A stretch of DNA of 64,000 bases from NCBI GenBank assembly GCA_002254845.1, contig NKPT01000013.1:1-64000 (forward strand). Direction: 5' to 3'. The notes beneath the pieces were generated by a model. It worked only from the letters and a program-made list of their open reading frames with translations. It did not search any database and had not been told where the DNA came from. The position numbers and the translations under genes were made by a program. Positions 1 to 64,000 of this stretch are shown here, one piece after another (the first letter of the stretch is position 1; each line of letters opens with the position of its first letter). This DNA comes from Chloracidobacterium sp. CP2_5A. Lineage in GTDB: Bacteria > Acidobacteriota > Blastocatellia > Chloracidobacteriales > Chloracidobacteriaceae.

Positions 1-45
1 GATTTGAAGCGCCTGGGCCGCGCCTTCAAGCTTACGCGCCGCCAT
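1..45 (-). CDS. 5' end of an unidentified gene, cut by the window edge
   Basis: Read leftward, an ATG at 45 opens 15 codons (MAARKLEGAAQALQI) that run off the window. It is preceded by GAGGAAG about 8 bases upstream, a good ribosome binding site, which is the main reason to call it. Fifteen residues are too few to name a family. The stretch from about 60 to 200 shows no gene. Confidence 0.35.
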   Translation of the reverse strand, partial: MAARKLEGAAQALQI

Positions 46-201
46 CAGCTTACTTCCTCAAAAGGCGCGGCGGGCGCGAGCGCCCGCCAGCCGCCGGAGC
101 CGCCGCGGGCCGCGTCCTGGCGCCGCGCTTTGGCGCCGCCGCGCGGGACAGTCGCGCGATGGCGCATGGCGGTTTCAGGGAAGGGCAAGCGGCCCAGCTC
201 C

Positions 202-1206
202 TTAGCTTGTCGCATGAAACTTGACCATGCGCCACTGCCAGTAACCGGTCAGGTCCTTGCAGCCGAAGTGCCCGTAGGGCGCGGCTGAAAAGCCGCGCTC
301 GCCGGTTTGTCCGGGAATGCGGCAGGTGTTGCGTCCATAGACCAGACAGCCGTAGCCGATAACTTCATCCGCGCTTGACCAGATCGAATAGCGGTACGCC
401 CCTTCGTACCCGCTACTTGAGTTGAGCTCGGTCAAGAACGCCGATACGCCGTAGGGGCCAAACCCGCCCAGCAAGTAGCCGGGATAAAAGCCGTTCGTGT
501 TGCCGCAGGTCGGCGTCGTTGGCCCCGAAAGATAACAGGCGGCGAGCCCCTGGTTGCCGCCGGCGATGCCGACAAAGGTATCCACCATCGAGGTCAGGCT
601 TGGCCCGAGGTTATAGCTCCCGCCGGCCAGGGCGTCGGAAGCCGGGCCGCCCTTGATCGCCTTGCGCGCCAGCGTCACGCCCATCGAGTGCGCGATGATG
701 TCCACCTTAGCCGCGCCCGTGTAGTCCCTGACCGCCTGGATGAACGCGCGCAGCCGCGTGAGATTCTCGCGCGAGTGATACTGCTGCGAGGAAAACAGCG
801 CGTTGGCTGGCCCCCACGTCGTCGCGTAGAGCTCGCTTGGCTTGTAGCCCTGCGAAAGAAAGTACTGGATCGAGGCATTCCATCCGCTCTGTCCAGGAAC
901 GCCCGTGCCGATGGCCTTATCGGAGTTGCCGTGAATGAAAATGACCGGCTGATTGACAACCGTGTCGGCGTCGCTTTGCCGGCCGCCGTAGCTTCCGCCG
1001 GCAAGGTCCGTCCGCGCGAAGTCAAAGCCGCCGTACCCGTTGGCGGCGAGCCAGTTGCGGAAGTGCGGGGTGAGCCCCGAAGTCGAGACCGCCGTCGGGG
1101 CCGCGGGCCTGCCTTTGGCGGCAACTGGAAGACAGGTTAGCCCGAGGAGAGCGCAAAGGAAAAAGCTTGCAGCCAGCAAGCGGCGATGAATGGACGCGGA
1201 ACGCAT
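202..1206 (-). CDS. secreted lipase/esterase (alpha/beta hydrolase)
   Basis: Predicted secreted serine hydrolase of about 334 residues. Residues 1-30 form a signal peptide (basic start, hydrophobic run [14 protein letters not shown], then AKG). The nucleophile elbow is seen as IIAHSMG near residue 170, and an oxyanion-side motif IFIHGNSD lies upstream. This layout resembles the secreted class-2 (LipA-like) lipases of PF01674. Several cysteines in the second half suggest disulfides, as expected outside the cytoplasm. I chose the ATG at 1206; a TTG at 1218 is possible but unneeded. The likely substrate is an ester lipid, which is inferred from the fold only. It lies on the same strand as the YbjN gene upstream but 217 bases away, with a hairpin between, so co-transcription is unlikely. 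Confidence 0.8.
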
Positions 1207-1390
1207 TGGCTTTACCAAATCAGCGATAGACTAGGTAAGCGGACAAGCCACGGCTCGCGAAGCGAGCGACGAGCGGGCGCGACGACGAAGTTGGATGGAC
1301 TCAAGCCTACCAGGCGAAATGAAAGACGACAACCGCTCTGACGCGGGGGCGCAAAGCGGCGACGAGGCGAATGGGCTGCGAGACAGGGGA

Positions 1391-1416
1391 TGCCCCTTGC
1401 GGCAGGGCAAGGGGCA
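1391..1416 (-). terminator. hairpin after the YbjN-family gene
   Basis: A perfect 10-bp stem, TGCCCCTTGC (1391-1400) with GCAAGGGGCA (1407-1416), has a 6-base loop and starts 8 bases past the stop at 1424. No T tract follows on the minus strand, so it may end transcription inefficiently, need Rho, or protect the 3' end. Confidence 0.5.
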
Positions 1417-1423
1417 TTCAGGC

Positions 1424-1981
1424 TTACTCATTCAGGTATTTCTGAAACTCCTTAGCGAAATACACAAAGGTTTTCATCCATTCCTTGACGTTTTGCTCCG
1501 TGACGCCTCCGGTCAGCTCATAGTCGCTTTCGAGCACCGGGTCGCTCTCGTTGTCGAGATAGGCTTTGGCGAACCGCTTGGCGCGATTCCATTCGTTGAC
1601 GCGATTGAGCGTCAGGCGTTGCCCGCCCCACGCTGCCGCCAGCATGAGGCTTTTGTCGCGTTTGACCAAGCGCATCTTGAGGCCGTCGCTGAGTTGGATG
1701 AGGTAGGCGTTGTTGTCCAGCTCGCGCCACTGCACATCGCTGAACGAGCGCAGGATGCGCTCGACGCGCGTCGTGGTCATGGTGTCGAACACTTCCTGCT
1801 GGCTCGCGCTTTGCGGCGCTGGGTCGCCGGCGCTTGCGGCGCGCGCCGGCGGGGCCGGCAGCGTTAGGAATCCGGCAAAGAGCAGCGCGGCTAGTCCTCC
1901 GCGGGTCGCTGTCGCTGGGCTCAAAAAGCGGGCGGGGAAAAGGCGGGCGGGGGAAAGGCTATGGAGCGTCATCGAGGGCAT
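1424..1981 (-). CDS. secreted YbjN-domain protein
   Basis: A 185-residue protein with a signal peptide (residues about 1-48, hydrophobic run GGLAALLFAGFLTL followed by PARAASA). The mature part, from about residue 65, matches the YbjN fold (PF10722): VERILRSFSDVQWRE, LIQLSDGLKMRLVKRD, a hydrophobic strand LMLAAAW, then NEWNRAKRFAKAYLDNE and a Glu-rich helix at the C-terminus. In enterobacteria YbjN is a cytoplasmic regulator; this copy is exported, so that role cannot be transferred. The function is unknown. A second ATG at 1972 sits 9 bases behind AAAGG and may be the true start. Confidence 0.75.
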   Translation of the reverse strand: MPSMTLHSLSPARLFPARFLSPATATRGGLAALLFAGFLTLPAPPARAASAGDPAPQSASQQEVFDTMTTTRVERILRSFSDVQWRELDNNAYLIQLSDGLKMRLVKRDKSLMLAAAWGGQRLTLNRVNEWNRAKRFAKAYLDNESDPVLESDYELTGGVTEQNVKEWMKTFVYFAKEFQKYLNE

Positions 1982-2004
1982 CCTTTCAACGGTCGTTATC
2001 GTTA

Positions 2005-2027
2005 GAGGCGATACTGAACATCGCCTC
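2005..2027. repeat. inverted repeat upstream of the YbjN gene
   Basis: GAGGCGAT (2005-2012) and ATCGCCTC (2020-2027) are perfect 8-bp arms around a 7-base loop, 24 bases upstream of the YbjN start. It could be an operator or a hairpin in the 5' leader. The rest of 1982-2318 holds no gene. Confidence 0.4.
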
Positions 2028-2195
2028 GTCGCGCAGGCGGTGACTGCGGGGCGAGCCCGCGCGCGTTATGACCGTTATGACTAAGCGTGGCGCGGCTGGG
2101 CATCATACGGCAGGATTTGGGTCTTGTCAGCCCCCGCCTCGACTGAGGGACGCTTGCGCGAGAAAACAGTTGACAACCAGCGACGCGATGCGTTC

Positions 2196-2213
2196 GCTAT
2201 CTATGCTATCTAT
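2196..2213. repeat. tandem 9-bp repeat in the receptor upstream region
   Basis: GCTATCTAT occurs twice head to tail (2196-2204, 2205-2213), about 105 bases before the Oar-like receptor. A TTGACA sits at 2170-2175 and TATAAA at 2211-2216, but their spacing is too wide for a standard promoter, so no promoter is called. Confidence 0.45.
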
Positions 2214-2318
2214 AAAGCATAAAGCCATATACTCAGACTGAATTCTGAATTTGGCGATCGCTTTAGCGCCGCAAGGCTTCTCAAAAAAGACTCATTTCAA
2301 ACTAGACGAGGCTATTTC

Positions 2319-5300
2319 ATGAATCGCATCATTGGGCGCGCGCGCTGGTTTCTGACCCGGCTGGTTGTCGGGCTATGGCTCGTTCTTCAGCCGCTCAACC
2401 CCTGGCTGGGGCGGTCAGCCCAGGCGCAGACGACCACCGGAACGGTTCTCGGCACTGTCATTCAGCGCGACGCGACGCCTGTGCCCGGCGCCATCGTGCG
2501 CATTCTCAACAAAGTTAATGGCTTGACGCGCGTCGCTCGCGCCGATGCCAGGGGCGTCTATCGCTTTGACCTCATTCTGCCGGGGCTTTACGACATTCGC
2601 GCGCAGGCCGCTGGCTTCCGCGAAAACGCTATTGAGAATTTCATCGTCGAGGTCAACCGCGAGAAAATCATCCAGCCGCCGCCCATTGTGCTCGACCCGC
2701 CGACGACGCCGGCCCCTGCGCCATCCGCGCCTGCGTCATCCGCGCCTGGGTCGCCGCTCGGCGCGCCGCCCCCGCCCTCGCCGGGGACGACCCAAGCCAA
2801 CATTGCCGACGCCGCCCTGCGGGGGAGCGCCACTGCGGAGTTCATCTTGTCCTTGCCGCTGCGCGGGATACGCAACTTTGACACCTTCGCGCTGCTATCG
2901 CCGGGCGTCGCGCCGCCGCCCGCCTTTCTGGGCGCGACTGGCCCAGGCATAGGTCCGGGCATAGGCGGTGGCGACTTCGTGGTCAACGGCGTTCGCTCGC
3001 GCGGCAACAACTTCACAATTGACGGCGCGGACAGCAACGACCAGACCGCCGGCGGCCGCCGGCGCGGCTATGTGGCGACCGCGCCTCAGACCATTGAGAG
3101 CCTGCGCGAGTTTCAGATTACGACGCTGCTGGCCGACGCTGAAAGCGGGCGCAACGGCGGCGGGCAGATCAATGTGGTGTCGCGCGCCGGCGGAAATGAG
3201 TTTCATGGCAATCTCTATTCATTTTTCAATGACGCGCGGCTGAACGCGCGCGACCCGTTCGACTTTCGCGCCGGCTCGGTGCGCATCGGCAAGCCGGCCT
3301 TTACTCGTCATCAGTCGGGCGCGACGCTGGGCGGGCCGCTCAGGCGAAATCGCTGGCACTTCTTCACGGCTTTCGAGCGAATCGGCCTGAACCGAACGCA
3401 GGCGACCCACTTCGCCGTCCCGACCCCCGCCGAGCGGGCGGCGGCGCAGGCGCTCGGCGGCCCGCAAAGCCTGCTCGGACGCGACTTGCTTGACCTTTAT
3501 CCGCTCCCGAACAATCCCGGCGGGCCGCATGGCGCGAACACGCTGACGCAGTTTTTGGCTGGCAACGCCGCGGCGACGCTGTTTTCCTTCCGCAGCGACT
3601 ACCAGTTCGAGCCGTTTGGTCGCCCGACGCTCTTCACGGCGCGCTATAACCTGAGCGACGACCGGGGACGTCTCCCCAACGTCGGCGACGCCATCAACTC
3701 CGGCGTGGACTCCCGCACGCGGACGCACAACGTCGCGCTGGATTTCACAACGCGCTTTTCCGATCAGTTCTCCAATGAGTTGCGCTTGTCTTACGGCCGC
3801 CAACGGCTGGGCTTTGACGAGATTCCAAGCAGCCCCTTCATCTTCCAAACGCGCTCGATTGGGGTGGACCTAACCGGCGACGGGCGTCCCGACGGGCGCA
3901 GCGGCCCGCTGGGGCGCGTGGTCGCCATTCCCTACAGCCGCATCGGCGTCGATCCGAGCATTTTTCCGCAGGGGCGCGTCACCAATACCATCCAGGTCGC
4001 GGATACGTTCATCTGGAATCACGGGCCCGGAACGCTCAAAGCCGGCGCGGACATTCGCTTCATTCGCTCCAATAGCTTCGCCGATCTCAACTACCGGCTG
4101 ACGCTGAGTTTCGCGCCGAGCATTGTCATCCCGCCCGGCGGGTCGCCGCGTTACGCCAGCGGCGTTGATTTTCTTGCGTTAGGGTTGCCGTCCGACATTC
4201 GGCAGACCTTCGTGCAGGATCCCAACTCGACGCTGGGGTTGCAGACGACGGAGTACAACATCTTTGCGACCGAGAGGCTACGGCTCGGGTCGCGCGTCAT
4301 CCTGCGGGGCGGCGTTCGGTATGAGTTCAATACCGTGCCTGATACCGGCGACAAGCGCGTGCGTCGCCAGCTCGCCGTCCGCCCGGAGGATTTTCCAGTC
4401 GCGCCGGGCGACCAGCCGACGGCCTCCTCTTTTTTCGCGGCGCTCAATAGCTATCGCGAATTCGTCAATGAACGCGACGGCATCTACGACTCGTCGCCCC
4501 GGAATTTCGCGGGTCGCGCTAGCGTGGCCTGGGATGTCTTTGGCAATGGGCGGACGGCCGTTCGGGCCGGCTATGGGGTATTTTACGACATCATCCCGCT
4601 GACCATTGCCGAGCAATCGCGCAATTTGTTTCCGAACAGAGTGCAGACCAACTTCCGGTCAGGCATTGTGTTTCCAGACATTCTGCGCTCCAACCCCGCT
4701 ATTTTTCTGGGTCCGGCGGGCGGCGGCAACTGCGGCGGGCGCGTTCCGAGCCTGCCTGGCGCCAACCGCGAGCAAACCCCGTCGGCGACGGCGTCCGGTT
4801 GCGCGCCGACGATCAGCGGCTCGCCAGCCGTGTTTTTAGGGGACCTGTTTGACCGCCGCGCCTTCTCCTTGGCGTATACCTTGCCACGCCGGGACATGCG
4901 GGTGGCGCGAGTGCAACAGGTCTCGCTGTCGGTCGAGCGGGCGATTGCCGACCGGCTCATTGGCTCGGTCGCCTATGTCGGCACGTTTGGAAGCGGCATT
5001 ATTCGCCCCGGAACGCCGAATGGCGGTCCGCTCACGCCGCTTTACTACTTCCAGGCGACACCGGGCAGCCCTTTTGATCGGGTGCAGGTTCTCCAACGCC
5101 GAAATGACAGCCGCGCTGGCGCGATATCAGGCTTTTCGACAGATGCGGACGCGACCTACCACGCCCTCCAGATCAGCGTTCGGCAGCGTTACGCCTCCGG
5201 GCTGACATTCCAGTCGGCTTACACGTGGTCGCATGCCATTGACAGCATTTCCGATTTGTTTGACACCGCCGGCAACGCCAATCGGTCGCAGGCTGAGTTG

Positions 5301-5873
5301 GACATCCGTAACATTGTCCGCTTGGAGCGCGGCAGCGCGTCGTTTGACATACGGCATCGGTTCACGACGGCTGCCCAATACGACTTGCCGTGGATGGGGT
5401 CAAATCGCTGGCTGGGCGGCTTTCAGGTGACGGGAATCGTCACGCTCCAGACCGGACAGCCCTTCACGGTCGTCACCGGGCTGGACACCAACCGCGACGG
5501 CAACCGCACTGACCGACTGGCGACGACGCAGGGACTAACGCTGGAGCGGCGCGGGGCGCGGCAAATCGCCATCGCTCCGGGCGTCAATCCGCTGACGCTC
5601 ACCTCGTTCGACTTCGCCGCGCCGGGCGAAGGGCTGGTGGGGCGCAATACGTTTCGCGCGCCGGGCGTGGCGCTGGTGGACGCGGCGCTGACCAAGCGCT
5701 TCATCTTTTCAGACCGGTACGCGCTGCTGCTGCGCGTCGAGGCGTTCAACCTGTTCAACCGGTCGCACTTCGCGACGCCCATACGCATCCTGGAAGCGCC
5801 GGCCTTCGGCCGCGCCGTCGCGACGGCCGTCCCGCCACGGCAAATGCAGTTTGCCGTGAAGTTCCAGTTTTAG
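2319..5873 (+). CDS. Oar-like TonB-dependent outer-membrane receptor
   Basis: An 1184-residue outer-membrane protein. A signal peptide ends at SAQAQ (about residue 37). A carboxypeptidase-regulatory-like domain follows (GTVLGTVIQRDATPVPGA, about 38-120), then a Pro/Ala/Ser linker (about 125-158). Next come a plug-like region (LPLRGIRNFDTFALLSPGV, NNFTIDGADSNDQ) and a long beta-barrel ending in a C-terminal phenylalanine (FAVKFQF), typical of outer-membrane proteins. The length and order match the Oar-like group abundant in Acidobacteria and myxobacteria. The ligand is unknown. GAGG lies 9 bases before the ATG. It is transcribed alone, convergent with the next gene. A second member of the group is encoded at 59624-62950; unlike that one, this has no sugar-related neighbours. 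Confidence 0.88.
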   Translation: MNRIIGRARWFLTRLVVGLWLVLQPLNPWLGRSAQAQTTTGTVLGTVIQRDATPVPGAIVRILNKVNGLTRVARADARGVYRFDLILPGLYDIRAQAAGFRENAIENFIVEVNREKIIQPPPIVLDPPTTPAPAPSAPASSAPGSPLGAPPPPSPGTTQANIADAALRGSATAEFILSLPLRGIRNFDTFALLSPGVAPPPAFLGATGPGIGPGIGGGDFVVNGVRSRGNNFTIDGADSNDQTAGGRRRGYVATAPQTIESLREFQITTLLADAESGRNGGGQINVVSRAGGNEFHGNLYSFFNDARLNARDPFDFRAGSVRIGKPAFTRHQSGATLGGPLRRNRWHFFTAFERIGLNRTQATHFAVPTPAERAAAQALGGPQSLLGRDLLDLYPLPNNPGGPHGANTLTQFLAGNAAATLFSFRSDYQFEPFGRPTLFTARYNLSDDRGRLPNVGDAINSGVDSRTRTHNVALDFTTRFSDQFSNELRLSYGRQRLGFDEIPSSPFIFQTRSIGVDLTGDGRPDGRSGPLGRVVAIPYSRIGVDPSIFPQGRVTNTIQVADTFIWNHGPGTLKAGADIRFIRSNSFADLNYRLTLSFAPSIVIPPGGSPRYASGVDFLALGLPSDIRQTFVQDPNSTLGLQTTEYNIFATERLRLGSRVILRGGVRYEFNTVPDTGDKRVRRQLAVRPEDFPVAPGDQPTASSFFAALNSYREFVNERDGIYDSSPRNFAGRASVAWDVFGNGRTAVRAGYGVFYDIIPLTIAEQSRNLFPNRVQTNFRSGIVFPDILRSNPAIFLGPAGGGNCGGRVPSLPGANREQTPSATASGCAPTISGSPAVFLGDLFDRRAFSLAYTLPRRDMRVARVQQVSLSVERAIADRLIGSVAYVGTFGSGIIRPGTPNGGPLTPLYYFQATPGSPFDRVQVLQRRNDSRAGAISGFSTDADATYHALQISVRQRYASGLTFQSAYTWSHAIDSISDLFDTAGNANRSQAELDIRNIVRLERGSASFDIRHRFTTAAQYDLPWMGSNRWLGGFQVTGIVTLQTGQPFTVVTGLDTNRDGNRTDRLATTQGLTLERRGARQIAIAPGVNPLTLTSFDFAAPGEGLVGRNTFRAPGVALVDAALTKRFIFSDRYALLLRVEAFNLFNRSHFATPIRILEAPAFGRAVATAVPPRQMQFAVKFQF

Positions 5874-5965
5874 ACCGCTTGTCCGGGTCAGCGTGGCGGA
5901 AGCCCGCTATTCGGCGCGTGGCGGCTTGACGCCAGACCGACTTGGCAAGCGCGCGAGGGGGCCCC

Positions 5966-7999
5966 CTAGGGAATCGGTTGCGTTGGCGCAGGAATCTGCT
6001 TCTGAAGCGTGAGACGCTTCAGTCCGCCTTTGGCGCGTCCAATAAACGGCACGTGGAAGCGGTAGGTCGTCACGGCGCAGAAGCCGGCATTGCCTTCCTT
6101 GCAGTAAGTGACGGAAACCACTACGTCAAACGCGCCCATGCCGTTGGCTGTCACGGCGTAGGGAATTGTTACCGGGAAGCGCAGTTTTTCCCCTGTGACC
6201 GCCATCGCTTTGGCCGGCACGGTGAAGCCTTCCGTGCCGGCTTCAACGCTCACGAAATAACGTTGCTCCGCTCCTGGCGCATACTTGAAGCCCGGCGGCA
6301 ACTTGACATCCAGGATGATTTCGCCCGCGCCCGGCGTCAGGCGCTGCGCCGGCACGCCGACTTGCTCCTCGTTTGGCAGGGCGTCGGCTTTGCGCTTGAC
6401 CGGCGTGGGCGCGGCGAGCTTGTCGATGAGGAGAACGCTCACCCGCGTCGGCTCAAACTCCACCACGCGCGCGACGTGATTGTTGGTGTCCGCTACAAAA
6501 AGCTTCCCGTCGGCGTAGGAGAGTCCGCCCGGCTCGTAAAACAGCGCCGGCATATCGTTTTGCAGCCCCGGCTTGCCGCTTCCGATCAGGTTCGAGACGA
6601 ACCGCGTGCGCAGGTCAATGACGCGAATCTTGTGGTTGTAAGTATCCGCGACGTAAAGCCGTCGCTCGGCTACCGCCACGCCAAGCGGATGCTGAAAGCG
6701 GGCGTTTTCGCCCTTGCCGTTGGCATCGCCAAAATCAAACAAGTCGCCGCCGGCCAGCGTCGTCACCTGCCCATTGGCCAGGTCAATGGCCCGAATGGCG
6801 CTGATTTCGCTGTCGGCGACATAAAGCCGCTTGCCGTCGGTGGCCAGCCCCGAAGGCTGAGCGAACAGCGCAACGTCAGGCGCGCCGTCCCGGCGCCCCT
6901 CGCCGCCAGCTCCGGCGTACCAGCCGACCGTGCCGGTGTCTAAGTTGTATTGCCAAATCTGGTGCGCGCCCGCCATGGCGATGAACAGCGTTCGCTCGTG
7001 AATCGCCAGGTCCCACGGGGAGCTAAGCCCAATGCTCGTTCCCGGCCCCATCTGGTTGCCGCGCTCGTTTTTGCCCGTGCCGGCGACGGTCTCAACCTCC
7101 TTCGTTTTGAGGTTAACGCGCCGGATGAGGTGATTGCCGGTATCGGCGACATAGAGGAAGTCGCCGTCAACCGCCATGCCCTGCGGATAGCGAAACTCGG
7201 CAAAGTCGTAGGGTCCGTTCCTGGCGCCGGCCGCGCCGGAGCCAATCGTGTCAAGCGTCACGCCATCAAAGCTGGCGATGACGATGCGGTGGTGGTTGGT
7301 GTCGGCAATGAACAAGCGCCGGCTTGCGGCGTCCGCATAGATCTTGCCCGGAAACCGCAGCGGACGGTCAGTCTCTCCGGAAAGCTCGAGCGCGGTTTCA
7401 AGCCTCCCCGGCTTGAGCGTTCCCTTGCGCTTAGCCTCGGCGATCAGGGCGGCGATGTCGCGGTCAAGATCCTCGCGGTGACCTTCGCCGGCGTACCGGC
7501 TCGCCACGTAGCCATCGGGCGTAATCAGCGCCAGCGTCGGCCAGGCGCGCGCGCCGTAGGCGTTCCAGATGGCGAAATTGGCGTCGTTGACCACCGGGTG
7601 CTGAATGTCATAGCGCGCAATCGCCTGCCGGATGCTATTAGCGTCCTTCTCATTCGTGAACTTGGCCGAGTGAACCCCAATGACGACCAATTCTTCAGGA
7701 TACTTGGCCTCGAGCGCCTTGAGATCGGGAATGACGTGCAGGCAGTTGATGCAGCAGTAGCTCCAGAAATCGAGCAGCACGACCTTCCCGCGCAGCGCCG
7801 CGAGAGACAGCGGCCCCGGCGTGTTGAACCACTCCGCGCCGCCTTCCAGTTCAGGGGCGCGAACAGGACCCATTTGCAGCGTGGAGCGGGTTGGCATGGG
7901 CGACGAAGTCGCCGTCCGCGACGCCGTTGGCGATAACAGCGCCGCGAGGGCGAGGAGCATGATACAACATGGAAGCCGCAGGCGTTTCATACGGCGCAT
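5966..7999 (-). CDS. NHLRC2-like secreted thioredoxin/NHL-repeat protein
   Basis: About 677 residues, with an N-terminal signal peptide (MKRLRLPCCIMLLALAALL). A thioredoxin-like domain follows with the motif DFWSYCCINCLHV; the double-cysteine CCINC is the hallmark of the NHLRC2 family. The middle is an NHL beta-propeller with repeated blades (LYVADTGNHLIRRV, LYVADTYNHKIRVI, LFVADTNNHVARVV). The C-terminal ~110 residues are a beta-rich domain ending with a Cys-containing CKEGNAGFC. The likely role is redox or structural work in the periplasm; its partner is unknown. ATG at 7999 or 7990 is preferred over longer in-frame starts, because the longer form would lack an N-terminal signal and overlap the divergent HMA gene. 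Confidence 0.82.
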   Translation of the reverse strand: MRRMKRLRLPCCIMLLALAALLSPTASRTATSSPMPTRSTLQMGPVRAPELEGGAEWFNTPGPLSLAALRGKVVLLDFWSYCCINCLHVIPDLKALEAKYPEELVVIGVHSAKFTNEKDANSIRQAIARYDIQHPVVNDANFAIWNAYGARAWPTLALITPDGYVASRYAGEGHREDLDRDIAALIAEAKRKGTLKPGRLETALELSGETDRPLRFPGKIYADAASRRLFIADTNHHRIVIASFDGVTLDTIGSGAAGARNGPYDFAEFRYPQGMAVDGDFLYVADTGNHLIRRVNLKTKEVETVAGTGKNERGNQMGPGTSIGLSSPWDLAIHERTLFIAMAGAHQIWQYNLDTGTVGWYAGAGGEGRRDGAPDVALFAQPSGLATDGKRLYVADSEISAIRAIDLANGQVTTLAGGDLFDFGDANGKGENARFQHPLGVAVAERRLYVADTYNHKIRVIDLRTRFVSNLIGSGKPGLQNDMPALFYEPGGLSYADGKLFVADTNNHVARVVEFEPTRVSVLLIDKLAAPTPVKRKADALPNEEQVGVPAQRLTPGAGEIILDVKLPPGFKYAPGAEQRYFVSVEAGTEGFTVPAKAMAVTGEKLRFPVTIPYAVTANGMGAFDVVVSVTYCKEGNAGFCAVTTYRFHVPFIGRAKGGLKRLTLQKQIPAPTQPIP

Positions 8000-8047
8000 G
8001 GTGCCGTGTCGGGGCGCGTCTGGCAAGACTGGAAACAGGGAAGCGCG

Positions 8048-8248
8048 ATGCGGGAAGACATCATCGAGATTGAAGGCATGAGTTGCGAGCGCTGCGTCCG
8101 CGCCGTCGAAGCCGCGCTGCGCTCGCTCGCCGGCGTCGAGACGCGCCGGGTGGAAATCGGGCGGGCCGTTGTCGCCTATTCGCCTGACACTGTAAGCCGG
8201 GCGAAGGTTGTCGAGGCCATTGAAGAAGCCGGCTTCGCCTGTTGTTGA
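8048..8248 (+). CDS. heavy-metal-associated (HMA) domain protein
   Basis: A 66-residue single-domain protein. The metal-binding motif is GMSCERCVRAVE (MxCxxC), followed by the usual babbab pattern ending in a Cys pair (GFACC). This is the CopZ/MerP-like fold, which carries Cu(I) or another soft metal. AGGGA lies 8 bases before the ATG at 8048; an in-frame GTG at 8006 would add 14 residues outside the fold. It is divergent from the NHLRC2-like gene. No P-type ATPase or metal regulator is nearby, so the metal is unassigned. The unusual terminal CC could add a further thiol ligand. Confidence 0.82.
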   Translation: MREDIIEIEGMSCERCVRAVEAALRSLAGVETRRVEIGRAVVAYSPDTVSRAKVVEAIEEAGFACC

Positions 8249-8418
8249 CTGGGGGCGCGACAAGAGCCGCGAGAAACGCGGCCGCGCTGGATGATCCAGC
8301 CTGGCCTCGCCTTTGGGCGCCCTTTTCGCGCCGAGACGGCCGCCTAGCGCGCGCTGGAGAATGGCGTCCGGCCCGCGGCGTTTCTCCGCGATTTTTCAGT
8401 CCGCCCCGGCGCGCTATA

Positions 8419-9762
8419 TCACTTGCGCTCCTTGAACTGCTCGTAAAGCTCGGTGTGCCGACTCGTAAGCTGCGCCGGGCGACCGTCAATGAAGGCGTAT
8501 TTGACGCGCGTCCGGGGCTCGAGCAAGTCGCCGTCCGCCACCACGATGTTGGCCATTTTCCCGACTTCGAGCGATCCCAGCCGGTCGCTTATCCCCAGCG
8601 CCTCCGCCGGCGAAAGCGTCACGGCGCGCAACGCTTCCCTTGGGTCAAGCCCAAACGCGGCCGCCATCCCGGCGTGATAGGGCAAGTCGCGCACGTGCGC
8701 GCCATTATCGCCGGTCGAAATGCAGAACTTCACGCCGGCCCGGTGAAGCTTGGCGGCGTTTTCATAGAGCATGTCGTAGGGGTCGTCCTCGCGGCTGGGC
8801 AGGTCAAGCACGCCCGTGAGGATGACCGGGACGCCCTTAGCCTTGAGTTCGGCGGCGCAGGCGGAAGCTTCATTCCCGCCGACGATGATTGGGCGAATGC
8901 CCATGTCTTCGGCAAAGGCCAGCGCGGCGCGAATGTCCTGCGCCCGATCGGCCCGGAAGAAAGCCGGCGTCTCGCCGCGCAGCGTTGGCAACAGACTTTC
9001 GTAAACGACATTCGTGGCCGGACGCGGAATCTTTGGGTCGGCGGCGGCGGCTTCCTTGGCGCGCGCGTAATCGGTCGCCTCGCGCATCACTTGGCGCAAC
9101 TCCTCGACGCGCCGGTTGCGCGTCGCGATGGCCTCGGCGAGGTTTGAGGGCGGCGGCTGGCGAAACGCCGCGAACGGCCCGCCGCCGCCCAGATTGAGGC
9201 GCGGAAAGTTAATGACAAGGCCCAGCGACGGGACCACGGCCATTTCCTGCGGCGACGTGCCATACAGGTTGATGAGCGTCGCCTGTCCGCAAATCACGCC
9301 GCCGTCGGGCATGGTCGCCACCGTTGTGATGCCGTTGTAGCGGGTCACGCGGACGTGCGCGCTGTGCGGATTGATCGCCACCAGCGCCCGCGCGTTGGGG
9401 TTGTAATCGCCTACCTCGCCTTGATCCACCGTCGCCGCGACGGCTGGAATTTCAACCAGGCCGAGCGAAGTCGCGGCGTCAATCATGCCCGGGTAGACGG
9501 TCAGACCCTTGCCGTCAATGACCTGCGCGCCGCTCGGAATCGCCGCCGTTGGCCCGATGGCGGCAATTTTGCCGTCCCGGATGACAATCGTGCCGCGCTC
9601 GATAACGTCGCCGCTGACCGGGACCAGCCGCGCGTCCCGAATGGCGACCGTCGCCCGCGGGGCGATGTCTAGCTTCTGCTGCCCCAGGGCGACCGAAGCC
9701 AGCGCGCCAAGCGCGAGCGTTCCTAAAGCTTTAGGCAGCTGAGCCAACCAATCTCCGCGCAT
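8419..9762 (-). CDS. secreted amidohydrolase-family protein with degenerate metal site
   Basis: 447 residues, with a signal peptide (LPKALGTLALGALASVALGQ) and the urease-superfamily amidohydrolase fold: an N-terminal beta-sandwich (VAIRDARLVPV, GTIVIRDGKIAAIGP), the TIM-barrel, and a closing strand (LGSLEVGKMANIVVADGDLLE). The first metal motif, normally HxH after GxxD, reads GMIDAATSLG and has no His. A later ligand region reads PAFFRAD rather than a His. A C-terminal NGAH is present, but the binuclear site is not intact, so catalysis is doubtful. ATG 9762 lies 4 bases after the stop of the next gene upstream, which implies co-translation. Function unknown; possibly a partner of the intact neighbour. 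Confidence 0.75.
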   Translation of the reverse strand: MRGDWLAQLPKALGTLALGALASVALGQQKLDIAPRATVAIRDARLVPVSGDVIERGTIVIRDGKIAAIGPTAAIPSGAQVIDGKGLTVYPGMIDAATSLGLVEIPAVAATVDQGEVGDYNPNARALVAINPHSAHVRVTRYNGITTVATMPDGGVICGQATLINLYGTSPQEMAVVPSLGLVINFPRLNLGGGGPFAAFRQPPPSNLAEAIATRNRRVEELRQVMREATDYARAKEAAAADPKIPRPATNVVYESLLPTLRGETPAFFRADRAQDIRAALAFAEDMGIRPIIVGGNEASACAAELKAKGVPVILTGVLDLPSREDDPYDMLYENAAKLHRAGVKFCISTGDNGAHVRDLPYHAGMAAAFGLDPREALRAVTLSPAEALGISDRLGSLEVGKMANIVVADGDLLEPRTRVKYAFIDGRPAQLTSRHTELYEQFKERK

Positions 9763-9766
9763 TCGC

Positions 9767-11188
9767 TTACTCCTTCGTGATCTGCATGCAGTTGTCGCCG
9801 GCACGGTAAGCCGGCCGCCGTCGCGCCGGAAGCGGCGGCGGCGCGCCGCCGCCCTGCGGGCGGTTGACTTCGGCGGCTTCAAGCTCGGCGCGCTCCTTCG
9901 CCAGCGCCTCGCGCTGCGCCAAGTCAGCCTGGCGGTCGAAGAAGACCTCTCCATCCACGAAGGTCGTCTCGACCCGCGCATACACGCTCAGCGGGTGCGC
10001 CGTCCAAATCGCCAAATCCGCATCCTTGCCGACTTCCAGCGAGCCAACGCGCTGATCAATCCCAAGCTGAATCGCCGGATTGATGGTGATGAGCCGCAGG
10101 GCTTCGGTTTCGGTCAAATCGCCATATTTCATCACCCGCGCCGCTTCCATATTGAGCCGGCGCGCGCGGCCGTCGTCATCGGAGTTGAGCGAGACAACGA
10201 CGCCAGCGCGCGTCATCAGCGCCGCGTCATGCGGAATCGCGTCGTAGGCTTCGACCTTGTACGACCAGAAGTCCGCAAAGGCCGACGCGCCCGCGCCGTG
10301 CTTGGCAATCTCGCGCGCGATTTTGTAGCCCTCCAGCACGTGCTGAAGCGTCCGCACCCGAAAGCCAAACTCTTCCGCCAGGCTCATCAGCATGAGGATT
10401 TCCTCGGCGCGGTAGCAGTGCGCATGGACGTGCCGCTTGCCTTCCAACACCTCAACGAGCGGCTCAAGCTGCAAGTCGCGCTTGGGCGGCGGGACGTTTT
10501 CGCCCCGCGCCTTGGCGGCCGCGTAGTCGTCCTGCTGCCGCTTGTAGTCCCGCGCCCGCACAAAGGCGTCCCGGATGGTTTCCTCGACGCCCATGCGCGA
10601 GTTGGGGTAACGCTGCGTCTGGCCTGGGAAGCGGAAGTTCGACCGCTTGGGATTCTCGCCCAGCGCGAACTTGATGCCAGGCGGAGCGTCGGGGAAAAGA
10701 AACTCCTCGATGGGGCGGCCGTACTTGATTTTGACGACTTGGTTCTGCCCGCCAATGGCGTTAGCCGACCCGTGCAGCAGGTTGAGCGTCGTCACGCCTC
10801 CGGCCAGGGCGCGGTACAGATCAACGTCGTTCGGGTTGAGCACGTCGCGGATGCGGCACATCGAAGTCACCGATAGCGAGCCTTCATTGACGGCGTCGAG
10901 CATTGAGTGCGAGTGACAGTCAACGATGCCGGGCAGGACGTACTTGCCCGTGGCGTCAATGACGCGCGCGCCGTCGGGCGCGGAAAGCCCCTTGCCGATT
11001 TTGGCGATCTTGCCGTTTTCAATCAGCAGGTCGCTGTTGTCGAGCGCGCCTTTTGTGACGGTGAGCAGCGTCGCGTTCTTGATAAGCGTCGCTTTGGATT
11101 TCTGCTGCGCCCGCAGCCCGGTCGGGCAAGCGACTGTCGCCGCGACCACCGCCAGCGTCAAGCGCCACAGGGCTAACCGAGATTTCAT
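9767..11188 (-). CDS. secreted metal-dependent amidohydrolase
   Basis: 473 residues with a signal peptide ending near LRAQQ. This is the catalytically intact member of the trio: GIVDCHSHSML gives the HxH pair, VHAHCYRAEEI and TLQHVLEG supply further His ligands, and SLNSDDD supplies the usual late Asp. The family includes imidazolonepropionase-like and prolidase-like enzymes that hydrolyse amide or ring C-N bonds; the substrate is not evident. An extra Gln/Asn/Pro-rich tail (about residues 425-473) ends with a Cys-containing segment. It is flanked on both sides by same-strand paralogues (gap of 117 bases upstream and 4 downstream). Confidence 0.8.
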   Translation of the reverse strand: MKSRLALWRLTLAVVAATVACPTGLRAQQKSKATLIKNATLLTVTKGALDNSDLLIENGKIAKIGKGLSAPDGARVIDATGKYVLPGIVDCHSHSMLDAVNEGSLSVTSMCRIRDVLNPNDVDLYRALAGGVTTLNLLHGSANAIGGQNQVVKIKYGRPIEEFLFPDAPPGIKFALGENPKRSNFRFPGQTQRYPNSRMGVEETIRDAFVRARDYKRQQDDYAAAKARGENVPPPKRDLQLEPLVEVLEGKRHVHAHCYRAEEILMLMSLAEEFGFRVRTLQHVLEGYKIAREIAKHGAGASAFADFWSYKVEAYDAIPHDAALMTRAGVVVSLNSDDDGRARRLNMEAARVMKYGDLTETEALRLITINPAIQLGIDQRVGSLEVGKDADLAIWTAHPLSVYARVETTFVDGEVFFDRQADLAQREALAKERAELEAAEVNRPQGGGAPPPLPARRRPAYRAGDNCMQITKE

Positions 11189-11305
11189 CGCTTCCGAGGC
11201 TCCTTCTTGCCAACAAGCCGCGCCATTGCTGGAAGGGGGGGGCGCGGCGAAAACTGATTCTTTAACTGACTTCTTTGGGGCGGCTCGCTCCGGAAAAGGC
11301 GGCTT

Positions 11306-13315
11306 TCACTGAGGGCGCGTCCCGGTGAAGGGGGCCGTTCCCTGAGGCGAGGTCACTGAACCCTCAAGGCTGTTGCCGTTGCCGACGCCGCTCACCTGAA
11401 GCTCGACGCTGCGGCCGCCAAAGTCAACCCGCGCCGCGGCTTCCATCCGATTGCCCGTTACCTTGCCGCCCCTGAGTTCCGCGCTGCCGAGCGGCCCGAG
11501 CGCGAGCGTGCCGCTCAGGTCGGATCCGCTCTGCTGAAGCGTCAGCGTTGCGGGCAAGCTCTGCGGGCCGAATGACACGACGATGTTCCATGTCCCGGTA
11601 AAATCAAAAGCGACGGCCGCCCCGTTCCCGTCGGTTGCCGCGCCCGCCGCCGCCGGCGGCGTTGTCCCGCGCTTGAAGACCAGCTCCGGTTCAGCGCGGC
11701 CGTCCGCCATAAAGCTGCCGCGGAGTTCATCGCTGCTGTATTTGCCAATGAAAACGGCGGTTTTGGTTGCCCCGTCGCGCGGCAGGTCAGCGACGAAGCG
11801 GACGGTCGCGAGCGAGGCGTCTTCATCAAGACCCAGCCGCAGCTCGCGCAGCTCGATATCTTTGTCGCCGAGCTTGGCCTGCCCCTTGAGCTCGTTGTTT
11901 TCGCGGGTGAAGACGAGCTTGACGCCCTGGGCTTCCCACGCGCCGCTCAGCTCGATGGGCGTGACGCTCGAGCCGCGCAGGTTGATCATCGCGCCATCAA
12001 TGAAGACAAACGCCATCTTGCGCTTGGCGTCCAGAAGATCGCCCCGGACGGCGATGAGGTTGGCGACTTTGCCAACTTCGAGCGTGCCGAGCCGGTCGGC
12101 CAGCCCGAAGATTTCGGCCGGACGAAGCGTCAGCGCCCGAATGGCTTCATCGGCGGGCAGCCCCTGATCCACGGCTTTCTTGACGTTTGAAATGGCTTCC
12201 GCCGGCGCGAGACCGCCGGTTTGGAAGGCGAAGGGAATGCCCGCCCGATGCAAGGTCGCGGCCGTCCCAAGCGCCGCCACGCGCGCCCGCAGAAGCGAGA
12301 GCGGCTCTGGGTCGGCTTCCGGCGCAAAGGCCGTGTTGCGCTTCGGGAAGTTGAGCGACAGGAGCGCCGTCGCCTTGGCCGCCTTGAGGCGGTCAGCGAC
12401 TTTTTCAGCCTCGCGCGCGCCCGCGATGATGGGACGCAGGTTGAATTCCTGAGCGAAGTCGAGCGCGCGAATGATCTCGCGCTCGCTATCCGCGTGAAAA
12501 ACCACCGGCAGATCGCGGCTGAGCGCCGGGAGCAACGCTTCAAGCGAAGGGTCGTCGGTCGGGCGCTTCATGCCGCGCGGGTTGGCGCGATAGGCTGTCC
12601 AGTGCGCCTGGTACTGCTGGGCGTCAAGAAACGCCTGCCGCGTCATCGAGAAAACGCCCATCAGCGAATTGGGGTAGCCGCTGCCGGAGACCACGCGGAA
12701 CGCGATGTGGAGCGCCGCGGGCGTTCGAATCACCAGGTCGCGCGGACTCTCGCCCGCCAAGGCGATGACGGCCGAGCGTCCCATCACGATGCCGTCGCGC
12801 GGCACCGTCAGCGCCGTCGTGAAGCCAGCCTGCCGCGCCGGCTCCAGTCCATCGCCGTTTGGGCGAACCAGCTCGGCGGCGAGCAGTTCCGGCCGAAAGC
12901 CGTCCGGACGAGTCGAATTGACGAGGCCGCCGACAGGCGCGACGGGCGGCGGCGCGCCCGGCGTGGCGCGGGCGATGCCGGTTGGCGGCCCGGCCGGCGC
13001 GGCGGCAGCCTGAAAGCCAATGTGGCTCGCGGCGTCCATCAGCCCCGGATACACGGTTAGACCTGCGCCATCCAGCTGGCGCGCGTCGGCCGGCGGCTTG
13101 ACATCCGCGCCGACGGCGACGATGAGACCGTCGCGGATGACGATGGTTCCGCGCTCGATGGGCGCGCCGGATACCGGAACGAGGCGGGCGTTGACGATGG
13201 CGTAGGCGCGCGGTCGCGCCACATCGCCTGGTCGCTCGGACTGGGCGAGCGTCGGCATGCGCAGCGCGCCGCCGAGCAGCAAGCAGAGCAAGACGGAAAC
13301 GGTAGATTTGAGCAT
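11306..13315 (-). CDS. secreted amidohydrolase-like protein with C-terminal beta-sandwich domains
   Basis: 669 residues with a signal peptide (VSVLLCLLLGGALRMPTLAQ). Residues about 35-440 have the amidohydrolase fold: AYAIVNARLVPVSG, GTIVIRDGLIVAVG and LGTLEVGKVANLIAV. The HxH site reads GLMDAASHIGF, so one His is lost, although FHAD is kept at the second His position. Residues about 450-669 are two similar beta-rich repeats: a segment with LSGAWEAQGVKLVFTR, then FTGTWNIVVSFGP with SGSDLSGTLALGPLGSAELRGG. This resembles the small lipocalin-like or beta-barrel tails seen in secreted proteins. It is the first gene of the cluster, so it may set its transcription. Substrate unknown. Confidence 0.75.
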   Translation of the reverse strand: MLKSTVSVLLCLLLGGALRMPTLAQSERPGDVARPRAYAIVNARLVPVSGAPIERGTIVIRDGLIVAVGADVKPPADARQLDGAGLTVYPGLMDAASHIGFQAAAAPAGPPTGIARATPGAPPPVAPVGGLVNSTRPDGFRPELLAAELVRPNGDGLEPARQAGFTTALTVPRDGIVMGRSAVIALAGESPRDLVIRTPAALHIAFRVVSGSGYPNSLMGVFSMTRQAFLDAQQYQAHWTAYRANPRGMKRPTDDPSLEALLPALSRDLPVVFHADSEREIIRALDFAQEFNLRPIIAGAREAEKVADRLKAAKATALLSLNFPKRNTAFAPEADPEPLSLLRARVAALGTAATLHRAGIPFAFQTGGLAPAEAISNVKKAVDQGLPADEAIRALTLRPAEIFGLADRLGTLEVGKVANLIAVRGDLLDAKRKMAFVFIDGAMINLRGSSVTPIELSGAWEAQGVKLVFTRENNELKGQAKLGDKDIELRELRLGLDEDASLATVRFVADLPRDGATKTAVFIGKYSSDELRGSFMADGRAEPELVFKRGTTPPAAAGAATDGNGAAVAFDFTGTWNIVVSFGPQSLPATLTLQQSGSDLSGTLALGPLGSAELRGGKVTGNRMEAAARVDFGGRSVELQVSGVGNGNSLEGSVTSPQGTAPFTGTRPQ

Positions 13316-13460
13316 CGAGCCTAATAATGTATCGAGCCTAAGGTAACGCGGGAGGGAATACGCCCTACACAGCCAAGCTTTAGCGCTCGTCGAATGACGA
13401 TTTTGAGAAGCGAAGGCGAGTATGGCGTAGGCGGCAGCGCGTGGCTAGATAAAAGACATT

Positions 13461-13490
13461 TCTTTACATCGCGTCTCTTCACATCGCGTC
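13461..13490. repeat. 15-bp tandem repeat between amidohydrolase cluster and efp
   Basis: TCTTTACATCGCGTC (13461-13475) is followed directly by TCTTCACATCGCGTC (13476-13490), with one mismatch. It is in the 261-base gap 13316-13576, which holds no gene. It could be a paired regulator site for the amidohydrolase cluster, about 150 bases upstream of its first start. Confidence 0.45.
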
Positions 13491-13576
13491 CGCGGACTTG
13501 CCCGCCGGTTTCCGGGAACGCGCCTAAACAGCCGCGCCCTGACCAACCGCGACGCGGCGGCGGGCCGGGCGCGGGA

Positions 13577-14149
13577 CTATGACTTTGCGCGGCGGGTGAA
13601 GTCGCCGGTTGTCGTGTCCACGACAATTCGCTCCCCAACCTCGATGTAGAGCGGCACTTTGACGCTTGCTCCGGTCGAAATTTTGGCTGGTTTCGTCACC
13701 TTGCCAGCGGCCGTGTCGCCGCGCGCGCCCGGCTCGGTCTCGACGACTTCGAACTCCAAAAACTGCGGCAGCTCGACGCTCGCCAAGTTGCCTTCGTAAA
13801 ACAGCGCCTTGAGTTGGGCGTTTTCCGTCAGGTACGGCTTTACGCTGTCCATCGCCGACGCGGGCAGGGCGTGCTGCTCATAGCTTTCCTGGTCGAGAAA
13901 GTAATACTCGCCGCCGGATTCGTAAAGAAACTGCACTTCGCGCTGATCAACGTCCGGCTCATCGAACTTGTCGCCGGACTTGAAGGTTTTTTCCAGGACG
14001 GCGTTGGTCAGGACATGCCGGACGCGCGTCCGAACCAGCGTCGCCGCGCCGCGCGCGGACGGGGTTTGCACCGTCCAGTCCAGAACCGCGTACGGCTCGC
14101 CGTCCACCAGAATGTGCGCGCCGCGCTTGAAGTCGGAAGTCGAAAGCAT
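13577..14149 (-). CDS. efp: elongation factor P, YeiP/EfpL-like
   Basis: 190 residues, the normal length for EF-P, which relieves ribosomes stalled at proline runs. All three domains are visible: KOW-like N-domain (LSTSDFKRGAHILVDGEPYAV), central OB domain (TFKSGDKFDEPDVDQREVQF, YYFLDQESYEQHAL), and C-terminal OB domain (TKPAKISTGASVKVPLYIE). The tip loop reads QTPSARGAATLVRTR. Canonical EF-P has PGKGQA with a modified Lys; this loop is longer and has Arg, like the YeiP/EfpL type (SPSSRGASTL in E. coli). No modifying enzyme gene (EpmA/B, EarP) is adjacent. AAGGAG lies upstream of ATG 14149. A longer in-frame start overlapping the SDR gene lacks homology and is rejected. Confidence 0.9.
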   Translation of the reverse strand: MLSTSDFKRGAHILVDGEPYAVLDWTVQTPSARGAATLVRTRVRHVLTNAVLEKTFKSGDKFDEPDVDQREVQFLYESGGEYYFLDQESYEQHALPASAMDSVKPYLTENAQLKALFYEGNLASVELPQFLEFEVVETEPGARGDTAAGKVTKPAKISTGASVKVPLYIEVGERIVVDTTTGDFTRRAKS

Positions 14150-14166
14150 AGATGCGCTCCTTCGGA

Positions 14167-15009
14167 TTATGAAGCGTCGTAGTCGAGCGCGCGCGCCCAG
14201 GCCTCGTGCTTGGCCAACTCGTCCAGTTGACTTTCCAGTTTGGCGCGAATGAGGTCCACGGCGCGATTGCCCATCGCTAGGCGCAGCGGCGGGTTGTCGA
14301 GCTCGACTAACTCGATCATCGCCTGCGCTGCCTTGACCGGATCGCCGGCCTGTTTGCCGTCGGCCTGCGCGAAGTACCGGCGCATCGCGCCGGCCGTGGC
14401 GGCGTAGTCCGGGATGACCGGCGCGACCGCCAACGAGCGTCCGGCGAAGTCCGTCCGAAACGGCCCCGGCTCGATGATGACGACCTTGACGCCGAACGGC
14501 GCGACTTCCTTCGCCACGGCTTCGGAAACGGCTTCGAGCGCGAACTTGCTCGCGCAGTAGAGCCCCAGCCCCGGATTGGCGATGACGCCGGCAATCGAGG
14601 ACAGATTCAAGATCCACCCGCGGCGGCGCGCGCGCAGGCGCGGCAGGAATGCCCGCATCACGGCCAGCGCGCCGAAGAAGTTGACTTCCATCTGACGGCG
14701 AATTTGCTCGTCCGTGACTTCCTCAATGGCGCCGGCTGTCCCGTAACCGGCGTTGTTGACGACGACATCCACGTGGCCGAGCCGCTCGATGACCTGCTCG
14801 GCCAGCGGCGCGATCGTGTGCGGCTCGGTCAGGTCGAGGCGGAAAGCGTGGGCGCGTCCGGGCGCGAGCGCCTCAAAGGCCGCGCAATCCTCTGGGCGGC
14901 GGGCCGTGCCCGCGACAAGGCGCCCTTGTTGAAGCAGCATCTTGGCCAGCTCTAGCCCAAAGCCCGTTGAAACGCCGGTGATGAACCAATTCCGCGGTGA
15001 ATCGCTCAT
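14167..15009 (-). CDS. short-chain dehydrogenase/reductase
   Basis: 280 residues. A classical SDR: cofactor motif TGVSTGFG at about residue 11, NNAG at about 90, and catalytic LNLSS with YCASK near 157. The C-terminal extension (VDLIRAKLESQLDELAKHEAW) is of the type found in SDRs annotated as oxidoreductases with the GxSxGxG motif. An Arg after the second strand (TARRPED) suggests NADP(H) preference. The substrate is unknown. It is 17 bases upstream of efp on the same strand, so the two are probably co-transcribed. The start at ATG 15009 was chosen because the fold begins eight residues later; the long in-frame extension upstream overlaps the next gene. Confidence 0.85.
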   Translation of the reverse strand: MSDSPRNWFITGVSTGFGLELAKMLLQQGRLVAGTARRPEDCAAFEALAPGRAHAFRLDLTEPHTIAPLAEQVIERLGHVDVVVNNAGYGTAGAIEEVTDEQIRRQMEVNFFGALAVMRAFLPRLRARRRGWILNLSSIAGVIANPGLGLYCASKFALEAVSEAVAKEVAPFGVKVVIIEPGPFRTDFAGRSLAVAPVIPDYAATAGAMRRYFAQADGKQAGDPVKAAQAMIELVELDNPPLRLAMGNRAVDLIRAKLESQLDELAKHEAWARALDYDAS

Positions 15010-15074
15010 ACGGTTGTCGCTCCTTGCCGCTCCCGATCGATGCGGGAAGCGGCCGAGCGAGTATATGCGGCGCT

Positions 15075-15533
15075 TTATCGCTTTTGGCAACCAAACTGCA
15101 CGAGCGCCGCCAAGCTCAGACCGCCGTGGAGCGTCCAGGCGAGCGTCCGCAGCCAGTTCGTGTGCACCAATCGCTCCAGCGTCGCTTGGTCGAAGCCCTG
15201 CGCCAGCCGGTCGTGACAGGGAATCGAGACAAGCGCCGTAACGCCAAACGCCGCGAGAACGCAGGCCACGCCGCCCCACAGCGCCCAGCGCGAAACGCCG
15301 TCCGGCGGCTGAAACGCCAGCCAAGCGGCAGCAACGCCTTCCGCCAGCATTGGCAGCGCCACGACCGGGAATATCCCCGCGACATGCCGGTGGTGGTAAT
15401 CGGCGAAGCTTTCCGCGCCGACATAGCGCAGCAACGGATAGTGAACGCGCTGCACCAGCCAGATGACGCCGGTCATGTAGAGCGCGGCCGCCGCGTTGAG
15501 ACTCAGGGCCCACCACGCCAGACTACTGACCAC
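15075..15533 (-). CDS. four-helix membrane protein of unknown function
   Basis: About 152 residues with four hydrophobic spans (SLAWWALSLNAAAALYMTGVI; VALPMLAEGVAAAWLAF; WALWGGVACVLAAFGVTALV; TLAWTLHGGLSLAALVQF). Conserved-looking polar residues lie between the spans: VHYPLLRYVG, DYHHRHVAG, PCHDRLAQGFD, HTNWLRTLAWT. The pattern resembles DUF1772-like membrane proteins, but I am not certain. GTG 15533 has GGAGGG 7 bases upstream and is a better start than the TTG at 15569. It is divergent from gap. Confidence 0.65.
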   Translation of the reverse strand: MVSSLAWWALSLNAAAALYMTGVIWLVQRVHYPLLRYVGAESFADYHHRHVAGIFPVVALPMLAEGVAAAWLAFQPPDGVSRWALWGGVACVLAAFGVTALVSIPCHDRLAQGFDQATLERLVHTNWLRTLAWTLHGGLSLAALVQFGCQKR

Positions 15534-15675
15534 GCGCCGTCCCTCCGCGCTGCGCGGACGCCGCGGCAAGCGACGGGCCGCGTCCGGCGTTATGATGTGT
15601 ATGATGCGTTAGTTTCGTCACGTACTCGATTCCTTTCTTCCAAACCTTTCACCCCTTTCCCACACGGAGGCGCTT

Positions 15676-16689
15676 ATGGCAGTCAAAGTCGGCATCAACG
15701 GGTTCGGCCGCATCGGTCGCAACATTCTTCGGACGGCGCTTGGCCACCGCGATATAGAGTTTGTCGCCGTCAATGACCTGACGGATTCCAAAACCCTGGC
15801 GCATTTGCTCAAGTACGACTCCATTCTCGGCAACCTGACCGGCCACGCGGTCGCCGCGCCGGATGAAGACGCCATTACGGTGGACGGACATCCGATTCGC
15901 GTGTTCAAGGCGCGCAGCCCCGCCGAAGTTGACTGGGCTGCAACGGGCGCGCAAATCGTCGTCGAGTCCACGGGCTTGTTTACCAACAAGGACAAGGCCG
16001 TTGGGCATCTGCGCGACACGGTCAAGAAAGTCATCATTTCCGCGCCGGCCAAAAACGAGGACCTGACCATCGTGTTGGGCGTCAATGAGTCCGCCTACGA
16101 CCCGGCGCGCCATCACGTCGTCTCGAACGCTTCCTGCACAACTAACTGCCTGGCGCCGGTGGCGAAGGTGATTCATCAGGCGTTTGGTATCGAAAAAGCC
16201 ATCATGACGACCGTACACAGCTACACGAACGACCAGCGGATTCTCGATTTGCCGCACGACGACCTGCGCCGGGCGCGGGCGGCGGCGCTCTCGATGATTC
16301 CGACCAAGACGGGGGCGGCGCAGGCGGTCGAGCTGGTCATGCCGGAACTCAAGGGCAAGTTTGACGGCATCGCCGTGCGCGTCCCGACGCCGAACGTCTC
16401 GCTCGTGGACGTCACCTTCGAGGTGGCGAAGGCGACCGACAAAGCTGGCGTCAACGCGGCGCTGCGCGAGGCGGCGGACGGGGCGCTCAAGGGGATTCTG
16501 GGCTACTCCGAGGAGCCGCTGGTCTCGATTGATTATCGCGGCGACGACCGCTCGTCCATCGTGGACGGCTCGTTTACGCGCGTCATCGGCGGGCATCTGG
16601 TCAAGGTTCTCGCGTGGTACGACAACGAATGGGGCTATAGCTGCCGCGTGCGCGACCTCATCAAGTTCCTGACGGAAAAAGGCATTTGA
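15676..16689 (+). CDS. gap: glyceraldehyde-3-phosphate dehydrogenase, type I
   Basis: 337 residues, normal length. NAD-binding start [12 protein letters not shown]; catalytic Cys in [12 protein letters not shown] at about residue 154; the partner His in [11 protein letters not shown]-terminal [12 protein letters not shown]. It oxidises glyceraldehyde-3-phosphate with phosphate and NAD(P)+ in glycolysis, or runs the reverse step in gluconeogenesis. ATG 15676 has GGAGG 7 bases upstream. No pgk or tpi is adjacent, so it is a stand-alone transcription unit here. Confidence 0.97.
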
Positions 16690-16700
16690 AAATGTAAGGA

Positions 16701-16754
16701 CGGAGAACGCAGGGCGCGAGACAGGCCGCTCAGGCTCAAGTCTTCCGTTCTCCG
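16701..16754 (+). terminator. long-loop inverted repeat after gap
   Basis: CGGAGAACG (16701-16709) and CGTTCTCCG (16746-16754) pair perfectly, 12 bases after the gap stop. The loop is 36 bases and no T run follows, so this is a weak terminator candidate. Confidence 0.3.
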
Positions 16755-16879
16755 GTTCTGAAGCGTCTGATTCTGAAGCCTCTGAAGCGGCGGCGGGCGC
16801 TCTTGCCGCAGAGCTGCATTCCCGCGACGGGCGAGGGTCCGCGTCGTCGGGGCGCGCTCGCCTGTCGCTAGGCATTAAG

Positions 16880-16911
16880 CCGGCTTGCGGGGACTGCGGG
16901 CGGCAAGCCGG
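16880..16911. repeat. inverted repeat in the gap-aat intergenic region
   Basis: CCGGCTTGC (16880-16888) pairs with GCAAGCCGG (16903-16911) over a 14-base loop. It lies in the 426-base gap 16690-17115, which has no gene. It could be a cruciform, an operator for aat, or a transcript hairpin. Confidence 0.3.
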
Positions 16912-17115
16912 AGCGTCGCGACTGACCTTGGATAGCGGAAGCGGTCGGTCGTCGCGGTCGGCCCGGCCCTGGCTTGCCTATCCGCCGGGGGCTCAGCCCG
17001 CGCGCCGCGCATTGGGCTTGACCGCAACTTGCAGTATCATTTCGGCAATCTCCCGGTCTTTTTCCTGACCCTGCGCCCAAGACTGTCATGCCGCCCCACG
17101 CAGGCAACGCTCGCT

Positions 17116-17814
17116 ATGCCCATTCTGGAGTTTCCCCCAGTCGAAGAAGCGGACGAACACGGACTGCTCGCCGTCGGCGGCGACCTGCATGTATCGTCGC
17201 TGCTGTTGGCCTACAGCAATGGCATTTTTCCGTGGCCGCACGAAGGCTACCCTATGCTGTGGTTCGCGCCGGCCGAGCGAGCCATTCTCGACTTTGAAGA
17301 CTTTCGCGTTCCGTCCCGGCTGGCGCGCTATCTCAGGAAGACCAACTTCACGTTTCACATCAACACGGATTTTCCCGGCGTCATCCGCGGCTGTCGAGCG
17401 AGCGTTCGCAAGCGGCAGCAGGGAACTTGGATCACGCCTGACATTGAAGCCGCCTATACGGCGCTGCACTATGCCGGCTACGCGCACAGCTTCGAGGCGC
17501 GCAACGCCGCCGGCGAGCTTGTCGGCGGCATGTATGGCGTCATGATCGGGCGCGCCTTTGCCGGCGAAAGCATGTTCTACCGCGAATCCCATGCCTCAAA
17601 GTTTGTCGTCATCGAAACCGTGGCCTACTTCCGGCGACATGGCATGACGTGGCTCGATATTGAAGTCATGACGCCCCACATGGCGCTGTTTGGAGCGAAG
17701 GAAATCCCGCGGGCGGCTTTCATGCGACGACTCAAGCAAGCCATCGCCGAGCCGACGATCCCGCTGCCGCCGCCAGCTCGCCACCGTTTGCCGCGTCCGG
17801 CGGCGCTAACCTGA
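17116..17814 (+). CDS. aat: leucyl/phenylalanyl-tRNA--protein transferase
   Basis: 232 residues, close to the 234 of the E. coli enzyme. It moves Leu or Phe from aminoacyl-tRNA to N-terminal Arg or Lys of proteins, feeding the N-end rule pathway (ClpS/ClpAP). Family motifs are clear: GLLAVGGDLHVSSLLLAYSNGIFPW at the N-terminus (shown in part: GGDLHVSSLLLAYSNGIFPW), WFAPAERAIL, the acyl-tRNA region GVIRGCR and TWITPDIEAAY, GELVGGMYGVMIG, and FAGESMFYRESHASK. I place the start at ATG 17116; the upstream in-frame ATG at 17029 adds 29 residues with no family match. The following VWFA-related fragment is in the same frame directly after this stop. Confidence 0.93.
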   Translation: MPILEFPPVEEADEHGLLAVGGDLHVSSLLLAYSNGIFPWPHEGYPMLWFAPAERAILDFEDFRVPSRLARYLRKTNFTFHINTDFPGVIRGCRASVRKRQQGTWITPDIEAAYTALHYAGYAHSFEARNAAGELVGGMYGVMIGRAFAGESMFYRESHASKFVVIETVAYFRRHGMTWLDIEVMTPHMALFGAKEIPRAAFMRRLKQAIAEPTIPLPPPARHRLPRPAALT

Positions 17815-18417
17815 CAACCGCCCGGCGACTGCCTGATTTCCGCAGTTTCTCGTTTCCGCGCTCCGGCGCAGAGCCCGCCCGCGCCAAAGCCGGACGGTCA
17901 GCCGGACGATGCTGACGAGGATGCGGTTATCTCGCTGGGCGCGGAGTTGCTGCAACTCTGCGTCGTCGTTACGGACCAGGGCGGTCGACCCGTGACCAGC
18001 CTCAAAAAAGAGGGCTTCAAAAAAGAGGACTTCGCGTTGCGCGAGAGCGGCAAGCCGCAGGAGATCGCTTTTTTCCGTAGTGACGAACGAGCGCGCCGCG
18101 CGCCGCGGGAGGGGCAAGCCAGCGCGGAGGCGCCGCCCCAGCCGCCAGCCGCCGCGGAAGGGCGGAATTGCGCGCTGGTGGTGGACGACCTTCGCCTCGC
18201 GCCTGGCAACCGCGCGCCGCTCAAGCCCGCGCTGTTGAAATTCATTGACGAGACGCTGGTCGAGGGGGGGCGCCTGCTCGTGATGCCAACCAGCGGGACG
18301 CTCGGCTTTCTGCAGCAAATGACGGACGATAAGCGCGTCAGGCGCGCCGCCGTCGAGCGCCTGACGCCCGCGCCATTGGCGTTGGCGCAAGCCGTGCTAT
18401 GTTTCAAGCCGCGTTGA
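17815..18417 (+). pseudogene. truncated VWFA-related Acidobacterial domain gene
   Basis: An open frame starting straight after the aat stop and in the same phase encodes AQSPPAPKPDG..., then VVVTDQGGRPVTSLKKEGF, FALRESGKPQEIAFF, CALVVDDLRLAPGN and LLVMPTSGTLGFLQQM. This is the N-terminal half of the secreted VWFA-related family (TIGR03436-like). No ATG or GTG occurs between 17815 and the recognisable domain; the first usable codon is TTG 17947, which would discard the export signal. After AVERL the family match stops and only AQAVLCFKPR follows before the stop, so the rest of the VWA domain is missing. Also odd is a doubled KKEGFKKEDF. I read it as a decayed gene; a very small chance remains that it is expressed by readthrough of aat. 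Confidence 0.65.
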
Positions 18418-18460
18418 CACGCCCCGCCGGGCGACTTTCCCGCGACCGAGGCCGCTTCTG

Positions 18461-18913
18461 ATGAGCAAGCATAAATCCAAGGAAGAGAAACCCAGAGAAG
18501 AAAAACTCAAGGACAAGCGCAAGCGCGCCGCGCCGACGATTTTTGAAAACGTCGTCGAGCAGGCGACCGAGCGGTGGGATCAGCTTGTTCACAATCCGCA
18601 GTTCGCGGCGGCGCTAGCGACGGCGCTTGAACAGCCGATGAATCTTGCCAATCGCGTGCAAGAGCTGGTCGGCGCGAGTCTGCGCGCGATGAGCCTCCCG
18701 ACGCGCGATGATTACAAAAAGCTCAGTCGGCAACTTGACGCGATTGCCGGACAGCTCGAAGACCTGGGCGCGCGCCTTGACGAGCTGACCGAGCGTCTGC
18801 CGGCGGCGGCGCCAAAGCCGCGCGCGGCCAACAGCGGGACGACCCCGCGCAAAGCGTCGCGGTCGCGTAAGCCGACTCAGCCGCCGAGCGATTCTGATTC
18901 CGAAGCCATCTAA
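18461..18913 (+). CDS. small coiled-coil protein, PhaE/phasin-like
   Basis: 150 residues. A highly charged Lys/Glu start (KHKSKEEKPREEKLKDKRKR) leads into a helical middle, then SLRAMSLPTRDDYKKLSRQL and LEDLGARLDELTERL, and a Ser/Thr/Pro/Lys tail. The phrase LPTRDDYKKL followed by a heptad coiled coil is like the C-terminus of PhaE-type polymer-synthase subunits and phasin-like proteins. No phaC is in this window, so a role in polyhydroxyalkanoate is not supported. It is 18 bases before the DUF3810 gene, on the same strand. Confidence 0.6.
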   Translation: MSKHKSKEEKPREEKLKDKRKRAAPTIFENVVEQATERWDQLVHNPQFAAALATALEQPMNLANRVQELVGASLRAMSLPTRDDYKKLSRQLDAIAGQLEDLGARLDELTERLPAAAPKPRAANSGTTPRKASRSRKPTQPPSDSDSEAI

Positions 18914-18931
18914 CCCCGCTCGCCCCGCTCG

Positions 18932-20068
18932 ATGCGTCGCCTGATTCGCCGCCCATCCGCGCTGGCCTGGAGTTTGTGGCTGCTGGCGAGCGCGGCCAGC
19001 GGGAGCGCCTGCGGGCTGCGCTTCCTTGCCGAGCGCCATCCGGCGCGGGTCGAGGCGGTTTATGCCCGGCGGCTTTACCCCGCGCTGGCAAGCTGGGTTT
19101 CCCTGCCGGCCCGGCTTGTGCCGTTTTCTCTGGCGGAGTGCTTGTTGGGGGCGCTGCTGATGGGCAGCCTCGGGTTGCTGCTGTGGGCCGGCTGGCGGGG
19201 GCGCCGTCAGCGACCGCGGCTCGGCATTCTCCTTGGTCGGGGCCTGCCGGTCGCGATTCTGGTCTTTGGGCTAGGCGCGCATGGCTTTTTGCTTTTGTTT
19301 GGCTACCACTACGCCCGCCCCGCCGCGCGAAACGCCTTCAACCTGACGCCGCCGCCGCCCGATCCGGTCGCGCTGGAGCAGTTTGCGCGACTGTGTATCG
19401 AGCGGGCCAACGCCGAGCTGGCGGCCGCCGCGCCCGCTCGAACGACCGAGCGCGGCAGCGAGCTTCCGCTATCGCTCGCGCAGTTGGCTGACTTGCTTGC
19501 TGAAAGCTTCCGCCACTGCCCGGAGCTAGCCTATCTGTCGGACGCTTGTTTCGCGCCGCCCAAAGCCCCGTGGTCGTCGGGGCTGATGGCGCGCGCCGGG
19601 ATTTCGGGCATATTCATTCCTTTCACCGGCGAGCCGCACTACGACCCCAACCAGCCCGCCGGTAGCCTTCCGTTCACCATAGCGCACGAAATGGCGCATC
19701 AGCGCGGCTTCGCTTTCGAGAGCGAAGCCAACTTTGTCGCCGCCGTGGTCTGCATTCGAGCGAGCCATCCATACATTCGATACAGCGGCTGGGCCGGCGC
19801 GGCGCGATACGCTTTGCGCGACCTGGCGCGCGCGCCCGAGCGGTATGCCGCGGTGACGCCGCTGATTGGCGACGCGCTGCGGGCCGACTGGCAGGCGCAG
19901 GGGCGCTATTGGTCGCGCTACGCTTCGGGGCGACTGGCCCGCGTGTCAGCGCGTATCAATCACGCTTATCTGCAAGCCAACGGCGTCGCTTCGGGCATCG
20001 CCAACTACAGCGAAGCGACCGGCTGGCTTCTGGCCTGGCAGGCGGCGCAGCGCGACTCGAGCCGCTAG
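18932..20068 (+). CDS. DUF3810 membrane zinc-peptidase-like protein
   Basis: 378 residues. Three N-terminal hydrophobic spans (LAWSLWLLASAASGSACGL; LAECLLGALLMGSLGLLLWAG; GLPVAILVFGLGAHGFLLLFG) are followed by an extracytoplasmic or cytoplasmic domain. That domain has the metallopeptidase motif FTIAHEMAHQRGF (HExxH) and a downstream Glu in FESEANF, as in DUF3810 proteins (PF12725). HExxH plus E suggests zinc proteolysis by analogy with gluzincins, but activity has not been assigned to this family as far as I know. Residues about 330-360 (RLARVSARINHAYLQANG) are typical of the family C-terminus. The start is ATG 18932. Confidence 0.82.
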   Translation: MRRLIRRPSALAWSLWLLASAASGSACGLRFLAERHPARVEAVYARRLYPALASWVSLPARLVPFSLAECLLGALLMGSLGLLLWAGWRGRRQRPRLGILLGRGLPVAILVFGLGAHGFLLLFGYHYARPAARNAFNLTPPPPDPVALEQFARLCIERANAELAAAAPARTTERGSELPLSLAQLADLLAESFRHCPELAYLSDACFAPPKAPWSSGLMARAGISGIFIPFTGEPHYDPNQPAGSLPFTIAHEMAHQRGFAFESEANFVAAVVCIRASHPYIRYSGWAGAARYALRDLARAPERYAAVTPLIGDALRADWQAQGRYWSRYASGRLARVSARINHAYLQANGVASGIANYSEATGWLLAWQAAQRDSSR

Positions 20069-20137
20069 CCCGCTTCCGCAACGGCGCCGCCGGACCCGGT
20101 TTGAGGTCGCTGAGGCGAGCGCTCCTCCCGCGGCGCG

Positions 20138-21289
20138 CTAAATCGAGATGGCGCGCGCCGCTCGCAGGGCGCGCTCGCGGGTTTCGACCAGGTTGTCGCC
20201 CAGCGCCGTGACGTGTCCCATTTTCCGCCCCGGACGCGAGGCCTTCTTGCCGTAGAGGTGCACTGTCACCCCCGGCACGCGCAGCGCGGCTTCCAATCCG
20301 GTCGGTCGCGCCGGCGCGTCAAAGCCGCCCAGCAGATTGACCATGACCGCCACCGGCGAGCGCATGCGCGGCGAGCCGAGCGGCAGGTTGAGCCCGGCCC
20401 GAATGTGGTTTTCAAACTGCGAGGTTTCACAGGCTTCGATGGTGTAATGGCCCGAGTTATGCGGCCGCGGCGCGATTTCATTGATGAGCGCCTCGCCATC
20501 ATTGAGCAAAAACAGCTCGATGCCAAAGATGCCTATGCCCTCGATGGCTTCGAGCGTCCGCTTGGCCAGCGTCGCCACGCGCGCCGCCGTCGTTTCCGAC
20601 ACGGCGGCCGGCGCGAGCGTCGTATGACAGACATGCGCATGCTGGATGGTCTCGACCACCGGATAAATGACTTCCTCGCCGGACTCGTTGCGCGCCGCCA
20701 TCACGGCCAGCTCCTTGGTGAACGGCACGAATTCCTCGACCATCAACTGGCTGCCGCGCTTGAGCAGCTTCTCGAAAGCGGGAGCGATGTCAGCCGCGCC
20801 GCGGATAAGCTCGTTGCCATAGCCGTCATAACCGTTGGTGCGACACTTGAGCACGAGCGGCAGCCCGAACTGACGACTGATGGCCAGCGTCTCTTCCGGC
20901 GACGCTACCGCGGCAAAGCGCGGCACGGGCAGCCCGGCCTGCGCCAAGGCGGTTTTTTGAAAGAACTTATCCTGCACCAGCGCGATGGTTCGGGAAGAAG
21001 GCGTGACGCGCGGCTTGCCGGTCGCTTCCAGATAGCGAAGGATGTCAGGCGCGATGAACTCGTTTTCGAGCAGAACAACGTCGGCATAGGCCGCGACCGC
21101 GTCCAGCAACTCCGGTGACGACCAATCGCCGACGAAGCGTTCCGTCGCGATCAGCAGCGCCGGGCTGTCATCGGTTGGACGGGCGATGATGCCCGCCTCG
21201 TAGCCTAGCCGATACGCGGCATAAGCTGACATGCGAGCGAGCTGTCCGCCGCCAAGCAGGGCGATCCGCTGCGTCATGACGCGCTCCAT
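20138..21289 (-). CDS. purK: N5-carboxyaminoimidazole ribonucleotide synthase
   Basis: About 383 residues, an ATP-grasp enzyme of purine synthesis that carboxylates AIR with ATP and bicarbonate. Visible: nucleotide start IALLGGGQLARM, VLLENEF, TPSSRTIALVQDKFFQK, LKCRTNGYDGYGN, MVEEFVPFTKELAVM, and INEIAPRPHNSGHYTIEAC with the metal-binding Glu/Asn. The ATG at 21289 directly abuts the stop of the phosphoesterase gene (TGA-ATG); a second ATG at 21277 fits the family start equally. PurE is not adjacent. Confidence 0.93.
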   Translation of the reverse strand: MERVMTQRIALLGGGQLARMSAYAAYRLGYEAGIIARPTDDSPALLIATERFVGDWSSPELLDAVAAYADVVLLENEFIAPDILRYLEATGKPRVTPSSRTIALVQDKFFQKTALAQAGLPVPRFAAVASPEETLAISRQFGLPLVLKCRTNGYDGYGNELIRGAADIAPAFEKLLKRGSQLMVEEFVPFTKELAVMAARNESGEEVIYPVVETIQHAHVCHTTLAPAAVSETTAARVATLAKRTLEAIEGIGIFGIELFLLNDGEALINEIAPRPHNSGHYTIEACETSQFENHIRAGLNLPLGSPRMRSPVAVMVNLLGGFDAPARPTGLEAALRVPGVTVHLYGKKASRPGRKMGHVTALGDNLVETRERALRAARAISI

Positions 21290-21925
21290 TCACGCGCGCG
21301 CGTCAAGATCAACCACCACTGGCGCGTTGACCAAGCGATAGCGCAGGTTGCACAGCGCGGCATTGACAAACTCGGTCGCGCCATGACGCTCGCGCCCGTA
21401 GGCTTCATGAATATGACCAAAGGCATGCAGGCGCGGCGCGATGCGATCCACGACGGCGCGCAGCTCGCTGCATCCGACCCGCCACCCGAACTGCGTGCGG
21501 TCGAGAATATCGTAGGGCGGCGTGTGCGTGATGAGCACATCCGTGTCTTCAGGGATAAGGTTCCACTTTTCGCGCAGCGACGATTTTTTCCACAGATTAA
21601 ACGCGCCGTTCATAAACCACGGCTGCCAGGGGCTTCCGTAAAGCTTGAGTCCGCAGGCGACGGCGGCTTCATCCGCCAGATGGATGGCGTTTTCCAGCAG
21701 CGATTGCGGCGCGGCGTTATTTTCCTGAGCGCAGTGGTCATGATTGCCCGCCACCACGAACTTGTGCGGGTGCGGCTGCCGCCGCAGAAACGCATCGAAA
21801 AGATGCAGCTCATCCAGCGTGCCGCGCCGGGTGAAGTCGCCAGCGTGGATGAGAATGTCGCCCTCCGGCACGTGAAAGTCGTGGTTGCCATGGGTGTCGC
21901 TGATGATGACGATGCGAACAGACAT
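21290..21925 (-). CDS. calcineurin-like metallophosphoesterase
   Basis: 211 residues. Metal-site motifs in order: IISDTHGNHD (DxH), LIHAGDFTRRG (GD), VVAGNHDHC (GNHD), and LITHTPPYDILD with AFGHIHEAYG (GHxH). This is the single-domain MPPED1/2-like group of metallophosphatases; the phosphoester substrate is unknown. ATG 21925 follows GAGGTGA by 5 bases; the upstream GTG at 21934 overlaps that site. The purK start abuts its stop, so the two are co-translated. Confidence 0.87.
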   Translation of the reverse strand: MSVRIVIISDTHGNHDFHVPEGDILIHAGDFTRRGTLDELHLFDAFLRRQPHPHKFVVAGNHDHCAQENNAAPQSLLENAIHLADEAAVACGLKLYGSPWQPWFMNGAFNLWKKSSLREKWNLIPEDTDVLITHTPPYDILDRTQFGWRVGCSELRAVVDRIAPRLHAFGHIHEAYGRERHGATEFVNAALCNLRYRLVNAPVVVDLDARA

Positions 21926-22082
21926 AGCTTTCACCTCAAGCTGTGACCGCCACCCTTGCCACAGGTAGCCAGCCGAATATGCAGCCAGAATAGTGCATCG
22001 CGGCAGCGGCGTTGTGGATTTTTTTTCAATCCGCCCAGGCGCTTTGGCGCGGATGACGCGCCGGCGGGCGCGCTTGGCAGGC

Positions 22083-23621
22083 CTAGCTCGGCAGCCGCCC
22101 GTAGAGCCGCGCCAGCTCGCGCAGCCGGGCGGCGGAAGCCGCTGTGAAGTCCTCCAGCTTACAGCGCCACGACCAGTTGCCGCGCTCGCTGGCGGGCAAG
22201 TTCATGCGGCCTTCGCTTCCCAGACCCAGCGCGTCTTGCAGCGGAACGATCGCCGTATGCGCCACGCTCGCGTAGGCCGCGCGGATGAAGTCCCAGTGAA
22301 TTTCCGCGCCGTCGCTGTTGAGATACGCCCGACAAAAGGCGCGCTCGCGCTCGATGTCCGCCGCCTCGCGGGTCGAGCCGACGCCGGGACGACTGGCATA
22401 CCAGCCGACCGTGGTATCGTTGTCGTGCGTCCCGGTATAGACCACGGCGTTCGTGACGTAGTTGTGCGGCAAATCCTGATTTTTCGGGTCCCCGCTGAAG
22501 GCGAACTGGAGCACGCGCATGCCGGGAAAGCCGAAGTCGTCGCGCAGCGCCGTCACGTCGGGCGTAATCACGCCCAAATCCTCGGCAATGATGGGCAGCG
22601 CGCCGAATGTCTTTTTCATCGCCGCGAACAACTTGCGTCCCGGCGTTTTGACCCACTTGCCGGTGGCGGCCGTAGGCGCCGCGGCTGGAATCTCCCAGCA
22701 GGCCGCGAAGCCGCGAAAATGGTCGAGGCGTACAATATCCACGAGCCGGAAGAGGTGACGCAGGCGGGACAGCCACCAAGCGAAGCCGTCCTCCGCCATT
22801 CGCCGCCAGTCGTAGAGCGGGTTCCCCCACAACTGTCCCGTCGCGCTGAAGTAGTCCGGCGGAACGCCGGCGACGCGCGTCGGGCGACCCTCGGCGTCGA
22901 GCTTGAACAGCCCGCGATTGGCCCAGACATCCGCCGAATCGTAAGCGACGAAGATCGGCGCGTCGCCGATGACGCGGATGCCGCGCTTTCGGCACGCCTC
23001 GCGCGCGCGCTGCCACTGCCTGAAAAAAAGCCACTGCCGGAATTGGTGGGAAGCCGCCGCCGGGCCAAGCTCGCGCATGGCGGCGGCTAGGGCGGCGGGG
23101 TCGCGGTCGCGCAGCGCCGCGGGCCAGTCGCTCCAGGGGCGACCGCCGTGGGCGTCCTTGAGGGCGCAAAACTGCGCGTAGTCGTTGAGCCAGTCGGCTT
23201 CCGCCGCGCAGAACGCCTGAAAGTCCGTTCGCCACGCCGCCGGCGCGGAGGCCGCGAACCGCTCAAACGCCTCGGCGAGGAGGGCGCGCTTCCAAGGAAT
23301 GACCGCGCCGTAGTCCACGCGGTCGGCGGGAAAGCTTGGGCAGTCGCGCAGCCGCTCCTGCGGGACGAGCCCCAGCTCGACAAGCGATTCAGCGGGGATA
23401 AGCAGCGGGTTTCCAGCAAAGGCCGAAAGCCCGGCGTACGGCGAGTCGCCGTAGCCGGTCGGCGCCAGCGGCAGGATTTGCCAGTAAGACTGGCCCGCCG
23501 CCGCAAGGAAATCGAGGAAGCCTTCGAGGTTTCCGTCAAGCGCGCCGATGCCGTCGGGTCCGGGCAGCGAAGTCGGGTGGAGCAACAGGCCGCAGGCGCG
23601 CGGCCAAGCCTGGGCAGTCAC
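22083..23621 (-). CDS. malQ: 4-alpha-glucanotransferase (amylomaltase)
   Basis: 512 residues, GH77. It transfers maltodextrin segments between glucans and frees glucose. Motifs: GLLLHPTSLPGPDGIGALD, WQILPLAPTGYGDSPY, the nucleophile region DIVRLDHFRGFAACWEIP, the acid/base region LPIIAEDLGVITPDV, and TGTHDNDTTVGWY. The start is GTG at 23621, overlapping the TGA of the upstream transferase as GTGA, so translation is probably coupled. The other starch enzymes of the window are at 55-60 kb, about 34 kb away. Confidence 0.95.
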   Translation of the reverse strand: MTAQAWPRACGLLLHPTSLPGPDGIGALDGNLEGFLDFLAAAGQSYWQILPLAPTGYGDSPYAGLSAFAGNPLLIPAESLVELGLVPQERLRDCPSFPADRVDYGAVIPWKRALLAEAFERFAASAPAAWRTDFQAFCAAEADWLNDYAQFCALKDAHGGRPWSDWPAALRDRDPAALAAAMRELGPAAASHQFRQWLFFRQWQRAREACRKRGIRVIGDAPIFVAYDSADVWANRGLFKLDAEGRPTRVAGVPPDYFSATGQLWGNPLYDWRRMAEDGFAWWLSRLRHLFRLVDIVRLDHFRGFAACWEIPAAAPTAATGKWVKTPGRKLFAAMKKTFGALPIIAEDLGVITPDVTALRDDFGFPGMRVLQFAFSGDPKNQDLPHNYVTNAVVYTGTHDNDTTVGWYASRPGVGSTREAADIERERAFCRAYLNSDGAEIHWDFIRAAYASVAHTAIVPLQDALGLGSEGRMNLPASERGNWSWRCKLEDFTAASAARLRELARLYGRLPS

Positions 23622-25183
23622 GAGCGAGTCACTTTCGGGAGCGGCGCGCTCCCTGAGTCAAAGCGATCCGGCGCAGAGAGGGGAGCGGGCGTGTCGTCCG
23701 CCAAGCGGCGCGCCGTTCGCTCAATGACCGCGCGCAGCTTGCCAAAAAGCAGGTTGATATCAAAAAGCGCCTGGCTGTCCAGGTAACGGTAGAGCTCGAG
23801 GCTCCCTTCGTGTCCGTCATCGAACGCCAGCGGGATGACCAGCTTCGCCATCGGGCGACGGTCTTTGATGGCGAAACCCGCCGGCCACGTCGCGATGATC
23901 ATAACTGCCCGGCGGGCGAAACAAAAGCTTTCGTGTTCCTGAATGTGCCAGACGTATTCGAGCGGCAGGTGAATTTCGACGCGGGCGAAGTCGGTCGCCT
24001 CAAAGCACTCCGCAAGGTGCGCGTAGAATTCCTTGAAGCTTCTCGAGCGCGTGAGCGATTCAATCAGGTTATGGATGCGAATGTTGTTAGCGATGATGAC
24101 CCGCTGATTGAGCGACCGCTGGATGACGCGCCCGATTTCGCCAAACTCGTGGTAGCCGAAGTGCTGGACGGCCATCCAGACGACAATCCCCAGCGTCAGC
24201 AAAATCAACCCCAGCAGCCGATTCGGCGAGTTGTAAGCCAAGAGGCTCATGAGCGCGAAAAACGCGCACAAGCCATACAGCAGGATGGTCGTCGTCCGAT
24301 GGGAATAGCCGCGCGCCAGAAGCTGGTGATGCATGTGCCGGGAGTCGGCTTCAAAGATTGACTTTCCAGCCAAAAACCGTCGTCCAATGGAGAGCGCGGT
24401 TTCCATAATCGGCAGCCCGAAGGCCAGCAAGGGAATGGTCACGGTGACAATGGTCACCGACTTCTGAGCGTGCAGGAGCGCGAGCCCGGCCAGCGTGAAG
24501 CCAATGAAGAGGCTGCCGCAATCGCCCATGAAGACCGTCGCCGGATTGAAGTTGTATTTCAGAAAGCCAGCCACGCCGCCAGCCAGCGCGCAGAGAAAAA
24601 TGGCGAGCGGGACGTTGCCATTGGCTACCGCGACGTAGGCGAGCGTCAGCGTCGAGAACAGCGCCGCGCCGGCCGATAGGCCATCCACGCCGTCAATGAG
24701 ATTAAAGGCGTTGCTGATGCCGACCAGCCACAGCACGGTGATTGGAAGCCCCAGAATGCCCAGCTCGATCACGCCGCCTGTCAAGGGATTCGGTAGCGTG
24801 GTAATGCCCTGTACGGAGAAGTGAAACCAGACGGCAATGACCGTTTCAATGAAGAACTTCAGCCCGGCTCTCAGCCGACGAATGTCATCCACGAGACCGA
24901 GCGCGAACATGGCGATGCACGGCGACAGAAATCGGAAAGACAGCGGGGCTGCCTCTTCAAGCTGCCTGCCTAGCGCAAAGAAGAAAGCGAACCCGACGCC
25001 GAGCAGGAAGGCGATGAAGATAGCGATGCCTCCGACGCGCGGGATCGGCGTGGTGTGCACGTGGCGCGCGGCAAAGGGGGTATCTACCAGCGACTCCCGC
25101 TGACGCGCCCAGTTGCGAATGACTGGGGTCAGAATGAACGCTGCTGCTAGGGCCGTTAGAAAGACGGCGGCGTAAGTCAGCAT
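23618..25183 (-). CDS. WecA/TagO-like polyprenyl-phosphate sugar-1-phosphate transferase with C-terminal extension
   Basis: 521 residues. Residues about 1-345 are the multi-span MraY/WecA core: IPRVGGIAIFIAF, LGLVDDIRRLRAGLKFFIE with the Asp pair, NAFNLIDGVDGLSAG, VFMGDCGSLFIGF and the loop HMHHQLLARGYSH. The enzyme joins a sugar-1-phosphate (usually GlcNAc-1-P) to undecaprenyl phosphate to start an envelope glycan. About 175 residues follow (from FGYHEFGEIGRVIQ); they are soluble, mixed alpha/beta, and include EIHLPLEYVWHIQEHESF and LVIPLAFDDGHEGSLELYR, which look GAF-like. Such a tail is not part of the standard enzyme. AAGGAG precedes ATG 25183. The stop overlaps malQ. Confidence 0.88.
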   Translation of the reverse strand: MLTYAAVFLTALAAAFILTPVIRNWARQRESLVDTPFAARHVHTTPIPRVGGIAIFIAFLLGVGFAFFFALGRQLEEAAPLSFRFLSPCIAMFALGLVDDIRRLRAGLKFFIETVIAVWFHFSVQGITTLPNPLTGGVIELGILGLPITVLWLVGISNAFNLIDGVDGLSAGAALFSTLTLAYVAVANGNVPLAIFLCALAGGVAGFLKYNFNPATVFMGDCGSLFIGFTLAGLALLHAQKSVTIVTVTIPLLAFGLPIMETALSIGRRFLAGKSIFEADSRHMHHQLLARGYSHRTTTILLYGLCAFFALMSLLAYNSPNRLLGLILLTLGIVVWMAVQHFGYHEFGEIGRVIQRSLNQRVIIANNIRIHNLIESLTRSRSFKEFYAHLAECFEATDFARVEIHLPLEYVWHIQEHESFCFARRAVMIIATWPAGFAIKDRRPMAKLVIPLAFDDGHEGSLELYRYLDSQALFDINLLFGKLRAVIERTARRLADDTPAPLSAPDRFDSGSAPLPKVTRS

Positions 25184-25323
25184 GCGCGCAAGCTCCTTCT
25201 TGGCACAAACAGTCCTGCCGTAAGCTTTCTCAATCCTGGACGCCGCGGATTGTTCCCGACTCGGAAGCGAATGTCCAGCCCGCCAGTGGCGGCGACGCGA
25301 CGCCGGAGCTGCGCGCCCGAAGG

Positions 25324-26805
25324 TCAAGAGGAGCAGCTAATCTCCAGTCGCCTGCCCCAGGCGGGCGGCGGCTCGGCGTAGCGCGCCTGCGCGGGCTGCT
25401 CATCGTAGGGCCGGCGCAGCGCATCCAAGAGGCGCTCAATCTCGGTAAAATCCCCGTCCTGCGCCCGCTCAATGGCCATTTGCGCAAGGTAGTTGCGCAA
25501 AATGTACTTTGGATTGACGCCCTGCATGCGCCGGCGGCGCTCCGCCGGCGGCAGCTTGTCCTGCGCCAAGCGCGCGCCGTAGCGGTCAAGCCAGGCGGCG
25601 ACCGCCTCGCGATCCGTGAAAGCGTCCTGCAAGCGCCCATTGGCCGGATGCGCCGGGTCTTCGGGAACAACTTCCGCCAGGCGGCGGAAGGCAATCGTGT
25701 AATCAGCCCGGTTCCGCGCCAGGAGCTCCAGCCAGTCCGCCAGCAGCTCGGCGTCTTCAGCCCGCGGATCGCTCAACCCCAGCTTGGCGAACATCAATCG
25801 CTCATACTCGTCGAAAAACAAGTCGCGGAACGCGCCGAGCGCCGCCGCCAATCGCTCGCGCGGCGCAAGCGGCGCAAGCGTCTGCGCCAGACAGCGCAAG
25901 TTCCAGAGAACAATCCCCGGCTGTTGATCAAAGGCGTAGCGCCCGGTTCCATCCGAATGGTTACAAATGAAATGCGGGTCGTAGTCATCCAGGAAGCCAA
26001 ACGGGCCGTAGTCAAGCGTGAGCCCCAGAATGGACATATTGTCGGTATTAAGCACCCCGTGGGCGAACCCGACCGCCTGCCACTGCGCGACAAGCCGCGC
26101 CGTCCGCGCTGTCACCTCCTGCAAAAAGGCGGCGAAGCGCTCTGGCTCGTCCAGCTTGCGGAAATCGGGGAAAAACCGCTCGATGACGTAATTCGCCAGC
26201 CGCGCCACGTCTTCCGGGCGCCGGCGGTAAAAGAAGACCTCGAGCGAGCCAAACCGGATGTGCGTCGGGGCTAGTCGGACCAGCAGCGCGCCGCGCTCAA
26301 TCGTCTCTCGATACACCGGCTCGTCGCTCCCGATGACGCACAGCGCGCGCGTCGTCGGAATGCCAAGCGCGTGCATGGCTTCGCTGCCGAGATACTCCCG
26401 AATCGTTGAGCGCAGCACGGCGCGACCGTCGCCCGCGCGCGAATAGGGCGTGCGACCGCTGCCCTTGAGCTGCACTTCCCACTTCTCGCCGCGCGCGTTC
26501 CGAACCTCGCCCAGCAGAAGCGCTCGCCCGTCGCCGAGCTGCGGGACATAGACGCCGAACTGGTGCCCGGCGTAGAGTGTGGCGATGGGATCGCTGTTCG
26601 GCAGTCGCTTCTCGCCGTTGAAGTAGGCGACGAAGTCAGGTCGCGCCGCCTCGGCCGGATCAAGATCGAGCAGCGCGCTCGCTTCAGCGTTGAAGGCAAC
26701 CAGCCGCGCGTTGCGCAGCGGCTCCGGCGCGACGCGGCGGTAGTAGTCTTCCGGCAGCGCGACATAGGCGTTTTCAAACGCAAGCGTTTCAAGCGAGCGG
26801 GGCAT
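25324..26805 (-). CDS. selO: SelO/YdiU protein adenylyltransferase
   Basis: 493 residues, the usual length. The pseudokinase fold that AMPylates Ser/Thr/Tyr of proteins in a redox-linked manner. Motifs: NSDPIATLYAGHQFG, PQLGDGRALLLGEV, WEVQLKGSGRTPYSRAGDG, AVLRSTIREYLGSEAMHALGIPTTR (shown shorter: STIREYLGSEAMHALG), VGFAHGVLNTDNMSILG with the catalytic-loop Asn, and LDYGPFGFLDDYDP with metal Asp. NPKYILRNYLAQ and the C-terminal CS near the end (ISCSS) match the conserved Cys reported to be redox-active in the family. It stands alone with 140 bases to the next gene. Confidence 0.95.
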   Translation of the reverse strand: MPRSLETLAFENAYVALPEDYYRRVAPEPLRNARLVAFNAEASALLDLDPAEAARPDFVAYFNGEKRLPNSDPIATLYAGHQFGVYVPQLGDGRALLLGEVRNARGEKWEVQLKGSGRTPYSRAGDGRAVLRSTIREYLGSEAMHALGIPTTRALCVIGSDEPVYRETIERGALLVRLAPTHIRFGSLEVFFYRRRPEDVARLANYVIERFFPDFRKLDEPERFAAFLQEVTARTARLVAQWQAVGFAHGVLNTDNMSILGLTLDYGPFGFLDDYDPHFICNHSDGTGRYAFDQQPGIVLWNLRCLAQTLAPLAPRERLAAALGAFRDLFFDEYERLMFAKLGLSDPRAEDAELLADWLELLARNRADYTIAFRRLAEVVPEDPAHPANGRLQDAFTDREAVAAWLDRYGARLAQDKLPPAERRRRMQGVNPKYILRNYLAQMAIERAQDGDFTEIERLLDALRRPYDEQPAQARYAEPPPAWGRRLEISCSS

Positions 26806-26914
26806 AGCGGGCGGGCTCCTCGCAGCTGGGTTGGCGGCGCGGGCGCTGCTCGCGTCCGCCCGCCCGCCCGGTATTCAAGTCGGTCGCCTTGCCAAAGCAA
26901 ACCAACTTTGCCGT

Positions 26915-27829
26915 ATGGAAACCTTTATTCAACAACTTATCAATGGGCTGGCGCTGGGCGGCATCTACGCCCTGATCGCGCTGGGCTACACGATGGTCTA
27001 TGGCGTTCTGCGCCTGATTAACTTCGCCCACGGCGACGTGTACATGTTGGGGACGTTCGCCGGCTATTACGCGGCGCTGCGCTTTGGCTTCTCGGAGGCC
27101 GAGCCATCGCTGGCGCGGGCGGCGCTCCTGCTGCTGGTCGCCATGGGCGTGTGCGCCGTCGCCGGTCTCGCCATCGAGCGGCTGGCTTACCGGCCGGTTC
27201 GGCAAGCCTCGCGGCTGACGGCGCTGATTACCGCCATCGGCGTATCGCTGTTTTTGGAAAACATGGGGCAAATCATTTTTGGGGCGAATCCCAAGTTTTT
27301 TCCACAAATCCTTCCTTCGCGGCAGTTTGCAATCTACGGCGCGGCGACGGTGACAACGCCTGACCTCGCCATTCTGGGCGCGTCGCTTCTGCTGACCGTC
27401 GGACTGCATCGGTTGGTTCGCCAAACCTCCTTCGGGCGCGCCATGCGCGCCGTGGCGCATGATCTCGACACCGCCAAGCTGATGGGCATTGACACGAACC
27501 GCGTCATTGCGCTGACGTTTGCCATCGGGTCGGCGCTAGCCGCCGCTGCCGGGGTGCTGGTGGCGCTGCGGTATCCTAAGTTTGACCCGCTCATTGGCGT
27601 CACGACGGGCCTCAAGGCGTTTGTCGCCGCCGTCTTGGGCGGCATCGGCAACGTCACCGGGGCGGTGCTCGGCGGCGTCATCATCGGATTGGCGGAAACC
27701 ATGGCGACCGGCTATTTGCCGGCGGCGCTCAATCCCTACAAAGATGCCGTCGCTTTCGCTATTTTGGTGACGGCGCTACTGGTTCGCCCAACCGGGATTT
27801 TGGGCGCGACCGCGCCCGAAAAAGTTTAG
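26915..27829 (+). CDS. livH: LivH-type branched-chain amino acid ABC permease, orphan
   Basis: 304 residues with about eight membrane spans. Family signatures: INGLALGGIYALIALGYTMV, YGVLRLINFAHGDVYMLG, VRQASRLTALITAIGVSLFLENMG (part), MRAVAHDLDTAKLMGID, and KAFVAAVLGGIGNVTGAVLGG. In Liv systems this permease pairs with LivM, two ATPases and a periplasmic binding protein. None of them is in this window, so its partners are elsewhere or lost. ATG 26915 is chosen because the family starts here; the 28 codons upstream have no match. kdsB follows 16 bases later. Confidence 0.92.
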   Translation: METFIQQLINGLALGGIYALIALGYTMVYGVLRLINFAHGDVYMLGTFAGYYAALRFGFSEAEPSLARAALLLLVAMGVCAVAGLAIERLAYRPVRQASRLTALITAIGVSLFLENMGQIIFGANPKFFPQILPSRQFAIYGAATVTTPDLAILGASLLLTVGLHRLVRQTSFGRAMRAVAHDLDTAKLMGIDTNRVIALTFAIGSALAAAAGVLVALRYPKFDPLIGVTTGLKAFVAAVLGGIGNVTGAVLGGVIIGLAETMATGYLPAALNPYKDAVAFAILVTALLVRPTGILGATAPEKV

Positions 27830-27845
27830 CTTCCAGGGACTGGGG

Positions 27846-28586
27846 ATGTCGTCTGTTGTCGCCGTCATTCCAGCGCGCTATGGCGCGAGCCGCTTGCCGG
27901 GAAAGCCGCTGATTGACCTTGGCGGACAGCCGATGATCCAGCGCGTTTATGCGCGGGCGCGGCAAGCGCCAGGCATCGCGCGGGTGATTGTCGCTACGGA
28001 TGACCGGCGAATCGCCGCCGCTGTCGAAGGCTTTGGCGGGGAAGTCTGGATGACGCGCGCCGACCACGCCAGCGGCACGGACCGCGTCGCGGAGGTCGCC
28101 GCCAAGCTGGACGCGAGCCTGATCGTCAACGTCCAGGGCGACGAGCCGCTCATCGCCCCCGACACGATCGCCGCCGCGCTGGCCCCCTTCGAGACGGATG
28201 AAACGCTGCCCATGGCGACGACCTGCGAGCCGCTCGATCCAGCTGACGCCGCCAACCCAAGCGTCGTCAAGGTCGTTTGCGACGCTCACGGCTGCGCGCT
28301 GTATTTTTCGCGCGCCCTTATTCCATACCCTCGTCAGCCGGCCGCGGCGCGGGCGCTGTGGCGGAAGCATACCGGGCTGTATGTTTACCGTCGGGAAAGC
28401 TTGTTGCGCTTGACGGCGCTCCCGCCGGCTTCGCTTGAGGTGGCCGAGGGGCTTGAGCAGCTCCGGGCGCTCGCCTGGGGCCTGCGGATTCGCGTGGTTG
28501 AAGCCGCGCGCGGCGCGCCCGGCGTGGACACGCCTGACGATGTCGAGCGCGTCCGGCGCCAGTTGGCGATGATGGAAGAGAGGTAG
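27846..28586 (+). CDS. kdsB: 3-deoxy-manno-octulosonate cytidylyltransferase
   Basis: 246 residues, the normal size. It activates KDO to CMP-KDO for the LPS inner core, which shows the cell makes an outer membrane. Motifs: AVIPARYGASRLPGKPL at the N-terminus, VIVATDDRRI, EVWMTRADHASGTDRVAE, IVNVQGDEPLI, and IGLYVYRRESLLR-like (TGLYVYRRESLLRL). The C-terminal EQLRALAWGLRIRVVEA and GVDTPDDVERVR complete the fold. Sixteen bases separate it from livH. Confidence 0.96.
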   Translation: MSSVVAVIPARYGASRLPGKPLIDLGGQPMIQRVYARARQAPGIARVIVATDDRRIAAAVEGFGGEVWMTRADHASGTDRVAEVAAKLDASLIVNVQGDEPLIAPDTIAAALAPFETDETLPMATTCEPLDPADAANPSVVKVVCDAHGCALYFSRALIPYPRQPAAARALWRKHTGLYVYRRESLLRLTALPPASLEVAEGLEQLRALAWGLRIRVVEAARGAPGVDTPDDVERVRRQLAMMEER

Positions 28587-28667
28587 CGGCTCTGGCGAGG
28601 CGGACTCGGCAAGCCGACAAAGGCGATCTGGACAGCGCCAATGGGGGCGCCGCTGCAAGAAGCGTTG

Positions 28668-28973
28668 CTAGCGCGGGTCGTACCAGTCGGTCGTCGGTCG
28701 CCCTGTCGCCCGCGGCGACTTGCGCGGCACGGGCCTGGTGTATTGCTCTGGCTGAAAGGCCGATGTGCGGCGCGCGGCGTAGAAGCCGGCCGAAAGCTTT
28801 CGGCCGCGCGGGATTTCGCGCCCAAAGCCGCCGGCCGGCGCAGGCGGCGTCGTATTCGTCACAGGCGGCGAGGTCACGCGCCCGGCATAGAAGTTCCGCG
28901 ACAGCTTCCGTCCTTCTGGAATGTCGGACGAGCTTCGGTAGGGGGAAAGACGAGAAGGAATGTCTTGGTTCAT
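28668..28973 (-). CDS. small basic protein with two copies of an IPxGRKLSxxFYAxRxTS motif
   Basis: 101 residues, no signal peptide, no membrane span, no cysteine. The motif occurs twice: IPEGRKLSRNFYAGRVTS (about residues 18-35) and IPRGRKLSAGFYAARRTS (about 54-71), separated by a Pro/Thr-rich linker. A third short segment near the N-terminus (IPSRLSPYRSS) may be a decayed copy. The tail (PTTDWYDPR) is Pro/Arg-rich. The family is not one I recognise. The reading frame is supported by GAGG 9 bases before ATG 28973 and by the repeat itself, which persists at protein level while the DNA copies differ at many third positions. The second copy contains the 20-bp palindrome described at 28787-28806. 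Tyr/Arg-rich repeats suggest nucleic-acid or polymer binding, which is a guess. Confidence 0.65.
   Translation of the reverse strand: MNQDIPSRLSPYRSSSDIPEGRKLSRNFYAGRVTSPPVTNTTPPAPAGGFGREIPRGRKLSAGFYAARRTSAFQPEQYTRPVPRKSPRATGRPTTDWYDPR
28787..28806. repeat. perfect 20-bp palindrome inside the small repeat protein gene
   Basis: The sequence CGGCCGAAAGCTTTCGGCCG equals its own reverse complement. It codes for part of GRKLSAGF in the second protein repeat; the first repeat (around 28907-28913) does not keep the palindrome. Confidence 0.9.
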
Positions 28974-29085
28974 GGCTGACTACCTCGCGCGCCTGGCTGA
29001 TACCATCGTCGCTTAGGCTAGGATAAAGGCGCGGCCCTGGCTGTATGGATTCGCACGGGCTGCCAATGGCTAAATCCTGGCGCCT

Positions 29086-31788
29086 TCAGGGCGTGGCTGG
29101 CTGACCAAGCGCCCGGCTGACGGCCGACAACAAAACCTCTGGCACGAAGGGCTTTTGAAGAAACACGGTCGCCTGCGCGGATAGCTCGCTTGAAATAGCC
29201 TCTTCGCCGTAACCGCTTGCCACAAGAACCGGCGCATTGGGCCGCTGGCGGCGAATGGCTCGCAAGCATCCCAGTCCATCGAGCTTGGGAAGCATAGCGT
29301 CCAGAATGACCAGCTTGAAGGCGTCGGGGGCTTCTGTGAAAAGCTCGACGCAGCGCTGTCCGTTCGCGGCTATAACGACGCTATACCCGGCTTCCTGGAG
29401 AATTTCCGTGAAGAGCTGGGCAATCAGGGCGTCATCTTCAGCGATCAGAATGAGGTCGGATGCCGATTCCGGACTCCTAATCGCGCTCAGGCCGTTGCTC
29501 GGCGTGGGGGAGGCGCCCTCGAAGGGGAGATGCTCGCCGGTCGGCGCCAGGCGCAGGGCCGGGAAACGAACTTCAAAGCGGGTTCCCTTCCCCGGAGCGC
29601 TTTCCACCGTGATCGTGCCGCTGTGGGCTGTCACGATGCCATGAACAACCGATAGTCCAAGCCCGGCGCCGTCACCCATATCCTTGGTCGTGAAAAATGG
29701 GTCGAAGACGTGCTGCCGAGTCGCCTCATCCATGCCGATGCCGGTGTCCGCGACCGTGAGGCAAACGCAACGCCCTCCAAGCTGTCCGCTTATGGTTCGT
29801 CCGTCGCGCTTGACAGGAAAGACTTCAGCTCGCGTGCCAAGCGTGATCACGCCCCCGTCCGGCATGGCGTCGCGCGCGTTGAGGCACAGGTTGATGACCA
29901 CCTGCTGAATCTGATCCGGGTCGCCTTCAAAAGCGGGCAACTCGGAAGCGAGATTGGTCACAACCTCTATGCTCGGAGGCAGCAACCCGCGCGCGAGGTA
30001 AAGGCTGTCTTGGACCACGGCCGTTAGGTCGATCATCTGTCGGGAAGCTTCTTTCCGCCGCCCAAAGGCCAACAGCTTCGATACCAACTGGGCTGCGCGC
30101 TCGGCGGAAGATTCAATCGCCTTGAAGCACTCTTCGAGCGTGGCGTCCTCGCCTAGCGCGACCTTGCGCTTGGCTAATCGTGAAAATCCAAGGATGCTGT
30201 TGAGCAAGTTATTGAAGTCATGGGCGACGCCGCCAGCCAGACGACCAACCGCTTCCATTTTCTGCGCTTGCTGCAGCGTCGCTTGCAGGCGTTTGCGCTC
30301 GCTCACGTCGCGCATGACGGCGATGAGATATTTTTTGCCGCCTGAGTAAAACTCCGACACGGAGTTTTCAACTTCCAGCGTGCCGCCGTCGGCGCGCTGC
30401 GCCACAAACTCGTAGGTCGGCGGCGCCGGCTCGCCCCGCATGCGCCGTTGGGTGTAGCTCCGCAGCCGCCCCTCCTCGTGCGGAGCGCACATAAGGGAGA
30501 AATCTTGCCCAATCAGCGCCTCCGGCGACTCGATGCCATGAAGCCGCGCGACCGACTGATTGGCATAAACGATCCGCTGATCATCCTCGACGATGATGCC
30601 GTCCAGCGTGGCGTTGAGAATGGCGTGAAACCATTCCTCCCGCTGCCGCAGGCGCTCGGTGAGCTGTTTGGCTTCGGTAACATCCTGAATGATCGCCAGC
30701 TGACAGGGCAGGTCGCCAATGACCAGCGTTACCGCCGATAGAACCGCTTCGCCCAGACGACCGTCGCGCGCGCGGTAGCTGCCTTGGAAGTCGAGCACCT
30801 GCCCGCGAGCTTCAAGCTCCCGGTAGTATTGCTCGCGCTGCTCCAGCTTTTCCCACAGACCCAGTTCGAGCGCCGAGCGACCAATGACTTCCGCTCGCGT
30901 GTAGCCGAAGAGCTTGGTGAAGGCGGCATTGATATCGAGGTAGCGGCCATCCGGTATCGTCTGAATCGAGGTCGCCAGCGGGATCACTTGAAACACTCGG
31001 TAGAAACGCTCCTCGCTCTCAACCGAGCGCAGCTTGGCCGCCTGCTGGTCGCTAATGTCCTCGACGTAAATCGATACCGCGTCAGCCGCGAAGCCATGCC
31101 GTCGCAGCGGCTCGAAGGTCGCGGAAAACCACCGCGATGAGCGAAGCGACTGGTGAACGAAAGACACGCCGCGCCCCAGGCGAAGCGCCTCGCGGCACCA
31201 CCGCTGCCACACGGATACATCCGCCATCTGCGCTTCCGTGAGACCCAGCTCATCCAGCGGCGTGTCAATCAACTCCTCCGGCGAGCGCCCGAAATCCAGG
31301 GCGAAGGCGCGATTGATGATGCGAAAGACAAAGTGCTGGCCAACGCTTTCCATCACGGCCAAACGCGCTGGAGAAGCGACCGAAAGCCCAGCGACAAACG
31401 CCGAGCGCAGGGCGGCGGCGGCCAACTGTCGGCTTGCCTCAACAGCCTGCCGAATACGCTGAATCGCCAGCGGCAACGGCGTCTGCTCGTCCACGCAATC
31501 CCACGCGCCGGCCTCTAGCCAGCCCGACAAGCGTCGGTCGGCAAGGCTCTCCGCGCAGATCAGAATGGGCACCTGACGGTTGCGGGCCGCTTTCCACCAG
31601 TCCAGAGCGGGATTGCACGCCGAGGCCTCGGCATCGAGCAAGACAGCGCTGGTCTCAGCCGGCCAAGCGGATGATTGCGCTGGAAGAGGGCCAACCGCAA
31701 AGCCGCTATCGCGCAGTCCCGAGGCCAGTTGCGCTAGAAGTGGCGACGAGCCAATGGTGGCGATGAAGCTTGGTCGAGGAGCTGACAA
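29086..31788 (-). CDS. hybrid PAS sensor histidine kinase with C-terminal receiver
   Basis: 900 residues. Order: a receiver-like domain (about 1-115, with ETSAVLLDAEAS), three PAS domains (about 140-250; 255-375 with PDGRYLDINAAFTKLFGY; 380-505 with DDQRIVYANQSVARLHGI), and a HisKA helix with the phospho-acceptor in LAGGVAHDFNNLLNSILG (about 535). The ATPase domain has VVINLCLNARDAMPDGG, VADTGIGMDE and DGAGLGLSVVHGI. A C-terminal receiver has ILIAEDDALIA and the acceptor Asp in LVILDAMLPKLDG (about 820). No membrane span is evident, so it senses a cytosolic or partner signal. The only in-frame start after the upstream stop is TTG 31788, without a clear ribosome binding site. No output regulator is adjacent. 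Confidence 0.9.
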   Translation of the reverse strand: MSAPRPSFIATIGSSPLLAQLASGLRDSGFAVGPLPAQSSAWPAETSAVLLDAEASACNPALDWWKAARNRQVPILICAESLADRRLSGWLEAGAWDCVDEQTPLPLAIQRIRQAVEASRQLAAAALRSAFVAGLSVASPARLAVMESVGQHFVFRIINRAFALDFGRSPEELIDTPLDELGLTEAQMADVSVWQRWCREALRLGRGVSFVHQSLRSSRWFSATFEPLRRHGFAADAVSIYVEDISDQQAAKLRSVESEERFYRVFQVIPLATSIQTIPDGRYLDINAAFTKLFGYTRAEVIGRSALELGLWEKLEQREQYYRELEARGQVLDFQGSYRARDGRLGEAVLSAVTLVIGDLPCQLAIIQDVTEAKQLTERLRQREEWFHAILNATLDGIIVEDDQRIVYANQSVARLHGIESPEALIGQDFSLMCAPHEEGRLRSYTQRRMRGEPAPPTYEFVAQRADGGTLEVENSVSEFYSGGKKYLIAVMRDVSERKRLQATLQQAQKMEAVGRLAGGVAHDFNNLLNSILGFSRLAKRKVALGEDATLEECFKAIESSAERAAQLVSKLLAFGRRKEASRQMIDLTAVVQDSLYLARGLLPPSIEVVTNLASELPAFEGDPDQIQQVVINLCLNARDAMPDGGVITLGTRAEVFPVKRDGRTISGQLGGRCVCLTVADTGIGMDEATRQHVFDPFFTTKDMGDGAGLGLSVVHGIVTAHSGTITVESAPGKGTRFEVRFPALRLAPTGEHLPFEGASPTPSNGLSAIRSPESASDLILIAEDDALIAQLFTEILQEAGYSVVIAANGQRCVELFTEAPDAFKLVILDAMLPKLDGLGCLRAIRRQRPNAPVLVASGYGEEAISSELSAQATVFLQKPFVPEVLLSAVSRALGQPATP

Positions 31789-31945
31789 GGAGGTGAATCA
31801 CACGAGAAGTCTCATTTAAGGGCGAGGATAACGCTTCGACATTAGGAGACACAAGCGCGGGGGCGCCTGCCGGCGCTTGCGCTTGCGCCAAGGCTGTCCC
31901 CGGCTCGGGCTTTGTCAGTGTCCGCTGTCAATGCCGCGTCCGCTG

Positions 31946-32851
31946 TCAATCGCTGCGCGCATAGCTTTTCGCTCGCGCGAGCGACTCGGTGATAAACCGC
32001 CAGGTCTCGACTTGAGCCTGCACCGGCGTTAGATCAAGCTTGAGGACGTGATCCAAGTGATCCTGCGGCGCGAAGCCTTGCACCGCGCCAACGTTGAAAG
32101 TCCGCGAGAAAACCACCCGCGAATCCACCTCGTCAATCGCTTGACCGGCGGCGTCCACTTTACGCTCGTGCAAGCCGTACATCACGTAGCACGCCGTCGA
32201 GCCATGAACCAACAGGTAAAGCTCGACCGCGTCGAACTTTCCTATGTAGCGCAACTCGTCCGCCTGACTGATGTCCACTGACGGCTTGGTTTCGGTCTGA
32301 ACCGTGGACACTGTCTTGGTCAAATGCGTGTTGAGGCGGCCATCCATGATAACGATGGTCGGCGCGCGCAGGTCATCGGGCTTAGCGCACTCGGCCAGCG
32401 CGGCGCTCAGCGCGTCAAAAGCCGCCTTGGCGTCCACATAGGCCTTGCGCGCATCAAGGTAAAGCTTCGAGTTCGGGTTTGCCCGATAGACGCGATTAAG
32501 CTGCTCATAATAGTTGTTCAGAAGCGCATAACGCTCTTGAACGCGCCCGCTCCAGCCCGTGTAGAGCGCGCTGTATTCCTCATACCGCAAAGCCCGACGA
32601 TTCCCTCGCTGAATCAACGGGGAAGCGGCGAGCTGCTTCTGCATCTCGTCAATCTCGGTCTTGAACGAGCGCAGAGCCGCCAGCAGCCCCGCTTCGGAGA
32701 GCAGTCCAGGCGACTGCGCCAGAAGCGGCGAGCCAAGCCAGCCGAACAGGAGCGTGACAGCCGCGACCCGGATAAGGGCGAAACTGCGCGAGCCAAAAAA
32801 GACGGGGAGCGGGGCTAGATGAACGCTACCAAGGCTTCCATTGCGCATCAT
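31946..32851 (-). CDS. secreted protein, paralogue 1 of an unnamed tandem family
   Basis: 301 residues from ATG 32851, which follows GGAG by about 10 bases; a longer in-frame start at 32944 is rejected because the sisters are 298 and 301 residues. A signal peptide ends near SPLLAQS. The mature N-half is helical: YEEYSALYTGWSGRVQERY, QLNRVYRANPNSKLYLDARK, AYVDAKAAFDALSAAL. The C-half is mixed: LRYIGKFDAVELYLLVHG, ACYVMYG, HLDHVLKLDLTPVQAQVE, and a terminal RAKSYARSD. It is the most diverged of the three, lacking SRF before IGKF. The family is not one I recognise; no enzymatic motif, cysteine pair or lipobox is seen. Conserved RAKSY at the C-terminus suggests the end of a domain. Confidence 0.7.
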   Translation of the reverse strand: MMRNGSLGSVHLAPLPVFFGSRSFALIRVAAVTLLFGWLGSPLLAQSPGLLSEAGLLAALRSFKTEIDEMQKQLAASPLIQRGNRRALRYEEYSALYTGWSGRVQERYALLNNYYEQLNRVYRANPNSKLYLDARKAYVDAKAAFDALSAALAECAKPDDLRAPTIVIMDGRLNTHLTKTVSTVQTETKPSVDISQADELRYIGKFDAVELYLLVHGSTACYVMYGLHERKVDAAGQAIDEVDSRVVFSRTFNVGAVQGFAPQDHLDHVLKLDLTPVQAQVETWRFITESLARAKSYARSD

Positions 32852-33027
32852 AACAGCAACTCCGAGCAAGTCTGGCGAAAATGCCTGTCTCTCCCTAAAA
32901 ACGAGCTTTTCTGTTAGAAAAATCATCAGGCAAGCTGTAATCATTAGCGGTTGAGTAGTGAAACACGAAAGCGACAGCTTTGTAAACAGCTTCCCGTCTA
33001 AACGTGACGCGCCCCAGGCGACGCGTC

Positions 33028-33072
33028 AAAAAAAGAAATAGCGGGGAGGCTTCTGTCAAAAGCCTCCCCGCT
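33028..33072 (-). terminator. Rho-independent terminator after paralogue 2
   Basis: A 13-bp perfect stem (AGCGGGGAGGCTT at 33040-33052 with its complement at 33060-33072) and a 7-base loop lie 42 bases past the stop at 33114. Read leftward the stem is followed by ATTTCTTTTTTTG. This separates paralogue 2 from paralogue 1, so each has its own transcript. Confidence 0.9.
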
Positions 33073-33113
33073 GACCGCTTGTCCGCTTTGCGGGCAACGA
33101 CCCGCGCTGCGCA

Positions 33114-34010
33114 TCAATTGATGCGCGTGTATGACTTCGCCCGCATGAAGAATTCGCTGAGATTGCTGAGAACCTCTCCTTGCGCCTCGACCGAGGCAAT
33201 CTTGAGCTTGAGCGCGTTTTCCAGGTGCTGGGTCGCGGTCAGGCTGCGCACCGACGGCTGAAAGGGAAACATTTCCGAGCGCACCACCGAGAGATGGAAC
33301 TGCTCGCTGGGCTTCCCTTCGTCATTGGTCACGACCTCCTTCCAGCCAAACATGACATAGCAGGCCGCATCGCCCTTGACCAGCAGGAACATCTCGACGC
33401 CATCAAAGTTGCCGATAAAGCGCGAGTCATCCGCCTCGATGATGTCTTTCGCCGTCTCGGCTGGCGCAGGCGGCAGGGCGGCGCTGCGCGCCGAGGTCGC
33501 AATACGCTCATTCAAGCGCCGGTCGGCGACGGCGACGGCTTCCGTGCGCAGCGATTCGGGATGCTCGACCGCGCTGAAGGTTGACTTGAGATTGTCAAAC
33601 GCCGCCTTGGCGTCGAGATAGGTTTGCGTCATAGACTTGTATAGCGGCGAGTTCGGATTCGTCCGATACACTCGGTCAATCTGAGCGTAGCAGGCCGCCA
33701 GCCGCCGATAACAGTCTTCAATCTTCCCATTATAGGCTTCAAATGTTCGCCGGTAGCTCTCGTAGTCCATCGTGCGACGACTTAGCCGTCCCGCCGCCGC
33801 GCCCTTGCCCGCCACTTGCGAAAGCAGGTCAAGTATCTCGCTACGCAGGGCGCGCAAGGTCGCGATGATTTCGCTGTCGCCCATCACCTGTCCCTGCGTC
33901 GCTGGCCGGGACGCCGCCGGGCGCATCCCGGCCGCTGTCCATCCGCAGCACAGCGCGGCCATGACCGCCACGCTGCAGACTTGTCTTCTGAATGCTGAAA
34001 GATAATGCAT
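33114..34010 (-). CDS. secreted protein, paralogue 2 of an unnamed tandem family
   Basis: 298 residues with a signal peptide (VCSVAVMAALCCGWTAAG). Shared family blocks: MGDSEIIATLRALRSEILDL, YESYRRTFEAYNGKIEDCYR, QIDRVYRTNPNSPLYKSM, TYLDAKAAFDNLKSTFSA, DDSRFIGNFDGVEMFLLVKG, ACYVMFGWKEVV, FHLSVVRSEMFPF, QHLENALKLKIASVEAQGE and RAKSYTRIN. It is visibly closest to paralogue 3 and ends with its own strong terminator. GAAGGGG lies 7 bases before the ATG. The likely place is periplasm or cell surface. Function unknown. Confidence 0.72.
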   Translation of the reverse strand: MHYLSAFRRQVCSVAVMAALCCGWTAAGMRPAASRPATQGQVMGDSEIIATLRALRSEILDLLSQVAGKGAAAGRLSRRTMDYESYRRTFEAYNGKIEDCYRRLAACYAQIDRVYRTNPNSPLYKSMTQTYLDAKAAFDNLKSTFSAVEHPESLRTEAVAVADRRLNERIATSARSAALPPAPAETAKDIIEADDSRFIGNFDGVEMFLLVKGDAACYVMFGWKEVVTNDEGKPSEQFHLSVVRSEMFPFQPSVRSLTATQHLENALKLKIASVEAQGEVLSNLSEFFMRAKSYTRIN

Positions 34011-34256
34011 ACAACGCCCCTTCCGGCTTTGTAAAAGTCGCTTGAACGCGCTGAGTCAACGCCTCGCTGCGGGCCGGGAAGCCCTGATGCGCGCCCCGCG
34101 CTGCAAAAATACAGGGCGGCGCGAACCATTTCGAGTCGCGCCTGTACTTTTGTGTTTTATAAGCAAGAATAAATCAATGGCCCTGTCTCTTGCTGAACAC
34201 ATAAGCGGCGCGACATCAAGCGCCTCCCGCGCCAGGGGCGACCCTGACGGATTACG

Positions 34257-35162
34257 TCAGTTTGTCCGGGTGTAGGATTTGGCTCGCGCAAAAAACTGCT
34301 TGATGTCAGTTAGCGTTTCGCCCTGCGCCTCGACCAAGGCGATTTTGAGCTTGAGCGCGTTTTCCAGGTGCTGCTCCGCCGTCATGGCGCGCACTGCCGG
34401 CGTGATGGGGAAAGCTTCGGAGCGAACGACGGAGAGGTGGTACTCTTCGATTGACTTGCCGTTGTCGTCATTGACCACGTCTTTCCATCCAAACAAGACG
34501 TAACAGGCGGTGTCGCCGCGCACCAGCAAAAACATTTCCACGGCGTCGAAGGTGCCGATGAAGCGGGAGTCGTCGGCCTCAACGATTTCCTTGGCGGCTT
34601 GAGCCGGGGCCGGCGGCGCGTCCGCCGAGCGCATCGACGCGGAAACGCGCTCGTTAAGCCGCGTGTCATTCGAGATCACCGCTTCCGTTATCGTTTGCTC
34701 GGGCGGCTCCAGGGCGCTAAACGTGGATTTCAAATTGTCAAAAATGGCCTTGGCATCCAGGTAAGTCTTCACCATTTGCTTGTAGAGCACGGAGTTCGGG
34801 TTGGCGCGATAGACGCGGCTGATCTGCTCGTAGCAACCCGAGAGGCGGCGATAGCTATCATCGATCTTGGCGCTGTAGGACTCAAACGCCTGCCGATAGG
34901 ATTCGAAATTCATGACCCGTCGATTCAGACGAGTCGCCGCCGCGTCCTTGCCGGCGACCTGAGCGATCAAGTCGAGCATTTCGCTGCGCAGCGCTCGCAA
35001 TGTCGAGATAATTTCACCATCCGACAGGACGTGATCCTGCGATGGCTGCGCCAGCCCGCGCGCGGATGGCGACATCGCCATCAGGCTAAGCAACGCGCAC
35101 AGCCACGGCAGGCGGCGGAGAGCCAATAGCTTCCCATACTTCATAGCGCGCATAGTCATCAC
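34257..35162 (-). CDS. secreted protein, paralogue 3 of an unnamed tandem family
   Basis: 301 residues with a signal peptide (LLALRRLPWLCALLSLMAMS). Same blocks as paralogue 2: LSDGEIISTLRALRSEMLDL, YRQAFESYSAKIDDSYRRL, QISRVYRANPNSVLYKQM, TYLDAKAIFDNLKSTFSA, DDSRFIGTFDAVEMFLLVRG, ACYVLFGWKDVV, YHLSVVRSEAFPI, QHLENALKLKIALVEAQGE and RAKSYTRTN. It is the first of the three in transcription order (35162 leftward). The 246-base gap to paralogue 2 has no gene. Function unknown; tandem duplication with independent divergence is inferred. Confidence 0.72.
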   Translation of the reverse strand: MMTMRAMKYGKLLALRRLPWLCALLSLMAMSPSARGLAQPSQDHVLSDGEIISTLRALRSEMLDLIAQVAGKDAAATRLNRRVMNFESYRQAFESYSAKIDDSYRRLSGCYEQISRVYRANPNSVLYKQMVKTYLDAKAIFDNLKSTFSALEPPEQTITEAVISNDTRLNERVSASMRSADAPPAPAQAAKEIVEADDSRFIGTFDAVEMFLLVRGDTACYVLFGWKDVVNDDNGKSIEEYHLSVVRSEAFPITPAVRAMTAEQHLENALKLKIALVEAQGETLTDIKQFFARAKSYTRTN

Positions 35163-35247
35163 CCAATCTATCCGGCGACTGTCCGACGACTTCAGCTGAG
35201 GCAGAGCTTTAGCCTGCCAAACTCCACAGAGGTAACTTTCAGGCCTT

Positions 35248-35276
35248 TTGACACAGCAATGTTACGGTGCTGTAAA
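35248..35276 (-). promoter_or_regulatory. possible promoter with embedded dyad upstream of paralogue 3
   Basis: On the minus strand TTTACA (35276-35271), a 17-base spacer and TGTCAA (35253-35248) are spaced like a -35/-10 pair, though the -10 is poor. A dyad ACAGCA (35253-35258)/TGCTGT (35268-35273) spans the spacer, as an operator would. It lies 86 bases upstream of the start. Upstream of paralogues 1 and 2 a TTTACAAAGC string is also present. Confidence 0.3.
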
Positions 35277-35345
35277 GAAGAGCGGGTGGACTGAATTTCT
35301 TCCGGCCTGGGGCTGAAGATTTTTAGCTGGATGCTGGATTTAGAT

Positions 35346-36641
35346 TCAGCCCGCGACGGCAATCGCCGGGCAAGCGGCTTGGTAAGCCAAATAGGTCTCG
35401 TCGAGCACGGCGTCCCACGAGGCCCGTAGCGCCCGCGCCCGCGCCGCCGCCCGCATAGATTGGCGGCGTTCCGGGGAGCGAATCAGAGCGGCGGCGGCTG
35501 ACACAAACTCGGCGTCGTCGCGCGCAATCAGTCCTGACTGCTCGTGATCAACCAGAAACTTTGGCCCGCCATCGCTAGTCACGATGCAGGGTACGCCCGA
35601 TGCCGCCGCCTCCAGCACGACATTGCCGTAGGTATCGGTTCGGGAGGGGAAAATGAAGATGTCGAAGTCCGCGTACTCCCGCGCCAGCGCTTCGCCGCGC
35701 TGAACGCCGGCAAAGCTCGCCGTCGGCATGGCGGCGGCGAGCCAAGCGCGCTCGCTGCCGGCCCCGACAATGCGAAACTCGATCCGGGTCAGGCCCTGCG
35801 CTCGAAGCTGACGCTCTAATTCGGCCAGAAAGCGAACATTCTTCTCCACGGCGAGCCGCCCGACGAATCCTAAGCGGACTATCGGCGCGTCCAGCGGACG
35901 GGAGCGGTAGCTGGGGTGAAACGCCTCGGCGTCGATGCCGCGTTGCATCAAGTAGGTCGGCTTCCCGGTCTTCTCCGCCACGAGCGCGACCAGCTCCGGG
36001 TTCGGGGCCAGGCAGACATCCGCGTACTCGTAGAATTTCATCGTCGCCCAGAGCGACTGCGTCGCGGCCCAAGCGCTCGTCCGATCCCGCACCAGCGGCG
36101 ACACAAAAGCGTAGTCGAGCAGCCGCGACCATCGCTGCCCAGCGTACTCATGCAGGTTGGTATGCCAGGACATAACCAGCGGCAAATGTAGCGCCTTCGC
36201 CACGTACACGCCCAGTTGCCCAATGTCGCTCGGCCCGGTCACGTGAACCACCTGCGGGCGGAAGGCGCGGACTTGCTCGCGCACTTCGCGGGCGTAACGC
36301 CACAGCCACAAGTCAAAATTCAAATCGGCGTCCAGCGGAAAGGACCAGCCTCCCCGCTGAAGCTCAATGGCGGTCACAGACCCATCGTTTTGGGGTCCGC
36401 CGGAAGCGCCCCCGCAACGAACAATGAGCAATGGCAGCCTGCGGCGGCGGGCCACGCTCGCCAGCGCGCGAAAGGTGCGGGCCACGCCGTTGGCCTCGTG
36501 AAAAGAATCCGGGAAGAGCGCGATGCGAAGAGCGTCAGACATAAAGCGCGTCGGCGCGGGGCAGCGAAGGGGGCGAAGCGTTTGATCAGCCGCCGGGGGG
36601 CTGACGACTTCCTGACGCGCTGATGCCGGACGCGCTGTCAT
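35346..36641 (-). CDS. GT4-family glycosyltransferase
   Basis: 431 residues if started at ATG 36641, which overlaps the upstream stop (ATGA) and follows GGAG by about 11 bases; the recognisable fold begins at MSDALRIALFPDSFHEANG (ATG 36542, 398 residues). A GT-B enzyme: HVTGPSDIGQLGVYVAKAL and MSWHTNLHEYAGQ in the N-domain, VRLGFVGRLAVEKNVRFLAE at the hinge, and PSRTDTYGNVVLEAAASGVP (nucleotide-sugar binding Glu region) in the C-domain. It resembles alpha-mannosyltransferases of phospholipid or surface-glycan synthesis; donor and acceptor are not known. Coupled to the PHP gene. Confidence 0.88.
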   Translation of the reverse strand: MTARPASARQEVVSPPAADQTLRPLRCPAPTRFMSDALRIALFPDSFHEANGVARTFRALASVARRRRLPLLIVRCGGASGGPQNDGSVTAIELQRGGWSFPLDADLNFDLWLWRYAREVREQVRAFRPQVVHVTGPSDIGQLGVYVAKALHLPLVMSWHTNLHEYAGQRWSRLLDYAFVSPLVRDRTSAWAATQSLWATMKFYEYADVCLAPNPELVALVAEKTGKPTYLMQRGIDAEAFHPSYRSRPLDAPIVRLGFVGRLAVEKNVRFLAELERQLRAQGLTRIEFRIVGAGSERAWLAAAMPTASFAGVQRGEALAREYADFDIFIFPSRTDTYGNVVLEAAASGVPCIVTSDGGPKFLVDHEQSGLIARDDAEFVSAAAALIRSPERRQSMRAAARARALRASWDAVLDETYLAYQAACPAIAVAG

Positions 36642-37789
36642 CGTTCGCTCAGCTCCAGTTGGGGCTTAGGGAGCGCCATCTCCAGCGCCGGGCGCCAGCG
36701 CCGGCGTCCAAGTTGCTGGAAAATCCAGGTTGCCGCGCGCGCCCAGAGCGGGCTGTGCTGAGCCCAGCATTCCTGGAGCGAGCAGGGGCGACCTTGCGCG
36801 TCAAGAAAGAAGACCCGCTCCGTCCAGTGCCGCTGACCTTCAGGGTAATCGGGGTACTGGTCGAGAATTTGGGTTGCCGCTTCAAAGATGCGCAGCGCCA
36901 TGTTTTCCTGGTATTCCGGCAGAACGACCACGTGGCTGCGGCGCTGAAGGCGCAGCTCCGCGACCATCTCCTCGAAGGTCGTCGCGTCGGTCAGGTTCAC
37001 CACTGTGTTCGGAGAAAGCCCGTGGCGGTCGCCGCCGGAAACCAGCGGCAGGTCGCGGTCCCGCGCCAAGCGCGCGACCGCGAGGTTCTCGCGCCAGGAC
37101 CGGAAGCCATTGATTTCGAGCGCGTGCAGCCAGCGTTTGTAGCGGTCGAGAAAATCGCCGAGGGCCGCCATGTGCCGCGCTTGGCCAATGTTTTCAATAT
37201 CCCAGATGGGATGATTCAGCACGACCAGCACGCCCGGCAGGGCGTTGAGCATCGAGAGCAGTTCCTCTAGAACTTCCGGCTGGCGGCGCGCTTCCGGGTC
37301 GCGGGTGAAGGCGAACAGCTCGTCGGCAATCGCGCGCGCATGGTCGGGCGGCAGATTGTGAACGCCGATATGAAAGTAGGCCACGCCAAACGGCACCGTC
37401 CACTCCGTGGAGATGGGCGCGTCCGCGCCGGTGGCGCGCAAGCCGCAGCAGGCTTCGATTTCATCGTGGTCGGTAATCGAGACAATGGCCTGCGCGCCAA
37501 GGGCGTTTTCGATGTGGCGCGTCTCGGCGTCAAGCAGAACGCCCGGCGTCACCGGCGGCGTCCACCACGCTTTGGCGAAATCCAGCGGGCGTCCGTGTTG
37601 AGCTTCATAGCGCTGGCACAGGCGGGCGAAGCGGTGGGCGACAAAGGGAATCTTGGCGGCGTAGTGGGGGATGAAATCGAGAACTTCGCGGGAGAACTTG
37701 GTGTGACAGTGGAGCGAGACGCCGGTGCGCATCCCGTGGCGGAAAGCGTCTCCCGGCTTGACGATGCTGAGAGTTGTTGAGTGCGGCAT
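36638..37789 (-). CDS. PHP-domain phosphoesterase-like protein
   Basis: About 383 residues from ATG 37789, preceded by AAGGGA. PHP motifs: SLHCHTKFSREVLDF (HxH), IVSITDHDEIEAC (DHD), VVLNHPIWDIENI (NHP), and LVSGGDRHGL (GDxH). PHP proteins are metal-dependent phosphoesterases (histidinol-phosphatase, polymerase PHP), but the substrate here is not evident. The distance between the HxH and DHD motifs is unusually large (over 80 residues), with an insertion containing the WW and TPPVTPGV segments. The C-terminal 90 residues are unassigned. The ATGA overlap with the glycosyltransferase suggests a joint role in a surface-glycan or lipid pathway. Confidence 0.8.
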   Translation of the reverse strand: MPHSTTLSIVKPGDAFRHGMRTGVSLHCHTKFSREVLDFIPHYAAKIPFVAHRFARLCQRYEAQHGRPLDFAKAWWTPPVTPGVLLDAETRHIENALGAQAIVSITDHDEIEACCGLRATGADAPISTEWTVPFGVAYFHIGVHNLPPDHARAIADELFAFTRDPEARRQPEVLEELLSMLNALPGVLVVLNHPIWDIENIGQARHMAALGDFLDRYKRWLHALEINGFRSWRENLAVARLARDRDLPLVSGGDRHGLSPNTVVNLTDATTFEEMVAELRLQRRSHVVVLPEYQENMALRIFEAATQILDQYPDYPEGQRHWTERVFFLDAQGRPCSLQECWAQHSPLWARAATWIFQQLGRRRWRPALEMALPKPQLELSER

Positions 37790-37987
37790 GAGTCCCTTCT
37801 CTGCGGAATCCGTTTGGCGACGCATCGCCCGCGGTGGTGGCCGCGCCGCGGGCGACAGGATGAATCGGGCGAGCGAGCCGCGACCATTCAAGATGTAGGG
37901 CGTGATTCCTTGTGTCGGGACTTTCGTATAGAGAAGCTGTGTGACGGCCATGTGTTAAGAAACTGAAATCGGCAGTCCGGCTCCCGC

Positions 37988-39730
37988 CTAAATATCTTGA
38001 TCAAGTTCCAGCGTCTGGGTCAGCTGCGGGTTGGTGCGCCGCTGAAGTCCCGCATTGATCGCTTGGATCAAGAGCGCCCACCGGGCGGATTGCCCCTGGG
38101 CGGCCGTCAGCATGCGCTGAACAGGTTCCGGGGAGGCGCGCCTTGCCAACTCGTAAATCTGCGGCGTCAACGCGAAACGCCCCGCTGGAAACGATGCGGG
38201 ACGGCTCGCGGGCGTCATGGCCAGCAGGTTGCGGCGCGCTAGCCCTAGCTTGACCATCCCGACCGAGTGTCGCCAAGCGTTGCGCGAATCGAACCGGATG
38301 ATGTCGGCCACGGTCGCGGCCACTGGCTGCGATGGGACTTGGGCAAGTCGGAGCTGGGCCATTTCCACAATGTTGACCTCCAGGCTGTAGGGCGCGAGCC
38401 CAGCCGTCGGAGATTTGAGCGCATAGGTTAGCTCGGTCGCTCCGTTGGGCGCGCTGACGGGCGAAAGAACAATTGCCCCCTGACGCTCGCACTCCAGAAA
38501 CGCCGCCGCCCATATCGCTTGGGCGAGAATGGCCGCGCTGACCCGCAGCGGCGCGTGCAGCAGCTTTGTCCAGGGATCAGGCGGCACGGCCGGCGGCGCA
38601 AAGTAATCCCCGAAAAGCAAGACAATTTCGCTGGCAACCAGCGATCCGGCGGACGAAGCAGTGAAAGGCGGCGGCGCGCTGGACGGCGACGGACCGGACG
38701 GCGGCAGGGGGGGCGCGCTCGGCTTGCCACACTTGATGCAAAACTTAGCGGATTCCATCAGCGGGGCGCCGCAGGCGGCGCAGAATCGGCTGGGAACCGG
38801 ACGCATTGGGGTTGCGCCGCTCGGCGGCGGCAGGGGTGGCGCGGCTGCGCGCAGCTGGACGATGGTGGCGTCCAACTCGTCGGTCGCGCCGCGAATCGCC
38901 CGGAATGCCGCCTTGAGCTGGCGGCGCATCTCCTTGGCGGAAGGCATCCGCTCCTCGCGGGAGACGGTCATGGAATGCCGCACAATTTCAGCGACCGCCG
39001 CCGGAACGCGCGGATTGACTTGATTGGCCGGCGCGAGCGGATCCGGCTTGCCGGCCAAAAGCGCATCCGCCCGCGCCAGCGCGTCCGCTGGCGGCTGCCC
39101 CGTGAGCAGGCTGTAAATCGTCGCCGCCGCCGAATAAAGGTCGCTGCGCGGGTCGGTGGCGAGTCCGCGCATTTGCTCCAGCGAGGCGAAAATCGGCGTG
39201 TAGCCCACCAAGCTGCGCTGCTGCTGGGCGGCGTCGCCTGACAAGTCTCCTTTAGCCAGACCGAAATCAAGCAGCACAATGCCGCCCTCTGGCGTCAGCT
39301 TGACGTTCTGCGGCTTGATGTCGCGGTGAATGATGGGCGGCGTGCGCCCGTGCAGGTACTCCAGGGCGTCCAGCAATTGGTCGGCCCACTTCGCCACTTG
39401 CTCCATCGGAAAAGGCCCGCCCTGCGCCGTGAGCATTTCGGACAGGTCCTTGCCGGGAATAAACTGCATCACGAGAAACTGACCTTCGCCCTCCGCGAAG
39501 TGATCAAAGACGACGGGCAACGCCGCATGCCGAAGACCGTTGAGCAGAATGGCCTCGCGCTCAAAGGCGGCCGCCAGCGCCTCGCCGGTCACAATCATTT
39601 GCTTGAGGGCGACCGTGCTGCCGAATTTCTTGTCCGTCGCTTGGTAAACAGCCCCCATCCCGCCCTTGCCGAGCAGTTTCACGACCGTGTAACGCTGCTG
39701 GAGAACCGTGCCCGGGCTAAGCGGAGTCAT
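37988..39730 (-). CDS. Ser/Thr protein kinase with zinc ribbon and unknown C-terminal domain
   Basis: 580 residues. A Hanks-type kinase occupies about 1-265: GKGGMGAVYQ (P-loop), VALKQM, IIHRDIKPQNVKL (catalytic loop), LLDFGLAKG. A Pro-rich stretch precedes a double-CxxC zinc ribbon (CAACGAPLMESAKFCIKCG, about 345-363), then a Pro/Ser linker. The last ~210 residues form a domain with LVASEIVLLFGDYF, LRVSAAILAQAIWAAAFLE, IIRFDSRNAWRHSVGMVKLG and WALLIQAINAGLQ; I know no family for it. No membrane span, unlike PknB, so it is cytosolic. ATG 39730 overlaps the vanX stop (ATGA). Confidence 0.9.
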   Translation of the reverse strand: MTPLSPGTVLQQRYTVVKLLGKGGMGAVYQATDKKFGSTVALKQMIVTGEALAAAFEREAILLNGLRHAALPVVFDHFAEGEGQFLVMQFIPGKDLSEMLTAQGGPFPMEQVAKWADQLLDALEYLHGRTPPIIHRDIKPQNVKLTPEGGIVLLDFGLAKGDLSGDAAQQQRSLVGYTPIFASLEQMRGLATDPRSDLYSAAATIYSLLTGQPPADALARADALLAGKPDPLAPANQVNPRVPAAVAEIVRHSMTVSREERMPSAKEMRRQLKAAFRAIRGATDELDATIVQLRAAAPPLPPPSGATPMRPVPSRFCAACGAPLMESAKFCIKCGKPSAPPLPPSGPSPSSAPPPFTASSAGSLVASEIVLLFGDYFAPPAVPPDPWTKLLHAPLRVSAAILAQAIWAAAFLECERQGAIVLSPVSAPNGATELTYALKSPTAGLAPYSLEVNIVEMAQLRLAQVPSQPVAATVADIIRFDSRNAWRHSVGMVKLGLARRNLLAMTPASRPASFPAGRFALTPQIYELARRASPEPVQRMLTAAQGQSARWALLIQAINAGLQRRTNPQLTQTLELDQDI

Positions 39731-40491
39731 GGCTGCGGCGGAGCGTCTGAGGGAGCATCTGATGAAGACGGCGACTCGTTTGAGACCGGCAGGGGCGGAA
39801 TCTCGGAAAAGGGCGTGTCCTGCACGCGGTATTGTCGCCAGTCCTTGTAATCGAAGTGCCACCATTCATAGCGATAGACCTTGAAATCAAACCGCTCCAT
39901 CGCTGACCGCAGCAAGTCGCGCAAACGGCGCTGGTCCTCGGTGCCGCCGGCGTAGTCCGGGTGGGCGCGCTCGCTCATCTCGTCATACTCGCTCGGCATC
40001 GTTACAAGCTCGCCGGTCTTCAAGTCATAGAGCGAGACATCCGCGGCGCATCCGCGATTATGCAGCGAGCCCTTCGCCGGATCGGCCACATAGTCGCGCT
40101 TGTCGGGCGAGGTCAACTCCCAAAAGAGCTTGGTCACGCGCCAGGGCCGGTAGCCGTCAAAAACCACCAGGCCATAGCCCTGCGTCTTCAGCCACCGATG
40201 CGCCTTCACCAGCGCCTCGGCGGCCGGACGCTGCAAAAAAGCCCGCGCCTCGGCATACACCGGCCGCCCGACAAAGTTATTCGCCGTCGCATAGCGAATA
40301 TCCAGCTTGATGCTCGGATCAAGCCGGGTAATTTCAATCAGCTCGCTTGGGCGAAACGCGCCGGTCTCGACCGGCATTGTGACGACCGCTTCCTGAGCGG
40401 CTTCCTGAGCGACCGCGGTCGCCCCGCCGCCGCTCATCGAGGCGAGCGCCGATAACGCTAGCCAAGCTATCCAAAGTCGCGATTGCTGCAT
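39727..40491 (-). CDS. vanX: secreted D-alanyl-D-alanine dipeptidase, VanX-type
   Basis: 254 residues with a signal peptide (LWIAWLALSALASMSGG). The zinc dipeptidase signatures are intact: VFDGYRPWRVTKLFW, SLHNRGCAADVSLYD (SxHxxGxAxD, with GCA), and YRYEWWHFDYKDW (ExWWH). It cleaves D-Ala-D-Ala, either recycling cell-wall peptides or, as in DdpX, scavenging. It is longer than enterococcal VanX because of the signal and a Ser/Pro-rich tail. No vanH or vanA is adjacent, so glycopeptide resistance is not implied. AGGGGG lies 6 bases before ATG 40491. It shares an ATGA overlap with the kinase, so a kinase linked to cell-wall turnover is plausible. Confidence 0.88.
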   Translation of the reverse strand: MQQSRLWIAWLALSALASMSGGGATAVAQEAAQEAVVTMPVETGAFRPSELIEITRLDPSIKLDIRYATANNFVGRPVYAEARAFLQRPAAEALVKAHRWLKTQGYGLVVFDGYRPWRVTKLFWELTSPDKRDYVADPAKGSLHNRGCAADVSLYDLKTGELVTMPSEYDEMSERAHPDYAGGTEDQRRLRDLLRSAMERFDFKVYRYEWWHFDYKDWRQYRVQDTPFSEIPPLPVSNESPSSSDAPSDAPPQP

Positions 40492-40657
40492 GTGATGCCC
40501 CCTGACGCCTTCCCGGAGCGCTTTTGGCTGCCCTGCTTGAGCGAGCGACGAAGAAAATGGAAGATGCCTCGCGCATCTGACAAGCGATGATTGCCGCCAT
40601 CTGATGACCGAGCGGCGCGCCGCCCCTTTGCGCGCCGCCCCCTTCGAGGCCACAGTG

Positions 40658-41068
40658 ATGAAACAGTTTCCCATTCAGAAAGACGACGCCGAATGGCAAG
40701 CCAAGCTCACGCCGGAACAATATTATGTCGCGCGTCTGAAAGGTACGGAGCGCGCCTTCACGGGCAAGCTCTACCGGGAGAAGCGCGCCGGCACTTATAA
40801 CTGCGTCGCCTGCGGCGCGCCATTGTTTAGCTCTGAAACAAAATACGAGTCCGGGTCGGGCTGGCCGAGCTTCTGGAGTCCCATTACGCCGGATGCGGTC
40901 GTCACCGAGCTTGATCTCAGTCATGGCATGCGGCGGATCGAGGTCATGTGCGCGCAGTGCGGCTCGCATCTGGGCCATGTCTTCGACGACGGCCCGCGCG
41001 AGACGACGGGGCTGCGCTACTGCATCAACTCCGTTTCGATGGACTTCAAGCCGGCTGAAAGCGCATGA
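40658..41068 (+). CDS. msrB: peptide-methionine (R)-S-oxide reductase
   Basis: 136 residues. It reduces methionine-R-sulfoxide in proteins. Motifs: two zinc CxxC pairs ([10 protein letters not shown] and [11 protein letters not shown]), GSGWPSFW, and the catalytic Cys in [12 protein letters not shown]. The start is ATG 40658, preceded by GAGG. The stop overlaps the bshB1 ATG by ATGA. Pairing with a thiol-biosynthesis enzyme suggests an oxidative-stress unit. Confidence 0.95.
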
Positions 41069-41820
41069 CGCCCCTCCAGGTCGCCGCGACGGTTTCCGCC
41101 GTTGACGTTCTGGCCATTGGCGCGCATCCCGACGATGTCGAGCTAGCCATGGCCGGCACGCTCCTGAAGCTTGCGGCGCAGGGCTACCGCATCGGCATCG
41201 CGGACGCCAGCCGGGCCGAGCTGGCGACGCGCGGAACGCCGGAGCGGCGAGCGATGGAAGCGGCCGAAGCCGCGCTTCGGCTAGATGCGGCCTTTCGCGT
41301 CAACTTGGGTTGGCCCGACGGCCATTTCCCGCTCGACGACGCCCCGCGCCGAGCGCTGACGCGGATCATTCGGCAGGCGCGGCCAACACTGGTTTTCACC
41401 CATCACCCGCGCGAGGAACACCCCGATCACCAGCGGCTGGCGCAGCTTGCGGCCGAGGCCGTTCACCATGCGCGACTGTCCAACTACGACGCCGAAAGCG
41501 GCTTGGAGCGCTGGCGGGCGCAGGCGCTCATTCGCTTTCTGCCGCCGCTCGATCCCGGCGTCGCGCCGACCTTTCTGGTGGACATCAGCGCGTACTTCGA
41601 GGCGAAGTACGAAGTCATCGGGGCCTACGCCTCGCAGCTTCATCAGCCGCGCAGCGGCGAGCCGCCGACATATCTTTCCGCTCCCGATTTCTTGCGCCAG
41701 CGGCGAGCTGCCGACATCTATCGGGGCAGCCTGATCGGAACGTCCGCCGCCGAAGGCTTCGTGACGGCTTCGCCGCTTCCCGTCGCTGACCCGGTTCAAC
41801 TCTTCCGCGGCATAGCTTGA
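41065..41820 (+). CDS. bshB1: bacillithiol biosynthesis deacetylase
   Basis: 251 residues, PIG-L/LmbE family. Metal site: [17 protein letters not shown] (HPDD) and [13 protein letters not shown] (HPDH). [16 protein letters not shown] and NLGWPDGHF are typical of the BshB1 branch, which deacetylates GlcNAc-malate in bacillithiol synthesis. It ends with the family [11 protein letters not shown]-like ([19 protein letters not shown]). bshA and bshC are not in the window. ATGA overlap with msrB means coupled translation. Confidence 0.9.
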
Positions 41821-42093
41821 GCGCCGCATCGCCGGCGCGCGCGGCGCGGCGGCTTGGGAGGGACGGCTTCGCGGGGGCGCCCAAGCTGCGATGGCTGCTT
41901 GGCGCGTCTGCTTGGAAGGCCCGCCAAAGCGGTGGCGCTCGTTAAATCCTCAACTCCGTGGCATGTCCGCCGCCCTTTTTTTCGCTTGGAGCGATGATAA
42001 GGGGAGAGTCTCCCGCGCCGCGCTGCGCCGCGGCTTCGGTTTCTTCCCCTGTGACGGAAAGGAGACGCCGCCCTGACCGCTTCCGCTTACGCC

Positions 42094-42473
42094 TTGCCTG
42101 CCAGCGCCAAGATCATTTGGCGTCACTTGAGCGGATCGCGGCTCAATCAAGTTGAGGAATCCCCAATCGCGCGCTCCAGGAACTCAATATCGGGCGCGAT
42201 GCAGCCTGCCAGGCTCATTGCGACCCCGCCCGCGACGACCTCGTTGGGCGTCACCACGCGAAAATCAGCCTCGATGGCGTCAACCCGCCGATCTTCGCGC
42301 TCCAGGACTTCGGCAGCCGCAACGGCGCCTACGCCAACCGGCGGCGGGTCCCGCCCCGGCGCGGCTGTTTTTCTGACGCCGCTACTCATCAGGACGCTGG
42401 AGCGTGTCGGGGAGACTGCCGAGGCTGCCCGCCAGCGGCAGGCTTTCGCGCAAAGGCGGCGCGCGCTTTGTGA
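42094..42473 (+). pseudogene. frameshifted FHA-domain gene fragment
   Basis: Two overlapping frames together spell an FHA domain. Frame A from TTG 42094 gives IIWRHLSGSRLNQVEESPIA; frame B, from about 42174, gives LQELNIGRDAACQAHCDP, then DDLVGRHHAKISLDG and QDFGSRNGAYANRRRV. IGRD, RHHAKI and SRNG-Y-N are the core FHA motifs that bind phosphothreonine. One base missing near 42173 would restore one frame. After NRRRV the match ends and no normal FHA C-terminus is seen, so the gene is both shifted and truncated. Nothing else is seen in 41821-42539. Confidence 0.7.
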
Positions 42474-42539
42474 AGCAAACGCATAGCCTTGGCGCTCTGG
42501 GAGGGAGGGGCCATCTTCGGCGACCTGAAAAAAGGCGCG

Positions 42540-43901
42540 CTACACGGCGACGCGGGCGGCGGCGGTCTTCGGAGCGCGCAAGTATTCCAGAACGCGCGCC
42601 GCGCAGGCGTGGCCGCTGACAACGGCGCTCTCGATGGTGGCAGGCAGTCCCGTATCCGTCCAGTCGCCGGCAAGGTAAAAGCCTTCCACGCTCGTCTCAT
42701 GCTGTGGGCGAAGCTTTTCCGCCGCCGGCGTCGCTGAAAACGTCGCCTGCCGCTCTTTGATGACTCGCGCGTGCGCCAGGCGCGCGCTATTGACCTTTGA
42801 CGTAACTCGCCGGAGGTCGTCTAAAGCCAAGCTGACCAAGTCTTTAGCGGGTAAGTGGGCGATCTGGCGAGCGGCGCTGACCACCAGCGCGAGGTGGCGC
42901 AAGCCGGAAGTTGGCGTCGTAAACGCCCGCTTGTCAAAAGCCCACTGCATGGTTGTGCCAATCAGTCCGACAAACGGCGCGTCAAAGATTGGCCGATCAA
43001 ACCATAGATTGACCGATACGATGGGCGAGCTGGTCAGATGGGCGGCGGTCGGCGCGAGGGCCCCCGCGTACTTGGCGACGTCCTGCGGCGGGGCGCTGCT
43101 GATGCAGGCCTCGGCCGCGACGCTTTCGCCGTTGGTCAAAGCCACGCCGCGAAAGCGCCCGCGCTCAACCTGGAGGGCTTTGACGCTGGACTGCAAGCGG
43201 ACTGCGCCGCCGCGCGCCTCAAGAAAGCGGCGCGCCTGCTCGACGTACAGCTCGCTCAAGCCGACGGTTGAGACGACCATCTTCGAGTCGTCAAAGCTCC
43301 CGCCAAAGCCCTGATGCAGCACGCGCATCAGCAGCGTGGCGGCGGCGCGCTCGGGCGGCTCGTTGAGCGTGGCGATGACGAGCGGATCCCAAAATCGCTC
43401 TCGCATGCGCGGCGACTGCCGACATTCGCGCAGCCAATCAGCGACCGTCGCCTCGGCGTAGCGGGCGCGGTAGTCGCGCTTGGCGCGGCGAAGACTCCAC
43501 CCGACGCGCAGCGTCCCGAGCTTATCGCCGAGCGATAGGCTGCCCAGGCGGAGCAGCCCGGCCAGCATGTGGAATGGCGCGGGAAGCGGAGGGCAGACAA
43601 ACGACGCCGCGCCGTCAGGCGAAAGGAAATCCACGCGCGGCGCGTCAAAGGCGCGCGCCAGGTGCCGACTGCCAATGCGCTCCAGAAAGCGCAGCGTCTC
43701 GCGATAGCAGCCCATCATCAGGTGCTGCCCGTTATCCACCGCATCGCCGGTGGTTTCGTCGCGGAGCGAGTAGGCGCGCCCGCCAAGACGAGGGCGGCGC
43801 TCAAGCGCCAGAACCCGAGCGCCCTGTTCCGCCAGCGCTGTTGCCGCCGACAGCCCGGCGAAGCCGCCGCCAATTACGATGCAGTCCCAAGGTTTTGTCA
43901 T
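42540..43901 (-). CDS. hpnE: hydroxysqualene dehydroxylase (hopanoid FAD enzyme)
   Basis: 453 residues. FAD-dependent amine-oxidase-like fold: CIVIGGGFAGLSAATALAE (GxGxxG), LERRPRLGGRAYS, VDNGQHLMMGCYRETL, and the C-terminal FYLAGDWTDTGLPATIESAV. It converts hydroxysqualene to squalene in the HpnCDE route. HpnC and HpnD are not in the window. NGQHLMMGCY is the signature that separates HpnE from phytoene desaturases. It works upstream of Shc (52501-54477) but is not in its operon. Confidence 0.9.
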   Translation of the reverse strand: MTKPWDCIVIGGGFAGLSAATALAEQGARVLALERRPRLGGRAYSLRDETTGDAVDNGQHLMMGCYRETLRFLERIGSRHLARAFDAPRVDFLSPDGAASFVCPPLPAPFHMLAGLLRLGSLSLGDKLGTLRVGWSLRRAKRDYRARYAEATVADWLRECRQSPRMRERFWDPLVIATLNEPPERAAATLLMRVLHQGFGGSFDDSKMVVSTVGLSELYVEQARRFLEARGGAVRLQSSVKALQVERGRFRGVALTNGESVAAEACISSAPPQDVAKYAGALAPTAAHLTSSPIVSVNLWFDRPIFDAPFVGLIGTTMQWAFDKRAFTTPTSGLRHLALVVSAARQIAHLPAKDLVSLALDDLRRVTSKVNSARLAHARVIKERQATFSATPAAEKLRPQHETSVEGFYLAGDWTDTGLPATIESAVVSGHACAARVLEYLRAPKTAAARVAV

Positions 43902-43930
43902 TGACGCGCCGTGAAGAAGTCGTCGTGAAG

Positions 43931-43958
43931 AAAAAGGCGCGCCGCGGGCGGCGCGCCT
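43931..43958 (-). terminator. Rho-independent terminator after the BON-LysM gene
   Basis: AGGCGCGCC (43935-43943) pairs perfectly with GGCGCGCCT (43950-43958) over a 6-base loop; read leftward it is followed by TTTTTCTTCAC. It starts 26 bases past the stop at 43984. Confidence 0.85.
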
Positions 43959-43983
43959 GTGTCAGCCGATGCGGGCGCCCAGC

Positions 43984-44343
43984 CTACGGAATGCGAATCA
44001 CCTGTCCGGGATAGATGAGGTCGGGGTTTTCGATGGTGTCGCGGTTATGCTCATAGATTTTCTGCCACGTCGTGCCATGCTGCGCGGCAATTTTGCTCAG
44101 GGTATCGCCGGATTTGACCGTGTAGGCTTGCCCGCCGCCATCATCGGTGATGGCGAAGACGAGGTCGCCGGCGCTGAGCGAAGGGTCAATGATTTGCCAG
44201 GCGTCGAGCAGTTTCTGCTTGACGCCTTCGGTCGTTGAGCCGGACAGCGTCAGCACGCCGTCCGCTTCGGAAGCCGAAAAGCCGGACACGCCGTGCTGAT
44301 GGGCCATGTCAATCAGCGCGCGGTATTTCTCAGTTGCGGACAT
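43984..44343 (-). CDS. BON-LysM protein, Kbp/YgaU-like
   Basis: 119 residues without a signal peptide. Residues 1-60 are BON-like (MAHQHGVSGFSASEADGVLT, LSGSTTEGVKQKLLDAW); residues about 72-119 are a LysM repeat (AYTVKSGDTLSKIAAQHGTT, LIYPGQVIRIP). The order BON then LysM matches E. coli Kbp (YgaU), a potassium-binding protein of 149 residues; the BON part is shorter here. It is 12 bases after the BON lipoprotein on the same strand, and a strong terminator follows. Confidence 0.82.
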   Translation of the reverse strand: MSATEKYRALIDMAHQHGVSGFSASEADGVLTLSGSTTEGVKQKLLDAWQIIDPSLSAGDLVFAITDDGGGQAYTVKSGDTLSKIAAQHGTTWQKIYEHNRDTIENPDLIYPGQVIRIP

Positions 44344-44355
44344 CGTAGCGCCCTC

Positions 44356-44730
44356 CTATTGCTCCATAAGCTCGGTTGAGTTGACCTTTTTGGGCTTGGC
44401 TGAGCCAACCGCGGCCAAGACGGCCGCCTTCTTGCCCTTTGGCACGGCGCCTGTAATCGTCGCTTCGCCGTTCATGACCATCACAGTGACGCCAGTAATC
44501 TTCGCCTTTTGGAGCGCCGCCTCGATGGCGCTCTTGAGTTGCATGTCTTCGGCCGATGGGGCGGGCGGCTTCGGCGCGGGCGGCGGCGGGGCCGGTTGTG
44601 GTTGAGCCGACGGCGGCGGGGTCGCTGGCTTCTTTTCCTCAGAGCCACAGCCGGCCGTGAGCGCGACGCCGGCGGCTAGCGCCAGACTCAAGCAAGCCGT
44701 TGTAAAACTCGGATAGCGGCGAGTCAGCAT
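44356..44730 (-). CDS. BON-domain lipoprotein
   Basis: 124 residues from ATG 44730. A lipoprotein signal with lipobox LTAGC (Cys at about residue 28) is followed by a Pro-rich linker, then a BON domain (MQLKSAIEAALQKAKITGVT, VMVMNGEATITGAVPKGKKA). BON domains bind membranes or link envelope parts. It probably sits in the inner leaflet of the outer membrane; no Asp at +2 was seen. Same operon as the Kbp-like gene. Confidence 0.82.
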   Translation of the reverse strand: MLTRRYPSFTTACLSLALAAGVALTAGCGSEEKKPATPPPSAQPQPAPPPPAPKPPAPSAEDMQLKSAIEAALQKAKITGVTVMVMNGEATITGAVPKGKKAAVLAAVGSAKPKKVNSTELMEQ

Positions 44731-44839
44731 ATAGGGTTTGAATCTCCCGAAAAGCAAGTGGTTTGTCGAGCGGCGGCAGCCTATCAGCCGCCCCGGCGTT
44801 AGTCTAGCCGCAGCTTGTCGCCTGCTCAGCCTCGCCCGC

Positions 44840-46084
44840 TCAGTAGGGGTTGGGCGCGCCTGCCACGCACCGCGCCGTATCGCGCGCGATGAGCAGCTCT
44901 TCATCGGTCGGAATGACGTAGGCGGCGAGGCGCGCGCCGTCCTGACTGATGAGACCTTCGCGGCGGTTGACGCGCTCGCTGTTGCGGACGGGATCGAGGG
45001 TCAGCCCAAGCCAATCGAGACCTTCGCAAATCTGGGCGCGCACTTCGGGAGCGTTTTCGCCGATGCCGCCGGTGAAGACGACGGCGTCCGCGCCTTGCAT
45101 GGCGGCGAGGTACGCGCCGATGTATTTCTTCGCCCGGTAGCAAAACATCCCGACGGCGAGCTTGGCGCGGCGGTCGTCGTGTTCGCGGATTTCATCCAGC
45201 AGGTCGCGCATGTCGTTGGTGAGGCCCGATACGCCGAGCAGGCCCGACTGCTTGTTGAGGAGGGTTTCGATTTCGCGCGCCGTAAAGCCTTCCTTCAACT
45301 CAAGAAAGTCCACAATCGAAGGGTCGAGGTCGCCGGCGCGCGTGCCCATCATCAGGCCTTCAAGCGGCGTGAAGCCCATGGAGGTGTCCACCGACGCGCC
45401 GGCTTTGATGGCGCAGGCCGAGCAGCCGTTCCCCAAGTGCAGGGCGACAATATGGGTATCCTCGCGGGACTTGTTGGCGATCTGACGATAGCGGTAGGCG
45501 ACGTAGCGGAAGGACGTGCCATGAAAGCCGTACCGACGCAGCCGATGACGGCGGTACATTTGATAGGGCAGAGCGTAAAGGAAAGCCGTCTCCTGCAGGG
45601 TTTGGTGAAAGGCGGTGTCAAAGACCGCCACTTGCGGAAATCCGGCCCCGAAAACTTCAGCGCCGGCGCGGATGCCCTTTAGGTTGGCCGGATTGTGGAG
45701 CGGGGCTAAGTCAATGCAGGCCTCGATGCCGCGAATGACGTCATCGGCGATCAGCGTTGAGTGCGTGAAGCGCTCGCCTCCATGAACAACCCGGTGGCCG
45801 ATGGCATGAATATCGGAAACGCTCTGGACTTCGGCAATGCCGGAGTCGCCGGAACAAGCCCAGCGCAGGATTTGCTCGACGGCCTGCCGGTGATCGCGGA
45901 CGGGGGCGGTTTGGCGGGAAACTTTGCCATTCACGCAAAAGGTCAGGACAGCCTCGCCGCCGATGCGCTCGATGATGCCGGAGGCGAGCCGCCGGTCGGC
46001 ATTGTGCTCGATGGCGTGCAGGTCGGTAGCGATGATTTGAAACTTGACTGAAGAGCTGCCGCAGTTGAGAACGAGAATGTTCAT
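44840..46084 (-). CDS. ackA: acetate kinase
   Basis: 414 residues. It interconverts acetate and acetyl phosphate with ATP. Motifs: [67 protein letters not shown], and [20 protein letters not shown], ending with [18 protein letters not shown]. No pta is adjacent. ATG 46084 is chosen; an upstream in-frame start adds 11 residues outside the family. Confidence 0.96.
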
Positions 46085-46334
46085 GGCGAAGCCTCGAAAA
46101 AGATGCCTCCGCGCCATCTGCAGGCGAGCATTGTCAGCCGGGGGCGGCGCGGAAAAAAGGAACGCCTATCCCTCTGGCTGACTCGCGCGGCGCTCAGGCT
46201 AAGGTTGCTCGCCGTTGGAGCTTGAGTCGCTAGGCTCTAGGGCCACGCTCTAGAAGCGCGAGCTGCCGCGTCTTGTGAACAAAAGTCATGACCTTGCCGC
46301 CGCTACCGATGGGGCGGATGAGCTTCAGCGACCT

Positions 46335-46343
46335 TGCTACAAT
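46335..46343 (+). promoter_or_regulatory. possible extended -10 promoter for the TPR-ankyrin gene
   Basis: TGCTACAAT fits an extended -10 (TGnTATAAT, one mismatch), with no good -35. It lies 138 bases before the ATG in the 396-base divergent region 46085-46480, which holds no gene. Confidence 0.35.
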
Positions 46344-46480
46344 GGGTCTTCGCTTTCGATTTGTTATTGTGTAACGCCGCCCGGACGAGGGCAACGTTTC
46401 GGCGCGCGGCGGCGTCGCCATGCCGCCCCGTCGCCGCTGTCCGACTGTCCGCCAAACGCAACCAGACGAGGAACGCCGCC

Positions 46481-48331
46481 ATGTCTGTTATCCTGCTGCT
46501 TTTTCACGCCGCCCTGTGCCTCGGCGCGCCGAGCGTCCCAGCCGCGTCGCTCCCGTCCGGCGCGCAGGGTCCAACCGCGGCCGCGCCCGACGCCGTCGCC
46601 GCCTACAACCAGGGCAATCAGGCGCTTTCCGCCGGACGCTACGAGGAAGCCATCCGCTTCTATACGCAGGCGATCGAGCGCAAGTCCGACTTTGCCGAAG
46701 CCCATAACTGGCGCGGCTTCGCCTACCGGGCGCTTGGCCGCCGCGAAGAGGCGCGGCAGGATTTCAACCGCGCCCTCCAACTGCGCCCCAGCTACGCCAA
46801 GGCCTTTGAAAATCGCGCGCTAACGCTTTATGAGATGGGCGAGTACGCCGAGGCCGTCAAGGATTACAACGAGGCCCTGAAGCTCGATCCCAAGGCGACG
46901 ACCATCTTTGGCTACCGCGGGCTGTGCCACTTCGCGCTCGCCCAGTACGACGCCGCCATCCGCGACTTCGACGCCGCCATCAAGGCCAGCCCGCGCGAGG
47001 CGCTCTGGCTCGTCTATCGCGGCAACGCCTACAACGCCCAAAACGACGCCAAGCGGGCGCTGGCCGATTTCGAGCAAGCCCTGCTGCTCGAGCCCAACAA
47101 TGTCCGGGCGCGGACGGGGCGGGGCGTCTTGCTCTATGGGCAAGGGCAGTACGAGCGCGCCATCGCCGATTTCGATGTCGTTTTGCGCGCCGAAGCGAGT
47201 AATCAGGATGCGCTCGCCTATCGCGGCCAAGCCAACCTCGAGCTCAAGCGCTTTGATCGCGCCGTCCAGGACTTTGACGAGCTGACTCGCTTGGATCCCA
47301 ACAACGCGCGCGGCTACGTCGGGCGCGGCTTTGCCCGTTACCAAGTCAAGGACTACGCCCTTGCCAAAGCCGATTTCGACCGCGCCATCGAGCTTGACCC
47401 AAACACCGGCAAGGTTTTCTGCTATCGCGCGATGACCTGCCGCGAGCTGGCGCAGCCGGCGGCGGCCGACGCTGATTTCAAGCAGTGCTTCGCGCTCGAT
47501 GTCGGGCAAAAGGCCGTCTATGGCAAAGCCGCTGAGGATGTAGCGTCGCAGATCGCGCCGCCGCCGCGCGCCGAGTCGCCCGCGCCAACGGCTCCGCGTA
47601 ACCCCGCGCCAGGCGACGCAAACGCCCCGACTGCCGGTGGCCGTCCGCGCCGGGCGCCGGCAAGCCCGCCGGCCGCTGATCCGGTTGGCGGTGACAGCGC
47701 CGACTCGCCGCCGCCGCGCAACCGTCCAATCCCAAACCGCGACCCGCTGCCCGACGAGGGCGAGCCGGCGGCCGGCGGCGACCCATCCGGGCGAACGACC
47801 GGCAGCGCGGGGCGTCCGCCGGCCGGCGCCGTTTCCAGCATCGGCAACCAGCGGGCCCTCGACTTTTTGCGCGCCGTGCGCGACGGCAATGAAGCGCGGG
47901 TCCGTCAGATGCTCCAGCAGGGCGCAACGCCGAACGTTGTCGCCGCCAACGGGATGACGGCGCTGATGACCGCGGCCGATGCCGGCTTCGGACGCATTGT
48001 GCAGGCGCTGCTTCAGGCGCAGGCCGACCCTGCCGCGACCGACATGCGCGGGATGACGGCGCTGATGCACGCTGCGCGCGCTGGCGACATCGAGTGCGTG
48101 ACAGCTTTGCTGGCGCGCAGCGGCGCAATCATCAATCTGCAAGACGAAGACGGGATGACCGCGTTGATGCACGCCGCCGACCGCGGCCACCGGGCGGCCA
48201 CGCGGGCTATTTTGGCGCGGCGGCCGGATGTCAACTTGCGGAATCGCTCCGGGATGTCGGCTTATAACCTGGCCGCGCGCAGCGGCGACCCGGAAATCAT
48301 CAATGCCATTCGCGCCGCCGGCGGGCGATAG
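46481..48331 (+). CDS. secreted TPR-ankyrin repeat protein
   Basis: 616 residues. A signal peptide (MSVILLLFHAALCLGAPSVP) leads to about nine TPRs (e.g. NQGNQALSAGRYEEAIRFYT, GFAYRALGRREEARQDFNRA, RGNAYNAQNDAKRALADFEQ; residues about 40-345). A Pro/Ala/Asp-rich linker of about 110 residues follows, then four ankyrin repeats (NGMTALMTAADAGF, GMTALMHAARAGD, DGMTALMHAADRGH, SGMSAYNLAARSGD; about 455-615). Both halves are protein-binding scaffolds; the TPRs are the type with hydrophobic canonical motif. The combination with a signal peptide points to periplasmic scaffolding. GAGGAA precedes ATG 46481. Linker composition is mostly low-complexity. Confidence 0.82.
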   Translation: MSVILLLFHAALCLGAPSVPAASLPSGAQGPTAAAPDAVAAYNQGNQALSAGRYEEAIRFYTQAIERKSDFAEAHNWRGFAYRALGRREEARQDFNRALQLRPSYAKAFENRALTLYEMGEYAEAVKDYNEALKLDPKATTIFGYRGLCHFALAQYDAAIRDFDAAIKASPREALWLVYRGNAYNAQNDAKRALADFEQALLLEPNNVRARTGRGVLLYGQGQYERAIADFDVVLRAEASNQDALAYRGQANLELKRFDRAVQDFDELTRLDPNNARGYVGRGFARYQVKDYALAKADFDRAIELDPNTGKVFCYRAMTCRELAQPAAADADFKQCFALDVGQKAVYGKAAEDVASQIAPPPRAESPAPTAPRNPAPGDANAPTAGGRPRRAPASPPAADPVGGDSADSPPPRNRPIPNRDPLPDEGEPAAGGDPSGRTTGSAGRPPAGAVSSIGNQRALDFLRAVRDGNEARVRQMLQQGATPNVVAANGMTALMTAADAGFGRIVQALLQAQADPAATDMRGMTALMHAARAGDIECVTALLARSGAIINLQDEDGMTALMHAADRGHRAATRAILARRPDVNLRNRSGMSAYNLAARSGDPEIINAIRAAGGR

Positions 48332-48447
48332 CGCGCTTTCCGCTTGAGCGCGCAGCTCTCCGCCCATCGCCTGTAAGCCCGCCGGAAGCTGAAGCCGGAA
48401 GCGAGGGTTGGAAGAGCGCGCGCCGCTACCTTCAGACGCAAAGCGCG

Positions 48448-49968
48448 CTAGCCTTGCGCCCAGTAGGAAGGCGCTTTGTGAAAGCGCTTCCAGAGGCGTC
48501 CGAGTCGCGCCAGCCGATGGCGTTGCTCGCAAGCAAGAAAGCCAACCACCAAGCCGGCGGCTTCCCAGACGGCGGAACCGCCGGCTTGCTTCGCTTCGTC
48601 GAGGAGCCGCGCCGTTACCGCCGCGTCGTTCAGAACGCCCAGCGCCTCCTGCAGGGTGGCCAGCCGCCGCAAAAAGCGACGGGCCGGTTTCAGATGCCGT
48701 TCGGCAAAGAACTCAGCCGCGTAGCGCAGCTTCTTGGCGGCAATGCGTAAAGCGTGGCGCCCGGTCGCGTCGAGCGTCTCCAGCCGCCGCCCCAAGCGCG
48801 TCACTTGACGGTAGCGCCACTGAAGGGCTGCCTGCGACCACTCAGCGGCCGTCAGCGTCGCCGGCGGCAGCGTCGCCAGCTCGCGCGACAGCTTGAGCCA
48901 CAGTCGAGTCAGTCGCGGGGAAGCGACCGCCGTCCGCGCGCGGATGTTCGCTTGATGGCGGAGCGCCGTCGCTGCGTCAAGCAAGCCGTCGAGACGTTCC
49001 GGCTGTTCAAGGGACGCTCGGACGCGAGGGAGCGTCTCCGTGACGAAAACATCCCAATCCCGCGCCGCCGCCAGCTCGCCCATCAGCCATTTGAGTTCGC
49101 CAACCCAATCCGGCGCGGGACGCCCCATAAAGCGCAGCAAACCGATGGCCGCCCGCAGGCGGCGCAGGGCGACGCGCATCTGGTGGACGTATTCGGGATC
49201 GGGGTCCGCCTCGGCCAGAAATCCCGGAAGATTCGCCTCAAACTGGCGCAGACAGCTTCGCGCAATCCGCTGGAACGCGGCATCGGCCGGCTGGTCAAGG
49301 CTTAGCGTCGGCAAATCGGCTTTGACTGGCGCCAGCGCCAAGTCCCCGGTCAACTGATAGCCGCGCTGCGCCTTGCTGCGCGGCTCAAGCTGAAAGGGCA
49401 GGTCGGCGGCAAGGCGCTCGGCTAGTTCAAACAGAGTGCCGACATCGCCGGCCTTGAGTTCCAGCTCGACCTCGGAGATGGGCATCGCTCGCTCGCCGGC
49501 GCGCGCTTCGCCTTGGTCAAGCGCGATCTCAATGAGGGCGTCCGCGCGCTCAATCTGCCAGGTCTCGCGCTGAACGTCCGTCTCGAAGCGCGGCGCGAGC
49601 GCGGCGACGACTTCAGGCGGGATGATGGCCTGCGCGTCGGACGGCAGCGCGTCGAGCGTCAAGCGCCTGCCTGGAACCGGCGTCTCCCACTCTATCCGCT
49701 CAGACTGCGCGCCGCCCGAACCCCGCCCCGCCTTAATGGCTTGCACCCAGCGCCGCCCGACCCGCCGGAGACGCAGGGCGATGCCCCGCTGAAACAAGGC
49801 GGCGTCGCCGGTGTCGAAATAAATGGACCGCAATCGGGCGCGTGTCCGCGGGCGCTGGCGGATGGCGGGATGCCGTCTAAGGCGTCGCGCCAGCGTTGGC
49901 GCCAAACAAAGCTTGATTTCAGTCTCCGCTGGAGACGTCTTCGTTCCAGCTGCCGTGACAGCTGCCAT
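48448..49968 (-). CDS. CYTH and CHAD domain protein
   Basis: 506 residues. N-terminal CYTH triphosphate tunnel domain (about 14-205) with the ETEIKL (ExExK) motif, SIYFDTGDAALFQRG and MPISEVELELKAG. C-terminal CHAD domain (about 220-500), helical and His/Arg-rich, with YVHQMRVALRRLRAAIGLL and LRIAAKKLRYAAEFF. CYTH enzymes hydrolyse inorganic triphosphate; CHAD binds polyphosphate granules, so polyphosphate handling is the likely role. GGAGG lies 9 bases before ATG. The ppk gene is not in the window. Confidence 0.9.
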   Translation of the reverse strand: MAAVTAAGTKTSPAETEIKLCLAPTLARRLRRHPAIRQRPRTRARLRSIYFDTGDAALFQRGIALRLRRVGRRWVQAIKAGRGSGGAQSERIEWETPVPGRRLTLDALPSDAQAIIPPEVVAALAPRFETDVQRETWQIERADALIEIALDQGEARAGERAMPISEVELELKAGDVGTLFELAERLAADLPFQLEPRSKAQRGYQLTGDLALAPVKADLPTLSLDQPADAAFQRIARSCLRQFEANLPGFLAEADPDPEYVHQMRVALRRLRAAIGLLRFMGRPAPDWVGELKWLMGELAAARDWDVFVTETLPRVRASLEQPERLDGLLDAATALRHQANIRARTAVASPRLTRLWLKLSRELATLPPATLTAAEWSQAALQWRYRQVTRLGRRLETLDATGRHALRIAAKKLRYAAEFFAERHLKPARRFLRRLATLQEALGVLNDAAVTARLLDEAKQAGGSAVWEAAGLVVGFLACEQRHRLARLGRLWKRFHKAPSYWAQG

Positions 49969-50046
49969 GAATCTTGACCTCCGATGGGTTGACGCTTTTG
50001 AGGCGCCAGCGGAGCGAGCGGGGGCGCGGACGGCGCCGGGATGAGC

Positions 50047-51054
50047 TTAGGTTGGCGCTTGAGTCGCCGGCGCGAAAAACTTGCGCCAGGTGGCGCCCAG
50101 CGATTCCGATATCTCCGCGTCGTCGAGCGCGCCCGCTTCGCGCAGCGCCGCGTGGCATTCCGGCAGCCGGTAGTGCGGCACGCTGGGGTACAGATGATGC
50201 TCGATGTGGTAGTGCATCTGGTGCGGGAAAAGCCAGGCGCGAATGTGCCACGGGACGAGATTCGTTCGCGCCGCGCGCAGCGGCGTCGAGGCGTCGGTCA
50301 CGGCGCCGTGTTCGCACAGCGCCCGCAGTCGCAACACGAGCTGCAGCAGCGTGACCAGCGGCAGGAGCCACAGGACGAAGTATGCCGGCCACCAGCCGGT
50401 CGCTACAGCCGCGCCAAGCAGGACGATATGCAGCGCCACGACGAGCCGCCGGTCGGCGCGCGCCGCCCGGCGCAGCGCTTCCGATGTGTCGTCCGCCATG
50501 GACGCGTGGACGGCCGGCCCGTCCGGCGTCGCTTTGCGGAGCGGCCTGCCGAAGAAATACAGGTAGTTTTTGACGGCTGTAATGCCCAGCAGGTCCTTGA
50601 TGAACTTTTTCGCCAGCTTCCACCGTCCGCGCGGATAGCCGGCCATCAGCGCCATATCCGGATCAGCCGGCGTGTAGAGGTGGTTGTGGTGGATGCGGTG
50701 CAGGATGCGGTAGGTGTGCATCGAGACGCCGAGCGGCGCGGCGCAGAGCATCCCGACCGCGTCGTTGAGCCACCGCGTCTGAAACATCCGGTAATGCGCC
50801 GCCTGATGCGCCAGAATCGCCAGTCCGTGCTGGGCGGCGGCGATCCCAACGGGCGCGAGGCACCATAGAGCCGGATGGTCAAGCCAGAGCGTCGCCGTCG
50901 CGAGACTGACAACGGCGCCCCAATCCAGGGCCAGCGAAGCCGTCGCCCGCCACGGCGATAGGGCGGAGAGCCGCTTGACAACCGCCGGGGCGAGCAGCGG
51001 GCGCTTGACCGTCTGGCGAAACTCTTCCCCCCGGTGTCCGACGCTGACGCTCAC
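50047..51054 (-). CDS. membrane fatty acid desaturase-like protein
   Basis: 335 residues from GTG 51054, with GGAGGG 8 bases upstream. The three His boxes for the di-iron centre are present: LAHQAAHYRM, ILHRIHHNHLYT, and QMHYHIEHHLYPSVPHYRL. Four to six hydrophobic spans surround them. This is the FA_desaturase superfamily (PF00487), which includes acyl-lipid desaturases and carotenoid ketolase/hydroxylases; the substrate is uncertain. ispH ends 15 bases before this start on the same strand, so the two may be co-transcribed. Confidence 0.88.
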   Translation of the reverse strand: MSVSVGHRGEEFRQTVKRPLLAPAVVKRLSALSPWRATASLALDWGAVVSLATATLWLDHPALWCLAPVGIAAAQHGLAILAHQAAHYRMFQTRWLNDAVGMLCAAPLGVSMHTYRILHRIHHNHLYTPADPDMALMAGYPRGRWKLAKKFIKDLLGITAVKNYLYFFGRPLRKATPDGPAVHASMADDTSEALRRAARADRRLVVALHIVLLGAAVATGWWPAYFVLWLLPLVTLLQLVLRLRALCEHGAVTDASTPLRAARTNLVPWHIRAWLFPHQMHYHIEHHLYPSVPHYRLPECHAALREAGALDDAEISESLGATWRKFFAPATQAPT

Positions 51055-51069
51055 CGTCTATCCCTCCCG

Positions 51070-52281
51070 CTACGTCGCGTCTGCCAAGCGGCAGATGCGC
51101 TCAATGCAGTCGCCAACGACCTTGTTCGGGGTTGATGCGCCGGCCGTAATCCCAACCGTCACGTCGCCTTCCGGCAGCCAGTCCCAGGAGGTGGTTTCCT
51201 GCTTGCTGAACGCAGGCTTGTGCCGGATCTCGCGGGCGGAAGCCAAGCACTCCGGCGCGTTGATGTGATAGGTCGGCCATCGCTCTGAGGCAATTTCGCA
51301 CAGGTGCTCGGTGTTGCTGCTGTTGTAGCCGCCGACGACAATGACCAAATCCAGCGGCTCCTCGATGAGTTTTAGAATGGCGTCCTGGCGCTCCTGCGTG
51401 GCGCTGCAAATGGTGTCAAACGACCGGAAGCGCGTCTTGAGCTCTTCCGACCCGTAGCGCCGCGCCATGGACTGCCGAATCATTTCGGCAATTTCCAGCG
51501 ATTCGCTGGAGAGCATCGTCGTCTGATTAGCCAGACCGACGCGCTCCAAGTCGCGGTCCGGATCAAAGCCCGGCGTCGCCACCGGCGCGTATTTTGCCAA
51601 AAATGTCGCCCGGTCGCCGCGCCCTTCAATATAGTCGCAGACGTCCTGCGCCTGCGGGCGGTCGCGCACGACCAAAAACTTCCCGCTGTCGTAAAGCGTC
51701 GTCCGGGAGCGGGTCGCCTCGGTTTCCTCATGGTCATACTTGCCGTGAATGATCGCCGTGAACCCCTCGCGGGCGTATTTCTCGACGCGCTTCCACACGT
51801 GGACGACCGAGCCGCAGGTGGTGTCGACCAGCAGGCAGCCGATGCTTTTGAGCCGCTCGAGCTCGTGGGTCGGCGCGCCAAAGGCCGGTATCAGCACAAT
51901 GTCATCGGCGGTGACTTCATCGCCCGGGCGCAGAAAGCAATAGCCCATCTTGCTCAACTGCTCGTTGACCGTCGGGTTGTGAATGATCTCGCCCGTCAAA
52001 TAGACGCGCCGACCGGGAAACCGAACGTACGTTTCATAGGCCAGGTCCAGCGCGTGGTCCACGCCATAACAAAAGCCGAACTCCTGGGCTAAGCGAAAGG
52101 TCAGTCGCCCGACGCGGTGCGTCCCGCCGGCGGCTTTAATGGTCTGCACCAGGACGCTATCAAAGTCGTTCTTGATGTCGTCATGAACTTCAGCGCGCAG
52201 ACCAAACCCGCCACGGGAAGGAGCTTGTCGAGGATGTTGTCGAGAGGCGGTCATTGTCGCCGCATCATTCGCTATAGCCAT
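51070..52281 (-). CDS. ispH: 4-hydroxy-3-methylbut-2-enyl diphosphate reductase
   Basis: About 403 residues, the last MEP-pathway step giving IPP and DMAPP. It has three Fe-S cysteines: EFGFCYGVDHALDLA, LVDTTCGSVVHVWKR, and TICSATQERQDAIL. Also YLTGEIIHNPTVNEQL and YNSSNTEHLCEIA. It is the long form found in cyanobacteria, plants and some other phyla, rather than the ~310-residue enteric form. ATG 52281 is preceded by AGGTG; an in-frame GTG is 9 bases earlier. It is divergent from shc. Confidence 0.95.
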   Translation of the reverse strand: MAIANDAATMTASRQHPRQAPSRGGFGLRAEVHDDIKNDFDSVLVQTIKAAGGTHRVGRLTFRLAQEFGFCYGVDHALDLAYETYVRFPGRRVYLTGEIIHNPTVNEQLSKMGYCFLRPGDEVTADDIVLIPAFGAPTHELERLKSIGCLLVDTTCGSVVHVWKRVEKYAREGFTAIIHGKYDHEETEATRSRTTLYDSGKFLVVRDRPQAQDVCDYIEGRGDRATFLAKYAPVATPGFDPDRDLERVGLANQTTMLSSESLEIAEMIRQSMARRYGSEELKTRFRSFDTICSATQERQDAILKLIEEPLDLVIVVGGYNSSNTEHLCEIASERWPTYHINAPECLASAREIRHKPAFSKQETTSWDWLPEGDVTVGITAGASTPNKVVGDCIERICRLADAT

Positions 52282-52500
52282 GAGAAACACCTAGCCAGCC
52301 GGGAAGAGTAAGAAAAACGACCTGCCGCGAGCTTACAACGCGCTGTCGCTCCTCGCCAAGCCATGCGCTCGCGCGACGGCTTGGCGAAGTCGCCGGCGGT
52401 AGGCGCGGCGGCGACCTTTCGTGTAGAGTTCGCGGCTTCCCGCGGCGGCTCGCCGTCGCCGGAAAGACCGCCTATTTCGCATTGAAGGAAAAGCCCTGGC

Positions 52501-54477
52501 ATGACCGGATTCGCGCCCCGTTTCGTTCAACCCGTGGTCGAGTCGCCCATTGCCCCGGCGCCGCGCGCCGCGCGCCCGGCCCCGGCGTCCGCCGCCTCGG
52601 TCGGCGCCGCCATCGCCCGCGCTCAGAGCTACTTGCTCTCGAGGCAGTATCCCGAAGGCTACTGGTGGGCGGAGCTTGAAGCCAACGTGACGCTCACGGC
52701 GGAATACGTCTTTCTTCACAAAATCCTCGGCACGGATGGCGCGCGGGCGCGGCAGTTGGGGAAAATCCGAACCTACCTGCGGCGTCAACAGCGCGACCAC
52801 GGCGGCTGGGAGTTGTATTACGGCGACGGCGGCGAGCTTTCGACCAGCGTGGAAGCCTACTTCGCCCTCAAGCTGCTGGGCGATGCGCCCGACGCGCCGC
52901 ATATGGCGCGGGCGCGCGATTTCATCCTGGCGCGCGGCGGCGTCGCCAAGGCGCGCGTATTCACCAAGATTCACTTGGCGCTGTTTGGCGCGTTTCCGTG
53001 GGAAGGCTGCCCGACGCTCCCGCCGTGGATCATGCTTTTGCCCGACTGGTTTCCGTTCACCATTTATGAGCTGGCCAGCTGGGCGCGCAGCTCCACGGTG
53101 CCGCTGCTGCTGGTCGGCGACAAAAAGCCGGTGGTCGCCGTCCCCGGCGGCGCGGCGGACGAGCTTTACGCCGAAGGGCGGGCCAGCGCCGACCTCGCGC
53201 TGCCCAACCCGGACGGAATGCTCTCGCTGGGCGGCGCGTTCATTGCCTTCGATAAGGCCCTCAAGCTCATGGAACGACTCAACTTCTCGCCGCGCAAAGC
53301 CGAGGCCCTGGCGCTCGCCGAGCGCTGGACGCTCGATCACCAGGACGAAAGCGGCGACTGGGGCGGCATCATCCCGGCCATGCTCAATTCGCTCCTAGGC
53401 CTGCACTGTCGCGGCTACGCGCCCGACCATCCAGCGATGCGGAAAGGCATCGAGGCGGTGGAGCGGTTTTGCATTGAGACCGAGGACGAATTCCATACGC
53501 AGCCCTGCGTGTCGCCGGTATGGGACACGGGGCTGACCATTCTGGCGCTGCTGGATTCGGGCCTTCCAAACGACCATCCGGCGCTCGTCAAAGCCGGCGA
53601 ATGGCTGCTTTCCAAACAAATTTTGCGCGACGGCGACTGGCGCTTCAAGAACAAGACGGGCCCGGCCGGCGGCTGGGCGTTTGAGTTCTGGAACGACTTC
53701 TTCCCCGACGTGGACGACACCGCCGTGGTCACGATGGCGCTGCACCGGCTGAAGCTCCCGGATGAAGCCGAAAAGCAGCGCCGCCTCAAGCTGGCTACCG
53801 AATGGACGCTCTCCATGCAGAGTAAAAACGGCGGCTGGGGCGCGTTTGACGTGGATAACGACCTGGCCATCCTCAACGAGATCCCCTACGGCGATCTCAA
53901 GGCGATGATTGACCCGCCGACGGCTGACCTGACCGGGCACATTCTCGAAATGCTTGGCGTGACCGGCTACCCAGCGCCGCGCGAGCGGGTCGAGCGCGCT
54001 ATCGCTTTCATCAAAAGCCAGCAGGAACCGGAAGGTTGCTGGTGGGGGCGGTGGGGCGTCAACTACATTTACGGCACGCACATGGTCATTTGCGGCTTGG
54101 TCGCGCTGGGACTTAACCCGCGCGAGGCTTTTATTATGCGCGGCACGCAGTGGCTCAACTCCTGCCAAAATGAGGACGGCGGCTGGGGCGAAACCTGCGC
54201 CAGTTACGGCGACCGGAGGCTGATGGGGATCGGCGCGAGCGCGCCGTCGCAAACGGCCTGGGCCTTGCTGGGGCTGATAGCCGGAGGCGAAGGCAAGTCG
54301 GATTGCGCCCGGCGCGGGATTGAATACCTCGTCACGCGCCAAAACGACGACGGCGGCTGGACGGAAGCGGCGTTCACGGGCACCGGATTCCCCAACCACT
54401 TCTACATGAACTACCACTTCTATCGGCACTATTTCCCGCTGATGGCCCTGGGGCGCTACCGTCCCTTCGCCAAGTAG
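52501..54477 (+). CDS. shc: squalene-hopene cyclase
   Basis: 658 residues. Catalytic acid DVDDT within FFPDVDDTAVVTMAL (about residue 400). Several QW motifs flank the two alpha/alpha barrels, e.g. QYPEGYWWAEL, QQRDHGGWELYYGD, SKNGGWGAFDV, QEPEGCWWGRWGVNYIYG and QNEDGGWGETC. It cyclises squalene to hopene, giving membrane hopanoids. Start at ATG 52501, with AAGGAA upstream. The upstream neighbour ispH is divergent; the downstream AraC regulator begins 185 bases later and may be separate. Confidence 0.97.
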   Translation: MTGFAPRFVQPVVESPIAPAPRAARPAPASAASVGAAIARAQSYLLSRQYPEGYWWAELEANVTLTAEYVFLHKILGTDGARARQLGKIRTYLRRQQRDHGGWELYYGDGGELSTSVEAYFALKLLGDAPDAPHMARARDFILARGGVAKARVFTKIHLALFGAFPWEGCPTLPPWIMLLPDWFPFTIYELASWARSSTVPLLLVGDKKPVVAVPGGAADELYAEGRASADLALPNPDGMLSLGGAFIAFDKALKLMERLNFSPRKAEALALAERWTLDHQDESGDWGGIIPAMLNSLLGLHCRGYAPDHPAMRKGIEAVERFCIETEDEFHTQPCVSPVWDTGLTILALLDSGLPNDHPALVKAGEWLLSKQILRDGDWRFKNKTGPAGGWAFEFWNDFFPDVDDTAVVTMALHRLKLPDEAEKQRRLKLATEWTLSMQSKNGGWGAFDVDNDLAILNEIPYGDLKAMIDPPTADLTGHILEMLGVTGYPAPRERVERAIAFIKSQQEPEGCWWGRWGVNYIYGTHMVICGLVALGLNPREAFIMRGTQWLNSCQNEDGGWGETCASYGDRRLMGIGASAPSQTAWALLGLIAGGEGKSDCARRGIEYLVTRQNDDGGWTEAAFTGTGFPNHFYMNYHFYRHYFPLMALGRYRPFAK

Positions 54478-54497
54478 GGGCGTTGCGCGGGAGACCA

Positions 54498-54531
54498 GAA
54501 AATTCATCTGAATTTTCGGCAGAGAAAATTC
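54498..54531. promoter_or_regulatory. three GAAAATTC half-sites upstream of the AraC gene
   Basis: GAAAATTC occurs at 54498-54505 and 54524-54531, with the inverted copy GAATTTTC at 54510-54517. The first two make a perfect 8-bp dyad around ATCT. They sit just upstream of the -35 box at 54532 and are AT-rich in a GC-rich region, as expected of an operator or UP element. They could alternatively form a hairpin after shc (stop 54477), but no T tract follows. Confidence 0.5.
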
Positions 54532-54559
54532 TTGCTTCCCCTCGCTGGAATAGAATACT
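54532..54559 (+). promoter_or_regulatory. candidate promoter of the AraC regulator gene
   Basis: TTGCTT (54532-54537), a 16-base spacer and AATACT (54554-54559) resemble a sigma-70 -35/-10 pair. It lies about 100 bases before the start, directly after the GAAAATTC sites. Confidence 0.45.
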
Positions 54560-54662
54560 GTCGCTTTGGCTGCGGGATTTTTCCAGTAAGCCGCAGACCG
54601 TATAGGGCTTCCTGCACAACCTGCGCCATACGCGCCGGAGTCCCAATTCCAAGGAGGATGTG

Positions 54663-55418
54663 ATGATCAGCTACGCCAATGGTCAGGTTCCAGCCTACCG
54701 AATCGCCGTGATTGACGAACTCAGCCATGCCGCTAAGGCTGTTGAGAAGTTTGGGCTTCCGGTCACAGCGACCTACACGCTCGAAACCGCGGGCGCTCGA
54801 CTTTCCGAGTTAGGTCAGTATCAAATCATTATTGTTGGCCTTTCGCTGTTTCCGATTCGGCGACGGATCGTGAATGAGCTGCGCCGGGTCGCGCCGGACG
54901 CCTGCCTGGTCTTTCTGCGCCGGTCGCGCGAGTTCTCCAATGGGAACGCGCCGCTCGAAGTCAGGAACACCATTTCCGCCGACTTTATGCTGAGCGCGTC
55001 GTTGCCGGATGAGGTGTGGATGGCTGCGCAGTCGCTGAAGGCGATGTTCCCGCTGCCGACAACTTCCGACCTTGAGCCGCCGGTCGAGGCCTTCATGATG
55101 GATCGCGTGATGAAGGTCGTGGCGGCGCATTACCCGGATCCAAAGCTCAATTTGCGTTCGGTTGCCGCGCGGCTGAACCTGTCTTCAGGGCAGTTGTCGC
55201 GCTTGCTCAACCGGCACGCCGGCATGCGGTTTCGGCAGTTGCTCCAGCAGACGCGCCTGGAAGCGGCCAAGCAGCTGTTGATGACCTCTAACGGGAGCAG
55301 CATCAAGGAAGTGGCGTTCAAGGTCGGGTTTGCGGACAGCGACTATTTCTCGCGGGCCTTCAAGCGGTACACAGGCTGCTGCGCGACCGACTACCGTGAA
55401 AACAGCGCCCTGCAATAA
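54663..55418 (+). CDS. AraC-family regulator with degenerate receiver domain
   Basis: 251 residues. Residues 1-125 look like a response-regulator receiver (YRIAVIDELSHAAKAVEKFG, IIIVGLSLFPIRRRIVNEL), but the acceptor Asp position in the third strand reads VGLSLF, so it probably is not phosphorylated. Residues about 150-250 hold two helix-turn-helix units of the AraC/XylS type (LNLRSVAARLNLSSGQLSRL; EVAFKVGFADSDYFSRAFKR). AAGGAGG lies 5 bases before ATG 54663. A strong-looking promoter with GAAAATTC sites precedes it. It may control shc, or the convergent glucoamylase cluster; neither is proven. Confidence 0.85.
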   Translation: MISYANGQVPAYRIAVIDELSHAAKAVEKFGLPVTATYTLETAGARLSELGQYQIIIVGLSLFPIRRRIVNELRRVAPDACLVFLRRSREFSNGNAPLEVRNTISADFMLSASLPDEVWMAAQSLKAMFPLPTTSDLEPPVEAFMMDRVMKVVAAHYPDPKLNLRSVAARLNLSSGQLSRLLNRHAGMRFRQLLQQTRLEAAKQLLMTSNGSSIKEVAFKVGFADSDYFSRAFKRYTGCCATDYRENSALQ

Positions 55419-55423
55419 TGAAG

Positions 55424-55496
55424 GGGCGCGGGATGCGGGACAAGGAAGGGAAGCGCGCCAGAAAGGCTCTTTTCTCGCTTCTCCGCGCCCTTTTTT
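55424..55496 (+). terminator. terminator after the AraC gene
   Basis: GGGCGCGG (55424-55431) pairs with CCGCGCCC (55483-55490), followed by TTTTTT (55491-55496). An inner arm GAAGCG/CGCTTC (55450-55455, 55476-55481) makes a branched structure. It starts 6 bases past the stop and ends against the stop of the convergent glucoamylase gene. Confidence 0.6.
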
Positions 55497-57638
55497 CTAC
55501 TCCGACCGCGGCCGGGGCGGGCGCGTCCTGCCCGCATAGCGATCAAAGACGACCTGCGGGCGCTCGACGACGCGCTTCGTTTCAAGGCACATCGCCAGCC
55601 TGACAAACTGCGCCATGCTCCACGCCAGGGGCGTGGCGCTGCCCGTGCCCTGTCCGATGCGGTAGCGGGCGTCGGGCGGGTAGGTCTGATCCCAGACCTG
55701 TTCGGGAATCATCCCGGCCGGCCCGGCAAAAGCCATCATTGCCCGCGCATAGGGCGTCGCGTCTTCTCCGCGCGCGATAGCGTACTCGCCCCGCTCGCCC
55801 GTCAATAGCGGCCAGAGGCGTCCGACGCCCTTGTCCTGCCAGCCGCTCCCGTCGGCGCGCTCCCCATAGCCGTCGTGGTTATAGCGCCGCCAGCCCGGCC
55901 CCGCCGGGGTCTCAACCCGAATGACGCGGTCAACGATACGCAGCGAGCGGACGATCTTCGGGTCGTCGGCCGGGACGATCCCCAGCCGAACGAGCTCGAG
56001 AAAGCCGGCGTCTACAACTTCGCGCTCGTCGCGCAGCCCGCCGCCGTTGTTGACGTCGAGCTTGAAGCCGTCGTTCGGATCGCGGTTGTCGTTGATGCGC
56101 AGGTAATAGCCCCGCTCAGCCTCGCCTTCGTCCCACGGCCCCGTCGTCGTGTAGCACCACTGCTGGACGCCCTCTGCCCAGCGGTCGGCCGTTCGCTCGA
56201 AGCGCTCCGCGTCTTCCGCCCGTCCAAGGCGGCGCGCAATGTCGGCGGCGCAGACCAGCCCGGCGATTTCAGCGGCAATGGTCGCCGGCGAATAGCCTTC
56301 TTCCTCCTCCCACCGCTCCTGCGGCGTGTAGGGGCCGCGCTGAAGAATGTACTCCGCCGCCGGCCGCACCTGCTGCGCATAGGTTCGCGGGTCAAATCGC
56401 TCTAGCTGCCACGCCAAAATGAGCGGATAGGCGACCTCGTCCAGTTGGACGCTCGGCCAGTAGGGACGCCCGTCCAGCCAACTGTTTTGCGGAAAGCTTC
56501 CGTCCGACCGCTGCTGGACGTTGAACAGGTAATCCAGCGCGCGTCCGGCGGCCTCGCGGTCGCCAATCGCCAGCCACGCCGTGGCGACGTGGTAGAGGTC
56601 GCGCGCCCAAACCAGATGATACCCGCCGGAAGTCGGGCGGTCGGCATCGGCGGCTTCGCCCCACGGAATGCTCAAGCTCGCCACGCTCGCGCCCAGGTAA
56701 GTCTTGTCCTCATGCGCCAGCAGCGTCATGGCCGCGACGGCGAACTGCGCGCGAAACTCCGGCGCGACCTTAGGGAGCCGCGCCGCGAAGGCCTGCCATT
56801 CCGCTTCGTAGCGCCGCGCCACGGCGGCGAAGCCCTCGGCCAGCGCCGCATCGGCCACCTTGGCCGCCGTTTCCGCGCGGTCGGCGAACGCCAAGGCGAG
56901 CGTTGTCCGCGGCGCGGCAAGTCGGCCAACCTGGACGACGTTGCCGTCCGCGGCGCGGAGGTTTTGGTAGTCTAGCCGACCGTCGGCCGCCAAGTCGGTC
57001 CAGCCGTCGCTCACGCCGGCGAAGCCGCTGGAGACGGCGCCAAAGGGGGGCTGCGCGGCGAGCGCTAGGGCGATGACTTGGTTCGTCGTCGCGTCGCGGT
57101 CAGTCGCCACGAGCGTTTGACCGATGTTTTCGCCCGTATCGCCCAGACCGCTGTTGGCCACGGCCGGGTCGAGCAGCGCGAAAATCTCATACTGGCCGCC
57201 GTCGAGCGCCGTGAAGCCGACTTCAATTAACAAGGCGTCGCGCGTCGGGTCGCAGGCGTAGCGTTTTTCAAGCCGCCAGCGCTGGCCGTCGCTTGTCGTC
57301 TGGATGAACGCCAGCGCGTCATCGCGCGTCCGAACGGTCCGGCGCTCGACTGCGTCGCGCGATTCGCAGCCCGCGTAGCCGTCCCCGACCACGATGAAAT
57401 CCAGCGCGCGAACGTTTGGCATGTCCACCGTCGGGTAATAGACCTCCGTCAGGCCCGTCTCGCCCAGCGTAAACCACACCCGCGACCGGCGGCTCACGGC
57501 TGCGCCGACGCCTAGCTTGCCGCCGGAGGTCCAGGTCGCCTGGACGCCGGGCCGTCCCGGCGCGCCGGTCGGGGATGATTGCAAGATCGCCGCTGGCCAC
57601 GTCAGCGCGGCGGCGAGCAGTAAGCAAGCTGGTTTCAT
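55497..57638 (-). CDS. secreted glucan 1,4-alpha-glucosidase (GH15)
   Basis: 713 residues. A signal peptide (CLLLAAALTWPAAILQ) precedes the bacterial glucoamylase N-terminal super-beta-sandwich (GGKLGVGAAVSRRSRVWFTL, EVYYPTVDMPNVRALDF, up to about 280). The (alpha/alpha)6 catalytic barrel follows, with SGGYHLVWARDLYHVATAW, QLDEVAYPLILAW, WEEEEGYSPATIAAEIAGL and MIPEQVWDQTYPP near the end. It releases glucose from the non-reducing end of maltodextrins. Export places it in the periplasm or outside. GAGGAG lies 7 bases before the ATG. It ends the run receptor-GH13-GH15 on the minus strand. Confidence 0.92.
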   Translation of the reverse strand: MKPACLLLAAALTWPAAILQSSPTGAPGRPGVQATWTSGGKLGVGAAVSRRSRVWFTLGETGLTEVYYPTVDMPNVRALDFIVVGDGYAGCESRDAVERRTVRTRDDALAFIQTTSDGQRWRLEKRYACDPTRDALLIEVGFTALDGGQYEIFALLDPAVANSGLGDTGENIGQTLVATDRDATTNQVIALALAAQPPFGAVSSGFAGVSDGWTDLAADGRLDYQNLRAADGNVVQVGRLAAPRTTLALAFADRAETAAKVADAALAEGFAAVARRYEAEWQAFAARLPKVAPEFRAQFAVAAMTLLAHEDKTYLGASVASLSIPWGEAADADRPTSGGYHLVWARDLYHVATAWLAIGDREAAGRALDYLFNVQQRSDGSFPQNSWLDGRPYWPSVQLDEVAYPLILAWQLERFDPRTYAQQVRPAAEYILQRGPYTPQERWEEEEGYSPATIAAEIAGLVCAADIARRLGRAEDAERFERTADRWAEGVQQWCYTTTGPWDEGEAERGYYLRINDNRDPNDGFKLDVNNGGGLRDEREVVDAGFLELVRLGIVPADDPKIVRSLRIVDRVIRVETPAGPGWRRYNHDGYGERADGSGWQDKGVGRLWPLLTGERGEYAIARGEDATPYARAMMAFAGPAGMIPEQVWDQTYPPDARYRIGQGTGSATPLAWSMAQFVRLAMCLETKRVVERPQVVFDRYAGRTRPPRPRSE

Positions 57639-57653
57639 GCCAAATCTCCTCAG

Positions 57654-59540
57654 CTACGGAAGGCGAAACACGCGGTAGCCCAGCGCTTCGACCGGCGCGC
57701 GGGCGACGGTTCCCGCCACAGCCAGGGACGCCAGGCCGGGACTGGAGCTGTGCAGCAGCTCCGGCGACCAGCGCCGCCGCCGCGTCGGAGGCGACAGCAG
57801 CGCCTTCAGCGGAACGTCCACCTCCGCCGGCGCATCGTCTCCGTTGACGACGACCAGCAGGCGTTCCTTGCCGTGGTCGCGGATAAACGCCCACTGCTTG
57901 CCCTGGACGACCACATCCCGGTGTCCGCCGCGCCGCAGCGCCCGGCGTTGCCGGCGCAGCGCGATGAGTCGCTGTGTTTCCAGCCAGACGCCCTGTTGGT
58001 CGGCGGCGCGACCAGCCGGCGTGAAGGCGTCCGGCGCGTCGCCGAAGCCGCCGGGAAAATCGCGCCGGTTGTCCGGGTCTTCGCCGCCGTCCATCCCGAT
58101 CTCATCGCCGGCATAAAGCTGCGGCACGCCGCGCAGGGTCATCAGCAGCGCCAGCGCCAGCTTGACGCGCCGCAGGTCGCCCCCGACGGCGCGCCGAATG
58201 CGCGGCACGTCGTGATTGCCGACAAAGGTGACGTTCATGCGCGCGTCGCCGTAGAGCGCGTCCCGCTGCAGCAGCTCGGCCAGGCGCGCCGCCGGGGCGT
58301 CGCCGCCGGCAAAGTCCCGAATGGCGTAAAACAGCGGAAAGTCGAACTGCGAGCGCAGGCCCGTATCAATCCCGTCCCAGCCGGTCTTGCCGCCGCGAAA
58401 GAAAGCGATGACGGCGGGATCGCCATGCCAAACTTCGCCGACGGCGGCGAACCGCGGGAAGGCGGCGTCCATGGCGCGCTGCCAGTCGCGCCAGAACGAC
58501 CGGACAACATACGGGTAGGTGTCAAGGCGCATGCCGTCAAGACCGGCTTTTTCCGCCCACCACAGCGAGTTTTGGATGGCGTAGCGCTTGTATTTCTCGT
58601 CCGCGCCGTTGAGGTCGGGCAAAATGCCGGCGAACCAGCCTTCGAGGACGAGGGCGCGCGCTTCCGGCGTCGCGTCGGGGCGCGTCAGCGTCGGAATGTC
58701 GAAGTTGCAGGTCAAGTGGCGTTCCGGCGTCCCGTGAAACCACGTCGGCGTCGGCGGTCGCCGTACCCACGGATGACGCGGCCCCGCGTGATTCGGAATG
58801 ACATCTTGGAGCAGCTTCATCCCGCGTCGCCGGATTTCCGCCGCCAGCGCTTGGTAATCCGCGAGCGTTCCAAATCGTTGCTCGACGGCGTAGAAGTCCG
58901 TCGCGCCGTAGCCGTGATAATCCTCCGCGTCGTCGGCGTTGTCATAGACGGGCGTCATCCAGATCGCCGTCACGCCCAGCGCTTGCAAATAGTCGAGCTT
59001 GTCCATGACGCCGCGCAGGTCGCCGCCGTGATAGGCCTTCGACTTGCCGCGGTCGGCCGGCGGCATGCCGGGCGGCGAGTCGTTGGCTGGGTCGCCGTTG
59101 GCGAAGCGGTCAATCATGAGCAAATACACCACGTCGTCCGGCGTCAGCCCCCGAAAGGCGGCCGAGCGCGGCAGGGGCGCGAACAACGCCCACGGCGCTG
59201 GCGCCTGTCCCTGAGGCGTCGCCAGGACGAGCTTGACGGGCCCGGGCTTCGCCGTTGGCGTCACGGTCACCTCGCAAAAGGCATAGCGGCCGTCGGATGA
59301 AACTTCGACCGCGCCAGCCGTCACGCCCTTCGTGGCGCTGACCAGTCTTGCTCCAGCGAGATTTTCGCCGGTCACGAGCAACTGTACGGCGGTCGGCCGT
59401 CGCGCAAGCGGCCAGTCCGGCGGCTCGACCTTGACAACGGTTTGCGCCGCTGCGCCAAGCGAAGCGCCGGCCGCCGCGATCAGCCACAGCCCAGCGCGCA
59501 GCCAACGGCCGCGCCCTCGCGGAAAGGTTGTTTTCATCAT
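57654..59540 (-). CDS. secreted alpha-amylase-family glycosidase (GH13)
   Basis: 628 residues. A signal peptide (WLRAGLWLIAAAGASLGAAA) is followed by an Ig-like N-domain (about 35-125: KVEPPDWPLARRPTAVQLLV) as in cyclomaltodextrinases. The TIM-barrel follows: VVYLLMIDRFANGDP, GVTAIWMTPVY, LLQDVIPNHAGPRHP (DxxxNH), GLDGMRLDTYPYV (nucleophile Asp), AVGEVWHGDP (acid Glu), and VTFVGNHDVPR (NHD). A C-domain ends in ALGYRVFRLP. It breaks starch or cyclodextrins to shorter chains in the periplasm. ATG pair at 59540/59537. It is 83 bases after the receptor gene and 15 before the glucoamylase. Confidence 0.93.
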   Translation of the reverse strand: MMKTTFPRGRGRWLRAGLWLIAAAGASLGAAAQTVVKVEPPDWPLARRPTAVQLLVTGENLAGARLVSATKGVTAGAVEVSSDGRYAFCEVTVTPTAKPGPVKLVLATPQGQAPAPWALFAPLPRSAAFRGLTPDDVVYLLMIDRFANGDPANDSPPGMPPADRGKSKAYHGGDLRGVMDKLDYLQALGVTAIWMTPVYDNADDAEDYHGYGATDFYAVEQRFGTLADYQALAAEIRRRGMKLLQDVIPNHAGPRHPWVRRPPTPTWFHGTPERHLTCNFDIPTLTRPDATPEARALVLEGWFAGILPDLNGADEKYKRYAIQNSLWWAEKAGLDGMRLDTYPYVVRSFWRDWQRAMDAAFPRFAAVGEVWHGDPAVIAFFRGGKTGWDGIDTGLRSQFDFPLFYAIRDFAGGDAPAARLAELLQRDALYGDARMNVTFVGNHDVPRIRRAVGGDLRRVKLALALLMTLRGVPQLYAGDEIGMDGGEDPDNRRDFPGGFGDAPDAFTPAGRAADQQGVWLETQRLIALRRQRRALRRGGHRDVVVQGKQWAFIRDHGKERLLVVVNGDDAPAEVDVPLKALLSPPTRRRRWSPELLHSSSPGLASLAVAGTVARAPVEALGYRVFRLP

Positions 59541-59623
59541 TCCAGCCAGCTCATTCTTGGGAAGGCGCGGCGAAAGCGCGGGCGGGCAAGCCCGCCCGCG
59601 CTTGGGCGCTCAGCGCTAAAGGA

Positions 59624-62600
59624 CTAGAAAGCCAGCCGCAGACCAAGCTGGACGGAGCGGTTCGACCGGTTGCGCACCGAGAAAATGCGTCCGAAGTCGC
59701 CGCCGAGAAAGATGTTCGGCACGCCGAGCTGCGGCTTGTTGAACAAGTTGAAGGCCTCGGCCCGGAACTCCAGGTTGACGCGCTCGGTGATGTTGAAGCG
59801 GCGGAAAATCGAGCCGTCCACCGTCGAGATGCCCGGCGAGCGCAGGAAGGCGTTGCGCGGGTACTGCTCGGCTGGATTGGCCGATGGCGCAAAGGCCGCC
59901 GTGTTGAACCACCGCGCGGCATTGCGCGGCCCGGCGTTGGGGTCTTGGCCTGGCACGAGCCGCGCCCGCCCGCCGTCGCCGCCGAAGACGGAGAACGGCG
60001 TCCCGCCTTGCAGCGTCAAGATGCCGTTGAGCTGATAGCCGTAGAGAATCGCCCGCAGAGCGCGATTGCTCGATTCCTTGAAAAACGGCAGATCGTAGTT
60101 GAAGCCAAAGGTGAACCGATGACGCACATCGTAGTCAGCTAACCCCGGAGCCAGCCCGCCGGGATCGGCTGGCGTGGAGCGTCCCGCGCCGCCGGTGCCC
60201 GGAAACGGCCCCGGCGAGTTGTTGGTCGCCTTGCCGAACGTGTACGCCGCCAGGTAGCTCAACCCCTTCCAGGCGCGCTGATTAACCTTGATCTGAAGCG
60301 AGTCGTAGCGCGACTCGCCAACGTTGGCGATGGTCGTCAAGCGGCGCGTGATTTCGGCATCGCCAAATCCGCCGACCGTCGTGACCGCCGTCACGTTGTC
60401 GCCGCGCGTGCCGACATAGGCAATGTGAAATGCCAGAAAATTGGTCAGCTGGTGCTCAGCCGTCACATTGAACTGCTGTACCCGCGTATTGCGCGTGTTG
60501 CGCGGCACAAAGCGAATCTGCGTGCCGGGGGGCAAGTTTGGCGACGCGAGGTTAATTGGGTCGGGAGGCGGGATCGGCTCGCTCAGCCGAACATTCGAGC
60601 CCGGGCCGTCAAAGCGGAACTGCGTCACGATGAAGGGCGGGTTTTGCGTGAGCTGATTGGCGATGCCGCCCCGGTCAAGCGAGTAGAATAGCCCCCAGCC
60701 GCCGCGTAGCACCGTCCGCCCGTTGCCGAAGAGGTCAAAGGCCGCGCCGATGCGGGGGGCGAAGTTGTTGCGGTCGGTGTCCACCAGCGACCGCGAATTG
60801 CCATCGCGCCCGGCCAGCAGGATGCGGCCGCTCGTCGGATCAAAGTTGGCCATGCGGTTTTTGAGTTCGTAGTAGGGCGTAAACAGCTCATAGCGCAGTC
60901 CGGCGTTGAGCGTGAAGCGGCGCGTCACGCGCCAGTCGTCCTGCGCAAAAAAGCCCATTTCATAGCTGCGCGTCGTGGCGGCCGGAATATCCGGGTTGGC
61001 CGTCGTGGTGAAGGCCGTCCGTCCCAGGAGCATCTGCGCCACCTGATAGCCAGTCTGCCCGATGCCCGGACTCGCCGCCGGTGGCCCGCCTGGCTGGAAA
61101 GTCGCGGTCTGGTCCGAGAAGAAGTAGAAGCCCTTGCTGAAATCGGCCTGTACGGAGCGGATGTTGCGCTGAATGATAGACACGCCGAACTTCGCCGAGT
61201 GATTCCCCTTGACCCAAGTTACGGCGTCAGTGAACTGAATGGTGCGCTGGTTGAGGATGAACTCGCCGAAGTCGCCGAGGTATTCGAGGAAGTCGCCGTT
61301 GCCGCCGCCGATGAGCGAAATGCCGTTGGCGCGCGTTATGCCGCCGATGCCTGGAATGCCGAGCTGCTGGTTGAGGTTGGTTCCAAAGCCGAGCGGCAAA
61401 AACTCGATGTTTTGCTTGACGTAGCCGAACCGCAGCTCGTTGATGACGCTGGGCGTGAAAACCCGCGTGTAGTTGCCCATGACGCTGTGGTTGAACTGCC
61501 GGTTCGTCCCCGACCCAAAGCCCGTCTGGGCGTTGATGCCGAGGCGTCCGGGGTCAAACTGCGGATCGTCGGCGATGCTAAAGCGGACAAACATGCTGTC
61601 GCGATCGGTGAAGCGATGGTCAAAGCGGACGTCGCCGCCCTTGAAGTTTTGCCGCTGAAGCTGGCGGTTGAAGAAGTTGAAACGCGCCCGGTCGGTCAGA
61701 TCCGGCAGAGGGAAAAAGTTCAGATAGCGCACAGCCGCCGGATCGAGGCGGTTCTGGGGGATGATGTTGCCGGCGAAGGGCAGCCCGGTCAGCGGGTCGA
61801 AGATCTGCACCGCCGCGCCGAGGCCGGTGAAGCTCGGGTTGAGCAGCTCGCTAAAATCGCCGCGCCGCATGCGCGCCGTCGGGACGGTGAAGGTCCGCCC
61901 TTCCTCGCGCGGCAGCCGCTGCCGCAGCTGCTGATAATCCACGAAGAAAAACGTCTTTTCCCGAATGATGGGCCCGCCGAACGTGCCGCCGAATTGGTTG
62001 CGAATGAACACCGGCTTGGGCGGCACAAAGCCGACTAGGTCGGTGGCGCGGGCGTCCAGCGCCGAGTTCCGGAAAAACTCAAAGGCGGAGCCGTGGAACT
62101 CGTTCGAGCCGGAGCGAATCGTGGCGCTCACAATCGCGCCGCCGCCGCGTCCGAACTCGGCCGGCGCGACGCTTGTGATGACGCGAAACTCTTCGATGGC
62201 TTCAATCGGCGGGAAGAAAACGATTGTATTGACAATCGATTCATTGTTGTCGATGCCGTCCAGCGTGAAGTTATTATTTTGCTCCCGGAGACCGTTGACG
62301 GAAAGCGCCGCCGAGCCGGTGTCGCCCTGCCGGAAGGTTTCCGCGTTGCCGCCGGAGCCGTCGGCGTTGCTCCCCGGCGTGCCGCGCGTCACGCCCGGCA
62401 CAAGCGTCGCCAGTTGCGTGAAGTTGCGACCGTTGATCGGCAGGTCAATGATTTGTCGTCCAGTAATGGTTTGCCCAACCGATGAGCTTGCTGTCTCGAT
62501 CAGCGGCGCGCCAGCCGTGACCTCGACGACATCGGTAACGTTGCCGGGCTCAAGCTCGGCATTGAGGCTGAGCGTCTGGTTGACGCGCAGCGCCACGTCC

Positions 62601-62950
62601 GTTCGCGAAAGCTTTTTGAAATTGGGCGCGGTAAATTCGATGACGTACGTTCCGGCTTTCAGCACCGGAAAGACATAGACGCCATCGCTGTTGGCGGTCG
62701 TTTCCAGCTTGACGCCGGTCGCCGTGTCGGTTGCCGTGACGGTCGCGCCGGCGATGACGCCGCCGCTGGCATCGGTGACGATGCCGGTGAGGCGGGCCGT
62801 ATCGCTCTGCGCCAGCGCCGGCGTCATCCATAAGGTCAGGACAAGTAAAAACCATCCGCAGCGACTGATCCAGTCTTTCAGTCGCGCTTGGGCCAGGGCC
62901 GCGCGCGGGGGGCGCGCGACGCTCCGCCGCGTTAGGTAAGCGGTAGGCAT
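59624..62950 (-). CDS. Oar-like TonB-dependent receptor, probably for starch fragments
   Basis: 1108 residues from ATG 62950, preceded by AGGAGGAAG. A signal peptide ends near TPALAQS (about residue 45), then the carboxypeptidase-regulatory-like domain (LTGIVTDASGGVIAGATVTA), plug (IIDLPINGRNFTQLATLVPG, NNFTLDGIDNNESIVN), and barrel ending RSVQLGLRLAF with C-terminal Phe. As the first gene of the run with GH13 and GH15 enzymes, it likely imports maltooligosaccharides, by location only; no sequence feature shows ligand choice. A SusD-like partner is absent. Confidence 0.9.
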   Translation of the reverse strand: MPTAYLTRRSVARPPRAALAQARLKDWISRCGWFLLVLTLWMTPALAQSDTARLTGIVTDASGGVIAGATVTATDTATGVKLETTANSDGVYVFPVLKAGTYVIEFTAPNFKKLSRTDVALRVNQTLSLNAELEPGNVTDVVEVTAGAPLIETASSSVGQTITGRQIIDLPINGRNFTQLATLVPGVTRGTPGSNADGSGGNAETFRQGDTGSAALSVNGLREQNNNFTLDGIDNNESIVNTIVFFPPIEAIEEFRVITSVAPAEFGRGGGAIVSATIRSGSNEFHGSAFEFFRNSALDARATDLVGFVPPKPVFIRNQFGGTFGGPIIREKTFFFVDYQQLRQRLPREEGRTFTVPTARMRRGDFSELLNPSFTGLGAAVQIFDPLTGLPFAGNIIPQNRLDPAAVRYLNFFPLPDLTDRARFNFFNRQLQRQNFKGGDVRFDHRFTDRDSMFVRFSIADDPQFDPGRLGINAQTGFGSGTNRQFNHSVMGNYTRVFTPSVINELRFGYVKQNIEFLPLGFGTNLNQQLGIPGIGGITRANGISLIGGGNGDFLEYLGDFGEFILNQRTIQFTDAVTWVKGNHSAKFGVSIIQRNIRSVQADFSKGFYFFSDQTATFQPGGPPAASPGIGQTGYQVAQMLLGRTAFTTTANPDIPAATTRSYEMGFFAQDDWRVTRRFTLNAGLRYELFTPYYELKNRMANFDPTSGRILLAGRDGNSRSLVDTDRNNFAPRIGAAFDLFGNGRTVLRGGWGLFYSLDRGGIANQLTQNPPFIVTQFRFDGPGSNVRLSEPIPPPDPINLASPNLPPGTQIRFVPRNTRNTRVQQFNVTAEHQLTNFLAFHIAYVGTRGDNVTAVTTVGGFGDAEITRRLTTIANVGESRYDSLQIKVNQRAWKGLSYLAAYTFGKATNNSPGPFPGTGGAGRSTPADPGGLAPGLADYDVRHRFTFGFNYDLPFFKESSNRALRAILYGYQLNGILTLQGGTPFSVFGGDGGRARLVPGQDPNAGPRNAARWFNTAAFAPSANPAEQYPRNAFLRSPGISTVDGSIFRRFNITERVNLEFRAEAFNLFNKPQLGVPNIFLGGDFGRIFSVRNRSNRSVQLGLRLAF

Positions 62951-63083
62951 GGGGAAGCTTCCTCCTGAGAAGTGAAACGCTCGTAACATCATAAGGCTGC
63001 TGAGCGCAGGTCGCCTTGCGTTATGCCTGTCTTCCAGGTCCTAAATAGGCGCCATCGCGAAACTGTTCTCAAGGTTGACCTGG

Positions 63084-63097
63084 CGGGACAAGTCCCG
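63084..63097. promoter_or_regulatory. palindrome CGGGACAAGTCCCG between receptor and transporter
   Basis: The arms CGGGAC and GTCCCG are perfect inverted repeats around AA. It lies in the 355-base divergent region 62951-63305, four bases from a second palindrome at 63101. Both are placed where one operator could control both directions. A TTGACC at 63075-63080 precedes it. No other gene is seen in this gap. Confidence 0.5.
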
Positions 63098-63100
63098 AAT

Positions 63101-63112
63101 GCGCTTAAGCGC
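63101..63112. promoter_or_regulatory. palindrome GCGCTTAAGCGC between receptor and transporter
   Basis: A perfect 12-bp palindrome, 4 bases from the one at 63084-63097. Short palindromes with symmetric arms in a divergent sugar-gene region fit a dimeric repressor such as a LacI-type protein; none is encoded in the window. Confidence 0.5.
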
Positions 63113-63305
63113 TTGCGCCGCCGGAGCTGGGGGAGGCTGGATCAGGGCGGCGCGTCATGCGCGTTGACGCTGCATTGTTAGGAATGTTAAAGCGTGCAAA
63201 AACTTACGAAGTCTCGTCCCGCTTGTCAATCCGCCCCTCATTGACCTGCGAAAAGCCTGGCTTGCGCGGCGCGAGAGCGCCGGCGCGCCGTCCGCTTGAA
63301 TCCTC

Positions 63306-64000
63306 ATGACGCTTCCTTCCGCCCGCCCGCGTCGTCGCTCATTCGGCGACATTTTCACGATGAATTTTGGCTTTCTTGGCATTCAGTTTGGCTGGGGACT
63401 CCAAATGGCCAATATGAGCGCGATTTACGAAAAGCTTGGCGCGCAGCCTGACGAGATTCCCTTGCTGTGGCTGGCCGCGCCGGTGACCGGCCTCGTTGTG
63501 CAGCCCATCATCGGCGCGCTGAGCGACCGAACTTGGACGCGCCTAGGGCGGCGACGTCCCTACTTTTTGACCGGCGCCGCGCTGGCCAGTCTGGCCTTGT
63601 TTGTCATGCCGCACTCGCCCGCGCTGTGGGCGGCGGCAGCTTTGTTATGGATTTTGGATAGCAGCATCAACATCAGCATGGAGCCGTTTCGCGCCTTTGT
63701 CGCCGACCGGCTGGATGACGCGCAGCGTCCGCTGGGATTCGTCATGCAGAGCTTTTTCATTGGCGTCGGCGCAACGCTGGCGAACGTCCTGCCGTACGCG
63801 CTGCGCGAAGTGGCCGGCGTGACGGGACGCGCGTCAAACGGCGTCCCGCTGGCGACGCTCTATTCGTTTCAGCTCGGCGCGGCGGTCTTTCTGGGCGCGG
63901 TGCTCGTAACGGTGATCGCGACGCCGGAGGATCCGCCAGCTGACTTGGAGGCTTTCCGCAAAGCCAGGGCGCAAGCTGGGCTGTTTGACTGGGCGGGCGA
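63306..64000 (+). CDS. MFS sugar/maltose symporter, 5' part (cut by window edge)
   Basis: 231 residues are visible and the frame stays open at 64000. It starts [17 protein letters not shown], then a first span ([20 protein letters not shown]), the SLC45/GPH-like motif [18 protein letters not shown], and hydrophobic spans at [31 protein letters not shown] and [28 protein letters not shown] is a characteristic loop of bacterial maltose/sucrose proton symporters. It is divergent from the receptor gene, so the pair would bring maltodextrins across both membranes. ATG 63306 has no strong SD. Confidence 0.85.

Follow-up and report, generated by a model that had tools for sequence, protein, structure and literature searches.

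A family of putatively exported proteins in Chloracidobacterium, with a conserved tandem array and a dispersed fourth paralogue

Three paralogous genes, A, B and C, are arranged head to tail on the minus strand between positions 31946 and 35162 of the window (the whole 64,000-nucleotide stretch of Chloracidobacterium sp. CP2_5A that we analyzed), and together with a dispersed fourth paralogue, D, they are present in all seven Chloracidobacterium genomes compared. We propose that the four encode soluble proteins of the periplasm with a binding or scaffold role in the cell envelope, a reading to which we give a probability of roughly 0.45. CP2_5A comes from a Japanese hot spring (PMC5629043). 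Members of its genus are non-motile phototrophs with a pair of chromosomes, one of about 2.7 Mb and one of about 1.0 Mb (PMC8245765). In all three two-contig genomes both the array and D sit on the contig close to 1 Mb in size.

The array, its distribution and its age

The features of the array region are collected in Table 1. An earlier sequence-only reading of this DNA had reported three tandem reading frames of 301, 298 and 301 residues, and both sizes and coordinates are correct; the frame of C is in addition open to 32944, which would give 332 aa. That reading also placed A and B closest and C apart, which sequence alignment bears out (62-66% identity for A-B, 34-37% for A-C and B-C). The ordered sequence blocks that it listed are all present in A, B and C and in the same order, but two residue details differ: in the third block, F(D/A)xVExxLLVxG, FA is never seen and the pair is always FD, and in the fifth, HLxxxLKLxLxxxxAQ(V/G)E, a position given as L is either L or I.

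Table 1. Features in and around the array, in window positions
Feature	Position	Strand	Remarks
Hybrid histidine kinase, PAS-HisKA-HATPase-REC	29086..31788	-	next gene after C, same strand
Paralogue C	31946..32851	-	no. 1 of the sequence-only reading; 301 aa from ATG at 32851; diverged
Degenerate element upstream of C	32971..32986	-	TTTACAAAGCTGTCGC; 2 mismatches; weak, not significant alone
Intrinsic terminator after B	33040..33072	-	15-bp stem, T-rich tail
Paralogue B	33114..34010	-	no. 2 of the sequence-only reading; 298 aa; closest to A
Paralogue A	34257..35162	-	no. 3 of the sequence-only reading; 301 aa; GTG start; predicted exported
Upstream element of A, TTTACA-N5-GTAAC-N7-TGTCA	35249..35276	-	core 35261-35276
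GT4 glycosyltransferase	35346..36641	-	upstream neighbour of A, kept in most of the genus

Family relatives were found in 10/10 genomes searched of the GTDB family Chloracidobacteriaceae. The earlier reading had proposed counting copies in related genomes, and this count gave the A-B-C array in 7/7 Chloracidobacterium genomes (G003 has C on another contig) and two copies in each of three further genera of the GTDB family: one A/B-type and one D-type gene in G008, two in tandem in G009, and two dispersed in G007. A search of the class matched 11 of 162 genomes, these being the ten Chloracidobacteriaceae and G152, whose match is one weak 86-residue fragment (E 9e-5), and a search of the phylum returned no match outside the GTDB family among the 396 genomes drawn. 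Within the genomes searched, the family is restricted to Chloracidobacteriaceae bar this one weak class-level fragment. In CP2_5A, D stands alone of the family on contig C277 as a 314-aa frame (L038:4971-5915), and comparison of loci revealed that its neighbours vary between species. D is intact in six genomes and in G004 is broken over several frames with TGA (L045:8690-9800; G004:C2, about 537.9-538.8 kb), which may be a sequencing error. At a G007 locus (L050:7251-9229) a family member is followed immediately by a tandem run of four small proteins, which have C-terminal hydrophobic stretches and a zinc-finger-like motif, RCEICHQxDxFxxETGxCxRC; the two that were scanned had no Pfam match.

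The array had been taken for a recent tandem expansion, a view that its genus-wide presence and the divergence of the paralogues overturn. Identity among orthologues is 72-98% for the A, B and C groups and 66-81% for D, and mean identity of the mature proteins within groups is 82% (A), 85% (B), 78% (C) and 75% (D); between groups it is 71% for A-B and 33-36% for every other pair. Given the same array in 7/7 genomes and the low A-C and A-D identities, the array predates the genus. Only A and B form a younger pair: in the tree C and D each form a clade of their own, and the single A/B-type gene of the sister genus G008 joins A and B, so that the A/B duplication is younger than the rest, several of the deep joins being long-branch and unsure. 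Median dN/dS (Nei-Gojobori) was 0.066 for A, 0.055 for B, 0.080 for C and 0.072 for D, values that are approximate owing to high dS (median about 1.6-1.8). They nevertheless point clearly to purifying selection on all four groups, in line with the selected function that had been suggested. Loss of the reading frames in close relatives had been named as grounds for refutation; the frames of A, B and C are intact in seven species and, with the low dN/dS, mark the three as real genes, above chance.

Export signals, family searches and predicted structure

A hydropathy scan, rather than SignalP, was used to call export. A hydrophobic N-terminal stretch was present in 33/33 family members and was followed in most by an A-x-A-like site, consistent with the signal peptide that had been ascribed to each paralogue. 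The scan found no lipobox adjoining the hydrophobic core in any of the 33, the few short lipobox-pattern matches lying elsewhere, and no second transmembrane segment. By these features the members are predicted to be Sec-exported soluble non-lipoproteins. Tyr, Gly, Leu, Phe and Pro make up most of the invariant residues in an alignment of 19 diverse members, which has a single conserved His and one near-invariant Asp and Glu. So few conserved His, Asp and Glu offer no obvious catalytic or metal-binding set, and the invariant residues look structural rather than catalytic.

The sequence-only reading had called the family unrecognised and had named a profile search as the check and a confident match to a characterised family as the refutation. 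Profile searches of Pfam, NCBIfam, PHROGs and PDB sequences returned no match to any entry, with membership judged by the curated cut-off for Pfam and NCBIfam and by a credible E-value for PHROGs. The best Pfam, NCBIfam and PHROG E-values, about 0.008-0.2, were scattered and came from one to three members each. Against PDB sequences the whole protein gave nothing credible (coiled coils at E 0.004), as did the C-terminal domain alone. An origin from phage or plasmids was rejected: plasmid sequences held no family match, nor did viral contigs in a search that reached close relatives only, and no PHROG match was credible.

Of the named families considered, WXG100/ESAT-6 (EsxA) shares a helical hairpin region and a marginal profile score (E 0.04-0.24), far under threshold. 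Those proteins are of about 100 residues, a helical hairpin with a central WXG, whereas A, B and C, at 298-301 aa, are three times longer, carry a Sec-type N-terminal signal and an extra alpha/beta domain, and have no WXG motif in their helical region; we therefore rejected membership. Uncharacterised lineage-restricted exported protein families are common, and the present family resembles that general kind in its narrow range, export signal, paralogues and lack of a named domain. It differs in its strictly kept orthologous tandem array and in an upstream element common to the array and a dispersed copy.

The structure prediction proposed alongside the profile search agrees with the helical-plus-mixed domain that had been described. 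AlphaFold2, with an input of five sequences, gave a mean pLDDT of 57.8 for full-length A and 64.9 for mature B, and modelled an N-terminal antiparallel three-helix bundle (pLDDT mostly 80-93) followed by a C-terminal part of four strands plus helices at low confidence (pLDDT about 55-79, below 50 in the last 27 residues). Foldseek and VIA-align matched nothing but generic three-helix bundles, both designed and spectrin-like ones. The likeness to spectrin repeats and the syntaxin Habc domain lies in the antiparallel three-helix N-terminal half, where about 100-120 residues superpose with an rmsd of 2.3-3.6 A (Z about 11-12); unlike them, this is a bacterial exported protein with no sequence relation to either and no tandem repeats. 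Since designed bundles score the same as spectrin and syntaxin bundles, the resemblance is structural only, and matches of equal Z to a wide range of unrelated coiled bundles say nothing on function. The helical bundle also dominated the structure matches that bear on the C-terminal fold, where the low confidence of the model means that an active site could be missed.

Probable transcription units and the upstream element

The strong terminator ascribed to B stands, and its equivalents, with 14-16 bp stems, follow B in four other species (G001, G004, G005 and G006); none reached threshold in G002 or G003. Between A and B no terminator was found in six of seven genomes, the seventh, G001, having a weak 7-bp candidate. 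The claim that the three genes are separate transcripts consequently survives for B and C, which the terminator parts, but probably not for A and B. Given a terminator after B and none after A, we read the array as A-B, probably one transcription unit, and then C. The hybrid histidine kinase comes next after C, in the same orientation, in 6/6 genomes whose flank was compared, at a gap of 140-228 bp in five (measured from longest frames), while in G003 a 490-aa open frame, a candidate kinase, begins 23 bp after C and runs past the sequence end. It is possible that C is co-transcribed with this kinase. On the other side of the array, the glycosyltransferase gene is kept in most of the genus, and we found no sign of a functional tie to the array. 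Also beside the array, in five loci, is a 437-aa protein (window 36638-37951, minus strand) with no Pfam match at E 0.001, which by eye we take to resemble PHP-type phosphoesterases.

Upstream of A in 7/7 genomes, and upstream of intact D in 6/6, the core TTTACA-N5-GTAAC occurs with no more than one mismatch, a level reached in 0.6% of random 260-nt pieces of the same loci, true sites included. As the element was discovered in these very regions, the 13/13 is descriptive, and its rarity genome-wide is the independent part. That search covered four genomes (CP2_5A, G001, G005 and G006). CP2_5A has eight sites at up to one mismatch, of which two are those of A and D, and because a reversed-pattern control gave six, one-mismatch sites elsewhere mean little. 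Among exact matches, the only two in G006 lie upstream of D and A, the sole one in G005 is the D site, and the sole one in G001 lies elsewhere, at neither A nor D. At D, TAACAT or TAATAT follows some 18 bases after the element, which may form part of a sigma-70-like promoter. No conserved version of the core was found upstream of B; a different block, like TTAnTCTTGCTT, is kept there in most species (about window 34155-34170, minus strand). The element common to A and D suggests co-regulation, and both this and common descent of the promoters are possible sources of the likeness.

Possible roles

Under the binding or scaffold proposal, the Sec-exported proteins would be soluble in the periplasm, or released. 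They would be non-catalytic, with the helical bundle making protein-protein or self contacts and the C-terminal alpha/beta domain holding a specific partner or ligand. The ancestor of Chloracidobacteriaceae would have carried one gene of A/B type and one of D type, if not more, and on the Chloracidobacterium stem the set would have become tandem A, B and C plus dispersed D, all maintained by strong purifying selection. The A-B and D units, with the same upstream element, would probably be switched together, with C as a unit of its own, perhaps with the downstream kinase. Of the surface or periplasmic function suggested by the sequence-only reading, a soluble periplasmic one is the simplest reading, and we found no support for the surface. 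Counted against a binding or scaffold role are the lack of any partner seen, the varying neighbours of D and its broken copy in G004.

Several other roles were weighed. The helical bundle with a small beta domain and no obvious catalytic residues would also suit chaperones or assembly factors that serve outer-membrane or secreted proteins in the periplasm, with paralogues differing in their clients, and two G007 loci lie near genes for TonB-type outer-membrane barrels; given that neither sequence nor fold searches matched a known chaperone and that no conserved client gene lies beside the arrays, we regard this as unlikely. Somewhat less likely again is that C, or the whole set, acts as an extracytoplasmic partner of the hybrid histidine kinase or of Ser/Thr kinases encoded nearby, presenting them with a periplasmic signal. 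The constant position of the hybrid kinase after C favours such a link, as does a response-regulator or Ser/Thr kinase gene near members in G007, G008 and G009, but the Pfam matches of the hybrid kinase show PAS only and no extracytoplasmic sensor domain, and D keeps no constant neighbour. With 35-137 Ser/Thr kinases per genome, proximity to them is expected by chance, which suffices for the cases in the three genera, and we rejected that link.

Membership of the phototrophic apparatus is highly improbable. FMO, the marker we used, is found in all Chloracidobacterium genomes and in G008, yet G007 and G009, at 99% completeness, have no FMO gene and two family members each, which disfavours phototrophy; moreover, PMC9751088 names reaction-centre genes with Cabther_A tags, whereas in two-contig genomes A-C and D are found on C2, the smaller contig. 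We consider it scarcely credible that the proteins are substrates or parts of type III secretion. That idea comes from the gene after D on L038, which scores over the cut-off for SctN, but an sctN beside D is unique to CP2_5A among the loci compared, no SctN-type ATPase exceeds the cut-off in G007-G009, all of which have the family, SctV/FlhA is absent from G007 and G008, and the N-termini are of Sec type. As an observation in its own right, an SctN-type ATPase occurs in 7/7 and an FHIPEP (FlhA/SctV) gene in 6/7 of the non-motile Chloracidobacterium genomes; in CP2_5A the two lie on separate contigs (SctN at C277, L038:5988-7313; FHIPEP at C113:6402-8384).

A bolder and rather doubtful reading is that all four paralogues make up a single envelope system private to Chloracidobacteriaceae, that their C-terminal domain has a new fold, and that a dedicated regulator reading TTTACA-N5-GTAAC switches the dispersed genes together. 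The family is otherwise one of many lineage-restricted exported families, from which the array and the shared element set it slightly apart. As a strictly conserved family it marks this phototrophic lineage of Acidobacteriota together with its sister genera, FMO-free ones included, and the shared element offers a practical way into gene regulation in Chloracidobacterium, of which cultivated strains exist.
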